Positions 1-42,417 of a stretch of DNA of 42,417 bases are shown piece after piece. The translations under genes were made by a program, and so were the position numbers. The stretch's first letter is position 1. Each line of letters starts with the position of its first letter. The stretch is from a virus. Where the stretch lies: IMG/VR virus record IMGVR_UViG_3300011116_000431, positions 1 through 42,417 of that record. One strand, 5' to 3'. The notes under the pieces were generated by a model. It saw only the letters and a list, made by a program, of their open reading frames with translations. It did not search any database and was not told the origin of the DNA.

Positions 1-10
1 GGGGGCTTTT

Positions 11-93
11 GTTTGTGCTGGACTGCCCTTATGCTGCTATCGCTGTTTTTATGCTATTTCTATGAAATAGCATAAGGGCAGTCCAGAACAAAC
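11..93. repeat. 83-base nested hairpin element, copy A
   Basis: An outer inverted repeat pairs 11-35 with 69-93 (24 of 25 pairs; the G17/A87 pair fails). Inside it a second hairpin pairs 49-60 with 64-75 around a TAT loop. The 7-mer TTATGCT occurs at 29-35 and 49-55, so the right-arm segment AGCATAA (69-75) can pair with either copy. This makes two mutually exclusive folds. The 13 bases 36-48 (GCTATCGCTGTTT) are almost identical to those in copy B at 742-824. The element directly follows what looks like the end of a terminator (GGGGGCTTTT at the window edge) and lies 34 bases before a TTGACA promoter. Confidence 0.85.
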
Positions 94-127
94 TAATTAC
101 GCCGAGAGTGAAATCAGCTGATCGGGC

Positions 128-157
128 TTGACAGGAGAGAGAGAGTACTGGAATACT
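128..157 (+). promoter_or_regulatory. Candidate promoter P1 for the rightward operon
   Basis: A perfect TTGACA -35 box at 128-133 is followed, after an 18-base spacer, by AATACT at 152-157 (4 of 6 matches to TATAAT). The spacer contains GGAGAGAGAGAG, also found in P2 at the same place relative to the -35 box. P1 lies downstream of hairpin copy A and upstream of the gene at 216. Confidence 0.6.
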
Positions 158-169
158 GTAACTATCAAC

Positions 170-184
170 CTCGAACGGTTCGAG
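170..184. promoter_or_regulatory. Perfect 15-base palindrome, operator or leader hairpin
   Basis: CTCGAAC-G-GTTCGAG is a perfect inverted repeat with a one-base centre. It lies just downstream of P1 and 31 bases before the start codon at 216. It could be an operator or a small 5' UTR hairpin; the sequence alone does not decide. Confidence 0.5.
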
Positions 185-215
185 AGAGATTAACTAAGAG
201 AAACAGGAAACGCAA

Positions 216-533
216 ATGCGAGAAATAACCCTACTAGTAAAAGACGATGTAACCTTTAATGCGTTGCAGAGCCTATACAGCACCACCTCAAGTTCAGCAA
301 TCGAGATCATCTCAGTTAATGACAAGTCTGTTACTGTCCAAGAACCAGTTATCAAGCGTTACTTGGTGACTTTCATTGGCTTTGACTTTGAATTGACCGT
401 AGAACTCGACAGTTCAGACGATGATGAGGCCGTAGTTGAGAAACTTGCTGACCAAAAGGTCTATGGTGCAATCGGTCATCACCCACTAGACTTCTCACAC
501 GAAGTCGAAGTTAAGGAAGTGGTGGTGCTTTAA
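216..533 (+). CDS. Small acidic protein of unknown function
   Basis: A 105-aa protein, first gene after promoter P1, with a weak ribosome site (CAGGAA) 7 bases before ATG. Residues about 48-105 show the pattern of the small paralogous family found further along this block (1525, 1695, 3271, 4910): a beta-strand beginning with Tyr (YLVTFIGF), then an acidic stretch (ELDSSDDDEAVVEKL) where the others have VEAxSxEEA. The N-terminal half looks like a separate strand-rich unit. No enzymatic motif is visible. Its stop overlaps the next start (TAATG). Confidence 0.75.
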   Translation: MREITLLVKDDVTFNALQSLYSTTSSSAIEIISVNDKSVTVQEPVIKRYLVTFIGFDFELTVELDSSDDDEAVVEKLADQKVYGAIGHHPLDFSHEVEVKEVVVL

Positions 534-694
534 TGTTAGTTTTAGTACTCTCCGTAATCATTGCCCTATTCGTGGGGCGTGAGTACGGTAAGTGGGAAGT
601 AAGATCCGCTATCAAAGCTGGGATCAGGATGGCTCACCAAGCGTTTCCTGATGAGCCTGATGAAGTCCAGTGGAATGAGGACTTTCTTCCCTAA
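533..694 (+). CDS. 53-aa single-pass membrane peptide
   Basis: The ATG overlaps the stop of the upstream gene (TAATG), implying coupled translation. Residues 2-14 (LVLVLSVIIALFV) form one hydrophobic segment, followed by a basic stretch and an acidic, Trp-containing tail. A strong terminator follows within 11 bases of the stop, so this closes the P1 transcription unit. A role in the membrane (holin-like or inhibitor) is possible but not shown. Confidence 0.65.
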   Translation: MLVLVLSVIIALFVGREYGKWEVRSAIKAGIRMAHQAFPDEPDEVQWNEDFLP

Positions 695-704
695 CCCGTA
701 AGCC

Positions 705-741
705 AAAACTGCCCTGTGTCGCGAGGACGCAGGGCAGTTTT
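705..741. terminator. Bidirectional intrinsic terminator
   Basis: A 12-bp perfect stem pairs 705-716 (AAAACTGCCCTG) with 730-741 (CAGGGCAGTTTT), with A- and T-tracts at its two ends. It ends the short P1 operon. Its last bases touch hairpin element copy B. Confidence 0.85.
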
Positions 742-824
742 GTTTGTTCTGGAAGCCCTTTTGCCTGCTATCGCTGTTATTTGCCTATTCCAAAGGAATA
801 GGCAAAAGGGCTTCCAGAACAAAC
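742..824. repeat. 83-base nested hairpin element, copy B
   Basis: The outer stem pairs 742-766 with 800-824 perfectly (25 bp, extendable to 740-826). The inner stem pairs 780-791 with 795-806 around an AAA loop. TTTGCCT occurs at 760-766 and 780-786, 20 bases apart exactly as in copy A, and both can pair with AGGCAAA at 800-806. The 13 bases 767-779 (GCTATCGCTGTTA) match copy A in 12 positions. Seven outer-stem pairs differ from copy A with compensating changes on both arms. It follows a terminator and precedes promoter P2. Confidence 0.88.
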
Positions 825-850
825 AAGTTTCCGCTGTTAGCGAACAGGGC

Positions 851-879
851 TTGACAATGGAGAGAGAGCCTGCTATGGG
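851..879 (+). promoter_or_regulatory. Candidate promoter P2
   Basis: TTGACA at 851-856, a 17-base spacer, then TATGGG at 874-879 preceded by TG at 871-872 (extended -10 form TGCTAT). The spacer carries GGAGAGAGAG as in P1, and the preceding GGGCTTGACA is shared by both promoters. It would drive the rightward operon starting at 1286. Confidence 0.6.
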
Positions 880-885
880 GCCGAA

Positions 886-1285
886 AGAGAAGAGAAGAGA
901 GATCGGCGGAGAGAGATCTACCTCTACTACCCTGTGTATACCCCCTATAGAACACAATAGAGAGAGAGTATTAAGGCCAACTAAACCTGCTACTGTAGCC
1001 ACTAGCCCTGCTAGTGGCAGTTAGGCTACTGTCAGTTTTGGTACACGCTTGAGCGAGGCTAAGACGAGGCCTAGAGCACATAGGGGTTTCTTACTATGTG
1101 ATAGTTTAGCTGGCCTCTCCCCCATACCACACTTCTCTCTATAAGTCAATACCCTTTCCTATAGTTTCTCTAGTAGAGAACACAAGAAAAAGATCAATCA
1201 AAACGCCATTTCTGATTTGTGTTATTGGAACTTTTATGATTAAAATAGGGGTATGTCATTATCCACTACCCGAGAGGACAATTCA
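886..1285 (+). other. Long structured non-coding leader
   Basis: Together with the terminator, hairpin and promoter before it, this makes a 591-base stretch (695-1285) without a convincing gene. It contains purine runs of GAGAGA type (889-920, 956-969), a hairpin at 998-1005/1011-1018 (GCCACTAG, 5-base loop) and a two-part stem at 1066-1071/1112-1117 and 1077-1083/1094-1100. If P2 starts near 886 the first gene has a leader of about 400 bases. Whether this is a regulatory leader or an independent small RNA cannot be read from sequence. An AT-rich segment just before 1253 could hold a second promoter. Confidence 0.4.
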
Positions 1286-1459
1286 ATGACTGAACGCTGT
1301 GCCGAATGTGGCAACTCCTACCGATCCCAACTAGCGTGGAAATCAGAACTACCAGCCTTTATGGTTGAGGATTTGACTCCCGAACAACTAACAAATCTAA
1401 TTGACTGCCTTGACGAAGCGGTTCAGATTGTCGCTATGGACTTTGGAGTTGGTCAGTAA
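1286..1459 (+). CDS. 57-aa zinc-ribbon-like peptide
   Basis: I start this at ATG 1286 because GAGAGGA lies 7 bases upstream; an in-frame ATG at 1253 would add 11 residues but has only a close AGGGG. The N-terminus has CAECGNSY (one CxxC), followed by a helix-rich acidic region. Only two adjacent cysteines plus one later Cys are present, so a full zinc site would need a partner or dimer. Function unknown. First gene of the P2 operon; its stop overlaps a TAATG. Confidence 0.6.
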   Translation: MTERCAECGNSYRSQLAWKSELPAFMVEDLTPEQLTNLIDCLDEAVQIVAMDFGVGQ

Positions 1460-1524
1460 TGTCCAACTTTGACTCTCCTGATACTTGTATCAGAATAATA
1501 AACACAGGAAATGAGGAACGCAAA

Positions 1525-1695
1525 ATGAATACATACACCGTTACGGCAGTACTAAAAGTACTCCACACCGACACCGTTGAGGCTAACAGTCTTGAGGAGG
1601 CGTGGGCGATCGTAGATGAATGGTCAGCTGACGACTTTACAGAGGACTATGATTGCTCTCGGGCTTGGGACATTCAGATTGACGAGGTACAGTAA
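1525..1695 (+). CDS. Small paralogous protein, VEAxSxEEA family, member 1
   Basis: A 56-aa protein starting MNTYTVTAVLKV. An in-frame ATG at 1459 overlaps the previous stop (TAATG), but GAGGAA 6 bases before 1525 and the family alignment favour 1525. Pattern: N-terminal strand with Tyr and alternating hydrophobics, then VEANSLEEAWAIVDEW, then an acidic tail ending in a strand (WDIQIDEV). The same layout appears in the genes at 1695, 3271 and 4910. This suggests a small beta-alpha-beta fold; no function can be assigned. Confidence 0.65.
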   Translation: MNTYTVTAVLKVLHTDTVEANSLEEAWAIVDEWSADDFTEDYDCSRAWDIQIDEVQ

Positions 1696-1883
1696 TGCCT
1701 AAGTACGATGTAGAAGTAACTGTCAAGTTTATTTATGAGGTTGAGGCAGATAGTATTGCCGAAGCCGAGCAAGAGGGCTGGAAGTGGGAAGACTACACTA
1801 TGCACTCTGAGGTCTATGAGATCACTGTAGACGAACAATACCACTACCCAAATGATGATGACGAAAACGAACAAGATGTATAA
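1695..1883 (+). CDS. Small paralogous protein, VEAxSxEEA family, member 2
   Basis: A 62-aa protein whose ATG overlaps the stop of member 1 (TAATG), so the two paralogues are adjacent and coupled. It reads YDVEVTVKFIYEVEADSIAEAEQE, then a Trp-rich turn, a strand (VYEITVDE) and an Asp/Glu-rich tail. Strand-helix-strand layout as in member 1, consistent with tandem duplication followed by divergence. Function unknown. Confidence 0.7.
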   Translation: MPKYDVEVTVKFIYEVEADSIAEAEQEGWKWEDYTMHSEVYEITVDEQYHYPNDDDENEQDV

Positions 1884-1884
1884 G

Positions 1885-2013
1885 ATGTGTGAGTGTAATA
1901 AAACGGCTAACGGCTTGCGTTCCCCTAGTAGCAACACTAGATGTGTGGGGGCTAGATACGAAACTACGGCAAGTGACAGGCAAGGCTCACACCCAAACAA
2001 CAGGAGATACTAA
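1885..2013 (+). CDS. Possible 42-aa peptide filling the gap before 2014
   Basis: An ORF from ATG 1885 to TAA 2011-2013 exactly fills the space between two real genes, its stop touching the next start. It encodes MCECNKTANG with a CxC at the start and a basic, Ser/Asn-rich remainder. No good ribosome site precedes it and the composition is unlike its neighbours, so it may instead be the leader of the gene at 2014. Confidence 0.3.
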   Translation: MCECNKTANGLRSPSSNTRCVGARYETTASDRQGSHPNNRRY

Positions 2014-2670
2014 ATGCCAAATTGGTGCTATAACTCAGTTTTGGTACACGCCAGTACCGAAGCAGAACTACAAGAGTTTATTAAGTTTGCTAAGCAGACA
2101 CACAGGGCTGAGTACTTTGATGTATTCAGTGATGAAATCAAGATTGAGGAAAACGCTCAGGGTGTTTTCTGGAACTTCATTACTCCCCCCGAAGAAATCC
2201 GAGAAGAATACTTTGGTCGCCAACCACAGTATTCAGATAGTTTGCCTGTATCTGATCCTAATTGGTGGGCACAGGCTGAGGAACGGCGTGCAGTCTCTAA
2301 CCACTGGTACGACTGGAACATAACTAACTGGGGAACTAAGTGGGACATTACCTTTGATGAATACAGCGAAAGCCACATTACTCCAACCAAAGATGGATAC
2401 GAGATGCTTTGGTACTTTGAGACGGCGTGGTCACCAGCCCAACCTGTCTATGACAAGATGGCAGAAATGTTTCCTCACCTTGAGTTTAACTACGAGATTA
2501 CGGAAGAGGGCAATTTTTACGCTGGCAAGCTTTTTTACCAGAACGGCGAACTACTGGAAAGCATATTTGTAGATAACCCTACTCACGAAGACTATCTATC
2601 TTTAGACATACCTTGCGGATCGTGCAGTAATGAGGATCTTGAAGAGTGCTACCTAATGGGGAGTGAGTAA
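2014..2670 (+). CDS. YubB/Api92-like ferredoxin-fold protein (DUF1281 type)
   Basis: A 218-aa protein opening with MPNWCYNSVLVHAS, the hallmark start of the Api92/YubB (DUF1281) group seen on plasmids and phages. It is rich in Trp and acidic residues, with PPEEIREE, WYDWNITNWGTKWD and YFETAWSPAQPVYDKMAEMF, the last typical of the family's C-terminal ferredoxin-like part. A short Cys-rich tail (PCGSCSNEDLEEC) is added at the end. CAGGAG lies 8 bases before the start. The family has no established activity; it is an accessory protein here. Confidence 0.8.
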   Translation: MPNWCYNSVLVHASTEAELQEFIKFAKQTHRAEYFDVFSDEIKIEENAQGVFWNFITPPEEIREEYFGRQPQYSDSLPVSDPNWWAQAEERRAVSNHWYDWNITNWGTKWDITFDEYSESHITPTKDGYEMLWYFETAWSPAQPVYDKMAEMFPHLEFNYEITEEGNFYAGKLFYQNGELLESIFVDNPTHEDYLSLDIPCGSCSNEDLEECYLMGSE

Positions 2671-2861
2671 TGCCTAAGCGGTGGAGCAAGACTGAACTCA
2701 ATAATCGGATTGCGACAACACCTAAGTCAAAACTGCTACACGAACTACGACTGGAGTTCTGGCAGAAGTGGGGTGAGTGTAAATGTAAGCGTGAGAACCT
2801 TGATGTTGACTTTACCCGAGCCCAGCGGTATGTTTATGTGAACGGAATAGAGGAACTGTAA
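2670..2861 (+). CDS. 63-aa basic protein of unknown function
   Basis: ATG overlaps the previous stop (TAATG) with GGGGAGTGAG just upstream. The peptide is basic at the N-terminus (MPKRWSKTELNNR) and has a CKCKRENLD element in the middle. Not recognised. The next gene again begins with a TAATG overlap, so it is part of the coupled operon. Confidence 0.65.
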   Translation: MPKRWSKTELNNRIATTPKSKLLHELRLEFWQKWGECKCKRENLDVDFTRAQRYVYVNGIEEL

Positions 2862-3025
2862 TGATCAAACACCTAAACGATTACACATTGGAAGAATTAC
2901 AGAACACTAATTGTGAGTTCTGTAGCAACAACTTAGCTGAGTATGCTTGTCAGAACTCTATGCAGGACAATGAAGCGTACTGTGTAGACTGCTGTGAGAT
3001 GCCCTGCTGTAACGATAACTACTAA
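2861..3025 (+). CDS. 54-aa cysteine-rich zinc peptide
   Basis: Starts by TAATG overlap. It holds eight cysteines: C18xxC21, C30 and a dense C-terminal CVDCCEMPCC cluster. This is enough for one or two structural metal sites. The N-terminal HLNDYTLEELQN is a likely helix. Function unknown; one of several tiny Cys-rich proteins in this operon. Confidence 0.65.
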   Translation: MIKHLNDYTLEELQNTNCEFCSNNLAEYACQNSMQDNEAYCVDCCEMPCCNDNY

Positions 3026-3038
3026 AGGAGATAATAAG

Positions 3039-3266
3039 ATGAATATTGATTACCAAATGCTACAAGAACAAATAGATTTTCTGGCTCTGCTGGCAACAGA
3101 CATAGAACTAGGTTATGTAGTCCTACCTGAGAAGTACAACACCCTAGACGCATCACCAGTTGAGTACATTGACGGAGTATGTAGTCTGCTTGATCACTTA
3201 ACTGATATTGAGATTGATCACAGTGGTACTGACTACTCTGGCAACTTACCAAAAGACGAGGTGTAA
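3039..3266 (+). CDS. 75-aa acidic helical protein
   Basis: Start placed at ATG 3039 because AAAGGAG lies 8 bases upstream. The sequence is acidic and mostly helical (YQMLQEQIDFLALLATDIEL) with no cysteines or catalytic motifs. Not recognised. Confidence 0.65.
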   Translation: MNIDYQMLQEQIDFLALLATDIELGYVVLPEKYNTLDASPVEYIDGVCSLLDHLTDIEIDHSGTDYSGNLPKDEV

Positions 3267-3270
3267 CTAA

Positions 3271-3441
3271 ATGAATAGCTATTCTGTTACGCTTGTGCGA
3301 CAAGACAAGTATGTAGTGAATGTTGAAGCCGAAAGTGAGGAAGATGCATTGACGATGGTTCAGCACTACTATTTACCTGAGGAGATGCGAAGGGTGAATA
3401 CCAAGATCATTCAATTTACAGCAAAGGAAGCAACTAAATGA
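3271..3441 (+). CDS. Small paralogous protein, VEAxSxEEA family, member 3
   Basis: A 56-aa protein from ATG 3271, four bases after the preceding stop. It begins MNSYSVTLVRQDKYVVNVEAESEEDALTM in the same register as members 1 and 2, then a short helix and a final strand (TKIIQFTAK). The stop overlaps the next start (ATGA). Confidence 0.65.
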   Translation: MNSYSVTLVRQDKYVVNVEAESEEDALTMVQHYYLPEEMRRVNTKIIQFTAKEATK

Positions 3442-3512
3442 GTTTTCAAAGCGTAATGTTAATAACGTATCTAACTGCACTTGTTGTAGTTACCTACAAG
3501 TGGACTAAATAG
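3438..3512 (+). CDS. 24-aa membrane micropeptide
   Basis: ATGA overlap with the previous gene. After MSFQS the peptide is one hydrophobic segment (VMLITYLTALVVV) ending in a Tyr/Lys/Trp interfacial stretch. Its size and layout match the peptide at 5462 and the membrane half of the one at 533. Very short, so the call rests on the overlap and the membrane character. Confidence 0.45.
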   Translation: MSFQSVMLITYLTALVVVTYKWTK

Positions 3513-3520
3513 GAGAAACT

Positions 3521-3961
3521 ATGCAGACTTTTTTACCTTACCCAAGTTACTTAGCTAGTGCCGAAGCGCTGGACTACAAGCGACTCGGCAAGCAACGAGT
3601 AGAGACTAAACAGATCTTAAACGCTCTCGGCGGTCTATCTAAAGGCTGGGTTAATCACCCTGCTACCAAAATGTGGCGTGGTTATGAGTGGTCACTGGCC
3701 AAGTACGGGCTTATTATGTGCCAAGCTTGGGTTAATCGTGGTTATAACGACACACTTACCCAGTTCTTTACTGACTACCTTGACACTTGTGAAGGTCAAC
3801 GATCGTATCCACATTGGCTAGGTGATTACAATCTACACATTAGCCACCAATCAAACTTGGTACGCAAGGATCCAACTTTTTACATTCCGATCTTTGGTAA
3901 TGTGCCTGACGATTTGCCCTATGTATGGCGTGAGGGTAAAGTGATGTATGATAATGATTAA
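3521..3961 (+). CDS. MSMEG_6728-family protein, possible endonuclease V-like glycosylase
   Basis: A 146-aa protein with GGAG 5 bases before ATG. It shows the conserved layout I associate with the actinobacterial MSMEG_6728 group: MQTFLPYPSYLASAEALD, then RLGKQRVETKQIL, HPATKMWRGYE, LIMCQAWVNRGY, and a C-terminal HQSNLVRKDPTFY...DDLPYVW block. The group is sometimes annotated as pyrimidine-dimer glycosylase/endonuclease V-like. The catalytic assignment is inference; the family membership is more secure. A DNA-repair role would suit a phage early region. Confidence 0.7.
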   Translation: MQTFLPYPSYLASAEALDYKRLGKQRVETKQILNALGGLSKGWVNHPATKMWRGYEWSLAKYGLIMCQAWVNRGYNDTLTQFFTDYLDTCEGQRSYPHWLGDYNLHISHQSNLVRKDPTFYIPIFGNVPDDLPYVWREGKVMYDND

Positions 3962-3976
3962 ATTAAGGAGAGGACA

Positions 3977-4219
3977 TTGAACTTATACCGACTTGAACTA
4001 GGCAATATCATACGAAAGAAGCGTAAAGAACAAGGTATGACGATGAGAGAGTTAGCAACAGCTGTACCGATCTCTTTGAGTTACATCAGCGAGGTTGAGA
4101 GTGGTGTAAAAGAAGTTTCATCAGATATGTTAGAGAGTATCTGTGTCAGTTTAGATACATCAATCCCAGATATCCTAGTGGAACTAGGAACTAATATGAA
4201 AGTTAAAGAGTTAATCTAA
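3977..4219 (+). CDS. ClgR-like XRE-family regulator
   Basis: Starts at TTG 3977 with AAGGAGAGG 5-10 bases upstream. The 80-aa protein is one Cro/CI helix-turn-helix: LGNIIRKKRKEQGMTMRELA, recognition region ISLSYISEVESGVKE, then SSDMLESICVSLD. The combination SLSYISEVExGxKExSSxxLxxIC is typical of actinobacterial ClgR/PopR, which switch on clp protease genes. The usual C-terminal extension of ClgR is shortened here. It could repress phage genes or act on the host ClgR regulon. Confidence 0.8.
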   Translation: MNLYRLELGNIIRKKRKEQGMTMRELATAVPISLSYISEVESGVKEVSSDMLESICVSLDTSIPDILVELGTNMKVKELI

Positions 4220-4232
4220 CTAAGGAGATAAA

Positions 4233-4607
4233 GTGAACGACAAAGATATAAACGAAATGCTACAGGAAATGCTAGTGGCTAAATTGGAAGATAACGATCT
4301 TAATACACTTGGGTATTCTTTTGAAGACTTTGTTAATAGTGTTGAAAGCATTATTGACGAGTGTGCTGAGTTACTTATAAACAAGCAAAAGGATTACGGG
4401 CCTTACAACATCTCTCGTGCTCCTGGCGGTCCACTAAACGGACTACGAGTACGGATCTATGACAAGATTAGCCGTATCAATAACTTAATAGATCAGGGTG
4501 CTGATCCTAATTACGAGTCATTGAGAGACTCATTCTTAGACTTAGCTAACTACGGAATTATTGGCTTGATGGTACTAGACGGTACTTGGCCAAAGATGGA
4601 GAAATAA
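4233..4607 (+). CDS. Nmad1/DUF1599-like protein
   Basis: GTG start at 4233 with AAGGAG 6 bases upstream; 124 aa. Residues about 38-115 carry the DUF1599 pattern: an acidic helix (IIDECAELLINKQKDYG), GLRVRIYDKISRINNLI, and ESLRDSFLDLANYGIIGLMVL. This family was proposed as nucleotide-modification-associated domain 1 and resembles all-alpha NTP pyrophosphohydrolases. In phages it is thought to act on nucleotide pools or modified bases; the substrate is unknown. Its stop overlaps the next start (TAATG). Confidence 0.75.
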   Translation: MNDKDINEMLQEMLVAKLEDNDLNTLGYSFEDFVNSVESIIDECAELLINKQKDYGPYNISRAPGGPLNGLRVRIYDKISRINNLIDQGADPNYESLRDSFLDLANYGIIGLMVLDGTWPKMEK

Positions 4608-4825
4608 TGAGTGCTACAAAACGACAGTTGGAAGACTACTTGGAGTGGTTAGATGCAGGAATAAAAGCTGGATACATTAGCTATTCATTCTGTATGACTC
4701 ACGATGGAGATCCTTATCTAACCGAAGAAGAAAACGAAGAGTGGGAGAGTGGCGGAGACCCTTGCGGGTTCGTAGTTAAACTATTACTTGAGTCAGGCCA
4801 CCCGCCAATGAATAGCGATGAGTAG
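4607..4825 (+). CDS. 72-aa acidic protein of unknown function
   Basis: Start set at ATG 4607 (TAATG overlap, GGAGAAA upstream) rather than the in-frame ATG 4586. The acidic protein has two cysteines and a C-terminal GFVVKLLLESGHP motif. Not recognised. Confidence 0.65.
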   Translation: MSATKRQLEDYLEWLDAGIKAGYISYSFCMTHDGDPYLTEEENEEWESGGDPCGFVVKLLLESGHPPMNSDE

Positions 4826-4913
4826 TTATGTATGCGGAGTGTGTTACACCCGAGAGACTACCGAAATAGACGTACCCTGTAAATTGTGCAAAGATAAAGG
4901 AGACAGTAAATGA
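4818..4913 (+). CDS. 31-aa zinc-knuckle peptide
   Basis: Overlaps the end of the upstream gene and the start of the next (TGA/ATG). It has two CxxC pairs, C6xxC9 and C21xxC24, 11 residues apart: a minimal four-cysteine zinc ribbon and little else. AAAGGAG inside its 3' end serves as ribosome site for the gene at 4910. Confidence 0.55.
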   Translation: MSSYVCGVCYTRETTEIDVPCKLCKDKGDSK

Positions 4914-5116
4914 AACAGTACACGATTGATTGGAACGAAGACTCTTATGGCAGGGCTAGCTTTTCCGCAAGAGATGAAGAACACGCTTTAGAAATACTAG
5001 CGCGGATCCGTAGCGGTGAATTACTAGAGGAAAATGTATTCATCTGGAAGAATGAGTACGAGGCCAATGAGTTTTTTACAAACTTACGAGAACTAAAACC
5101 AGTAGAGGAGAACTAA
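4910..5116 (+). CDS. Small paralogous protein, VEAxSxEEA family, member 4
   Basis: A 68-aa protein with AAAGGAG about 8 bases upstream. MKQYTIDWNEDSYGRASFSARDEEHALEIL follows the strand-then-acidic-helix register of the three other members, with SARDEEHAL in place of VEAxSxEEA. A second half (FIWKNEYEANEFFTNLREL) is helical. Function unknown. Confidence 0.7.
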   Translation: MKQYTIDWNEDSYGRASFSARDEEHALEILARIRSGELLEENVFIWKNEYEANEFFTNLRELKPVEEN

Positions 5117-5218
5117 ATGAGTTGCTACGATCGTCACGAATGGATGGAAGATGAGACTGGAGTATTCTGCAGTCAATGTTCCGTAGTACAACGAGGAGAT
5201 GATGAAGACTATGGCTAA
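5117..5218 (+). CDS. 33-aa zinc peptide
   Basis: ATG lies directly after the previous stop, with GAGGAG upstream. The peptide has C3, H7 and C18xxC21 in a very acidic background, a plausible Cys/His metal site. The next gene begins inside its 3' end (ATGGCTAA overlap). Confidence 0.55.
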   Translation: MSCYDRHEWMEDETGVFCSQCSVVQRGDDEDYG

Positions 5219-5441
5219 TAAATTTGTAGTTAATGCTTGTCCTATGAGTAACAAGCCAATGCCTAGCGAGGAGAGCCTAACTTATTGGAGGGATCCAGTA
5301 ACAAGGACCACGCGGGTATTCTGCCCAAGCTGTACTGCCTATGTCTCAGTTAATAGAATTGCTAAGACATTCCGTAAGCACAGTAAGTCATCAGTTAATG
5401 TTGAAGTTGATCAACGAAGTTTAATACAGAGTTTTGAGTAA
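5211..5441 (+). CDS. 76-aa zinc-ribbon protein
   Basis: Start taken as ATG 5211 (MANKFVVNACPMSN), 12 bases after GAGGAG and overlapping the previous stop; ATGs at 5199 and 5202 are alternatives too close to the ribosome site. It has a single early Cys (C9) and VFCPSCTAYV with CxxC, then a basic C-terminal part (KTFRKHSKSS). The early Cys plus the CxxC could bind zinc. Function unknown. Confidence 0.65.
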   Translation: MANKFVVNACPMSNKPMPSEESLTYWRDPVTRTTRVFCPSCTAYVSVNRIAKTFRKHSKSSVNVEVDQRSLIQSFE

Positions 5442-5461
5442 GCAAAAGGGAAGGAAATAAA

Positions 5462-5533
5462 ATGTGGGATCTGTTTGTAGCAGTAACGGTAGGTTTAGTT
5501 ATCTATCTTACTATTGCTAATATGAGACGATAA
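5462..5533 (+). CDS. 23-aa membrane micropeptide
   Basis: AAGGAAAT lies 5 bases before ATG 5462. MWDLF is followed by one hydrophobic span (VAVTVGLVIYLTIA) and a basic end (NMRR), giving a clear N-out/C-in charge bias. It is the last gene of the rightward operon, 9 bases before the terminator stem. Confidence 0.5.
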   Translation: MWDLFVAVTVGLVIYLTIANMRR

Positions 5534-5542
5534 AGTAAAACC

Positions 5543-5574
5543 AAAAAGCCCCAGCCAATCGGCTGGGGCTTTTT
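5543..5574. terminator. Bidirectional terminator between converging operons
   Basis: A 14-bp perfect stem (5543-5556 with 5561-5574) and an AATC loop, with A5 and T5 tracts on either side. It stops the rightward small-gene operon and the leftward reductase transcript. Confidence 0.95.
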
Positions 5575-5582
5575 GTTATGTT

Positions 5583-7601
5583 TTATTTAGGGATCTCACA
5601 GAAGTCCGTTGAGCAGTACTTCTCACCGATTGCATCGGCCGCCATACCTGCATACACATCAGTAAAGTCAATGCGTAATAGTTCTAGTGTGTACTTGTCG
5701 TACTCTTCCTTAGTTATCTGGGTGTACGGCATCTGTGGATAGACGGCGTTACCCATTGGTAGGAATGAAACAGTCTTCAGTTGTCCGTCAAATAGATGTA
5801 AGACAGTTCCTACATCCTTTTTCTCAGCATCAGCATCAAACGAAATAGTTACAGACACCGAGTTATCTGACCAGTGACGCTGAGCCATAGCTGCCAAAGC
5901 TACCTTTTCATAGATAGACACATCCTTCTCAGAGCGAGTAGCGTCAGACTCTACAGGGAAGAACACCACGCTAGTAGTCTTAGGAGACTCGCTAGCAGGT
6001 TCAACTTTGTATCCAGCGAAAGTAAAGAGAGGTAGCATTGGATCATCATTACTAAAGCGAATAGCACGAAGGAAATACTTACCCCCAGGAGTCCAATGAA
6101 CCCCAGGGCTTTCACCAGCGAGAATACTAACTGTGCCTGACGGCTTGACTGTGGTAGTTTTAATTGACTCACGAATACCTAACCATTCCGAGTAGCTCTT
6201 GTCGTAGTGCTCTACAACATCATACCCCGAGTCCATCCAGGTTCGGAGAGTCGGGAGTCCATTCTTGTCAGCAAAGTTAGCAATACCAGACATAGAAGTA
6301 CCGATACGGCGGTTCCTCTGCATAATTGCGTTAGTCTCTTCCCAGTGGGTAGGTAGGAGTGTAACAGTCTTAGCATATAGATAGGCAAACTTAAGGGTTC
6401 GCTTGTAATCTTCAATACTGTCGTGACGGTTAAGGTAAGTCTCAACCAAAGTACAGCACTCAAAAGACTCTAGGCTCTGCTCAGCACAGGGATTATATCC
6501 TGCAGCTCTCCAGTCTTTATTGTTTGGTGGATCGATTAGACGGCCGTACTGGCGAGTAACATCCATCCAGATAACTCCAGGCTCACCATTGAGTGCGATA
6601 CCATCTACAATTCCAGACAGATCATCTCCAACATTGATACCAACAGAGTTGTTACTCATCCAACCCCAACCTGGAGCTTTTGGATCGTATGAATTACGCT
6701 CAGGAAATACCTCAGCGTTTTTTAAGTTTAGGAAGTTCTCATCATCTAACCTACCCATTAGTAGTTCAGCTGATCTACGAACGTTACCCGATACAACACA
6801 CACGCCTATCAGATTACCTATGTCTGCAATATCGACACGAGTTAGTAGTTGACCATCTCGGCCCTTGAACAGGTTAGTGATGTAATCGTGCAGGCTTTGT
6901 AAAGGATCAGGGCCTGCAGCTGTACCACCAAATGTCTTGATAGGCTCGCCAGCAGGGCGGATCTCTGAGTAATCAAATACCAAAGTTGGTTGATCAGGGC
7001 GTAAGTAACTGTTGATCAATGCGCCTACCGAGTCTACCCAACCTTCTCGTGTGTCAGGAACAACGACCTCGTGAGTTGTTTGTTGTGGCGCGTGAATAGT
7101 AAACTCTTTGTCGGCACCCTTGTCATCAAACCCTACGCCTACACCCAGCATTGACGCTTCCATTAGGAAACGGAATGGCTTTGACGGATCGTGCTTTGTC
7201 ATACTGGTGGTTGATACAAATGAACAATTCTGTAGGGCGGCCGAGTTTTTCTGCTCATTAACCAATGGCGTACCCATTACCCACAGACCACGACCTGGGG
7301 GTGTCCATTTTAAGGTAAATAGTCGATCAAATGCCTCTTTAGCTGAGGCCTGTGCTTTATTCTCGTTCCAAGGTAATCGGCTAGACTTACACCAATCTTT
7401 TTGAATTGAATACATACCCTCAATAACTCGGCGACATACTTCAGCCCAAGTTTCTTTAGTTCCATCTTCTTTTTTGCGGGAATAAGTACGCAAAAAGGTA
7501 ATTTCTCCTACGGCATTACCCCCAGCATCCGCGTATCCCCAAGGGACTTTCTTTGACTCGTAGCTGGCTACAAAATCTTCGGCTAACTTAAATGACAACA
7601 T
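5583..7601 (-). CDS. nrdJ: Class II (B12-dependent) ribonucleoside triphosphate reductase
   Basis: A 672-aa monomeric reductase making dNTPs with adenosylcobalamin. I start it at ATG 7601 because AGGATAG lies just upstream and MLSFKLAEDFVASYESKKVPWG matches the family start; a TTG at 7652 would add 17 residues. Key residues align with the Lactobacillus leichmannii enzyme: C126 (QNCSF) and C383 as the redox pair, C372 as thiyl cysteine with E374 in NPCAEQSL, and a C-terminal swinging pair C663/C668. The C372-C383 spacing of 11 equals that of C408-C419. Last gene of the leftward transcript. B12 must come from the host or the environment. Confidence 0.95.
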   Translation of the reverse strand: MLSFKLAEDFVASYESKKVPWGYADAGGNAVGEITFLRTYSRKKEDGTKETWAEVCRRVIEGMYSIQKDWCKSSRLPWNENKAQASAKEAFDRLFTLKWTPPGRGLWVMGTPLVNEQKNSAALQNCSFVSTTSMTKHDPSKPFRFLMEASMLGVGVGFDDKGADKEFTIHAPQQTTHEVVVPDTREGWVDSVGALINSYLRPDQPTLVFDYSEIRPAGEPIKTFGGTAAGPDPLQSLHDYITNLFKGRDGQLLTRVDIADIGNLIGVCVVSGNVRRSAELLMGRLDDENFLNLKNAEVFPERNSYDPKAPGWGWMSNNSVGINVGDDLSGIVDGIALNGEPGVIWMDVTRQYGRLIDPPNNKDWRAAGYNPCAEQSLESFECCTLVETYLNRHDSIEDYKRTLKFAYLYAKTVTLLPTHWEETNAIMQRNRRIGTSMSGIANFADKNGLPTLRTWMDSGYDVVEHYDKSYSEWLGIRESIKTTTVKPSGTVSILAGESPGVHWTPGGKYFLRAIRFSNDDPMLPLFTFAGYKVEPASESPKTTSVVFFPVESDATRSEKDVSIYEKVALAAMAQRHWSDNSVSVTISFDADAEKKDVGTVLHLFDGQLKTVSFLPMGNAVYPQMPYTQITKEEYDKYTLELLRIDFTDVYAGMAADAIGEKYCSTDFCEIPK

Positions 7602-7675
7602 ATCTATCCTTATATTTATACTTTTTACTGACAGGGTGTTCCAAGCACTCAAAGGGGCTTGTTATAATATAACTG

Positions 7676-9172
7676 TTACTCTTCTATATTCTGCTGAATA
7701 ATGCGAGTAACCTGCTCTTCATTGAGTCCACCGTTAGGTAATTCATTCAAAGTCTGAGCTTTTTCACCAAAGATTTGCGACAGTACGCCGCCCCCACCTT
7801 TAGCTTCAACCGTCATCCTGACAAAGGATGAAGTGTCTTCCAAATCTTTAATAGTCTTTACCATTTTTAATAATCGATCCATTTCCTGACTGGTATTTGG
7901 ATCGGGGTATCCTCCATTTAATTCTTCGGAAAACCTTGCAAATGCTACTCTTTGCCCTTGCATTTCTACAATTGCATTAAGTAATGATCGTAGCTGTTCC
8001 TTGTTCTTTACTTCCATTGGAAGGTCAAACGCACAGGTATTATCTTTCTTAAATGCTGGGCAATTAGACGCTACGAAACAGGTATTACACATACGCAAAC
8101 TAGCTGACGTGGACTTCATTAGAGGTACGTCTTTTATTACGTCTCGGCCCGTTTCATCCTTCTCAACAATGGTATGGACCTCTGCTGAAAACACAGGTAA
8201 GGTGGTTTTTTCGGACTGATCGCGCTTAATAAGTTTCCGCATATCAGACCCCTTACTATTATGTTCAAGGGTATCTAATTCCGCGTTTAGGCCACCTGGG
8301 AATATTTCGTTATTATAATATAACTTCTCTTCCTCATCGTAATCGTCTTCAGGACTTAGGAATGGGTTATTTGCCATGTTGAAGCGCTCCTCAAATTGTT
8401 CGTATGACCATAATGCAAGCTTTGCGACTTCTACAGCATCGTCACCTAGTATCTTATCAAAGTCTAGCCCAGCCTTCTCATAGACCGCTTTATATCTTGG
8501 TCGGGCTTGATCTTTCATCTTTTTTGGGTATCGTACTAGCTTTGTACCGTCCCATACGATAGTCTCTCCGCGCATCATAGGACTCAACCAGGACTGGGTG
8601 CTGGCGGTTTCTACCTGTATCTGGCGTAAGTTATCTGGCTTGGCACAGGCTAGGGCATGGAACTTAGTACCATATTGAGTACTAAGGGCTCTGGTTTTGG
8701 CAGCTAGGGATACGTCCGATTCAATAATTGAATAGGGGATTGCCACGTTTTTATACTGCTGGCATGTATCAACAATATCACCGTAGGAATAATCCTCGCG
8801 TAAAGTAGCCCAGAACTTCTCCTCTTCGCCCCAAGCAGCAGCCCGCTGTAAATCAATATCTAACTTGGTTACCTGCGGATGATCAATCTCCATAAAGGAC
8901 TCAATACGATCAATATTATGGGCAATAAAGTCCTCGTAGTCTACCATGAATTGATTTAACTCAGCGTCTGTTAAGGATGTATTGTCAGGTATTCCAGGGT
9001 GTAAGTATATTTTCATATATGGCTGAAAATAATTACTTAACAAATACCGCTTAGTTTTAGGCATACCACGCTTTACAAGTCTCCAGAAGGAAACCCCGAC
9101 GTGCTGGACACCCATCTGCTCCATAATTACGCGATTACTAGGTACATCTGCACCCAAGTACACTAGTTTCAT
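7676..9172 (-). CDS. Possible TGT/DpdA-like TIM-barrel protein with Cys cluster
   Basis: A 498-aa protein. Residues 1-220 look like a tRNA-guanine transglycosylase-type barrel: MKLVYLGADVPSNR, VGVSFWRL, KFHALACAKPDNL, then TASTQSWLSPMMRGETIVWDG, echoing the DSxSW region of TGT/DpdA proteins. Residues 362-380 form a C-x2-C-x5-C-x8-C cluster that could hold zinc or iron-sulfur. The C-terminus is Gly-rich (AKGGGGVLSQ). If correct it would act on a 7-deazaguanine base in tRNA or phage DNA; no queuosine/archaeosine synthesis genes lie in this window. The fold call is inference. Its start overlaps the end of the HAD-like gene by 4 bases. Confidence 0.45.
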   Translation of the reverse strand: MKLVYLGADVPSNRVIMEQMGVQHVGVSFWRLVKRGMPKTKRYLLSNYFQPYMKIYLHPGIPDNTSLTDAELNQFMVDYEDFIAHNIDRIESFMEIDHPQVTKLDIDLQRAAAWGEEEKFWATLREDYSYGDIVDTCQQYKNVAIPYSIIESDVSLAAKTRALSTQYGTKFHALACAKPDNLRQIQVETASTQSWLSPMMRGETIVWDGTKLVRYPKKMKDQARPRYKAVYEKAGLDFDKILGDDAVEVAKLALWSYEQFEERFNMANNPFLSPEDDYDEEEKLYYNNEIFPGGLNAELDTLEHNSKGSDMRKLIKRDQSEKTTLPVFSAEVHTIVEKDETGRDVIKDVPLMKSTSASLRMCNTCFVASNCPAFKKDNTCAFDLPMEVKNKEQLRSLLNAIVEMQGQRVAFARFSEELNGGYPDPNTSQEMDRLLKMVKTIKDLEDTSSFVRMTVEAKGGGGVLSQIFGEKAQTLNELPNGGLNEEQVTRIIQQNIEE

Positions 9173-9627
9173 ATTCTGTGATCTTCCTGCAATAACCCTT
9201 GCTGTTTATCCAGCTCTTCGGTAATAGCATCCCAGCTTTTCATACCAATTCGACCATCTGGCCTAAACTCTGGTTTTACATACTTAGGATGAACAAATAC
9301 TAAGACTGTTACACTCATCTCAACTAGTGTTTTGGCTAGATCTACATCATCAGTAACTACAAATTCAATTCGCCCTTTACTCATTAAGGATTTAATGCTT
9401 GCTAGTCGCGGCTCTTCAACTACTGAGTCAGATATCTGAACAATATCGTCCATACTTTTGGACATATTATTCTTTTTTAACCAAATATCAGTACGCTCTT
9501 TATCCTTAGCTAGGATAATAGTTCTATTTAGTTCATTAACGGTTTTATACAACAAAACGCCCTCTGTAATGGGCGCTTGGTTGCGAGGGTTACTAATTAC
9601 ACCCTCAAATAAGACTATGATTGACAT
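9169..9627 (-). CDS. HAD-like protein with altered catalytic motif
   Basis: A 152-aa protein coupled to both neighbours (ATGA and single-base overlaps). It begins MSIIVLFEGVISN, placed like HAD motif I (DxDGVI) but with Phe/Glu where the nucleophilic Asp should be, and has FVVTDDVDLAKTL placed like the metal-binding Asp pair. This would be a catalytically changed HAD fold. No relative is firmly recognised, so the family call is tentative. Confidence 0.4.
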   Translation of the reverse strand: MSIIVLFEGVISNPRNQAPITEGVLLYKTVNELNRTIILAKDKERTDIWLKKNNMSKSMDDIVQISDSVVEEPRLASIKSLMSKGRIEFVVTDDVDLAKTLVEMSVTVLVFVHPKYVKPEFRPDGRIGMKSWDAITEELDKQQGLLQEDHRI

Positions 9628-10343
9628 TACTGCAACTGACTTAAGCCTGCGCCAGGCTCGTTTTGCTGTAACCAGCCGTCGTGATGGGCCGCGTCTACCC
9701 AGATACGCTTGTGATGTTGTAGAACTGCTCCTGTATGTGCCACCATAGGAATATCAAACTGCTGTAACTTGGCACAAAACGATAGATCTTCTGATAGCCA
9801 TTTATTTCCGCCAATCGGTCCGTCCTGGAACCAGCACCATGATTGATTACTTTCATCGTGTGCATCGCGTATCTTCTGCAAAGCTGAACGATGCATGAGT
9901 AAACAACCTGTACCAGCTGCTACAACAGGAATAACACTATCTTTAGGGTAAGTATCAATAGGGTTAATAGCGCCATTTTCCTGCTGTTCAAAGATCAATG
10001 GAACTGGGCGTAAGTTTAGGCCTTCCCACAACGCTGCAAAGTATAAACCAGCTACGACTGGGCGTTCCGTTTTATCGGCTGTCGCACACAATAAATCAAA
10101 TGTAGGAACTGAAATACGCTCATCGCTGTCAATCATTAATAGCCAGTCGTCTGTCGTGTTATCTAGGAAATGACTAACCATAATGTTGCGGCTTTTAGCT
10201 AAAAGTCCCGTACCCTCTACGCAATAGAACGCGCCGACTCGTGGACCTTTTTCTCTAATAATTTGCATTAAGGAAAGGGCAAATTCAGTATCGACTTCTC
10301 CGCCGTGTACCCAACCAATAGCAACAGTATCTTTTTGTTTCAT
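9627..10343 (-). CDS. GT-A fold glycosyltransferase (family 2-like)
   Basis: A 238-aa protein with GGAG 7 bases before ATG. It has a nucleotide-sugar-binding start (VAIGWVHGGEVDTEFALSLM), a DxD metal motif in WLLMIDSDERI (about 76-80), GTGCLLMHRSAL, and ISxD-like KWLSEDLSFCAKL for the acceptor site. It transfers a sugar from an NDP-sugar donor; the acceptor could be phage DNA bases, a virion protein or the host surface. Sitting between a nucleotidyltransferase and HAD/TGT-like proteins, base or protein glycosylation is plausible. Confidence 0.8.
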   Translation of the reverse strand: MKQKDTVAIGWVHGGEVDTEFALSLMQIIREKGPRVGAFYCVEGTGLLAKSRNIMVSHFLDNTTDDWLLMIDSDERISVPTFDLLCATADKTERPVVAGLYFAALWEGLNLRPVPLIFEQQENGAINPIDTYPKDSVIPVVAAGTGCLLMHRSALQKIRDAHDESNQSWCWFQDGPIGGNKWLSEDLSFCAKLQQFDIPMVAHTGAVLQHHKRIWVDAAHHDGWLQQNEPGAGLSQLQ

Positions 10344-10363
10344 TAATCACTCCATGTAGTAGT

Positions 10364-10382
10364 TGATAGATATAACCTATCA
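10364..10382. promoter_or_regulatory. Inverted repeat upstream of the glycosyltransferase
   Basis: TGATAG at 10364-10369 and CTATCA at 10377-10382 flank a 7-base AT-rich centre. It lies 21 bases before the start at 10343 and runs up to the end of the upstream gene. Possible operator; no clear -35/-10 pair was seen. Confidence 0.3.
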
Positions 10383-10386
10383 CAAG

Positions 10387-11313
10387 TTATGCACGATAAG
10401 CACGACGAATTAATGTATCAGTGTTAGGCAATTCCATGCCATACGTTTCTGTAGAAAATTTAGCGGATGCTTCTTCGGCCATGCTGTGTAATTTCCGTAA
10501 ACTGTTTACCGCACCTGATCGCTTTCCTGCTTGCCAGCGGTAATTAGCAAAGTCAGAAAATCCCATGCCTTGTGGACTAAACGCGCTGCTCCTGGATTCG
10601 TGTATATCTTGATACAAGGCCGATCCTTGATGCACAGCATTAGCTAACGCTACCTCTGCGTTAAGACGTAAGGCGTCATTAGCTGCGCTCTTTACTTGAC
10701 TCATTGCAATGCTGTAACGCTTGATTATCTCAGAAGCTTTTTGGGTGTCACTCTCTACAGTTTTATCCCACTCCTCATTTACAGGTGCAGGTTCGTCTGT
10801 AGGTGTTACTAACCAATCATCATCTAAAATTGAGTAGGCTGCGTAAGGCTTAAGAGCTGCGATATCAGGATTTAGATTAACGTAAAATGTTAGTTCGTAA
10901 GTCTCCATAAAAGACTCACAGCGGGGATGCAATTCGTTTCTGAATCCTTGGTTAAGTTCTGCGGCAATTTCTTTGTCACTCCAGTGCGTATATTCTTTGT
11001 TTGCTTGTCTGAACTGAATATAGTCGACGCTGACTAGACAGTCTAAGTCTGCTGGGTCGCGTTGAGCAGCCCAGCGGTAGGATACTCCAGAACCTACAAG
11101 ATACATTCGTACCCATGCATCAGGTTCGGCATACCCTAATTTTAAATGGTTGTATAAAGCGGTAATGATTCCGTCTCGAACTTCGGGAATTAATCTACCG
11201 TCTCTAAATAATCTTGGATCTAAGCCAATATCGGGTTTAGTAAAATAAGAAGTTTCTGAAGGCTCTAGCTCTACGTCAGATAACTGGTTAGTTAATGCCT
11301 CATAATAATTCAC
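10387..11313 (-). CDS. Pol-beta-type nucleotidyltransferase-like protein
   Basis: GTG start overlapping the previous stop (GTGA); 308 aa. Residues about 72-97 (YLVGSGVSYRWAAQRDPADL then DCLVSVD) fit the nucleotidyltransferase signature hGS...DxD, the Asp pair binding metal and NTP. The C-terminal half is helical and Ala-rich, ending IRRAYRA. Such enzymes transfer a nucleoside monophosphate to RNA, protein or antibiotic; the substrate is unknown here. Confidence 0.6.
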   Translation of the reverse strand: MNYYEALTNQLSDVELEPSETSYFTKPDIGLDPRLFRDGRLIPEVRDGIITALYNHLKLGYAEPDAWVRMYLVGSGVSYRWAAQRDPADLDCLVSVDYIQFRQANKEYTHWSDKEIAAELNQGFRNELHPRCESFMETYELTFYVNLNPDIAALKPYAAYSILDDDWLVTPTDEPAPVNEEWDKTVESDTQKASEIIKRYSIAMSQVKSAANDALRLNAEVALANAVHQGSALYQDIHESRSSAFSPQGMGFSDFANYRWQAGKRSGAVNSLRKLHSMAEEASAKFSTETYGMELPNTDTLIRRAYRA

Positions 11314-11513
11314 TGTACATCCTTATCTAGATTTGTAAGGGCGTTAAATGTTTTAGTCGAAATTGGTTTTTCATCTATGAGTGGCGTTACATATCCACAA
11401 GACGCGTGAGCGCTTGCAAACCTATTACACAAAAGCCAGGAGGCTTCATCTCTGTCTTTAGTAGAATTTATAGCTATTGATGCTCCACACGAGCAGATCA
11501 TCTCAAAATGCAT
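11310..11513 (-). CDS. 67-aa Cys-rich small protein
   Basis: AGAGGT lies 8 bases before ATG. It begins MHFEMICSCGASI with a CxC, then has LLCNRF and HASCGYVTP, giving a possible CCCC or CHC zinc site. Ends by GTGA overlap with the nucleotidyltransferase. Function unknown. Confidence 0.65.
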   Translation of the reverse strand: MHFEMICSCGASIAINSTKDRDEASWLLCNRFASAHASCGYVTPLIDEKPISTKTFNALTNLDKDVQ

Positions 11514-11553
11514 CTGAGCACCTCTTAACTAGGTTGGGTACCCTTCTATTTTA

Positions 11554-12099
11554 CTACTTATACAGCCCTTTTTCCTCGTTACTTTTCTTCATATTAAAGG
11601 ACTTTACAGGGCAAAAGTCACATAAATAGATCTTTGGACCAGTTTTTCCAGCTTTTTCAAGCCCTGCCTCTTTACGCTCAACATCTGTATCAGGCTTAAG
11701 TAACTTCTTTTCAGACTTGTAATCAGCACATTGACCCTTAGGGCGTAGATGGTCGCTGTAGCAAGACATAGCGTCCTCAGCGAACTGGTTCTTGGTAGCG
11801 TAGAAATTGGTCTGGTAGGCGTCCAAGCCCTCAGAACCGCCTTTAATCTGCTTTACAATCTCAGCCTGAATCTTAGGCACAGCCCAATACTTGAAGGGGA
11901 ACTTCATAAGCAAACCAATATGCTCTACAGGCTGTTGGTGCTTTGACACTAGGATATTCAACAGTGTGTCTGTTGCTGGATCGCCGTCATAATCGGGCAG
12001 CTCTTCAATAGTTTTACAGTTACGGCAAACTAGCACACGAATCATTGGTTCGTCTGCTGATCCTTTTGCGCCTAAATCTAATGCTCCAGAAAAGTCCAT
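11554..12099 (-). CDS. Zinc-binding protein of unknown function, split CxxC sites
   Basis: A 181-aa protein with one pair near the N-terminus (VCRNCKTIEELPDYDGDP) and another near the C-terminus (YLCDFCPVKS), plus two single cysteines (MSCYSD, GQCADY) between. The centre is helical. The architecture resembles small actinophage zinc proteins, but I do not recognise a named family. Confidence 0.7.
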   Translation of the reverse strand: MDFSGALDLGAKGSADEPMIRVLVCRNCKTIEELPDYDGDPATDTLLNILVSKHQQPVEHIGLLMKFPFKYWAVPKIQAEIVKQIKGGSEGLDAYQTNFYATKNQFAEDAMSCYSDHLRPKGQCADYKSEKKLLKPDTDVERKEAGLEKAGKTGPKIYLCDFCPVKSFNMKKSNEEKGLYK

Positions 12100-12116
12100 T
12101 TAAATATTTTACCACA

Positions 12117-12311
12117 CTAAAATGGAGGGGGCTGTTTCCAAGGGTCTTGTTTCCTACGGATTACGTTAGAACGATCAACAACGCCTTTTACAAAGTTTAT
12201 TACACGATTTTTAGGGGATTTTGAGGGCTCCTCTGGAGCACCATCAAACATCCGATCTGACGTTGATTTCTTTTTGTACCAGTCTTTAGGCGGTACGCCT
12301 GAATTACTCAT
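12117..12311 (-). CDS. 64-aa basic, disordered-looking protein
   Basis: ATG start one base downstream of the previous stop. Lys-, Pro- and Ser-rich (PPKDWYKKKSTSDRMF) with a basic middle and PWKQPPPF end. Belongs to the run of low-complexity proteins from here to 16536. Not recognised. Confidence 0.65.
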   Translation of the reverse strand: MSNSGVPPKDWYKKKSTSDRMFDGAPEEPSKSPKNRVINFVKGVVDRSNVIRRKQDPWKQPPPF

Positions 12312-12312
12312 A

Positions 12313-12906
12313 TTACAGCTTTGGCTGTCTACTAGGGTCTGATCCTCTGTCTGCTGGAGGAGTTGGTGCAGTTTTATCTAGAAGGTATCCTGGAACTACT
12401 TTACGAGCGTAGACAGGTTCAGGGGCGTCGCTAAGAAAATCTGGAAAAACTACGGGGTCTTTAGTGGTTGCTCTAGTGTCTCCCATTTTAGCAATATCTG
12501 CTCCAGAAAGGGCAAGGCGCTCCTCAAGAGGAGTACCTTCAAAATGCTTTGCAAGCTCATTTAGACTTCTAAGATCCATATCTACAGTAGCTGGAACGTC
12601 ACTGTCGTCCTGGATAGTAAACAGACCTGGGTTATTGAGTTCTGTTGCAGAATTAGCTATATCCATAGACTCATCTACAAGACGGCCGTAATTCTCATCA
12701 TCTAGATTAGGACGAGCTGCTGCTACATAATCAAGGACTTTCTCTTTATTATGTCCTTTTTCCGCAACTAAATTTTGACGGTCTCCAAGGTCTAAACCGT
12801 GGGCCTCTGCAATAGCATCTAGTACCTGATTCGGTACATCACTTAAGGTTAAGTCTTTTGGACGAAACTCGTCCGAAACTGCTTCTCTTTTATTTGTCTT
12901 TGCCAC
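12313..12906 (-). CDS. Protein with C-terminal ADRGxDPSRxPxL tail (1)
   Basis: Start set at GTG 12906, 7 bases after GGGG; a TTG at 12924 is the alternative. 197 aa, acidic and mostly helical, with LADLxSxxxL-like stretches but no catalytic motif. The last residues (PPADRGSDPSRQPKL) are nearly the same as those of the gene at 13199 (APADRGGDPSRRPNL). The shared tail suggests a common partner or processing signal. Could be a virion or scaffold-type protein; this is inference from position only. Confidence 0.65.
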   Translation of the reverse strand: MAKTNKREAVSDEFRPKDLTLSDVPNQVLDAIAEAHGLDLGDRQNLVAEKGHNKEKVLDYVAAARPNLDDENYGRLVDESMDIANSATELNNPGLFTIQDDSDVPATVDMDLRSLNELAKHFEGTPLEERLALSGADIAKMGDTRATTKDPVVFPDFLSDAPEPVYARKVVPGYLLDKTAPTPPADRGSDPSRQPKL

Positions 12907-13180
12907 GTTGTTTACCCCAATCAAACCAAAAAGTTCGCGGCTTTCGCGACCTATCTGAAGGATTAGCTAATTCTGTTAAAGCTTCTCCATGACCTGCTCC
13001 TATGCATGAGTCACATACAGCAGGATACCCTGATCCGTCAAAATCTTCAATTCGATCCCATAATCCGTGATGACCTGTTTCTCCAGGGGAGTCGTGGTCG
13101 TCGTGTTCGCAATCACAGATCTTGCCTTTAGGGCCTGGGATACGCTCTTTAGGAGTTTTTGGATCTTTATTAAGCGCCAT
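12890..13180 (-). CDS. His/Cys-rich 96-aa protein
   Basis: Start at ATG 13180 (a TTG directly before it is also possible). It contains KICDCEHDDHDSPGETGHHG and VCDSCIGAGHGEAL: several Cys and His, probably a metal site. The C-terminus is basic (SRKPRTFWFDWGKQRGKDK) and overlaps the next gene by 17 bases. Confidence 0.6.
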   Translation of the reverse strand: MALNKDPKTPKERIPGPKGKICDCEHDDHDSPGETGHHGLWDRIEDFDGSGYPAVCDSCIGAGHGEALTELANPSDRSRKPRTFWFDWGKQRGKDK

Positions 13181-13198
13181 CAATTACACTACCAACAA

Positions 13199-13567
13199 TT
13201 AAAGGTTTGGTCGTCGACTAGGGTCGCCACCACGATCTGCTGGAGCTGCAAGCTTACGGTCATCGAATGCTTGACCACTGTTGATGTTATCATGAACAGC
13301 TTGTGCTTGACTTGGGTCGTAACCCATATCTGACGCGGCAGCTAAATTTGCTCGTGTTCCAGCCTCAGTTTTTACTCCGCGTTTTCCAGGACCACTACCA
13401 GGTAGCCACGACTGCGCTACGTGAGGACCGTTACTGCCGTCATCTATTGAGTTAACTGCTTTACCGTTTTCAAAGGTATCAAGATCATTATTCATACCAA
13501 TTAACGCAACTGCTTTTTCAGAAGTTGAAATGTTTTTTGCTGAGTTTGGTTTTGAACGCTTTCCCAT
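13199..13567 (-). CDS. Protein with C-terminal ADRGxDPSRxPxL tail (2)
   Basis: A 122-aa protein, basic at the start (MGKRSKPNSAKN), Gly/Asn/Ser-rich in the middle. It ends in the tail shared with the gene at 12313. Apart from the tail the two proteins do not obviously align, so the motif itself seems conserved. Function unknown. Confidence 0.65.
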   Translation of the reverse strand: MGKRSKPNSAKNISTSEKAVALIGMNNDLDTFENGKAVNSIDDGSNGPHVAQSWLPGSGPGKRGVKTEAGTRANLAAASDMGYDPSQAQAVHDNINSGQAFDDRKLAAPADRGGDPSRRPNL

Positions 13568-13569
13568 AG

Positions 13570-13776
13570 TTAAGCTCCTGGATTTACTTTGCTTGGCTCT
13601 TCAGAGTTGATGAAGCCATAGTTCATGTAAGGGTGCAGGTCTGCACGGTTCTTAACAACAGTCTGATCGCCCATGCCTGGATCTACTGTAGTATTTGGAC
13701 GGCGCTTACGGTACTTACCGTCAGTCGATCCTTCATTCATTTCCGCATTTGGAGAACGGCGATATGGAACAGTCAC
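13570..13776 (-). CDS. 68-aa basic protein of unknown function
   Basis: GTG start overlapping the previous stop (GTGA). It reads MTVPYRRSPNAEMNEGS, then a basic KYRKRRPNT stretch and a Pro/Asn-rich end. It looks unstructured. Not recognised. Confidence 0.6.
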   Translation of the reverse strand: MTVPYRRSPNAEMNEGSTDGKYRKRRPNTTVDPGMGDQTVVKNRADLHPYMNYGFINSEEPSKVNPGA

Positions 13777-14009
13777 TCTGCTACCATCCTATTCTTTAAA
13801 AGTTTAGTTGCCTTACGATTTGTACACTTAGGGCAATGTGTTTGAGTCAATGCAGAGTATGGGTCTAATTGCAAACCGCATTCTAAACAAGGCTTAGTAC
13901 CATTATAGTACGTATTCTTGAAGTTTTTCTGTGTTAACAAGCTAACATCTGTGGCTCCAGCCATACCTTCACCTGTGCTATCAGTCATTAATCCTGGGTC
14001 AATTGCCAT
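13773..14009 (-). CDS. 78-aa four-cysteine zinc ribbon protein
   Basis: C-terminal half contains CLECGLQLDPYSALTQTHC and PKC, that is CxxC-x15-CxxC, a classic zinc ribbon, ahead of a basic tail (NRKATKLLKNR). The N-terminal 30 residues are Gly/Thr-rich. Could bind nucleic acid. Its start overlaps the upstream stop by one base. Confidence 0.7.
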   Translation of the reverse strand: MAIDPGLMTDSTGEGMAGATDVSLLTQKNFKNTYYNGTKPCLECGLQLDPYSALTQTHCPKCTNRKATKLLKNRMVAE

Positions 14010-14623
14010 TACCTGCGACCTCTATCAGTAGGTAGGCCACTGAATGAACTACCAGTTGCGCCGCCAGAATATCCCCTAGAAGCGCCACCATAAGACCACA
14101 TACCGCTAGTTAAGCCTCCGTTAGCTCGTCCAGTAACTGGCGCGTTATTTGCGGTTAAACTAGAGCCTAATCGGTAAGAGCCAGAACCGCCAACTACACC
14201 CTGCAGACCTAACTGATAATTCTGGTTAGCACCAATATTGTTGTTTTTCTTTACCTGGTTTACTGGGTAACCGCCATTTGGCGGTCCATAAATGCGCGTG
14301 GGGGTAGGGGTAGGTGTAGGAGTAGGAGTTGCACCAGGCTTGTCTTGAAAGGTTGGCATTGTCCAGTCACTAGGTTTAGGTTCAGGCTTTTCTGGACCAG
14401 CGTCTAGAGGCACAAAGTTAGACCCGCCGCCCAGCACTTTGTTAAATGAACCGCCTGTTGTTCCACCAGAAGGACTAACGTTACTAACTACGTCTCCAAT
14501 AGTGCTTTTTACACTATTAATGCCAGACTTAATCAATGACCCAACATTCCACTGCGATCCAATAGAAATGCCTGAGGGATTTGGGTTACTTGCTGATGAA
14601 TTTGCGTTTGGTTGCACTCCCAT
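14009..14623 (-). CDS. Gly/Pro-rich low-complexity protein with (TP)n linker
   Basis: Start at ATG 14623 because AGTAGG lies 6 bases upstream; a TTG at 14644 would add seven residues. 204 aa. The N-terminus (ANSSASNPNPSGISIGSQ) resembles that of the gene at 14631. The middle has a PTPTPTPTPT run and the end is Gly/Ser/Tyr-rich (SRGYSGGATGSSFSG) finishing TDRGRR. Probably disordered; perhaps a virion-associated or decoration protein. Function not assignable. Confidence 0.65.
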   Translation of the reverse strand: MGVQPNANSSASNPNPSGISIGSQWNVGSLIKSGINSVKSTIGDVVSNVSPSGGTTGGSFNKVLGGGSNFVPLDAGPEKPEPKPSDWTMPTFQDKPGATPTPTPTPTPTRIYGPPNGGYPVNQVKKNNNIGANQNYQLGLQGVVGGSGSYRLGSSLTANNAPVTGRANGGLTSGMWSYGGASRGYSGGATGSSFSGLPTDRGRR

Positions 14624-14630
14624 TAGATAC

Positions 14631-14810
14631 CTACTTACTTCCAATAGGTGAGATTATTGGACTAGTCAACGGCGTTGGGGAAAATTGGCTCCCAGCTACA
14701 ACGCCTGAAGGACTTGGATTACTTGCAGTTTGTGAGACTGTTGGTTCTGGCCTGGACGTTTGCTTAGACCGCGTAAACGAATCAAACATTTTATTTCCAT
14801 AATTATCCAT
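14631..14810 (-). CDS. 59-aa Ser/Pro-rich protein
   Basis: ATG 14810 lies next to the stop of the upstream gene. It contains TASNPSPSGVVAGSQFSPTP, matching the pattern SNPxPSGxxxGSQ of the next protein, so the two seem related by partial duplication. No charged core; likely disordered. Confidence 0.6.
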   Translation of the reverse strand: MDNYGNKMFDSFTRSKQTSRPEPTVSQTASNPSPSGVVAGSQFSPTPLTSPIISPIGSK

Positions 14811-15158
14811 TTAAACACCACCACCTAAAGTATTTCTAGAACTTGGCTCTGCTTGAGCAGCAGGCTTAGCGGTATCCACTCGTTCAGTTACAGGTACCGT
14901 CAAATCCACGATATCATCTAAGCCGTATTCTCGTGTGCTATACCCATATTTATCAGGAAATAATTGAACCTGAGGGAGGTTAGGTCGTACAAACTGCTGT
15001 AGTTCTGGGCCAGCCATAGTTAACGACGCCAAAGCTTGGTTTAAGTTTTGTTCTTGGTTACTTCCAAAAGGGCCTAGATATGCCTGTGGAGGATACGCCG
15101 CCTCTGGCGGTGCAATCCACGGACGATTGGAGTAAACTCCATTTTGCATATTAGGCAT
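14811..15158 (-). CDS. 115-aa Pro/Gln-rich protein
   Basis: Start at ATG 15158, which overlaps the upstream stop as ATGCCTAA; a longer frame to 15326 only shadows the upstream gene. MPNMQNGVYSNRPWIAPPEA leads into Pro/Tyr-rich and Gln-rich sequence (LQQFVRPNLPQVQLFPD). Function unknown. Confidence 0.65.
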   Translation of the reverse strand: MPNMQNGVYSNRPWIAPPEAAYPPQAYLGPFGSNQEQNLNQALASLTMAGPELQQFVRPNLPQVQLFPDKYGYSTREYGLDDIVDLTVPVTERVDTAKPAAQAEPSSRNTLGGGV

Positions 15159-15987
15159 TCTGAGTCCAAGTAAAGTTAGAAGGCGTAACAGAAGTTCTAG
15201 TGTTGTCCGTCCACTCTGACCCAACACCTGTTTCAGGAGTTTGGGTAAACTGACGCGATGTAGCAATTCCTCTAGGAGCTGCTTCAAAAGCTTGATCATC
15301 TGCAGACTGGCTGTAAAAGGAACCATGAGCCCGATTTCTTCTTGGAGGCATAAGTGGACCTTCTGGTTTTACAAAACCTCGCAACGCATTATATTTAGCA
15401 ACATCTAGTGCTGCACCTTGTAAAGGAGGTTTTGGAGCTCCTGCAAGACCAGCCCTATGACGGTTAATTGTAGAAATACTATAAAGCCTATTATCTGCAT
15501 GCTCTTCTGGAGTAGCGTAAATCTGTGCGTTTATTTGTGACGCCTTAAAAGCCTGTTCTCTTGCGTTTTCTGACGCGTCTAAATGCGATCGTCTATGAGC
15601 AAAACCATCTGGGTCTAGCTTGACTTTACTGGGAGTACCGACTTTAGACAAAGCTATTTTATCAGCCTCTTTAGAGTAAAAAGCTCCGTTAGGTCGATAT
15701 GTTCTCGGAGGTAAAAGTGGGCCTTCTGGTAGCTGAACCTCTGGCCTAGTAGGGTCATATTTGGATAAAAGTAATGGAGCGCCTTGTTTTGCGGGTACAG
15801 CTTGACCTGTTTGACTTGCTCTGTGCCTGAGGGAGGTAGTGGCACCGTATAATTTAGCCTGTGCCATCTCTTCTGGAGTAGCATAAATAGATGCATACCT
15901 TTTTGCTTCGGTAGGTGACAGCACCGTATCTTTAGGCCTTTGAGTGGACCTTTTTTCAGAATGCTGTTTATTTTTTCTTCTGGCCAT
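15151..15987 (-). CDS. Protein with two tandem ~80-residue repeats
   Basis: A 278-aa basic protein made of a Lys-rich head (MARRKNKQHSEKRSTQRPKD) and two diverged repeats at about 34-113 and 155-233. Shared elements in order are IYATPEE, LYxxxTxxRHRA, QGAxLxxxKYxxxR, PEGPLxPPRxxRxxGxFYS and a closing A-rich turn. The tail is Thr/Ser-rich (TSRQFTQTPETG). Repeats with PEGPLxPPR suggest multivalent binding, for example to the virion or host surface, but no family is recognised. Confidence 0.75.
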   Translation of the reverse strand: MARRKNKQHSEKRSTQRPKDTVLSPTEAKRYASIYATPEEMAQAKLYGATTSLRHRASQTGQAVPAKQGAPLLLSKYDPTRPEVQLPEGPLLPPRTYRPNGAFYSKEADKIALSKVGTPSKVKLDPDGFAHRRSHLDASENAREQAFKASQINAQIYATPEEHADNRLYSISTINRHRAGLAGAPKPPLQGAALDVAKYNALRGFVKPEGPLMPPRRNRAHGSFYSQSADDQAFEAAPRGIATSRQFTQTPETGVGSEWTDNTRTSVTPSNFTWTQNA

Positions 15988-15996
15988 TATTAACCT

Positions 15997-16536
15997 CTAT
16001 CTCCAAGATGGAAGCATGTTAGACAATTGAGAAACACGCTTTGTATCCATATTATACGGTGAATCACTACGAACACTAGGACCCGCTTTACCGTCATTAG
16101 GTAAGTGAGGAGCAGGAACTAGTGCTTGGTTTTCTACATAACGGGCTGCCATATAAGTATTACCGTCATACTTTGCTTTCATTTGGCGTTTAATACCGCG
16201 ATCAGCAGCTAATTCAGTAGGGTAAAAGTAATCAGACGGATCAATACGCTCACCGCGGTGAACGCCTCGCTGATAGCCACGCTGTCCCTGGCGGATCTTT
16301 AGACTGTTTAATACAGTATCTGACGTGCTAGAAGGGCGGCCTCGATCATCACGACGGGACCTAATAGTTCCTAAGTAGCCATCAGGGTACTCTGCAGATG
16401 GTACTCTACCAACGCCAAGGCGCAAAAAATCAAGCTCACTACGGGCAACGGGTACACCGCCACCACCGTAAGTGGTGTAAGTCCCATAAAGACCGTTGGC
16501 GCCAAGATTCTGGACGTTCTGATGGCTACTAGGCAT
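15997..16536 (-). CDS. 179-aa Gly/Arg/Tyr-rich protein
   Basis: An N-terminal Gly/Tyr region (GLYGTYTTYGGGGVPVARSE), an Arg/Asp-rich middle (SRRDDRGRPSS, RQGQRGYQRGVHRGER) and a Pro/Ser tail. The ADRG element seen in nearby proteins recurs in LAADRGIKRQMK. Unknown; last of the low-complexity block before the phosphoesterase. Confidence 0.6.
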   Translation of the reverse strand: MPSSHQNVQNLGANGLYGTYTTYGGGGVPVARSELDFLRLGVGRVPSAEYPDGYLGTIRSRRDDRGRPSSTSDTVLNSLKIRQGQRGYQRGVHRGERIDPSDYFYPTELAADRGIKRQMKAKYDGNTYMAARYVENQALVPAPHLPNDGKAGPSVRSDSPYNMDTKRVSQLSNMLPSWR

Positions 16537-16559
16537 ACATCAAGTTTAGGCTATTACGC

Positions 16560-17585
16560 CTAAATATTTGTCCTAAACTCAGTACCTGCATATACGGCCC
16601 AACCATCCATGATGTGGATATTTTCGATAGTAAAGTCATTAGCGCCTTTAAAATCTCCTGCATCTTTGTACCAGACAATACCCATACCTTGTTGCCAGTT
16701 TTCATACTGTAAAACTGGCTTCTCATTGGCTTTAATTCCACCTAAAGCGCTCGGCACAGCCCCATCAATACGACACAGGCACCCTGGGCTATACGCACCA
16801 TTTTGTACAGGACCAGCAAAAGTATCGTGAGTTTTGTACAAAAGGTCCATTCGGTGTGAATGACCAAAAATAGTTGTATGAAGCGGATTCTTGGCTACAT
16901 ACTGAGCCGAGGTAGATCCATTTGAGTTAGCCCTAGTTCCATGACGAGCAACTAAACGCTCATTGATCCAGAACTTATCTGCTGGGTATCCATCTACATA
17001 AGTGATGCCCAAAGAATCAAAATGCAATAGATGAGGAAGGCTAGTAACTGGATAGCTACCTCCAACCTGCGTCATACCAGAGGCAGCTTGGGCGTTTAAG
17101 TTCATGTACCTAGTAGCACGACAGTCGTGGTTTCCCTCAATGTATACAATCTCTGCGTTTGGAGCAGCTACGCGCTGACTTGCCAAGAAATCGTGAGTAG
17201 CTTTCATACTCTCGTTAACGGTATTGTAAAACGCATTCTCTTGTGCGTACTTACCAAACATAGGCAAGTCAATAGTGTCACCGAGATTAATTACAGCATC
17301 TACGCCATACTCAGCATTTAGAGTCGCTGTAATCTGCAAAGCTAAGTTAATGGCCCTAACATCGTGAAAAGGGTCTAAAGATCCGTCCTCGTAACGCCTA
17401 AACCCAATCTGAGTATCAGGAAGTAGTACTCCTAATTTCCAATCGGTTTTGCTTTTCTTGCTTTTAGTTTTACGAGTCTTAGGTAAAGAAGCAGCTGTTA
17501 CTGGGGCGAGTACTGTAGAGGATTCTACATCAGGACTCTCTAAAGCTGCTGTAAGAATATCGAGTAAGGTTAAAGTTTCGGACAT
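16560..17585 (-). CDS. Calcineurin-like metallophosphoesterase
   Basis: Start at ATG 17585, 7 bases after GAGGAG (an ATG six bases upstream is too close). 341 aa: a Lys-rich linker (KTRKTKSKKSKTD), then the two-metal phosphoesterase motifs PDTQIG (the DxH motif with Gln), NLGDTID, EGNHDCRA and FGHSHRMD. Such enzymes cleave phosphodiesters in nucleotides or DNA. The Gln in the first motif occurs in some family members. Overlaps the end of the gene at 17570, so the two are coupled. Confidence 0.85.
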   Translation of the reverse strand: MSETLTLLDILTAALESPDVESSTVLAPVTAASLPKTRKTKSKKSKTDWKLGVLLPDTQIGFRRYEDGSLDPFHDVRAINLALQITATLNAEYGVDAVINLGDTIDLPMFGKYAQENAFYNTVNESMKATHDFLASQRVAAPNAEIVYIEGNHDCRATRYMNLNAQAASGMTQVGGSYPVTSLPHLLHFDSLGITYVDGYPADKFWINERLVARHGTRANSNGSTSAQYVAKNPLHTTIFGHSHRMDLLYKTHDTFAGPVQNGAYSPGCLCRIDGAVPSALGGIKANEKPVLQYENWQQGMGIVWYKDAGDFKGANDFTIENIHIMDGWAVYAGTEFRTNI

Positions 17586-17803
17586 TGGCATGCTCCTCGC
17601 ATATGCGTCTTAAAGGTAGACGACTTGAATGGAACTCCTGTAGATTGCAGGTCGCTCCAAATGGCTGATATGTTCTTACTTTCTTTTTTCATTAGCTGTT
17701 CAAATAGATCTTGGATCTGCTCATCTTGATTTTCTAACCATTTTCCAAAGCGGCATTGTGGTTTTGATTCATTCAAATGTTGCAACAGTAAGTCTGCTAG
17801 CAT
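17570..17803 (-). CDS. Small HTH-type protein, FGKWL...CxC
   Basis: A 77-aa protein with AAAGGAG 7 bases before ATG. The order CRFGKWLENQDEQIQDLFEQLM, then SAIWSDLQSTGVPFKSSTF and THMRGACQC, resembles small helix-turn-helix proteins common in actinophages, with an RxFGKWL start and a final H-x5-C-x-C. Likely DNA binding and possibly regulatory. First gene after the terminator at 17866. Confidence 0.65.
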   Translation of the reverse strand: MLADLLLQHLNESKPQCRFGKWLENQDEQIQDLFEQLMKKESKNISAIWSDLQSTGVPFKSSTFKTHMRGACQCPKL

Positions 17804-17820
17804 TATGTACTCCTTTAGTA

Positions 17821-17841
17821 GTTACATTGACTAACTGTAAC
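17821..17841. promoter_or_regulatory. Inverted repeat in the 17803 upstream region
   Basis: GTTACA (17821-17826) and TGTAAC (17836-17841) flank a 9-base spacer, between a terminator and the ribosome site of the HTH gene. It could be an operator for that HTH protein (autoregulation). Confidence 0.4.
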
Positions 17842-17865
17842 ATACCACAGTGTACAGAAAACACC

Positions 17866-17894
17866 AAACCCCGCCCAGTTGCTGAGCGGGGTTT
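17866..17894 (-). terminator. Intrinsic terminator downstream of 17952
   Basis: AAACCCCGC (17866-17874) pairs with GCGGGGTTT (17886-17894), with a further CAG/CTG pairing in the loop. Read leftward it is followed by GGTGTTTTC. It closes the transcript coming from the right. Confidence 0.8.
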
Positions 17895-17904
17895 GAAAGT
17901 TGTT

Positions 17905-17944
17905 TGTGCACTTCTGTGCACTTCTATGCACTTCTATGCACTTT
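17905..17944. repeat. Four tandem 10-bp repeats (iteron-like)
   Basis: Four head-to-tail copies of TGTGCACTTC: copies 1-2 identical, copy 3 TATGCACTTC, copy 4 TATGCACTTT. The 10-bp period puts each GCAC on the same DNA face. They lie between the stop codon of 17952 and the terminator, outside any gene. Protein-binding array or replication-related iterons are possible readings. Confidence 0.75.
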
Positions 17945-17951
17945 GGTCTTG

Positions 17952-18272
17952 CTATACGTGATCCACAGTTCCAATACGGAAGTTAGGAACTGTACGCTGA
18001 ATCGCGTTTGGAACAATGCGACCATTTGCCTGGGTAAACCCAGCTTCTGGTGCAGTATGGGCTTCAAAGCCCACCTGAGTGCCATAGCAAGCGCCACAGC
18101 GCTCTTTAGGAGCGTATGCTCGGTGCCCAATAGGCTGGAAAGCGGGATCCATAGCTTTAGCATGCATGCGCTGTACAAGAATGGTGTTCTTTGAAGGTGC
18201 ACCAGACGCGTTTACAGGAGCTACATTGCTTGGACCACTTTGGCCTGGCAACGGTGCGATTGGCTGAGACAT
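17952..18272 (-). CDS. 106-aa protein with CxxC
   Basis: AGAGGT lies before ATG 18272. Pro/Ser/Gly-rich N-terminus (MSQPIAPLPGQSGPSN), then HAKAMDPAFQPIGHRAYAPKE with CGACYGTQVG. Two cysteines and several His may bind metal. Function unknown; last gene before the repeat array and terminator. Confidence 0.65.
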   Translation of the reverse strand: MSQPIAPLPGQSGPSNVAPVNASGAPSKNTILVQRMHAKAMDPAFQPIGHRAYAPKERCGACYGTQVGFEAHTAPEAGFTQANGRIVPNAIQRTVPNFRIGTVDHV

Positions 18273-18341
18273 ATATACCTCTTTAGGGTTGAAAGGAATT
18301 CCTTATTAAAGTGTAAGGCTAATTAGGTATTTAGTCAGGGT

Positions 18342-18620
18342 TTAGTCAGAAACAATTGTAAAGACAATTGCCGAAATCTGGCCGTCATGGCTCTCAATAT
18401 TGGCAAATCCTGGGATGCACTTGAGATCGATGCCTCTAGGGGCTGTGTAGCCTCTAGCAATAGCAATGGCTTTTACCGCCTGATTTACTGCTCCAGCGCC
18501 TACGGCACGGATCTTACAGGTGTGGTTTTCATAGATACTGTGAGCAATAGCTGAGGCTACTGACTGGGGGTTGGACCCTGCACTAACTTTTAAAACTTGG
18601 TCTTCTGTAGGTTCAGACAT
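18342..18620 (-). CDS. spoVS: SpoVS-like protein
   Basis: AGAGGT 6 bases before ATG. The 92-aa protein fits SpoVS along its whole length: LKVSAGSNPQSVASAIAHSI, then VGAGAVNQAVKAIAIARGY, TAPRGIDLKCIPGF and a final strand. SpoVS has an Alba-like fold and affects sporulation and septation in Bacillus; homologues occur in many non-sporulators. In a phage it may bind nucleic acid or alter host cell-cycle control. The family call is firm, the role here is not. Confidence 0.9.
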   Translation of the reverse strand: MSEPTEDQVLKVSAGSNPQSVASAIAHSIYENHTCKIRAVGAGAVNQAVKAIAIARGYTAPRGIDLKCIPGFANIESHDGQISAIVFTIVSD

Positions 18621-18674
18621 TATTTACCTCTTATAGTAGAACGAATTGTTATTCCATTATCCCGAATAAGTTAA

Positions 18675-19223
18675 TTATTTTCCTGGTGAAGTCACCTTAT
18701 CGTAAACTTCTTTTTCATACTCAAAATCATGCTTATTACGTACAAGACGAGCTAAACCGTAGGAATCAGCGGCGTTATCATCCTCAAACTCTACTCCCCA
18801 CTTTTTATACACTAAAAGAAGTACTTGATTCTTTTGTACCTTAGTACCCTTGCCAGTAATGTATTTCTTCAGGCTAGTAGGCGGAACAATTAAAGGGATC
18901 TCAGTCTCTGGAGTAACGCCGTAGTGGTACAAGGTTAGTTTTACTGCTCCACCTAATTCTCCGAGCATGTTAGCCATCTGGCTACCAAATGCGTAACCTT
19001 CCATAGCTATAGCTTTTACATCAAACTGTTCTAAAAATCTACCAAGAATATTTTGGGCATCTACTAGACGCTCTACGCCAGTACCAGTTAATTTCCATAC
19101 CTCTGTGTAATAGTTGCCGTTATCATCAATAGCAGTCATAGCAAATCCAGAATAAGATTGATCGATACCTACGGCTACTGCGCCTTCAAGATTTGGGTCA
19201 CCCCAAATTTTTGGCTTAGGCAT
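18675..19223 (-). CDS. RuvC-like Holliday junction resolvase
   Basis: Start at ATG 19223 (ATGCCTAA overlap with the upstream 30-aa gene). 182 aa with an RNase H-fold nuclease layout: AVGIDQSYSGFAMTA (first Asp, D21), AIAMEGYAFGSQ (E75), and FEDDNAADSYGLARLV with the C-terminal Asp pair. TSLKKYITGKGTKVQK matches the loop of RuvC that contacts DNA. It should resolve recombination or replication junctions before packaging. Confidence 0.88.
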   Translation of the reverse strand: MPKPKIWGDPNLEGAVAVGIDQSYSGFAMTAIDDNGNYYTEVWKLTGTGVERLVDAQNILGRFLEQFDVKAIAMEGYAFGSQMANMLGELGGAVKLTLYHYGVTPETEIPLIVPPTSLKKYITGKGTKVQKNQVLLLVYKKWGVEFEDDNAADSYGLARLVRNKHDFEYEKEVYDKVTSPGK

Positions 19224-19308
19224 CTTTGCACTCTTCACACTCAACAAGTTCAACATCAGTTAGAAAAGTAATGCCGTGGTTTGAGTACCACGCTATTGGT
19301 TTTTCCAT
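19216..19308 (-). CDS. 30-aa CxxC micropeptide
   Basis: Starts by TAATG overlap at 19308 and ends by ATGCCTAA overlap with the RuvC gene, so it is embedded in the coupled operon. MEKPIAWYSNHGITFLTDVE leads to a final CEECKDA. One CxxC only. Conservation of both overlaps is the main support. Confidence 0.5.
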   Translation of the reverse strand: MEKPIAWYSNHGITFLTDVELVECEECKDA

Positions 19309-19556
19309 TACTGCTCACCGTCTAGGGCTTGGTTGTATTGAATATTCAGTGCTTGAACAATATGCATCAAATACAAATCATCTTCCGTAAATGAATCAGG
19401 ATGTTTAATTAGGTAATGTCGCATCAAACCAAACGGAGTAAGTTTTTTCACCCTGATGTGTGACCAGCCTTTTTTGGCTTCCTCTTTACGCTTTTTGGTT
19501 CGACATACTCCACACTTCACGCGAGAAGGCATTGATGGTATTTCTACTTCACTCAT
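19308..19556 (-). CDS. 82-aa C2H2-like zinc finger protein
   Basis: ATGA overlap with the upstream gene. C15xxC18 (VKCGVCRTKKRKEEAKKGW) is followed by LMRHYLIKHPDSF with two His five residues apart, giving a C2H2-type site with a long basic insert. Ends LDGEQ, like two neighbours. Possible DNA binding. Confidence 0.7.
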   Translation of the reverse strand: MSEVEIPSMPSRVKCGVCRTKKRKEEAKKGWSHIRVKKLTPFGLMRHYLIKHPDSFTEDDLYLMHIVQALNIQYNQALDGEQ

Positions 19557-19741
19557 TCCTGCTCACCGTCTAAGTCAAAACATACGTACCAAGCAACAAC
19601 TCCGTTATGTACTAAACGCTTTGGCTCTCCTATAAAATCTGGAAAATACTTTTGTTTAGCTTCTAAGTAACTTGAAATGTTCTCTGGATTCCAAGGAAGT
19701 TTTGTTTCTTCTTCTGTAAGAACTTCTCCAAATTCACGCAT
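19553..19741 (-). CDS. 62-aa protein of unknown function
   Basis: Start taken at ATG 19741 (TGATG overlap with the upstream gene); a GTG one codon earlier is equally close. It contains EETKLPWNPENISSYLEAKQ and FIGEPKRLVHNGVVAWYVCF, and ends DLDGEQE. Not recognised. Confidence 0.6.
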   Translation of the reverse strand: MREFGEVLTEEETKLPWNPENISSYLEAKQKYFPDFIGEPKRLVHNGVVAWYVCFDLDGEQE

Positions 19742-19920
19742 CACTGTTCACCATCGTCATATAGATCATCGTCAATAACCTGGATAGTCTTACATGGGTA
19801 TGGAACTTTACACACTGCACATACTAAACGCTCTTCTTCTAAATGAGGGGTCCAGTTAATAGCGTGATGCATCTGACGAATATGTTTTACCGCAGTACGG
19901 TATGGATGTTTCTTGATCAT
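19741..19920 (-). CDS. CxxC...YPCxT paralogue 1
   Basis: A 59-aa protein from ATG 19920 (ATGA overlap upstream, TGATG overlap downstream). After a His-rich helix (KHIRQMHHAINWTPHLEEE) comes CAVCKVPYPCKTIQVIDDD. The motif CxxC-x(n)-YPCxTxxVL is shared with the three genes upstream. Three Cys plus His could bind one zinc. Similar single-motif proteins are frequent in actinophages; function unknown. Confidence 0.65.
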   Translation of the reverse strand: MIKKHPYRTAVKHIRQMHHAINWTPHLEEERLVCAVCKVPYPCKTIQVIDDDLYDDGEQ

Positions 19921-20135
19921 CCTAGGCCTACTCTCCGTAAGGAAGCACAGGGGTAAGCCTGTGCTCGTTCTATACCGTCTACAAGCTCTTTACACATAAT
20001 ACAATTACCATCGACCTCAGCGTGACGATCTAAGTGACGGCTTTGTACCTCTAAATAGGTAGGCAGTTGTTCTTTACGCTTACGCCTTTGTGGTCCGTAC
20101 TGTGCTAGTAGCTCTTCGCGTGTGGGTTTTGCCAC
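19917..20135 (-). CDS. CxxC...YPCxS paralogue 2
   Basis: A 72-aa protein with a basic head (MAKPTREELLAQYGPQRRKR), then HLDRHAEVDGNCIMCKELVD and AYPCASLRRVG. Same order and spacing type as the other three members, with His residues a fixed distance before the CxxC. Confidence 0.7.
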   Translation of the reverse strand: MAKPTREELLAQYGPQRRKRKEQLPTYLEVQSRHLDRHAEVDGNCIMCKELVDGIERAQAYPCASLRRVGLG

Positions 20136-20137
20136 TA

Positions 20138-20329
20138 CTACTCACCATCTAAGGCTTTAACTGTTGGGCATGGGTAATACTCTAGGAAGCATTCAACACA
20201 GTCGCCGAACTCTCCTTCTGTGTGGATCTCCCGCACTCGTAGCTTAAGCTCTTCTTGAGCGGCGTCCCACAGCTTACGTTGCCAATCATCCTGGCAAACA
20301 GCCTTAGTAATTACATATTCAGATTCCAT
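20138..20329 (-). CDS. CxxC...YPCPT paralogue 3
   Basis: A 63-aa protein with TAGGAG 9 bases before ATG. It has an N-terminal acidic/Trp helix, REIHTEGEFGDCVECFLEYY then PCPTVKALDGE. It overlaps the 3' end of paralogue 4 by 11 bases in another frame. Confidence 0.7.
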   Translation of the reverse strand: MESEYVITKAVCQDDWQRKLWDAAQEELKLRVREIHTEGEFGDCVECFLEYYPCPTVKALDGE

Positions 20330-20516
20330 GGTTATATTCTCCTAATACTTCCAATGTTGGACAAGGATACTCTACAGGAACATCATCAGATTCGCAAATC
20401 GCGCAAACCATAAGGCCACCAAGCCTTATAGGAGCATGCAGATCTTTAATGCGGTCTATAAGTTTTTCTAATTTTTCGCATCTAACTGCTCGTGACGCAA
20501 GCGAGTAAAGGTCCAT
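20319..20516 (-). CDS. CxxC...YPCPT paralogue 4
   Basis: A 65-aa protein: helical head (LASRAVRCEKLEKLIDRIKD), H27, then VCAICESDDVPVEYPCPTLE. Most upstream copy of the tandem set of four. All four keep H, CxxC and YPC in that order. Confidence 0.7.
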   Translation of the reverse strand: MDLYSLASRAVRCEKLEKLIDRIKDLHAPIRLGGLMVCAICESDDVPVEYPCPTLEVLGEYNHGI

Positions 20517-20523
20517 GTAAATC

Positions 20524-21012
20524 CTAAGCTATAAACTTACTTGATCTGCTGTACCCACCTGAAGTGCGCCGAGTTAACTCACGACTAATAAAGTTACACT
20601 GACCAGTAACATTTGTGTATAGCATGTCCATACCTTTGCGGTAATTATGCGCCACAGAATATGCGTAGTCTGCGTCAATAACTTCTTCTTCCGCCATTAC
20701 TAAAGCTTTAATAGCAGATACGGTCATCTTAGGTTGATTATGCTTAGCACTATAGCGAGCCTCAATAAGATCAAGGTTTTTCTTAGCAGCCTGTTCGTCC
20801 ATCTCAGCAACAGTTACTTGAGCTAAAATGAACTCTGCATAAGCAATGTGTTCCTGCCATAACCGCATAACACCTAAATCATCTAAGTCTGTAATGTCCT
20901 CAGGCATATCAGGAATAATGCCCTCAAAACGGTTAGACACTCGAAACCCTTGAGTTGCCATCATGGTTAGCACTTCCTGTCCAGCATTTCCAACATTCAT
21001 GTTAATTGTCAT
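20524..21012 (-). CDS. Helical protein, possible UvsY-like recombination mediator
   Basis: A 162-aa protein with GAGG 6 bases before ATG. Almost all helix, with DLGVMRLWQEHIAYAEFILAQ, ARYSAKHNQPKMTVSAIKAL, and a C-terminal helix (YRKGMDMLYTNVTGQCNF) ending in RRTSGGYSRSS. The layout (paired helices, xxRYxxK then mTvsAIKAxV) recalls UvsY, the mediator loading the phage recombinase, and it sits beside a nuclease and RecA. This is inference from layout, not clear homology. Confidence 0.35.
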   Translation of the reverse strand: MTINMNVGNAGQEVLTMMATQGFRVSNRFEGIIPDMPEDITDLDDLGVMRLWQEHIAYAEFILAQVTVAEMDEQAAKKNLDLIEARYSAKHNQPKMTVSAIKALVMAEEEVIDADYAYSVAHNYRKGMDMLYTNVTGQCNFISRELTRRTSGGYSRSSKFIA

Positions 21013-21907
21013 TGTAAACCTCGCATTGATAACAAGCTCCAGTAGTGCTTACATTACACACAGGAGCTTTATTGGCCTTAACGGCATTCAGTATACTCTT
21101 AGACGCATCAAACAATTCCGTAATACCGAAATCACTTTTAGGAACTACAAATTCTTTTACTTCCTGGTCAGCTTTTGACTCGTAAATAAACAAAGCTTCT
21201 TGTGGGGTAGGTACATCTGTACCTTTAAACATGATCTCAAGCAGTTTCATATATACCTGAGCTTGCATGACATGGGTCTGGAACGGAGCCTTTAAGTTAG
21301 CCCAAGCTTTCTTAAAGTCTTTGCCATTCTCTTCCCAGTAAGCCCGATCTTCCCATACAAAAGACCCTTCGCCTACCGACTTTACTTCAAGTAATAAGTC
21401 GTCTCCAAAATCTTTTAGCCAACCATCAGCGTGACCTGAGATGCCGTGCTCTGGACTACTTACAGGAACTTCTCGGTAAGCTAACTCTTTACTGTCACAG
21501 TAAGGACATACAGAAGGACTTGTCTCCCAGAAATCACGCTTAGAGCCATAGCTTTTGTAGCAATCTGAACATCGCCATAAGCCATGCAACTTACCCATTT
21601 TCCAGAACCAGGTCTGCCAACGGTCATGAATGCGGTGCCCCTCTTCAAAGGTAAGCAGGCGTTTCATGCTTGCCTGTGATTTAGGAGGGGCAGGGGGATT
21701 ACCCTGCAGCATATAATAAGCTGCTCTGTGGCACCAGTCTGACTTAATCATTGCTGATGGGTGGATTACATCACTGGCCCTAGAAGTATCTCTAGGGGCC
21801 GCTAGCAACCACCGCTCGACTGATCCCAACACACGGCTAGGTTTCTTTCCCACATCAACTAATTTCTTTAGTGAACCCGCAGGTTTTAATATTCTTTTTT
21901 GCTCCAT
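21002..21907 (-). CDS. Cas4/RecB-like PD-(D/E)XK exonuclease with Fe-S cysteines
   Basis: A 301-aa protein, AAGGAG upstream of ATG. Nuclease residues: H91 in EEGHRIHD, D161 in GISGHADGWL, E174 and K176 in LLLEVKSV. Four cysteines placed as in Cas4/AddB iron-sulfur nucleases: C59 (SDWCHRAAYY), C284, C292 and C295 (GACYQC). An extra zinc ribbon, C113xxC116 and C134xxC137, is inserted between. It would resect DNA ends in recombination. No CRISPR array or other cas gene is present, so a Cas4 adaptation role is not suggested. Confidence 0.88.
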   Translation of the reverse strand: MEQKRILKPAGSLKKLVDVGKKPSRVLGSVERWLLAAPRDTSRASDVIHPSAMIKSDWCHRAAYYMLQGNPPAPPKSQASMKRLLTFEEGHRIHDRWQTWFWKMGKLHGLWRCSDCYKSYGSKRDFWETSPSVCPYCDSKELAYREVPVSSPEHGISGHADGWLKDFGDDLLLEVKSVGEGSFVWEDRAYWEENGKDFKKAWANLKAPFQTHVMQAQVYMKLLEIMFKGTDVPTPQEALFIYESKADQEVKEFVVPKSDFGITELFDASKSILNAVKANKAPVCNVSTTGACYQCEVYNDN

Positions 21908-22182
21908 TTATGTCCATCTCCTTTATGCTTCCAACAATATCCGCTGTTCCATCCCTCAGGATCACTTGGCCAAAGCTCAGTCTTACAAGTTCCACAGAAC
22001 CTGCGGCTAGGTGAAATTGAGCCCTTTGGTTTAACAACAAAATCTCTCTGTCCCTCGCCTGTAAGTGGAGACCACTGAGATGGCTTCTTTATATCTACTG
22101 TTAACTTTGGCGTTTCACACTTGTGTGTTTCTCCTCGCCACCAGACCTTACAGTCTGGACATTTAAATGGCGTGTATTCCAT
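21886..22182 (-). CDS. 98-aa multi-zinc-site protein
   Basis: GAGGAG lies 5 bases before ATG. Two likely metal sites: CPDCKVWWRGETHKC at the N-terminus and CGTCKTELWPSDPEGWNSGYC followed by WKHKGDGH at the C-terminus. Trp-rich between them. Resembles small nucleic-acid-binding zinc ribbons; no family name. Confidence 0.7.
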   Translation of the reverse strand: MEYTPFKCPDCKVWWRGETHKCETPKLTVDIKKPSQWSPLTGEGQRDFVVKPKGSISPSRRFCGTCKTELWPSDPEGWNSGYCWKHKGDGHKWSKKEY

Positions 22183-22491
22183 TTAGTTCTCCTCAACCCA
22201 TTCTTCAAATGTTTTACCGTTTTTTAAAGCTTTACGTTTTAAAGCGTTTCGTTCTCTGTGAGAAAGACCGCCCCATATACCGTACTGCTCGTCCATACGC
22301 TCTGAGTATAACAGACATTCTTTTCTGACAGGACACTCGGGTCTCCCATCTTTTCCAAGACATACGGCTTTAGATTTATCTGCTATAGATTTGTATAGAT
22401 TTTTATCTCTTGGTGGATACCATAACTCAGTATCCATGCCCATGCATTTTGCATCGGCTCTCCAACTCTCTACTGAGAGGGGATCTCGCAT
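22183..22491 (-). CDS. whiB: WhiB-family transcriptional regulator
   Basis: GGAG lies 5 bases before ATG. The 102-aa protein has the WhiB layout: W10RADAKCMG with first Cys C16, LWYPPRDK in place of FFP, then C44, C53PVRKEC59LLYSERMD, the GIWGGLS turn and a basic RERNALKRKALKNGK tail for DNA. Four cysteines should hold a 4Fe-4S cluster. The gap between C44 and C53 is eight residues (LGKDGRPE) instead of the usual two. WhiB proteins are confined to actinobacteria and their phages and bind the main sigma factor; phage ones can repress host whiB genes. Confidence 0.93.
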   Translation of the reverse strand: MRDPLSVESWRADAKCMGMDTELWYPPRDKNLYKSIADKSKAVCLGKDGRPECPVRKECLLYSERMDEQYGIWGGLSHRERNALKRKALKNGKTFEEWVEEN

Positions 22492-22808
22492 TCATACTCC
22501 TGGAGTTTTTGATGTTGCTCCAGGAAATCATCTTCGTCTAATAGAACATAGTTTTTACCATTAAGGTGAAAACCCAAGACTGGCATTCGACCATCTAAGA
22601 TAGCTTCTTTGATGATTTTTTCTAGAACATCGGCTTTAACAGTTACCTGTTTCTTCCCAGTCCACTTGTGCTCAATCAACAGTTCGTCAGACCTAACGTC
22701 GCCTTTACGGCTCCAAAAAGCGCCAGAGGCAGCAATTCTGCTGCCTCCTATCGCTTTAGCCAGTCTGTCTTCATGCTTTCTTGACTGTTTCTGACCCTCA
22801 GATCTCAT
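22470..22808 (-). CDS. PD-(D/E)XK resolvase-like endonuclease
   Basis: A 112-aa protein coupled to RecA (overlap of 11 bases). Core: HEDRLAKAIGGSRIAASGA, then KGDVRSDELLIEHKWT, with D37, E46 and K48 as the catalytic triad and an early Glu (E13). The size and Ser-rich SGAFWSRKGD are typical of archaeal Hjc/phage Holliday-junction-type nucleases. It may be a second junction-processing enzyme besides RuvC, or a nicking enzyme acting with RecA. Confidence 0.75.
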   Translation of the reverse strand: MRSEGQKQSRKHEDRLAKAIGGSRIAASGAFWSRKGDVRSDELLIEHKWTGKKQVTVKADVLEKIIKEAILDGRMPVLGFHLNGKNYVLLDEDDFLEQHQKLQEYECEIPSQ

Positions 22809-23862
22809 GAGCCATTTCCCTGACTCCCTTAGAGCTTGCTACAACCGCTTCGCGTACGTCTCGGTCTAGGGCTTCTTTGAGATCTAATTCTTCTCTAATA
22901 GAGTTTACCACAGCATCAGCACCTTGCCACTTACGGTCACCGTAGGAGTAGTACGCTCCAGCCCTAGTAATTATCCTATTAAGGATACCTAAAGCCACAA
23001 TTTCCTTGGCAAAATCGAACTCTCCTGAGAGGCAATGATCCCCGTTGTCAAAGTAGAAATCTAGGTAAGCGACTTGATTAGGAGGAGCTGTTTTGTTCTT
23101 TAAGGTACGCACGCGAATAGTTTGACCGACTTTGTGCTTCTCTTGACCTTTCCCAGTCTCAATCCACTCGTCACGCTTGACTTCAATGCGGGTAAAGAAC
23201 GCATAGTTCTTAGCTTCTCCACCTGGGGTTGTACGTGGATCACCGTACATAACGCCAATCTTCATACGGTACTGGTTGATAATCAAACCTATGAAAGGAC
23301 GCTCAGATTCTGTAAGCGAGCGTCGTGAAGCCTTGCCAACCTTGCGAAAGAACTTACCTGTAAGGAGGGCACCACGACCGACAGTAGCCTCATCCATATG
23401 TTTTTCGTCTTCGGTTATTGGTACAAGTGCTGGTAAAGAATCAATAACAACGCAATCAATTGCCTTGGTCTCTACCAAATTAATTACAGTCTCGTAGGCT
23501 TCTTCCATGATGTTAGTAGCAACTACAAATACACGGCTTAGATCTACTCCACACATCTCTGCATAAGAAGGGACCCAAGTCTCTGCAGCTACCCATACCG
23601 TAGTGAACTCTGGATCTCGCTGTTGATTAGCGGCTACCGTCTTTAAAGCCAGTGCGGTTTTACCGTTAGAGGCTTCTCCAATAATTTCATGCCACTGGTT
23701 TACAGGGAACCCTCCGCCTAGAATTACATCAAGGGCCAAAGATCCTGTAGTCATTCGACTATTAATCTCTTCGGTAATGTCGGAGCCAAGCACAATCATG
23801 CTTTCTCCGTACTTCTTGTTTAACTTATTAATTGCTTGTAGTAACTCTGCGTTAGGTTTCAT
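22798..23862 (-). CDS. recA: RecA/UvsX recombinase
   Basis: A 354-aa protein. Walker A at about 62-69 (GEASNGKT), Walker B CVVIDSLPAL, and the RecA-type loop region IINQYRMKIGVMYGDPRTTPGG before KNYAFFTRIEV. MTTGSLALDVILGGGFPVNQW is the usual lead-in. It forms filaments on ssDNA for strand exchange and recombination-dependent replication. Flanked by a zinc protein, polymerase, and two nucleases, it anchors the recombination module. Confidence 0.95.
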   Translation of the reverse strand: MKPNAELLQAINKLNKKYGESMIVLGSDITEEINSRMTTGSLALDVILGGGFPVNQWHEIIGEASNGKTALALKTVAANQQRDPEFTTVWVAAETWVPSYAEMCGVDLSRVFVVATNIMEEAYETVINLVETKAIDCVVIDSLPALVPITEDEKHMDEATVGRGALLTGKFFRKVGKASRRSLTESERPFIGLIINQYRMKIGVMYGDPRTTPGGEAKNYAFFTRIEVKRDEWIETGKGQEKHKVGQTIRVRTLKNKTAPPNQVAYLDFYFDNGDHCLSGEFDFAKEIVALGILNRIITRAGAYYSYGDRKWQGADAVVNSIREELDLKEALDRDVREAVVASSKGVREMAHEI

Positions 23863-24236
23863 TAGCCAATCCTGTCTATGATTGTTTGAGGGTTAAAGTT
23901 ATTTGCTGTACTGATCTGTCTTGCTGGAGTAGCTGCCCCAGCACCTCCAGGCTGTGATACACCTTTACCTACACCGCTACCAGACTGTTGAATAGGGTAA
24001 CCACAGTCATAACACCGAGCTTTAGTCTCAGGAGTTACAGATCCGTAGTTGCCACTACCGCATCCAGGACACCTCACCTGCGTAAGAGCACTTTGAGGAA
24101 GCGTAGGAGCTTCCTGAGGCAAAGGCTGTTGTGGAACAGGGTTAAAAGGAACAGGTTGCATAGGTCCTACAGGGGGTGTAGGAGTAGGAGCTGGGGTAGG
24201 AGAACCAAGTTTTTGTGACCACCAATTAGAACTCAC
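23862..24236 (-). CDS. Pro-rich zinc-ribbon protein
   Basis: GTG start inside the polymerase stop (GTGA). 124 aa: WWSQKLG head, a long Pro/Thr linker (PTPAPTPTPPVGPM), a zinc ribbon RCPGCGSGNYGSV...RCYDCGYP, a Gly-rich stretch and a final TANNFNPQTIIDRIG. Such proteins often lie next to polymerase in actinophages. A protein-protein or DNA-binding adaptor role is possible. Confidence 0.7.
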   Translation of the reverse strand: MSSNWWSQKLGSPTPAPTPTPPVGPMQPVPFNPVPQQPLPQEAPTLPQSALTQVRCPGCGSGNYGSVTPETKARCYDCGYPIQQSGSGVGKGVSQPGGAGAATPARQISTANNFNPQTIIDRIG

Positions 24237-26212
24237 TTTGCATCACCCCAACGCTGTACAACTGTAATGTCTGCTACTAAAGGTACGTTTAACAAGTTAA
24301 TTCCTTCCATGGATTCACGTATTGCCTCTACCGTCTCGTCTATCTTATCGTCAGGAGTAAGGGTTACAAGCTCATCATGAACTGTAAGGATAAGCTTAGC
24401 ACTTTCTGGAAGACTCTTATACGCCCTGACCATAGCCAACTTGATAATATCTGCAGCCGATCCTTGGATACGCGTATTGAATGCTTGACGCTCAGCAGCT
24501 GATCGTAAGAACGGATCTCTAGACAAAATCTCTGGCAAGTACCTCTTCCGCCCCAGTACAGTAACCACGTGAGGAGGAGTGTTAGCCCGCGTTGCACCAA
24601 TAATCTTGGAACGATACGAGCCTACAGACGAGAATTGAGCCCCAAAACGAGACAACAAGTCACGAGCCTCAGTAATAGAACAGCCGATGGAACGCGCAAT
24701 CTTATCTGGACCTACGCCATAAGCCATAGCAAGAACCAGGACCTTACCTGCCTTGCGGTCTACTCCCATAGTGTCACCTACAGTTGTGTAGATATCCCTG
24801 TTGTTAAGATAGTTGTCCATCATGATCGGATCTTGAGCCATAGACGCAATAACACGCGGCTCAATCTGGCTGTAATCCGCGACCACAAGCTTGTACCCTT
24901 CGGGGGCGAAGAAAAGGTTTCGAATGGCTTTTCCGTGCGGAGTGTGAGGCGCAGGTACATTCTGAAGATTTGGATTGCGACTACTGAAGCGACCCGTTTC
25001 CGCGCCATGCTGAACGAAGTCACAATGGATACGGCCGTTAATAAGAAGACTTTCTTTTTGCTCACGTTTTTCTTTACCTCCTGTGGTACGAACTACTTCT
25101 CCACCTAGGTACGGAACTACATAGGTGGTACTTAACTTATTAAGATCAGCATACTTGAGTAAAGCGGCAACTAACTCATCTTTTTCTCGGTAATGCTCTA
25201 ACGCCTCAGCAGAGACTGAGTAGTCAGAGTAAGTAAGCTCTATGTTTTGATCTGCCCGCTTTTGCCCCGCGGTAGTAAGCATCTTTGGAGTAAGTCCACG
25301 ACACCCTTGATCTTTAGGGCCATAAAGTATGTATTGCTTTTCACTATTTGAATTAATGTTGAAAGGAGTCTGAGCGATCCTAAAGATGTCTGCTCGGGCT
25401 GTCTCAATATCTTCACGTAACTTAGCGTCTAATTGCTCCAAAGATTCCACATCAATTGGAGCTCCTGTAAGTTTCATAGAACACAAGACTTCTAGAACCT
25501 GCATCTCTAAGTTCATAATCACAGTAAGGTTACTCTGCTCAAGTTTTGGTGCAAGAGTCTTCCACAGTAAGAATGTGTACTTGGCGTCAAGGTAAGCGTA
25601 CTTGGCTACTTCATCAAAAGAATAGGCTTCAACTTCTTTTCCGACACCCTTAACCATTTCATAACCAAACTCACGCTTAAGACAAGCATCCAGACCGCAC
25701 TTGTTCTTATTACGGTTATCAAGTACAAAGGACGCAACCATGGTGTCAAAGTACGGAGCAGTGGGAATCTCTCCACCGTAGTACTTAGCAATAGATGTAA
25801 CGTCGAAAACTAAGTTATGACCAATGGTTAGGATCTCTGTATTAAACATAAGCGGCTTCAAAGCGGCAAACACCTCTGCTGGATATAACTGCTTTGGAGG
25901 AGCACTAAAGATCTTGGTAGCTTTTTTCTTGTCCTTGGAGTAGTCGCTAGGACGAGGAGTAAGCCCAGCCTCGACACGCTTCTCGCCTTGACCTGTTAAC
26001 GGAAAGATCTCTTCAATAAAGTCACCATTGGGGTGACCCATAGGAATAACGTCACAACGGCCATGAGTAGCCAAGGTGATCCAGAGTACATCGTTAATGG
26101 GAGTAGAACCCCTGTGGTCTCCCACAGTTTCTACGTCAAACGCAAAAGCGTCTTGAGTTAAATAATATTCGACCAGTTCAGACAGTTGGTCAGCTGTAGT
26201 AATAATGTTCAT
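24233..26212 (-). CDS. polA: Family A DNA polymerase with 3'-5' exonuclease
   Basis: A 659-aa replicative polymerase. Exonuclease motifs: D26-V-E28 (AFDVETVG), HNLVFDVTSI and YLDAKYTFL. Polymerase motifs: A DYSQIEPRVIAS, B RKAGKVLVLAMAYG, C TVHDELV, plus QAFNTRIQGSAADI. There is no 5'-3' nuclease domain. The residue matching E. coli Phe762 is Leu494, in the O-helix. Phage surveys link Leu at this site to slower or temperate lifestyles. Promoter not evident; a strong hairpin lies 20 bases upstream. Confidence 0.95.
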   Translation of the reverse strand: MNIITTADQLSELVEYYLTQDAFAFDVETVGDHRGSTPINDVLWITLATHGRCDVIPMGHPNGDFIEEIFPLTGQGEKRVEAGLTPRPSDYSKDKKKATKIFSAPPKQLYPAEVFAALKPLMFNTEILTIGHNLVFDVTSIAKYYGGEIPTAPYFDTMVASFVLDNRNKNKCGLDACLKREFGYEMVKGVGKEVEAYSFDEVAKYAYLDAKYTFLLWKTLAPKLEQSNLTVIMNLEMQVLEVLCSMKLTGAPIDVESLEQLDAKLREDIETARADIFRIAQTPFNINSNSEKQYILYGPKDQGCRGLTPKMLTTAGQKRADQNIELTYSDYSVSAEALEHYREKDELVAALLKYADLNKLSTTYVVPYLGGEVVRTTGGKEKREQKESLLINGRIHCDFVQHGAETGRFSSRNPNLQNVPAPHTPHGKAIRNLFFAPEGYKLVVADYSQIEPRVIASMAQDPIMMDNYLNNRDIYTTVGDTMGVDRKAGKVLVLAMAYGVGPDKIARSIGCSITEARDLLSRFGAQFSSVGSYRSKIIGATRANTPPHVVTVLGRKRYLPEILSRDPFLRSAAERQAFNTRIQGSAADIIKLAMVRAYKSLPESAKLILTVHDELVTLTPDDKIDETVEAIRESMEGINLLNVPLVADITVVQRWGDAK

Positions 26213-26231
26213 CTAATACCCTTTTTAAAGC

Positions 26232-26270
26232 CCCTAGCTACAGGTAAAGGGGGAAAACCTGTAGCTAGGG
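26232..26270 (-). terminator. Perfect 14-bp hairpin between ssDNA-binding protein and polymerase genes
   Basis: 26232-26245 pairs with 26257-26270 around an 11-base loop. Read leftward it is followed by GGCTTTAAAAAGGG, a poor T-tract. It may be a partial terminator that lets the abundant ssDNA-binding protein be made in excess over polymerase, or an mRNA processing/stability hairpin. Confidence 0.65.
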
Positions 26271-26282
26271 ACAGTCTATGTG

Positions 26283-26966
26283 TTAGGCCAGTTCTTGTGC
26301 AATCTCGAGAAGCTCAGCGTATGAGTTCTCTCGAATTACCGAACGATCGTATGACTCCGTAGATGCTACAAATGATTCTGCAACATCCTGGTCAAGCTTC
26401 CAATCCTCGTTAAGATCACGAGCCTTTACCGCATTTAGATGATATACGGTGGTCTGCTTGACACCACTACGGCTTAGAGCCCAGTAGTTCTTGTCAAGAG
26501 GACCTTGAGGCGAGAAGTGAGCAGCGTGCAAAGTCTTGTACAACCGTGGGGTTGCAGTAAGAATTTGGCGCTGTGGCCCACCATCTGCGCTTAAGTTAAC
26601 AATGGTAAATGCACGCTTGTCTTCAGGCTTGTTGTTGAGAACTGTACACAAAGGACAATCCCCACCATTGGTCTTTAGACATACGTAAGACTTCTTACCA
26701 ACCTTGTTGGTCAAGAAATGCATTTTGTACGAAGCAAAGGGACCATCAGCATCAATAAACTTGATAATCTGGATCTCTTCGCCGTGCTTGAAATCAACTG
26801 GGAAGTCACCAGTTGGTGTGTGCAGCTTTTCAGCAGCATCCCAACCTGAACCAACAGCAGTTGCGGCGCTCGTTGCCTGAGTAGGTCGAGCATTTACATC
26901 GAAGTCCTCGCCGAAGTTATCGGCTACTGCGAACTCGTCTTCTTTAATTGAACGGTTTACCGCCAT
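26283..26966 (-). CDS. gp32-like single-stranded DNA-binding protein
   Basis: A 227-aa protein with an acidic N-terminal part, an OB-type core and a zinc-like element: YVCLKTNGGDCPLCTVLNN (C96, C104, C107), then FTIVNLSADG. The combination resembles T4 gp32-type proteins of actinophages. It coats ssDNA and should work with polymerase, helicase and RecA. No classic acidic tail is visible; the acid-rich part is at the N-terminus. Confidence 0.75.
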   Translation of the reverse strand: MAVNRSIKEDEFAVADNFGEDFDVNARPTQATSAATAVGSGWDAAEKLHTPTGDFPVDFKHGEEIQIIKFIDADGPFASYKMHFLTNKVGKKSYVCLKTNGGDCPLCTVLNNKPEDKRAFTIVNLSADGGPQRQILTATPRLYKTLHAAHFSPQGPLDKNYWALSRSGVKQTTVYHLNAVKARDLNEDWKLDQDVAESFVASTESYDRSVIRENSYAELLEIAQELA

Positions 26967-26975
26967 GTTTCTATC

Positions 26976-27443
26976 CTATTCACTAGTTTCATTGTTATTA
27001 TTCGCAAGGAGGTTAGTCCATGCCTCAGAAATATCACGAGTGACTTTCTGGTGTTTTTGCCAGTCTATACGAACTTCATCGAATAGTCCAGCACTGTTGA
27101 AAGCATCAACAGCTGTGTCGATCATATCACGAGTATATAACCAACGTCCCTGGCGGGTGTCACCATTTTTATCTACGACGCTAGGCATCTTGTATGTAGA
27201 TGTTGGCAGGTAACCATTCTCGATCCAGTAACGAATCGTAATGATCGGCCTTCCTAGTGCACTTGCCAGTGCCCCAATAGTAAAGAATTCTACTTCCTTA
27301 CCATTGAGAATCTTTGTGTACGCACGAGCAGACCATGAAGGTGTTTCTACCTTCGGCTGTTCTTTGCGTTCCTTCCGCTTACGCTTACTACCTGGGTAGT
27401 AATCGTCAGCAAGAGAAAACATCTGATCGATTAAGTCTTCCAT
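26976..27443 (-). CDS. MerR-like winged HTH protein
   Basis: A 155-aa protein. Residues about 53-80 (EFFTIGALASALGRPIITIR, YWIENGYLP) form a MerR-type helix-turn-helix followed by a wing (GRWLYTRDMIDTAV). The N-terminus is strongly basic (GSKRKRKERKEQPK). There is no ligand-binding dimerisation coil. It is likely a DNA-binding regulator or an accessory protein for DNA replication. Confidence 0.75.
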   Translation of the reverse strand: MEDLIDQMFSLADDYYPGSKRKRKERKEQPKVETPSWSARAYTKILNGKEVEFFTIGALASALGRPIITIRYWIENGYLPTSTYKMPSVVDKNGDTRQGRWLYTRDMIDTAVDAFNSAGLFDEVRIDWQKHQKVTRDISEAWTNLLANNNNETSE

Positions 27444-27444
27444 G

Positions 27445-27855
27445 TTAGCTCTTTGACATTACCAGTGCCCAAGTAATCTTGGACGGGAACATTTTATCAA
27501 TGTCCTCTTCTGTAATCCTACCTTCATAGTATGCAGCCATAATTGCATCCTCATCAAGTACAGGAACCATAGTAACACAACTTTCATACAGTTCACGTTC
27601 TTTTAGAATCAACTCGGCAGCTTCAAAGTCTAAAGATTTTGAAACTCGGCGCTGTTGCAGCACACGCTTGATACCTGATGAGTCCTCATCATCAATCTGA
27701 ACTACGATGTGACCACGGTCATCAGTTTCTCCGAGTGCTTCAATGCCCTCTTTGAGAGACTTCTTAACCTCTGACTGAATCTCAGTTAAAGACTCAATCT
27801 TTTCTTTCAGAACTACGTTCTGACGTACATAATCCTTGATCTCTTCAATATTCAT
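27445..27855 (-). CDS. 136-aa coiled-coil protein of unknown function
   Basis: AAGGAG lies 8 bases before ATG. Residues 1-42 look like coiled coil (LKEKIESLTEIQSEVKKSLK), then HIVVQIDDEDSSGIKRVLQQ (strand-loop) and helices at the end (AAYYEGRITEEDIDKMFP). One cysteine. Not recognised; it sits in the HTH-ssDNA-binding operon. Confidence 0.65.
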   Translation of the reverse strand: MNIEEIKDYVRQNVVLKEKIESLTEIQSEVKKSLKEGIEALGETDDRGHIVVQIDDEDSSGIKRVLQQRRVSKSLDFEAAELILKERELYESCVTMVPVLDEDAIMAAYYEGRITEEDIDKMFPSKITWALVMSKS

Positions 27856-27882
27856 TAGATCAACTCCTTTTCATATAGTACG

Positions 27883-28056
27883 TTACTCTACTACATCTCC
27901 TGATGCAAATCGAGCTTCTTTTAGATACTCATACAACCCATTAACAATAACACTGGTAACCGTCACGCCGTCTTTCTTAGCCTGCTCCTGAGCAGCGTGC
28001 CACAGTTCATCGTCAATCCGTACGGATCTAGCTGGTGTGTTTGATGAATTAACCAT
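27883..28056 (-). CDS. Ribbon-helix-helix repressor
   Basis: Start at ATG 28056, only 8 bases downstream of a TATAAT, so a leaderless mRNA is predicted (common in actinobacteria); an upstream in-frame ATG at 28101 would run through the promoter and operator. The 57-aa protein has the RHH core: strand SVRIDDELW, helix HAAQEQAKKD, GVTVTSVIVNGLYEYL. Dimers insert the strands into DNA. The operator-like palindrome over the promoter suggests autorepression. Confidence 0.8.
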   Translation of the reverse strand: MVNSSNTPARSVRIDDELWHAAQEQAKKDGVTVTSVIVNGLYEYLKEARFASGDVVE

Positions 28057-28063
28057 AATTAAT

Positions 28064-28092
28064 ATTATACAAAACTTGTATATACAATACAG
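28064..28092 (-). promoter_or_regulatory. Leaderless promoter and RHH operator
   Basis: On the minus strand TATAAT occupies 28064-28069; a weak -35 (CTGTAT, 28087-28092) sits 17 bases away. The 17-base palindrome TATACAA-AAC-TTGTATA spans 28066-28082 and overlaps the -10 box. A repressor there would block polymerase binding directly. Confidence 0.65.
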
Positions 28093-28106
28093 GCTATACA
28101 TATACG

Positions 28107-28186
28107 TGGAGCAGCAGGGAATCGAACCCTGGTCCTAAGTACTACCGACATGCGGTTTTAATACTTAGTCGAAACCATCCTGCCCC
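28107..28186 (-). ncRNA. 80-nt tmRNA-like RNA: tRNA-like domain only, no mRNA-like domain
   Basis: Read leftward from 28186, the 5' end is GGGGCAGGATGGTTTCGAC, very like the start of actinobacterial tmRNA, and the 3' end is GGAC followed by T-arm CAGGG-TTCGATT-CCCTG and CTGCTCCA. The acceptor stem GGGGCAG/CTGCTCC is fully paired with the G3-U70 alanine identity pair. CTAAGTA/TACTTAG forms helix P2. Between its strands, where tmRNA has a tag ORF and pseudoknots, only 20 bases remain (with CCG-CATGT-CGG). It lacks encoded CCA. It lies 12 bases beyond the end of the SLT gene and 15 bases before the RHH promoter. Confidence 0.8.
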
Positions 28187-28198
28187 GATACCCCTATT

Positions 28199-28657
28199 CT
28201 AGTACCAGCGGTGATAGTTCCAGAACGATAAGGCTCCACAAGGGGTTCCATACCGTTTTTTAATGTACCTTAAACCCCAGTTAATCTGAGTCTCTGGACT
28301 GGACCACCAACCCTTGCCCATCTTGCTACCTGGGAGAGCTTGTGGGATCCCGTGAGCGCCTGATGAGGAGTTATGTGCATTAACTCTCCACCCACTCTCG
28401 TTATTCCATAGGGTGTGTAAACAAGAGAACTGAGCCCCACACCAATCGTATCTAGCCGCCATAGTTGTTTGGGCTAGTCTCTTGTTGTAAGTGGGTGAGG
28501 CGTAGGGTACACGAGTGTACGACCTAGACGCAGCTTGCGCTTTGCATTTTGTCTGTTTCGCATTAGCGTTAGCCTGACTCTGGGCTGCAGGTAGCGATAC
28601 TAGCAAGCTAGCAAGAAGCGCTACAGCGGGAGCCAGACGTTTGGTTCTGTCTAACAT
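28199..28657 (-). CDS. Secreted SLT-type transglycosylase (lysin-like)
   Basis: Start at ATG 28657 (GGTGGAAG just upstream; a first ATG at 28678 has no ribosome site). 152 aa with a signal peptide: basic MLDRTKR, hydrophobic LAPAVALLASLLVSLPA, likely cleavage after AAQSQANA. The C-terminal domain has catalytic E87 (LWNNESGWRVNAHN), SSSGAHGIPQALPGSKM and FWNYHRWY, the actinobacterial transglycosylase pattern. It cleaves peptidoglycan glycan chains. With the M23 enzyme it could act in lysis or in remodelling; the signal peptide implies Sec export. Confidence 0.88.
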   Translation of the reverse strand: MLDRTKRLAPAVALLASLLVSLPAAQSQANANAKQTKCKAQAASRSYTRVPYASPTYNKRLAQTTMAARYDWCGAQFSCLHTLWNNESGWRVNAHNSSSGAHGIPQALPGSKMGKGWWSSPETQINWGLRYIKKRYGTPCGALSFWNYHRWY

Positions 28658-28701
28658 TACTTCCACCGTACCACACATCTACGGCACGGTCAACCAAGCA
28701 A

Positions 28702-30288
28702 TTATACCGATGAATTAAGGATAAATGACCTAAGCGTTCCTAAAGTAAGATCTACTCCGCCCTTATCATCAATACCTTTTCCGTCAATAACAGCACTAGC
28801 TACGGAGTTTTTTTGCTGTAGAGATGAGTGCTGGCGTTGCTCAATAGACCCAGACACAATTAAATCTTGAATGACTATTGTTTCCCACGTGCTGGATGCT
28901 CGTTTAATTCGTCCGTTTCTTTGGATCGCCAAGCCAGACGACCAGGGGAGATCATAGTTAACCAAAAGATTAGCGGCAGGAAGATCCACGCCATAACCGC
29001 CAGCGTCACTACTGATAAGGACACGGACATTAGGATCAGTGTTGAAGGCAATTTTGCTCTCCTCTTTACTCTTTGCATCTAACTTACCTGTGTAGGTAAC
29101 GCAGATATCTTTACCTAGTTCTTCCTTTAAAATGTCTACCATATCTATGTACGTAGCAAATATAACAACTTTGTTATCTGGTCGTTGATCTAAAAAGTTA
29201 TTTACGTACTCTTTTAACGCATTAAGTTTCGGAGTGCTAGTAATGCCGTCTAGCAACCCTTCGTCCTGTAACTCATAAGCGTATTGAGAACCTTCGCCTG
29301 TAAGAGCCTTAAACTTATTGGCGCTATTTGCTAAAAGCTTTGGATGCGAACATAGCATCTTTAAGCACTGGACTTTAGACATAATAGCTCCACGGACCTC
29401 ATCTGCTCTACTGCCTGTTTGACCCTGCAACCCATAATGGGAAAGAAGGTTAAACGAACCACCAAATAATGCCGTAGCGTTATCTAGGTCCATGATCAAA
29501 TCGTTTACGATTTTTTTGTACAGCTTTGCAGTTTTACGATCAAAGTAGACCTGTATAGGATCTTTGTGAATTGATTCAGGAAGGTATGGAGCAACGTCTT
29601 CGTCAGATTGAGACTTACGAACTGAAGCCTCTTTCATTTTTGTATGTAGCGTAGGTAGATTTCTATACCTATCAACACCGCCCCATGTGTTACGGACAAT
29701 AAATGCTGAGTCAAAAATGTCAAAGCGGCCTAGCACTTCCTTATCTACAAACTGCATGATTGAGTACAACTCTTCAGGCCTACCGTTTTCAATCGGGGTT
29801 CCAGTAAGAGCAAATTTAAATGGAGCGTCTGCAAGTTTCTTTACTTGCTTTGAACGCTTTGATCTAAAAGACTTAATTGCGGTAGCTTCGTCCAGTACTA
29901 CAAATCCGCGTGGGAGCTTCTTTACATCCTCCCAGTCATTAACTACTTGTTCGTAGTTCATAATGATGTAATCGACCTGGCTGTTTTTCCAGTTCATAGC
30001 CTGGGCATATTGTTCTTTACGCTGTTTAGGGGTTCCGTCAATAACTAGAGGGAATGATGTGTGGTCTGTAAACTTGTCGATAGAGTTAGCCCACTGATAC
30101 TTAAGACTAGATAAGCAGATAATTAATCCAGGCGCGGTAATACGATCGTCGTCCATTAACTGCTCAATGGCGGCGATCGTAAGTACCGTCTTGCCTAGGC
30201 CGAGATCGTATGCAACAAGCATCTTCTCACGCTCGCACATACGATCTACGGCTTCAACTTGGTACGGGAACAACGTACCTGTGAACAT
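28702..30288 (-). CDS. SNF2-family DEAD/H ATPase/helicase
   Basis: A 528-aa protein. Motif I DLGLGKTVLT (28-37), motif II VVLDEATAIKS (DEAT variant, about 133), motif III ALTGTPIENG, motif V SSDAGGYGVDLPAANLLVNY and motif VI QRNGRIKR. This is the two-lobe SNF2-type translocase found in phages, acting on dsDNA in replication, repair or host-factor removal. Its stop-start overlap with the M23 gene upstream (TAATG) couples a DNA enzyme to a cell-wall enzyme. Confidence 0.92.
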   Translation of the reverse strand: MFTGTLFPYQVEAVDRMCEREKMLVAYDLGLGKTVLTIAAIEQLMDDDRITAPGLIICLSSLKYQWANSIDKFTDHTSFPLVIDGTPKQRKEQYAQAMNWKNSQVDYIIMNYEQVVNDWEDVKKLPRGFVVLDEATAIKSFRSKRSKQVKKLADAPFKFALTGTPIENGRPEELYSIMQFVDKEVLGRFDIFDSAFIVRNTWGGVDRYRNLPTLHTKMKEASVRKSQSDEDVAPYLPESIHKDPIQVYFDRKTAKLYKKIVNDLIMDLDNATALFGGSFNLLSHYGLQGQTGSRADEVRGAIMSKVQCLKMLCSHPKLLANSANKFKALTGEGSQYAYELQDEGLLDGITSTPKLNALKEYVNNFLDQRPDNKVVIFATYIDMVDILKEELGKDICVTYTGKLDAKSKEESKIAFNTDPNVRVLISSDAGGYGVDLPAANLLVNYDLPWSSGLAIQRNGRIKRASSTWETIVIQDLIVSGSIEQRQHSSLQQKNSVASAVIDGKGIDDKGGVDLTLGTLRSFILNSSV

Positions 30289-30938
30289 TACTTCTTCTTA
30301 GGCGGTGCTGCTTTTTTAACAGGCTTTTTTGCTGGAGCTTTTGCTGGAGCTTTTGCTGGAGCTTTTGCTGGTTTTTTAGCTGGAGCTTTAGCAGGTTTTT
30401 TTGCTGGAGCCTTCTTTACAGGTGGCTTAACTGCCCCTGGTTTAGGGATTGCAACTGTTGCGGTAACCGCTGGTGCCACAGGCTTAGCAGGCGCTGGTGG
30501 TTGCCAGTCAATTACAAACTGTGGGTCTACATCATTGGTCTTAGACCAGAAGCGAGAAGTCTGTACTTCAAAGTGTAGGTGAGGGCCTGAGACATTACCC
30601 TCAGCGCCTGACTTACCAATAACTTGTCCAGCTTTAACTTTGTCACCAATCTTTACAAATGACTTAGAGCCATGAGCAAGGATTGCGTAGTAGGTCTTAG
30701 TAGGAAATAGCGGTCCACGTTTAGCGGTGAACTGCAGAATTATTTCAAAGCGACCAAAGGCTGTGCCCCAACCGCCCTGTACGCCTACGCCAACTACAAC
30801 TGCATCAATAGGCGCAATCAAATCTGTCCCAATTGGACAGGCGTAGTCAACTCCTTGGTGGTGTCCTGAAGACCACATTGGCCCACGCTTACCATAGGGC
30901 GTAGTGATCTTATACTTACTTGGTACTGGTGCTACCAT
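30288..30938 (-). CDS. M23 peptidase with Lys/Ala/Pro tail
   Basis: TAGGAG lies 7 bases before ATG; 216 aa. Zinc site: H27xxxD31 in GHHQGVDYA and H122 of PHLHFEV, with H89 (AILAHG) and H120 also catalytic. The domain cleaves peptide cross-links of peptidoglycan. From about residue 150 the protein turns into a basic tail of KKPAKAPA-type repeats, like histone H1 or mycobacterial Hup tails, which may bind nucleic acid, teichoic acids or the wall. There is no signal peptide, so it is either an endolysin or part of a virion. Confidence 0.9.
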   Translation of the reverse strand: MVAPVPSKYKITTPYGKRGPMWSSGHHQGVDYACPIGTDLIAPIDAVVVGVGVQGGWGTAFGRFEIILQFTAKRGPLFPTKTYYAILAHGSKSFVKIGDKVKAGQVIGKSGAEGNVSGPHLHFEVQTSRFWSKTNDVDPQFVIDWQPPAPAKPVAPAVTATVAIPKPGAVKPPVKKAPAKKPAKAPAKKPAKAPAKAPAKAPAKKPVKKAAPPKKK

Positions 30939-30952
30939 TTATTTCTCCTAAA

Positions 30953-31060
30953 TTAAACAGAGCTTACGCTCTCTCCCCACAGCAGGTACCGTACGGAGTG
31001 TTTTGCTGTCTCTAGACCTAGTAGAACTTCACTGCGACTCATTGCCCCAATGTCTTTCAT
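30953..31060 (-). CDS. Possible 35-aa peptide
   Basis: An ORF from ATG 31060 to TAA 30953-30955 fits the gap between the primase and the M23 gene, whose ribosome site follows its stop. Sequence MKDIGAMSRSEVLLGLETAK then HSVRYLLWGES. No good ribosome site precedes it, so it may be a spurious ORF. Confidence 0.35.
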   Translation of the reverse strand: MKDIGAMSRSEVLLGLETAKHSVRYLLWGESVSSV

Positions 31061-31072
31061 GTCAGTCTCTGA

Positions 31073-31918
31073 TTAGTCAAAGAACCAGGCCTCAAAGTTA
31101 AGCTTTTTTGTCAGCTCTAGCAACTGTAGAGAAGAATGCTGACCAGCCTCATCTGAGTCCATAGCAAAGATTATTCTATCAGCATTTTGTACAATCAGGT
31201 TTACCTGGGTATCAGATACTAAGGATCCAAAGGTAGAAACCCCGCCAGTAATGCCAATAGACTCTAGCCTAATTACATCTAGAGGGGACTCAACAACAAT
31301 CATATCTCCGCCCTGGTACTTATCTAGTCCGTACAAGGCTGTACTCTTCTTGATGCCATTAGGGTAGTTACGAAAATAACGTCCTGTGTATCCTTTTTCT
31401 TGCCACCCCATCAACGCACCTGTATACGGATCTCGTATTGGGATAATCCAAGTCTGTTTTAAGTTGCTCCAAAGAAGTTCGTGCTTTGCAGCTGCCTCTG
31501 CGGTCAATCCCCGAGAGCGTAAAGCGTAATCTGGGGGAGCAATGAAAGCAGCTAAAGAAGCCTCTGAAACATACACAAGATCTTCTAATACTTCTTTGGG
31601 TTTTATTGCACGCTCAAACGCAGCCAGTAACTCTCCACCCTGCTTTAGCCAATCTTTAGCGGCATCAAGGTCATACATACCATCGTCAGAACGCAGGTTT
31701 TGAACAAAAGCAACAAGGTATAAAAGACTGCCTTTGAACTGACAAGAAAAACAGATGTGGGCTCCTGTCTCAGAGTTGATCCACCAAGACGGGTTGTTGT
31801 CTTCTTTTCCAGTACGGACTAAGTGTCCAGGACAGTACGCCTGAACTTCGTCTCCACGAGAGCCAACATGTTCAATACCAAGAACATCTAGCACATGCTC
31901 CATCTCTTCAACATTCAT
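31073..31918 (-). CDS. DNA primase (zinc and TOPRIM domains)
   Basis: A 281-aa short primase. CHC2-type zinc site C29, H32, C56, C59 (YCPGH and ICFSC), then RNA polymerase/TOPRIM core with E210 (VVESPLDV) and D254xD256 (FAMDSDEAG). It makes RNA primers for lagging-strand synthesis. The frame ends soon after TOPRIM, so no helicase-interaction domain is attached. The start overlaps the helicase stop, so primase and helicase are translated together. Confidence 0.92.
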   Translation of the reverse strand: MNVEEMEHVLDVLGIEHVGSRGDEVQAYCPGHLVRTGKEDNNPSWWINSETGAHICFSCQFKGSLLYLVAFVQNLRSDDGMYDLDAAKDWLKQGGELLAAFERAIKPKEVLEDLVYVSEASLAAFIAPPDYALRSRGLTAEAAAKHELLWSNLKQTWIIPIRDPYTGALMGWQEKGYTGRYFRNYPNGIKKSTALYGLDKYQGGDMIVVESPLDVIRLESIGITGGVSTFGSLVSDTQVNLIVQNADRIIFAMDSDEAGQHSSLQLLELTKKLNFEAWFFD

Positions 31919-33147
31919 TACATATCCTCCCCAGTAATTTCTCTAAAGTCTCCTGTGTTCCAATCCCATAGTAACGACACTTCCATAGGACTAACGTTAC
32001 GACCAGCCATCAACTTGAACAAGCGAGTGTCGTCTACGTTATCGTCCTCACGCTGTAGGCCATACAGTACATCTGAGTCCTGGAAGAATGAGGATGAATA
32101 GCCGATCGAATCTGCGGTAACACTGCCACTCTTCATCTTCCACGTCAAAGCCTGAGTAGACATAACAATTGGAACCTGGAATTGTTGAGCCACACGCTTC
32201 AAACTACGTGTGATGTTAGTTAAAGCAAGCGGAGTATTACGCTCACCCGACTGCTCATCAGTCATTAAGTACACACCGTCAATGAATACAATGTCTAGCT
32301 GTAACGATTGGATCTTATTGGAGATACCTGTAATGGTTCCAGACGCAATTGAATCGGTAAGCCAAAACTTATGACGCATACTTTCCATGCTACGTAGCTT
32401 AGCTTGGTACCTAACCTCTTCGTCAGGCGTCAATGAGCCAGTAATCAAACGATGATGGGAAAGACGGGCCCGCATAGCGTCGTAACGACTCATCTGCTCC
32501 TGGTTATTCATCTCAAAAGACTGGAACATAGGGACAGCGCCGTGGCGGTGTACATTATGAGCCCACTGCAAAGCCAGGGTTGACTTACCTGTCTTAGGCG
32601 GAGCAACAATAGTGATCAACTGACCCTTCTGCATACCGCTGGTAGCCTTGTCAATGGACGGAAACCCTGTAGGCAATCCAAGCAGTTCATCAGGAGAGTT
32701 TTTGCGGTGTAGGTACTCGTCCCAACGAGCCATAGCATCAGCAGTGATATCTACGTCACTAACTTCTGATAAACCATCCTCAGCTAACCGAGCAATACCT
32801 CGCTGAAATACGTTGACGGCACTCTCAGGGTTTTGTCGTAGCTCTATCTCTTCAATAGCAGCTCGCATTGAGTTATTGATGATGCCTGATCGCTTATGCT
32901 CAACAACTTTGTCGATAAGGAATTGGAATGAGTCAGGAACATTCTCAAACTTGTAAGTAGGAAAGTTCTCTAGCACTACAGTTTCACTGGGGCACTCACT
33001 ATACTTCTGGAAATGATCACGGACAAACGTGAACACCCGACGATCATCGTCGTTGCTAAACCATTTGTCAGTGACTCCACGGTTGAATATAGGAGATAAG
33101 TCTCGTTCTTGTAGCGCTTTACTCAGTAGTCGATTTTCGTAATTCAT
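31918..33147 (-). CDS. DnaB-type replicative helicase
   Basis: AGGAG lies upstream of ATG; 409 aa. An N-terminal helical domain (1-100) precedes the RecA-like core: LLGLPTGFPSIDKATSGMQK, Walker A APPKTGKST (182-190), FEMNNQEQMSRYDAMRA, Walker B IVFIDGVYLM, and STQALTWK. A hexameric 5'-3' helicase at the fork. It partners with the loader at 33860, the primase at 31073 and the initiator candidate at 34702. Confidence 0.92.
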   Translation of the reverse strand: MNYENRLLSKALQERDLSPIFNRGVTDKWFSNDDDRRVFTFVRDHFQKYSECPSETVVLENFPTYKFENVPDSFQFLIDKVVEHKRSGIINNSMRAAIEEIELRQNPESAVNVFQRGIARLAEDGLSEVSDVDITADAMARWDEYLHRKNSPDELLGLPTGFPSIDKATSGMQKGQLITIVAPPKTGKSTLALQWAHNVHRHGAVPMFQSFEMNNQEQMSRYDAMRARLSHHRLITGSLTPDEEVRYQAKLRSMESMRHKFWLTDSIASGTITGISNKIQSLQLDIVFIDGVYLMTDEQSGERNTPLALTNITRSLKRVAQQFQVPIVMSTQALTWKMKSGSVTADSIGYSSSFFQDSDVLYGLQREDDNVDDTRLFKLMAGRNVSPMEVSLLWDWNTGDFREITGEDM

Positions 33148-33156
33148 ATTATGCTC

Positions 33157-33552
33157 CTAGAAATCCATGCCCCACTTACCATACATTAACTGATGCTGTG
33201 GGTCAATTACCCCCACTACCTCTGGACGGTAAGGAAGATCTGCTACTAATTTTTTAGGTGAAGGGTAGCTAGTGTGATACCTAAACGGATTAGTACCTAC
33301 ACGCTCCATGTCGTTATAGATAACCTCTAGTTCATCTGAGTCGTACTCAAATGATATTAACTCTAAGGTTACTCCTGCTCTAGTGGTGTACACATAGAAC
33401 TTATTCATAAGAAACTTATCAAAACCCAACTCTGTTTTTTTAACTGGGAATAATTTAAACTTTTTTTCAACAGTAGTTGCTTTGATCAGTAAGATATCAA
33501 GGTTTACCAAAACACGTTTTGGAACTTCGTTACTTAAATCCCCTTTATACAT
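33157..33552 (-). CDS. 131-aa protein of unknown function
   Basis: Between SWIM protein and helicase. It begins MYKGDLSNEVPKRVLVNLD and has strand-rich stretches (KFYVYTTRAGVTLELISFEY), NPFRYHTSYPSPKKL and a HQLMYGKWGMDF end. No recognisable motif; its place in the replication operon suggests an accessory role. Confidence 0.7.
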   Translation of the reverse strand: MYKGDLSNEVPKRVLVNLDILLIKATTVEKKFKLFPVKKTELGFDKFLMNKFYVYTTRAGVTLELISFEYDSDELEVIYNDMERVGTNPFRYHTSYPSPKKLVADLPYRPEVVGVIDPQHQLMYGKWGMDF

Positions 33553-33554
33553 TT

Positions 33555-33848
33555 CTAACAGACCTCTATTTTTCCATACTTTAAGATAAACTCTCTAAAT
33601 CCATCTAAAGACTCCGTGGCAGAATCAATATCGTTATTAGATACTCTTGAAGAGATCTCTAACGGATACGATCCATTATTATTCTTTACCTTATCAAGAA
33701 CAAATTTGGTGTGCTTGCAGGTAGATCTTCCTGTGAACCCAGGGCAGGTGCAGTAGAAGTTCTTATTTTTGTCAATGCTGACCTCGTAAATACCACCAGG
33801 GTTTAAGTTCTCACTAAGGAAGAACTGCACCGTGCGAGTCTCTGTCAT
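33555..33848 (-). CDS. SWIM zinc-finger protein
   Basis: Start at ATG 33848, 6 bases after GGAG; an upstream in-frame ATG at 33863 overlaps the previous stop (ATGA) and is also possible. 97 aa from this start. FYCTCPGFTGRSTCKHTKFV gives the SWIM motif CxCx(n)CxH. SWIM domains bind DNA or partner recombination proteins. The rest is acidic and helical. Confidence 0.78.
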   Translation of the reverse strand: MTETRTVQFFLSENLNPGGIYEVSIDKNKNFYCTCPGFTGRSTCKHTKFVLDKVKNNNGSYPLEISSRVSNNDIDSATESLDGFREFILKYGKIEVC

Positions 33849-33859
33849 CATATACTCCA

Positions 33860-34561
33860 TCATGAACTTCGTAGATCCCCCTTAGTAGATTGTAGTTCAA
33901 TTGTGACAAAAGCTTCGTGTATAAACGAACCAGTTGCGTCACCATAGGTAGATATCCACGCTTTTACAGGCAAATTTGTAGTGACTATAGTGGGAAGTCC
34001 GTTATTAAATCTGGTACGCAAGATATGGTGCAGCAAATTACGCTGCCAACCGCTACCCGAAGTGTGCTCTTTACCTACATCATCAATTACAAGAACACGG
34101 ATGTTATAAGCGTCATCCTTGCAGTCTCCGTGCATACCTAGAAATAACCGTTCCTGCTCGTCCGTGTGCTCTCCCATAAGCGTACCTTTGAGTTCAATAA
34201 TGTCATTGAAAGTAACAAAGTAACAAGGCATAACCAAAGACTTCCCCTCTGCAACATCAAAGGCCTCTAGAGGAAGTTCTCGTAGCATCTCCTGAACCAT
34301 GGCAGCTGCCAAAGTACTTTTACCGTGACCTGGACTACCTACAAACATGAGTCCTTTTCCACAAGTAGATTCCCCATCGGCTCGGATAATAGCTCCGTCC
34401 TTGACTTTAGAGATCCACTTACGAATTAACTTTAGGTCATTATCAGCAACAGCTTTACAGTCACTCAGCTCCCAGCCAACACGAGCCCTAGGGATATTTG
34501 CAATCTTTGTCCAGGTCTTGCGACGTAACGGCAGGTCTTCAAGCTTAATCATCGTCTTCAT
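33860..34561 (-). CDS. DnaC/IstB-like helicase loader ATPase
   Basis: Start estimated at ATG 34561 (GGAC about 8 bases upstream); ATG 34552 or a start near 34624, overlapping the small Cys gene, are alternatives. About 233 aa. Walker A GSPGHGKST (about 75-83) and Walker B VLVIDDVGKE, then SGWQRNLLHHILRTRFNNGL, TIVTTNLPVKAW (sensor I) and GDATGSFIHEAF. AAA+ loaders of this type put DnaB on DNA. It lies between the initiator candidate and the helicase. Confidence 0.85.
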   Translation of the reverse strand: MKTMIKLEDLPLRRKTWTKIANIPRARVGWELSDCKAVADNDLKLIRKWISKVKDGAIIRADGESTCGKGLMFVGSPGHGKSTLAAAMVQEMLRELPLEAFDVAEGKSLVMPCYFVTFNDIIELKGTLMGEHTDEQERLFLGMHGDCKDDAYNIRVLVIDDVGKEHTSGSGWQRNLLHHILRTRFNNGLPTIVTTNLPVKAWISTYGDATGSFIHEAFVTIELQSTKGDLRSS

Positions 34562-34709
34562 CACCAAGTCCGCAAGAACAAGAGTTACATCCGCACGGCC
34601 CGCCCTGTGATGCCTGGATAGCATCTTGAAGGCGAATGTAAGCCTCTCTGGTTAGGCCAGCCTCACGCATAAGGCGCTCTAACGGCTCTTCAGGTGTTTG
34701 ATTAGTCAT
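34545..34709 (-). CDS. 54-aa Cys-rich small protein
   Basis: ATG 34709 overlaps the upstream stop region (ATGACTAA). After a helix (EEPLERLMREAGLTREAYIR) the end is GGPCGCNSCSCGLGDEDDD: four cysteines in ten residues and an acidic tail, a possible metal site. It overlaps the loader gene's start by 17 bases in another frame. Confidence 0.6.
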   Translation of the reverse strand: MTNQTPEEPLERLMREAGLTREAYIRLQDAIQASQGGPCGCNSCSCGLGDEDDD

Positions 34710-35601
34710 TTAGCCACTCCTGTGATCTCTTTGCTTGAACAGAAGCCTCTTCAACTTCTTCCTCAGACCGTACCATAGATTTTGCTTGGAGAGCAAGTTC
34801 TCCAAAACGCTTGATAAATAACCAGCATAGATGCTCAGCGTTATCAAACTTCTGAAAGTCGATAGAACTAAAGAATAGATCAAGCATTACGTATTCAGTT
34901 TCGCCATCGGTATCGTACCGCATGCGATTCTGACCTAAAGCTGGAATAAATCTACTTGCCTTTACTTCCCAAGGTGGAATGTGCCACTGCTCCTGAATCC
35001 GAGTAGCAAACTCAAAACCAATGTCTCCAGAAGTCCACGAGGCTACAGGAACGTTGTATCTACCAAAGACTCGCTTACTTTCTTTTTCTTCCTTTTTGGC
35101 TACGTACTCAGCTTTCTTCTTAGCCTGAACTTCTGCTCGGGCCTCGAGCTTGTCTGCTGACTCGGTTGACTCAAACAAGCCATTCCAACCTGCCATCTTT
35201 TCGACCTCCATGTTTATCGTTTGAAATTCTTCACGCACCTCGTGCGTGATTTTTTTACTAGTTATAGCTGTATTAGAACTAGCTATAGTTAGCTTATTCA
35301 AGGGAATCAGTTCCCCAGAAACCCGCCAACTATTATGATTAATGCGGCTTTGTGGGACCCAGTAACCCGCCATCTCTAAGTGATCATACGCCTGTTGATT
35401 TAGGGTACATTGGGTAGAGATTCGGTTGCCAACTTTCCAGATTTTGCGGTCAAGAAGTCCCGCGTCCGCAAGTTCATTTAGTGCGGCGCGTATTGCCTCC
35501 TTACCCTCTTTGAAGGCCCGCGTTAAGTCAGCAACAGTAGGCTTGGTGCTTGTGTTTGCACAATGTACTAATATCCCTGTAGCTCGTGCTGAAAGGCTCA
35601 C
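34702..35601 (-). CDS. Winged-helix replication initiator-like protein
   Basis: GTG start; 299 aa. Residues 1-60 are a winged helix (ATGILVHCANTSTKPTVADL, then EAIRAALNELADAGLLDRKIW), typical of phage replication initiators and DnaD/RepO-type proteins. The middle has a Lys/Glu-rich coiled coil (AEVQAKKKAEYVAKKEEKES) and the C-terminal part is helical with Trp (EHLCWLFIKRFGEL). As the gene just upstream of a DnaC-like loader, an origin-binding role is likely but not shown. The origin itself may lie within this gene. Confidence 0.6.
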   Translation of the reverse strand: MSLSARATGILVHCANTSTKPTVADLTRAFKEGKEAIRAALNELADAGLLDRKIWKVGNRISTQCTLNQQAYDHLEMAGYWVPQSRINHNSWRVSGELIPLNKLTIASSNTAITSKKITHEVREEFQTINMEVEKMAGWNGLFESTESADKLEARAEVQAKKKAEYVAKKEEKESKRVFGRYNVPVASWTSGDIGFEFATRIQEQWHIPPWEVKASRFIPALGQNRMRYDTDGETEYVMLDLFFSSIDFQKFDNAEHLCWLFIKRFGELALQAKSMVRSEEEVEEASVQAKRSQEWLND

Positions 35602-35604
35602 AGG

Positions 35605-36228
35605 TTAATCCCTTTCTTTTAAACGCTTTAGGATAGCATCTGCAAAAATATCAGCTATTACCCTAATGCCTTCGTATAAAGGATCTTCGTATTCTTCATC
35701 ATCGTCATCTAGATCTGAGTAAGAGTGATCGCTAAATAATTCTTCAACCACAGGCAATTCGTCCTCAGTAACTTGTTCCTGTGCAGGAATAACTGGAGCT
35801 TCAATTTCTTGAATATTAGCGTTGGCTTTAATTTCGCATAAGCCGTTAGTTAAATCTTTGCAAGTAATATTTTTTGTCGATAGCTTTGATAGAGCGTTCA
35901 GACATACGGGGTCGTCGTCATTCCACAAAAAGAAAGCTTCTATATCAGAATCGGGATTAAGCTCTTCAAAGAAATTTTCTGTAAACACAGACGCTAACCC
36001 CATAGCAAAAAATGGTCCAGCGGTGTAGGTATTGTCGTGGTAGATGATTACTTCTCGATCCTGGTCAGCAGCGTACTGGGCTGCCCACACTTGACCTTCA
36101 GAAGGCTTTGTTCCATTTACAAGAATTGATACGCTAAGATCTTTGTGTGCGTATACGTAGTCGTCAAGCAATGCTTCCACATTTGCTCGGGTAGTTTCTC
36201 CACCACCAATAATGATTATATTTTTCAT
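35605..36228 (-). CDS. Rossmann-like protein with very acidic linker
   Basis: TAGGAG lies before ATG; 207 aa. It begins MKNIIIIGGGETTRANVEAL, a strand followed by a Gly loop as in nucleotide-binding Rossmann/SLOG-like folds, then STKNITCKDL and VLVNGTKPSEG-like turns. Residues about 165-185 are extremely acidic (SDLDDDDEEYEDP), ahead of a C-terminal helix (IFADAILKRLKERD). It could bind a nucleotide or a metabolite; no family is recognised. First gene after the tail operon. Confidence 0.55.
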   Translation of the reverse strand: MKNIIIIGGGETTRANVEALLDDYVYAHKDLSVSILVNGTKPSEGQVWAAQYAADQDREVIIYHDNTYTAGPFFAMGLASVFTENFFEELNPDSDIEAFFLWNDDDPVCLNALSKLSTKNITCKDLTNGLCEIKANANIQEIEAPVIPAQEQVTEDELPVVEELFSDHSYSDLDDDDEEYEDPLYEGIRVIADIFADAILKRLKERD

Positions 36229-36273
36229 GTGTCTCCTAACACTATAGGAGAACTATACTACATGGATTTAAAT

Positions 36274-36291
36274 GTAACGCAAATCCGTTAC
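36274..36291. promoter_or_regulatory. 18-bp inverted repeat with candidate promoter for the early/replication operon
   Basis: GTAACG (36274-36279) and CGTTAC (36286-36291) flank six bases, overlapping the stop of the tail gene. Downstream on the minus strand TATAGT occurs twice before the 36228 start, and TTGCGT lies in the repeat. A regulated promoter at the junction of tail and replication modules is plausible. Confidence 0.45.
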
Positions 36292-36821
36292 AAAGTATCT
36301 CCATAACTAACTTTATAAGAGTTAATTGGACCATCGATAGCTGTGGCAACTACAAAGGGGTTTACTTTAAATAGATCATATTGAGCACTCGTCAGGGGGT
36401 GTGTAAAAGCCAGTTTATCCGACGCATAGCCTTCAGAATTTACATAAAAATTCGTTAGATCGTCATAGGCACCAACTTTCACTGAAGAAAATCTCATATA
36501 AGTAGTATTAGTTTCGCCTGGGTATTGAAGCGGATTATTAAAAACTTTTGTGATATCAACTACAAATGTTGTAGCTGAGTCACATCGAACTACAATTGCT
36601 CCAATTATAGGACAGCTGTAGGCAGTTCCGCCCCTAGTACCTGCTACGTATAACCCTTTTACGCTAACTAACTCTCCAGGGTTAAAATTATGCGCGTCTT
36701 GAGTTGTAAACTTAATAAAGTTTGTAGCCAGCGAGCCTCCATCGACAAACGGAGATATATAGTCAGGATCTAGGCTTGTTACTACAGCTACTTTATTTCT
36801 TCCATTAACTGTATTATGCAT
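36288..36821 (-). CDS. 177-aa tail-associated protein
   Basis: Overlaps the previous tail gene by 8 bases. All-beta and Gly/Thr-rich (FVDGGSLATNFIKFTTQDAH, GTRGGTAYSCPIIGAIVVRC), with a C-terminal NSYKVSYGDTL. Segments such as NPGELVSVKGLYV resemble repeats in the large tail protein upstream. Probably a small tail or fibre component; inference from position. Confidence 0.65.
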   Translation of the reverse strand: MHNTVNGRNKVAVVTSLDPDYISPFVDGGSLATNFIKFTTQDAHNFNPGELVSVKGLYVAGTRGGTAYSCPIIGAIVVRCDSATTFVVDITKVFNNPLQYPGETNTTYMRFSSVKVGAYDDLTNFYVNSEGYASDKLAFTHPLTSAQYDLFKVNPFVVATAIDGPINSYKVSYGDTL

Positions 36822-39800
36822 AGTACATACCGTCCGTTATAGCCTTGTCTAATAGTGTTCTACGCCTATACCAATCTTCATATAAGTGGCTTCGGCCTTT
36901 CTTTACGTCGCCTTCCCAAACAGTGTCTCTGTTATAAGCAGAGTTGCTATTAGCGTCAGTGCTTCCATCAAAATATGTACCTAGAGTATTAGCAGGTTCA
37001 AACAAGAATTTGTTTAGATCAAACTTTTTTCCTGCAGTTTGGTTTGCATTTGTTTCCAGAGACGGTATAGCGTATGCTGCTCCTGAAGGAGCATTTCCTA
37101 TTACTGACAGTCTAACAGCGGTTCCTAATCCAAGACTAGTGTAAGTTCCAGTGCTACTTCCAAGTGATTGATCAGCTGAGTCTAACCACGTAATGGATGC
37201 TCGCGCAGTACTTATTGTAGAGTTTGACGTAGATGCTGTGACTTCACCTGACCATGCATACGAAATACCTTCTACTACTGGTATGCGTCTTGTTGAAGAG
37301 TATCTTGCCTCAACTATTACTAGTGCAGATCCTGACGCAGTTAACGTGTTTCCAGATGCAGAAGCTCCGCTCCAAGACCAACGAACGCTATCAGTACTGC
37401 CAGCAGCAGTAGTAAACGACGGGTTGAGCAATAAGTTGATTCTAGTAGGGCGTACTTTAATCCTAGACATGCGAGCATCTTCAAAGTTGATTGGTGTGGA
37501 TGCTGCTACAGGCGTAGGGGTGGTGTTGATTACTTGATAGCCTACGGCTGTGTTTACAACTGTTGCGTAAGTAACTGAGTACTTTCCTTCAGAACTGTTT
37601 TGAGAAACGGCTGTAATAGCATATGTTCCATCAAAGTCTGCTGTGGTGCCGCCCGATACCGTTCCCACATTTTTTACAGTAATAGAGTTACCTACAACAA
37701 AGTTATGCGGCTCAGCTGTGTAAATAGTAGCTTTTTGCTGAGGGCTAGTAACTGCTTCTCGGGCAATAACCGTAATAGGAGGACTTAATTGAACCGAGCT
37801 TACGTACACTGCTGTTGTGTTAGTAATGCCAGTAACATCTACTCTAGGAGCTGCATACATAGCATTAGATGGGCTTAGTGCAGATATGTTAGCTCTGTAC
37901 CAAGTCCCCAAGTATGCTTGATCTGCAACGTTTAATGTTCCAGCCGAAGATGTATTTATATATGATCCATTTTTGTCGTACCACATGACGGAAACACTTG
38001 CTGTCTTTTTAACGGCATCGCATAGGAAGTACGCGCTTAGTGCGTAGGGAGTATTAGGGTTTATAGCAATAGTTGAAGTTATAGCGCCTTCTTTAGACGA
38101 GTAACCTTTAGAGAACCAAAGCTCTGCTCCCGAGGTAAGAGTTACGCTTAAACGGTTTTTGTATTTATCACGTATAATCATATTTCCAGTAGACGTATTC
38201 ACCGAACTAACGTATGTCCCTTGAGGTATTAAATTATTAATTGGATCAATAACATACTCTCCAGCTTTAGGAATATCTCCAGGAGTGACTATAAACGCGC
38301 TTGTATTACTTACAGTTGCAGCGGTCTTTACCCGTTTTAATCCCAGTACATAACCAGCATCAGTAGATGACGTCCTGTCTGTTTTTATACGCATCACATT
38401 AGACGGCATGTTTGTAGATAAAACACATGTCTGGTTTGCGCCAGATAGATCTCCACCTATAGGGAGCCTGCTTAATCTTAGTGTAGTTGAATTAGGGATT
38501 GCTACAACTGAGCAGTCTTCTGGAAAATACAGCCCAGACGCATCTATTTGAGCAATTCGATCTCCAACATTTGCTTGTGAAGAATCAGCTACTGTTATAT
38601 TAATTCCATTGGCAGATTCTGCATACATACCCCCATAAGTAAGGGCTGGTAACGCCGCCCCTATGTAGTTGGCAATAGTAAATGTTGTATTAGTATTAGT
38701 AGTTACTACTCCGCGGGTATTGTACTGAGCGGGAGTGCAGTAATCAATTGTTATAGTGTCTCCTACAAATACCTGAGTAGCATTGGGAGATGTCACCGTA
38801 TATGTAATAGTATTTGTAGTACTAGTTGCTGTTGAGATTGATCCGATACTTGCCCCAGTAAACGTCACCTTGGTATCATAATAAGGACTATTAATTTCAT
38901 TATATGCAGGAGTAGTGTAGTAATCTGAGCGTGCAGTTATTACAGACTTTTCCTGACCGCCTGTATTGGTTGTTAACACTCTAGGTTGATCAGTAAACAA
39001 AGTAGCGTTGGATGTCTTTGCTCCAGTAGAAGCGTAGCTACCAGCCACGGTGTAGTCAGGGTACCAACCATCTAGAGACTCTAAAAATGAAGAACTATTG
39101 TAGTTAGGAAGTATGTTTTTTGGAACGCTTACGATTGACTCGTACCCAGTAAATGTGTTAACAAGGTTAGCTAAACCGCTTCCAGATCCGTTTGTCTTAT
39201 AGCTTGTAACAATATTCTCTACATACTTTCTAAGTTGCTCAGTGCCAACTACTGCGTCTGGATCTCCACCTAATTGTTTAAACCATAGATCAAGCAGGTC
39301 TTCGTCTACGCGTCTAATGTCAGAAGAGCTAAACAAAGAAGATGTGTAGCTTCTGTAAACATCTAAGTGAAAAGCAAACAGGCTTAAGAACTGTTTTAGG
39401 TCGGTGTTATATGTTCCATCCGCTCCTTTAGTATAGAAGGCGGGAATGTGGCTCAACAGATTATTAAGCGTTCCTTTATCAATAATGACAGGGCAGGAAG
39501 CTTCTCCAATTTTTCGCCAGTAAGCTCCCGAAATTGATGCGGTATTGCAGTTTGCAAATATTGAATAGTAGTACCTATTTGGAGGATTTACTGCAGTAGA
39601 CCCCTTTGCGTATGTAGTACCAACTACTCCATAACCTGGGTTAGAGTCGGCTGAAGTTGGCTTGCCGCTATTAGCTGTAGCTGTACTTGCGCCCGTGTCG
39701 TAGATATGGTACTTGTTATACACACCAAGTTCAGTTCTGTACGTGCGAGATCCAAAGTTGCTTCCAGATAATCTTATGACGTCATTTGTTTTGTAGCCAG

Positions 39801-40236
39801 ATCCACCTGAAGCAATGGTTACTGAAGGAACTCCAGAGCCGTTAGTAGTAACATTGAAGACCGCGCCAGAGCCAGGAGTTGTAGGGGTTGTAGTAGTGCT
39901 TCTATTTACTGTATAAGAAGCAATATTTGTAAAAGTGCTGCTAGCAGTATACGTACTAGCAGGATATGCTGATAACGTTACTGAAGCAACAGCCCCAGTA
40001 GACGCAGTAATCCCACTGACTAGTAATACAATGGCATCTCTATTTTCAGTAAAAATAGTTTCGCCATCATCAGGGTTTACAGGAAAGCCGTAGGTGTTAC
40101 GAACTACCACTAGCTTAGACCAGTTGATTGACTCATCAACTTCAGGCCAGCTAATGTGGTTAACTAAATAGTTAGACGGTCTAGCATCAACACTTACACT
40201 GTATAAACCATCAACCATTGACAATGGCTGAGCCAT
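36814..40236 (-). CDS. Large tail protein: gpI-like domain plus fibre and carbohydrate-binding-like modules
   Basis: A 1140-aa protein. Residues about 255-375 match the P2 gpI type: LLSHIPAFYTKGADGTYNTD, LFAFHLDVYRSYTSSLFS, WFKQLGGDPDAVVGTEQLRK, and KTNGSGSGLANLVNTFTGY. Before it lies a Gly/Ser/Thr-rich beta region; after it several beta-rich fibre-like modules, and near 960 an NLLLNPSF jelly-roll with a TYFDGST end (about 1100), as in actinophage minor tail proteins that bind host glycans. It ends RSHLYEDWYRRRTLL. It connects the baseplate to receptor binding. Coupled to the J protein (TAATG). Confidence 0.8.
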   Translation of the reverse strand: MAQPLSMVDGLYSVSVDARPSNYLVNHISWPEVDESINWSKLVVVRNTYGFPVNPDDGETIFTENRDAIVLLVSGITASTGAVASVTLSAYPASTYTASSTFTNIASYTVNRSTTTTPTTPGSGAVFNVTTNGSGVPSVTIASGGSGYKTNDVIRLSGSNFGSRTYRTELGVYNKYHIYDTGASTATANSGKPTSADSNPGYGVVGTTYAKGSTAVNPPNRYYYSIFANCNTASISGAYWRKIGEASCPVIIDKGTLNNLLSHIPAFYTKGADGTYNTDLKQFLSLFAFHLDVYRSYTSSLFSSSDIRRVDEDLLDLWFKQLGGDPDAVVGTEQLRKYVENIVTSYKTNGSGSGLANLVNTFTGYESIVSVPKNILPNYNSSSFLESLDGWYPDYTVAGSYASTGAKTSNATLFTDQPRVLTTNTGGQEKSVITARSDYYTTPAYNEINSPYYDTKVTFTGASIGSISTATSTTNTITYTVTSPNATQVFVGDTITIDYCTPAQYNTRGVVTTNTNTTFTIANYIGAALPALTYGGMYAESANGINITVADSSQANVGDRIAQIDASGLYFPEDCSVVAIPNSTTLRLSRLPIGGDLSGANQTCVLSTNMPSNVMRIKTDRTSSTDAGYVLGLKRVKTAATVSNTSAFIVTPGDIPKAGEYVIDPINNLIPQGTYVSSVNTSTGNMIIRDKYKNRLSVTLTSGAELWFSKGYSSKEGAITSTIAINPNTPYALSAYFLCDAVKKTASVSVMWYDKNGSYINTSSAGTLNVADQAYLGTWYRANISALSPSNAMYAAPRVDVTGITNTTAVYVSSVQLSPPITVIAREAVTSPQQKATIYTAEPHNFVVGNSITVKNVGTVSGGTTADFDGTYAITAVSQNSSEGKYSVTYATVVNTAVGYQVINTTPTPVAASTPINFEDARMSRIKVRPTRINLLLNPSFTTAAGSTDSVRWSWSGASASGNTLTASGSALVIVEARYSSTRRIPVVEGISYAWSGEVTASTSNSTISTARASITWLDSADQSLGSSTGTYTSLGLGTAVRLSVIGNAPSGAAYAIPSLETNANQTAGKKFDLNKFLFEPANTLGTYFDGSTDANSNSAYNRDTVWEGDVKKGRSHLYEDWYRRRTLLDKAITDGMYYA

Positions 40237-41933
40237 TAGCTTCCTCCTGTTACCGTTACGGTTACGTAGCTTGTTTCATATACAGGCACTTCGTTATACC
40301 CAAATATAAGATCTCTTTGTCCAGGAACAGTTCCAGCATTTCCATCAACGGTTATTGTTGTTCCTGACGGAATAGTCACGGCCGATGGAGTGGTTGACAA
40401 AGTAAATGCTGTGCTACTTGTTACTGAGTCAATTGTTGCTCCCGCTAATGTAGTTGGGGAAATAATTACAGCGCCTTTCCAGATGCCATTAGTAGAGCTT
40501 GCGCTAATACTTGTGCCTTGCGAGGTACTGCTGGTTACAGTAGCAGTTGTAATAGCAGTTTTAGTAAAAATTCCACTAGCTGCAGGAGATGCTGGAAGTT
40601 TTTCTAAGTCTGAAATTGTAACGTTGTATACGCCTGGAACTTTTAGACACGCAGCGTAAACGGCTCCTTCAGGGTATTGCTCAGCAAAGTCTGCTGTTGA
40701 ATAATCAAACAATGTAGCAATTGCTTTTTGAGTTTCAGCTTTAACTACTTCAGCGTTGTACTGAGGATAGGCGGCGACAGATACGTTTAAATATGGGTAA
40801 GACGGAGTGTACGCAGCCGCGGTAACTGTTGTTCCTGGAGGGGTTCTTGTTGAAAAGAAAGTTACTAAGCTAGATAGGGTACTACTGCTAGGTATAGATG
40901 CATTAGACCCTGCTACAAATAATGAGACAGAACTAAAAGCACTGGCTAATGCTTTGGCTTTACTTATGCCAGACTGGGTAAGGGCAAGAGACTCATAGTC
41001 AGATAATGATACTGCGCGGTTTAATGTACGAAGTGATTTAGGTGCATTTAACCTGATAGAATCCGTAGTTTCTACGTCAGTTCCGCCAGAAAATCCAGCA
41101 GCATTTGTGATTGTTGCATTTATAGTCAGCCCCGTAGTATCAAAAGAGTTTATTGAACCTGCTGAAATGTTTCCAGAGGTTCCTGATGCTTCCGAGTAGA
41201 TGTACGATACGGTTACTTGACCAGCAGGAATAATTCCTGACGTACCGTCACCAAATACAATATACGTATAACCATCACCGTCTGTAGTTACGTAGTAAAT
41301 AAGATCGGTTGAGCCATAGTCAAGAATAGTAACGTTACTCACTCGAGAATATAAAACTCCATTTACACTAACGCTAATAAGATTGCTGCTTACAGATCCT
41401 GGCATAACTCCAGTATTTGCTAGTACAAATTTTTGGTTTGCCGTACCGTCTGAGGTTCCAATTGGTTCGCTAGTTACTGGAATGCCTTGAGTTACTGTAA
41501 CTGAAGTAGTCGCTCCAACACCAGATGCAAGCGTGATTAGGCTATCTGTCACAAAAGTTACTGGGTTATTCCCTCCCGAGTAAACTTTTGTTCCTTTGGG
41601 AATAGATGGAGTACTAGCGTCTTTATTAGTAAACGTTACGGTTCCGCGTGCAGGAGATATCTCATTAGGGGTGTATCCCAGAAGAGCTGCTAGTTTTAAT
41701 ACACTATCTCTTTGAGTTGCCGTTGTAATAAAAGACTCGTTGGCTGCTCGATCAATCTGGTAGTTTAGTAGGTCACCTAGGTAAGAGAATAGCTCTAGCA
41801 GAACGATACCAAAATCGCTAGAGTCACGAGACGTCCAAGCTGGCGCAAAGTTAGGGATAAGCGCTAGAAGGTCATTCTTAATAGACTCATAGTCTTTAGA
41901 CGTATAGTCGGCTTGCGGGATGTAATCTGTCAT
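40236..41933 (-). CDS. Baseplate J-like protein (gp47/gp6 family)
   Basis: A 565-aa baseplate wedge protein. The start MTDYIPQADYTSKDYESIKN, then RDSSDFGIVLLELFSYLGDL and NYQIDRAANESFITTATQRD is the classic J/gp47 N-terminus, followed by LAALLGYTPNEISPARGTV and the long beta-rich middle with GGTDVETTDSIRLNAPKSL. A Thr/Ser-rich insert is seen near residue 470-530. It indicates a contractile-tail phage. Confidence 0.92.
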   Translation of the reverse strand: MTDYIPQADYTSKDYESIKNDLLALIPNFAPAWTSRDSSDFGIVLLELFSYLGDLLNYQIDRAANESFITTATQRDSVLKLAALLGYTPNEISPARGTVTFTNKDASTPSIPKGTKVYSGGNNPVTFVTDSLITLASGVGATTSVTVTQGIPVTSEPIGTSDGTANQKFVLANTGVMPGSVSSNLISVSVNGVLYSRVSNVTILDYGSTDLIYYVTTDGDGYTYIVFGDGTSGIIPAGQVTVSYIYSEASGTSGNISAGSINSFDTTGLTINATITNAAGFSGGTDVETTDSIRLNAPKSLRTLNRAVSLSDYESLALTQSGISKAKALASAFSSVSLFVAGSNASIPSSSTLSSLVTFFSTRTPPGTTVTAAAYTPSYPYLNVSVAAYPQYNAEVVKAETQKAIATLFDYSTADFAEQYPEGAVYAACLKVPGVYNVTISDLEKLPASPAASGIFTKTAITTATVTSSTSQGTSISASSTNGIWKGAVIISPTTLAGATIDSVTSSTAFTLSTTPSAVTIPSGTTITVDGNAGTVPGQRDLIFGYNEVPVYETSYVTVTVTGGS

Positions 41934-42355
41934 GAGGTCACCTTAATAATATCTCCAGACGGCGATAAAGATTCAGTATTAATTTTAACAGAATCTACGT
42001 CACTAGAAGGCAGCTTATACGTAATAGTTACTGATAAACTCCCAGTATTAGAGTCAAATCCAGTAATAACATTGAGTAAAGTTAGGGATGGGAGCCAGGA
42101 TCCAAACATCTGTTCAATAGCGTATTTAGCGTCCTGCATAGCAACTTCGGATGTGTCAAACATCAAACTGTTTAAATTAGCCCCGTAGTCGTAGTACCAA
42201 ACGCGCTCGTTTGTAGCAGTAGATAATAAGCTAATTATTCGGTTCTTCCATACTTTTGGATCAGTATCCAAGATAGAAGCTACCCTGCCATTACTAAACG
42301 AGAACGGTAGATCAATAGTAGTAGTGACTAACTGTTTTGATATTATAGACGCCAT
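41930..42355 (-). CDS. gp25/GPW-like baseplate wedge protein
   Basis: Start at ATG 42355, 8 bases after AGGAG and overlapping the upstream stop (TAATG); an ATG at 42373 is not needed. 141 aa. LPFSFSNGRVASILDTDPKV, then ERVWYYDYGANLNSLMFD and AIEQMFGSWLPSLTL match gp25, a lysozyme-like wedge of myovirus baseplates. The stop overlaps the J gene by 4 bases. Confidence 0.9.
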   Translation of the reverse strand: MASIISKQLVTTTIDLPFSFSNGRVASILDTDPKVWKNRIISLLSTATNERVWYYDYGANLNSLMFDTSEVAMQDAKYAIEQMFGSWLPSLTLLNVITGFDSNTGSLSVTITYKLPSSDVDSVKINTESLSPSGDIIKVTS

Positions 42356-42417
42356 TAAAACGCTCCTAGCCATAGTGGGAAATTAGGGTCTCCGCCTTCA
42401 AACATTACCCAGCAACC
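42355..42417 (-). CDS. C-terminal end of a gp5/gpV-like baseplate spike protein (partial)
   Basis: The last 20 codons read CWVMFEGGDPNFPLWLGAF before TAA at 42355-42357. The pattern VW(V/I)xFEGGDPxxPxWxG is the end of an OB-fold module in T4 gp5 and Mu/P2 spike proteins. The rest is outside the window. Its stop is shared with the gp25 start (TAATG). Confidence 0.75.
   Translation of the reverse strand, partial: GCWVMFEGGDPNFPLWLGAF

Follow-up and report, generated by a model that had tools for sequence, protein, structure and literature searches.

A tmRNA without its tag reading frame has been described both in a phage and in organelles. The tmRNA of mycobacteriophage DS6A is listed as 'TLD only' in a passage of PMC4131195, where it is also stated, citing Mao et al. 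2009, that a similar molecule strongly inhibits tmRNA whether or not it can be charged, and where titration of SmpB is offered as a possible cause of that inhibition. A passage of PMC11915505 repeats the account of DS6A and describes mitochondrial tmRNA and two plastid genes without a tag frame; the two passages disagree slightly on what was tested, the molecule of DS6A or one like it. As far as these passages go, the idea that a phage tmRNA without a tag acts as an inhibitor is already known, and the first-pass annotation of the present locus, which knew of no earlier description, has to be corrected: the TLD-only form is known for DS6A, and tag-less forms for mitochondria and some plastids. 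What is new is how widely the form is spread across phages, that its stems covary, and that G3-U70 is under selection.

The locus described here lies on the minus strand of the IMG/VR record IMGVR_UViG_3300011116_000431, the whole of which was analysed (42,417 nucleotides, the window), and positions 1–80 of the RNA run from 28186 down to 28107. The gene is that of a phage tmRNA cut down to the tRNA-like half, a small hairpin capping P2, and we think it rather likely that this RNA serves as a decoy blunting host trans-translation. Its parts and its two neighbours are the following:

28199..28678, minus strand: lytic-transglycosylase-like gene, upstream of the RNA (PHROG 12661, E 4e-29); it stops 12 nt short of the RNA
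28107..28186, minus strand: tag-less tmRNA gene of 80 nt, counted up to the discriminator A73; consists of the tRNA-like domain and a capped P2 (RF00023, R1)
28180..28186, minus strand: acceptor 5' strand GGGGCAG with G3; 7/7 pairs with 28108–28114
28168..28179, minus strand: D-region GATGGTTTCGAC, with no D-stem; fits the tmRNA consensus
28162..28168, minus strand: P2 5' strand CTAAGTA; double changes in 6/7 pairs among 31 members
28144..28156, minus strand: inner hairpin ACCG-CATGT-CGGT, where a full tmRNA has its mRNA-like domain and pseudoknots (fold; change in relative L252)
28135..28141, minus strand: P2 3' strand TACTTAG (fold and covariation)
28132..28135, minus strand: GGAC junction from P2 to the T-arm, its first G closing P2 (RF00023 match)
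28115..28131, minus strand: T-arm CAGGG-TTCGATT-CCCTG; 5/5 paired, 3/5 pairs covary
28107..28114, minus strand: acceptor stem, 3' strand CTGCTCC including U70 (pairs with the 5' strand), followed by discriminator A73
27883..28101, minus strand: Arc-like repressor gene, downstream of the RNA (PHROG 6506, E 1e-8)

The tRNA-like domain is kept. The acceptor stem (7/7 pairs, including G3-U70) and the T-stem (5/5) are fully paired, and the RNA has a folding z of -3.1. G3-U70 and A73, the marks of an AlaRS substrate, are both present, and the three bases that follow A73 are CGT, so that CCA is not encoded. Only 32 nt separate the D-loop from GGAC, and they make up P2, of seven pairs, and one hairpin, the ACCG/CGGT cap around a 5-nt loop; the pseudoknots PK1–PK4 are absent. 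In known structures the tmRNA-type D-loop contacts SmpB and the T-loop. The Rfam tmRNA model RF00023 matches 28104–28186(-) from end to end (model positions 1–374, 64.4 bits, E 5e-23), which exceeds the curated gathering score of 47 on sequence and structure, and the alignment places no residue in the 288-position section of the mRNA-like domain and pseudoknots. The mRNA-like domain with its tag frame and stop is therefore missing from the RNA. This agrees with the first-pass annotation, which had read the locus as a tRNA-like domain that had lost both tag frame and pseudoknots and had proposed a tmRNA covariance model as the check. Model R1, which includes the window sequence among its building sequences, scores the RNA at 88.7 bits. 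ARAGORN calls neither a tRNA nor a tmRNA at 28107–28186; the program misses this gene. An ordinary tRNA was rejected on this absence of a tRNA call and on the internal loop and 5-nt capping loop of P2. A split or permuted tmRNA with its missing part elsewhere was rejected as well: there is no second tmRNA match in the 42,417-base record.

The fold of the tag-less RNA is under selection. It was tested on an alignment of 31 members selected on the pairing of their acceptor and T-stems. They reach a covariation score of 0.722, where shuffles give 0.139 and slid partners no more than 0.153, and 97.6% of the cells pair. P2 provides the fair test of the fold because it played no part in the choice of members, and there 93.4% of positions are paired, with double changes in six of the seven pairs; three of the five T-stem pairs covary. 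Among the 12 members that came from protein homology or from isolates, P2 is 96.4% paired; when the partners are swapped the figure is 51.6%. The same is seen on a finer scale in close relatives of the window: a P2 pair has gone from T-A to C-G in L283, an inner-hairpin pair from G-C to C-G in L252, and an acceptor-stem pair from C-G to T-A in L264. These compensatory changes exclude a chance match, and all three stems covary, in line with the earlier suggestion of a fold kept under selection. A further close relative, L253, has the same genes on either side but lacks exactly the RNA gene (L253:3526-3646 versus L252:5578-5771) and retains the adjoining tRNA gene, which the window does not have and which lies directly 3' of the RNA in L252 and L283. 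The presence or absence of the gene and the single-step changes indicate that it is a unit that is gained or lost and kept folded when present.

These changes also bear on the proposal that the locus is an attachment site or a piece of a host tmRNA gene in decay, which we regard as most improbable. Integrase phages such as Milly can indeed carry an adjoining copy of the 3' half of ssrA, with similar T-arm matches. Here, however, both ends of the molecule are present and paired with each other, every stem has compensatory changes, and the flanking genes of the window encode a transglycosylase and a repressor rather than an integrase. An attachment-site scar or debris is thus ruled out by covariation, and the attP-type copy of Milly, which adjoins the integrase, gives no full-length R1 match.

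The same RNA occurs in further phages, a search of which was proposed at first reading. The cultured carriers are five Streptomyces phages and one Stenotrophomonas phage. In BRock, GiJojo, LuckySocke and pSt2308 it lies between tRNA-Val(tac) and tRNA-Ser (76–86 bits with R1); in Streptomyces phage Shaeky it lies within a tRNA array; and in Stenotrophomonas phage Jojan60 it stands alongside four tRNAs and has an encoded CCA. None of the cultured-phage records examined annotates the tag-less RNA. Streptomyces phage Alone3 has an apparently decaying copy (L003:1976-2055, 56.9 bits with R1) with mismatches in the T-stem and P2 and an altered D-loop, while the copy of LuckySocke, whose gene order is nearly that of Alone3, is intact. 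The DNA polymerase, helicase and baseplate proteins of the window are closest to those of the Streptomyces phages BRock, GiJojo, LuckySocke, Alone3 and pSt2308 (31–40% identity), and for this reason the host of the window phage is likely actinobacterial.

A pattern scan of IMG/VR returned at least 119 stretches. At least 95 of them are built alike, with an acceptor stem of six or more pairs, the D-loop GGTTTCGAC, a short P2 with a small hairpin cap, GGAC and a T-arm with five stem pairs, the distance from D-loop to GGAC being 25–34 nt. These prevalence figures are lower bounds. Among the matches listed, the D-loop–GGAC spacing clusters at 28–31 nt. The listed matches include 86 distinct viral hits with 25–34 nt spacing; the acceptor stem is fully paired (seven pairs) in 74 of them and the T-stem (five pairs) in 85, and of these pairs the pattern had fixed only two, both in the T-stem. 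Since the pattern also prescribed some of the letters in the D-loop, GGAC and T-loop, their conservation in the pattern set is partly by construction; members found by other routes keep them with small changes, and relatives found without the D-loop as a search term keep it, one-base variants allowed. Almost every carrier is a fragment of uncultured origin. A similar scan of a genome collection gave mostly chance matches, with spacing scattered unlike that of the viral set and a handful of real ones, and all six cellular genomes behind structure-matching loci also carry a full-length tmRNA. One of the structure matches, among tRNA genes of Cellulosimicrobium cellulans MP1 (L229:568-649), falls below the Rfam cut-off in a sequenced isolate with a normal tmRNA; the locus is possibly a prophage. 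Unannotated tRNA-like RNAs of about 93 nt were also noted beside tRNA genes in the Microbacterium phages Armstrong (L292:538-630) and Quenya (L294:389-480); they have G3-U70 and a tmRNA-like T-arm together with another D-loop and a larger middle arm, and they are possibly a more divergent form of the tag-less RNA. Around homologues of the window helicase, only 7 of 40 loci have a match near that gene, from which it follows that the RNA is dispensable, a point against the decoy reading.

It had also been suggested that the loop itself might carry a minimal tag, GCA TGT CGG TAG. The frame exists in the window, and natural two-residue tags are reported in a passage of PMC11915505. The frame is not conserved, though: 20 of 83 members have a GCN frame running to a stop within P2, compared with 22.5 in shuffles (range 14–36), an in-frame stop follows the CCGC anchor in only 7 of the 47 members with that motif, and the stretch sits in a conserved hairpin. 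A very short tag is therefore hardly credible.

The alanine signal, by contrast, is kept. In 83 distinct sequences pair 3-70 is G-U in 80, and A73 is invariant (83/83); L231, one of the sequences without G3-U70, looks like a chance hit. Pairs 1, 2 and 7 are nearly fixed too, whereas pairs 4, 5 and 6 each take four to six pair types, and with neighbouring pairs turning over in this way neutral retention of G3-U70 is unlikely. The conservation thus points to selection for alanine charging. Simple titration of SmpB does not account for it, given that the inhibition reported in PMC4131195 is independent of charging, and a charged molecule that enters the ribosome is favoured.

Tag-less phage tmRNAs probably jam or short-circuit host ribosome rescue. 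In the decoy reading, RNase P would cut the RNA out of the operon transcript, a host enzyme would add CCA, and the RNA would receive alanine via G3-U70. Once charged, it would bind host SmpB and EF-Tu, and the tmRNA of the host would have a competitor both for SmpB and on ribosomes that broken mRNAs have stalled; a nascent chain moved to it would find no template to continue on, and no tag would be made. The net effect would be that host trans-translation, including the tagging of phage proteins, is turned off or blunted during infection. That the RNA is expressed, charged and bound by SmpB is inferred from which parts are conserved and from established tmRNA biology, and so is an effect on host trans-translation. 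SmpB would have to be that of the host, since a search of 38 carrier records found none (0/38), the same search being positive in ten bacterial controls. The first-pass annotation had already proposed a decoy, and the strong inhibition of tmRNA by a similar TLD-only molecule (PMC4131195, in the passage cited above) makes the proposal plausible. One carrier record of 37 (G004) also encodes a full-length tmRNA, which sits oddly with a pure antagonist (a match in G003 is weak and probably false). G004 is IMGVR_UViG_3300025362_000004, a 123-kb contig with the tag-less tmRNA (L023) at 46486-46567 and the full-length one at 77588-77979.

The kept G3-U70 pair fits ribosome entry and fits equally well another proposal, in which the alanine-charged RNA and host SmpB enter the stalled ribosome and take the nascent chain, and hydrolysis of the ArfA/ArfB type then recycles the ribosome, so that phage proteins are freed untagged, as has been suggested for mitochondrial tmRNA. 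Retention of this pair, needless for pure SmpB titration, is the feature that would tell such rescue from simple titration; the position of the RNA in phage tRNA arrays, as in the tRNA-Val/tRNA-Ser interval of BRock-type phages, is also in keeping with it. Were it true, there would be a phage-wide family of template-free rescue RNAs replacing tag-and-destroy rescue. We know of no release activity for a tag-less tmRNA-like molecule, which counts against this proposal. Mitochondrial tmRNA without a tag does persist along with SmpB, according to a passage of PMC11915505; on the other side, the effect of a comparable molecule in E. coli was inhibition of tmRNA (passages of PMC4131195 and PMC11915505). 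Tag-free rescue, the main rival of the decoy reading, seems on the whole unlikely, and a dead end that blocks host tagging is favoured over tag-free release because the published effect, as these passages give it, is inhibition.

The genomic setting raises a further possibility. The RNA fills the gap between the transglycosylase-like and the Arc-like repressor genes, all three on the same strand, and a scan for promoters and terminators around the RNA gene on its own strand gave nothing useful. Within such a same-strand operon, and with a tRNA gene directly following in L252 and L283, the RNA might be bait for host or prophage nucleases or toxins that attack tRNA or tmRNA, or an RNase P punctuation mark in the operon mRNA. 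Neither role needs the conserved, tmRNA-specific D-loop and P2, however, and a tRNA lies within 1 kb in only 19 of 102 loci, which makes both roles improbable.

If either the decoy or the tag-free rescue reading is right, about a hundred loci with covarying stems in phages of Streptomyces, of Stenotrophomonas and of many uncultured hosts would make interference with, or bypass of, host ribosome rescue a recurrent phage strategy. The kept G3-U70 leads to a testable prediction, namely that charging, and hence ribosome entry, matters in nature.

Compared with known systems, the window RNA shares with bacterial tmRNA (RF00023) the acceptor G3-U70, the D-loop without a D-stem, GGAC, the T-arm and the start of P2, but it has no mRNA-like domain, tag or pseudoknots, and its P2 is closed by a hairpin of 3–4 bp. 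Full-length tmRNAs are also phage-borne, often in tRNA arrays, as in the mycobacteriophages Cosmo and Phabba and Gordonia phage GMA2; these keep a gene of about 400 nt, unlike the 80-nt window RNA, and the tmRNA of EniyanLRS is annotated with its tag peptide. In GMA2 (L004) the full-length tmRNA, unannotated, lies at 622-1033 in a tRNA cluster and is followed by a Pistol ribozyme (1343-1399). Permuted tmRNA genes (RF04321) were seen in Stenotrophomonas phage QDWS359 (L293:976-1270) and Xanthomonas phage X1 (L295:571-899), where they are not annotated as such, and they look different from the window RNA. Mitochondrial tmRNA (RF02544) and the plastid tmRNAs of Mallomonadaceae, of about 65 bp, resemble it in having a tRNA-like domain and no tag frame; they are, however, organellar, and the mitochondrial gene is usually permuted, whereas the window RNA is a one-piece phage gene. 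A known system of the same kind, to judge by its description, is the 'TLD only' tmRNA of DS6A, a phage gene with little beyond the tRNA-like domain and with the same proposed inhibitor role; the passages of PMC4131195 and PMC11915505 name no phage other than DS6A with this form, while here the loci number about a hundred and the phages that carry them belong to several host groups.
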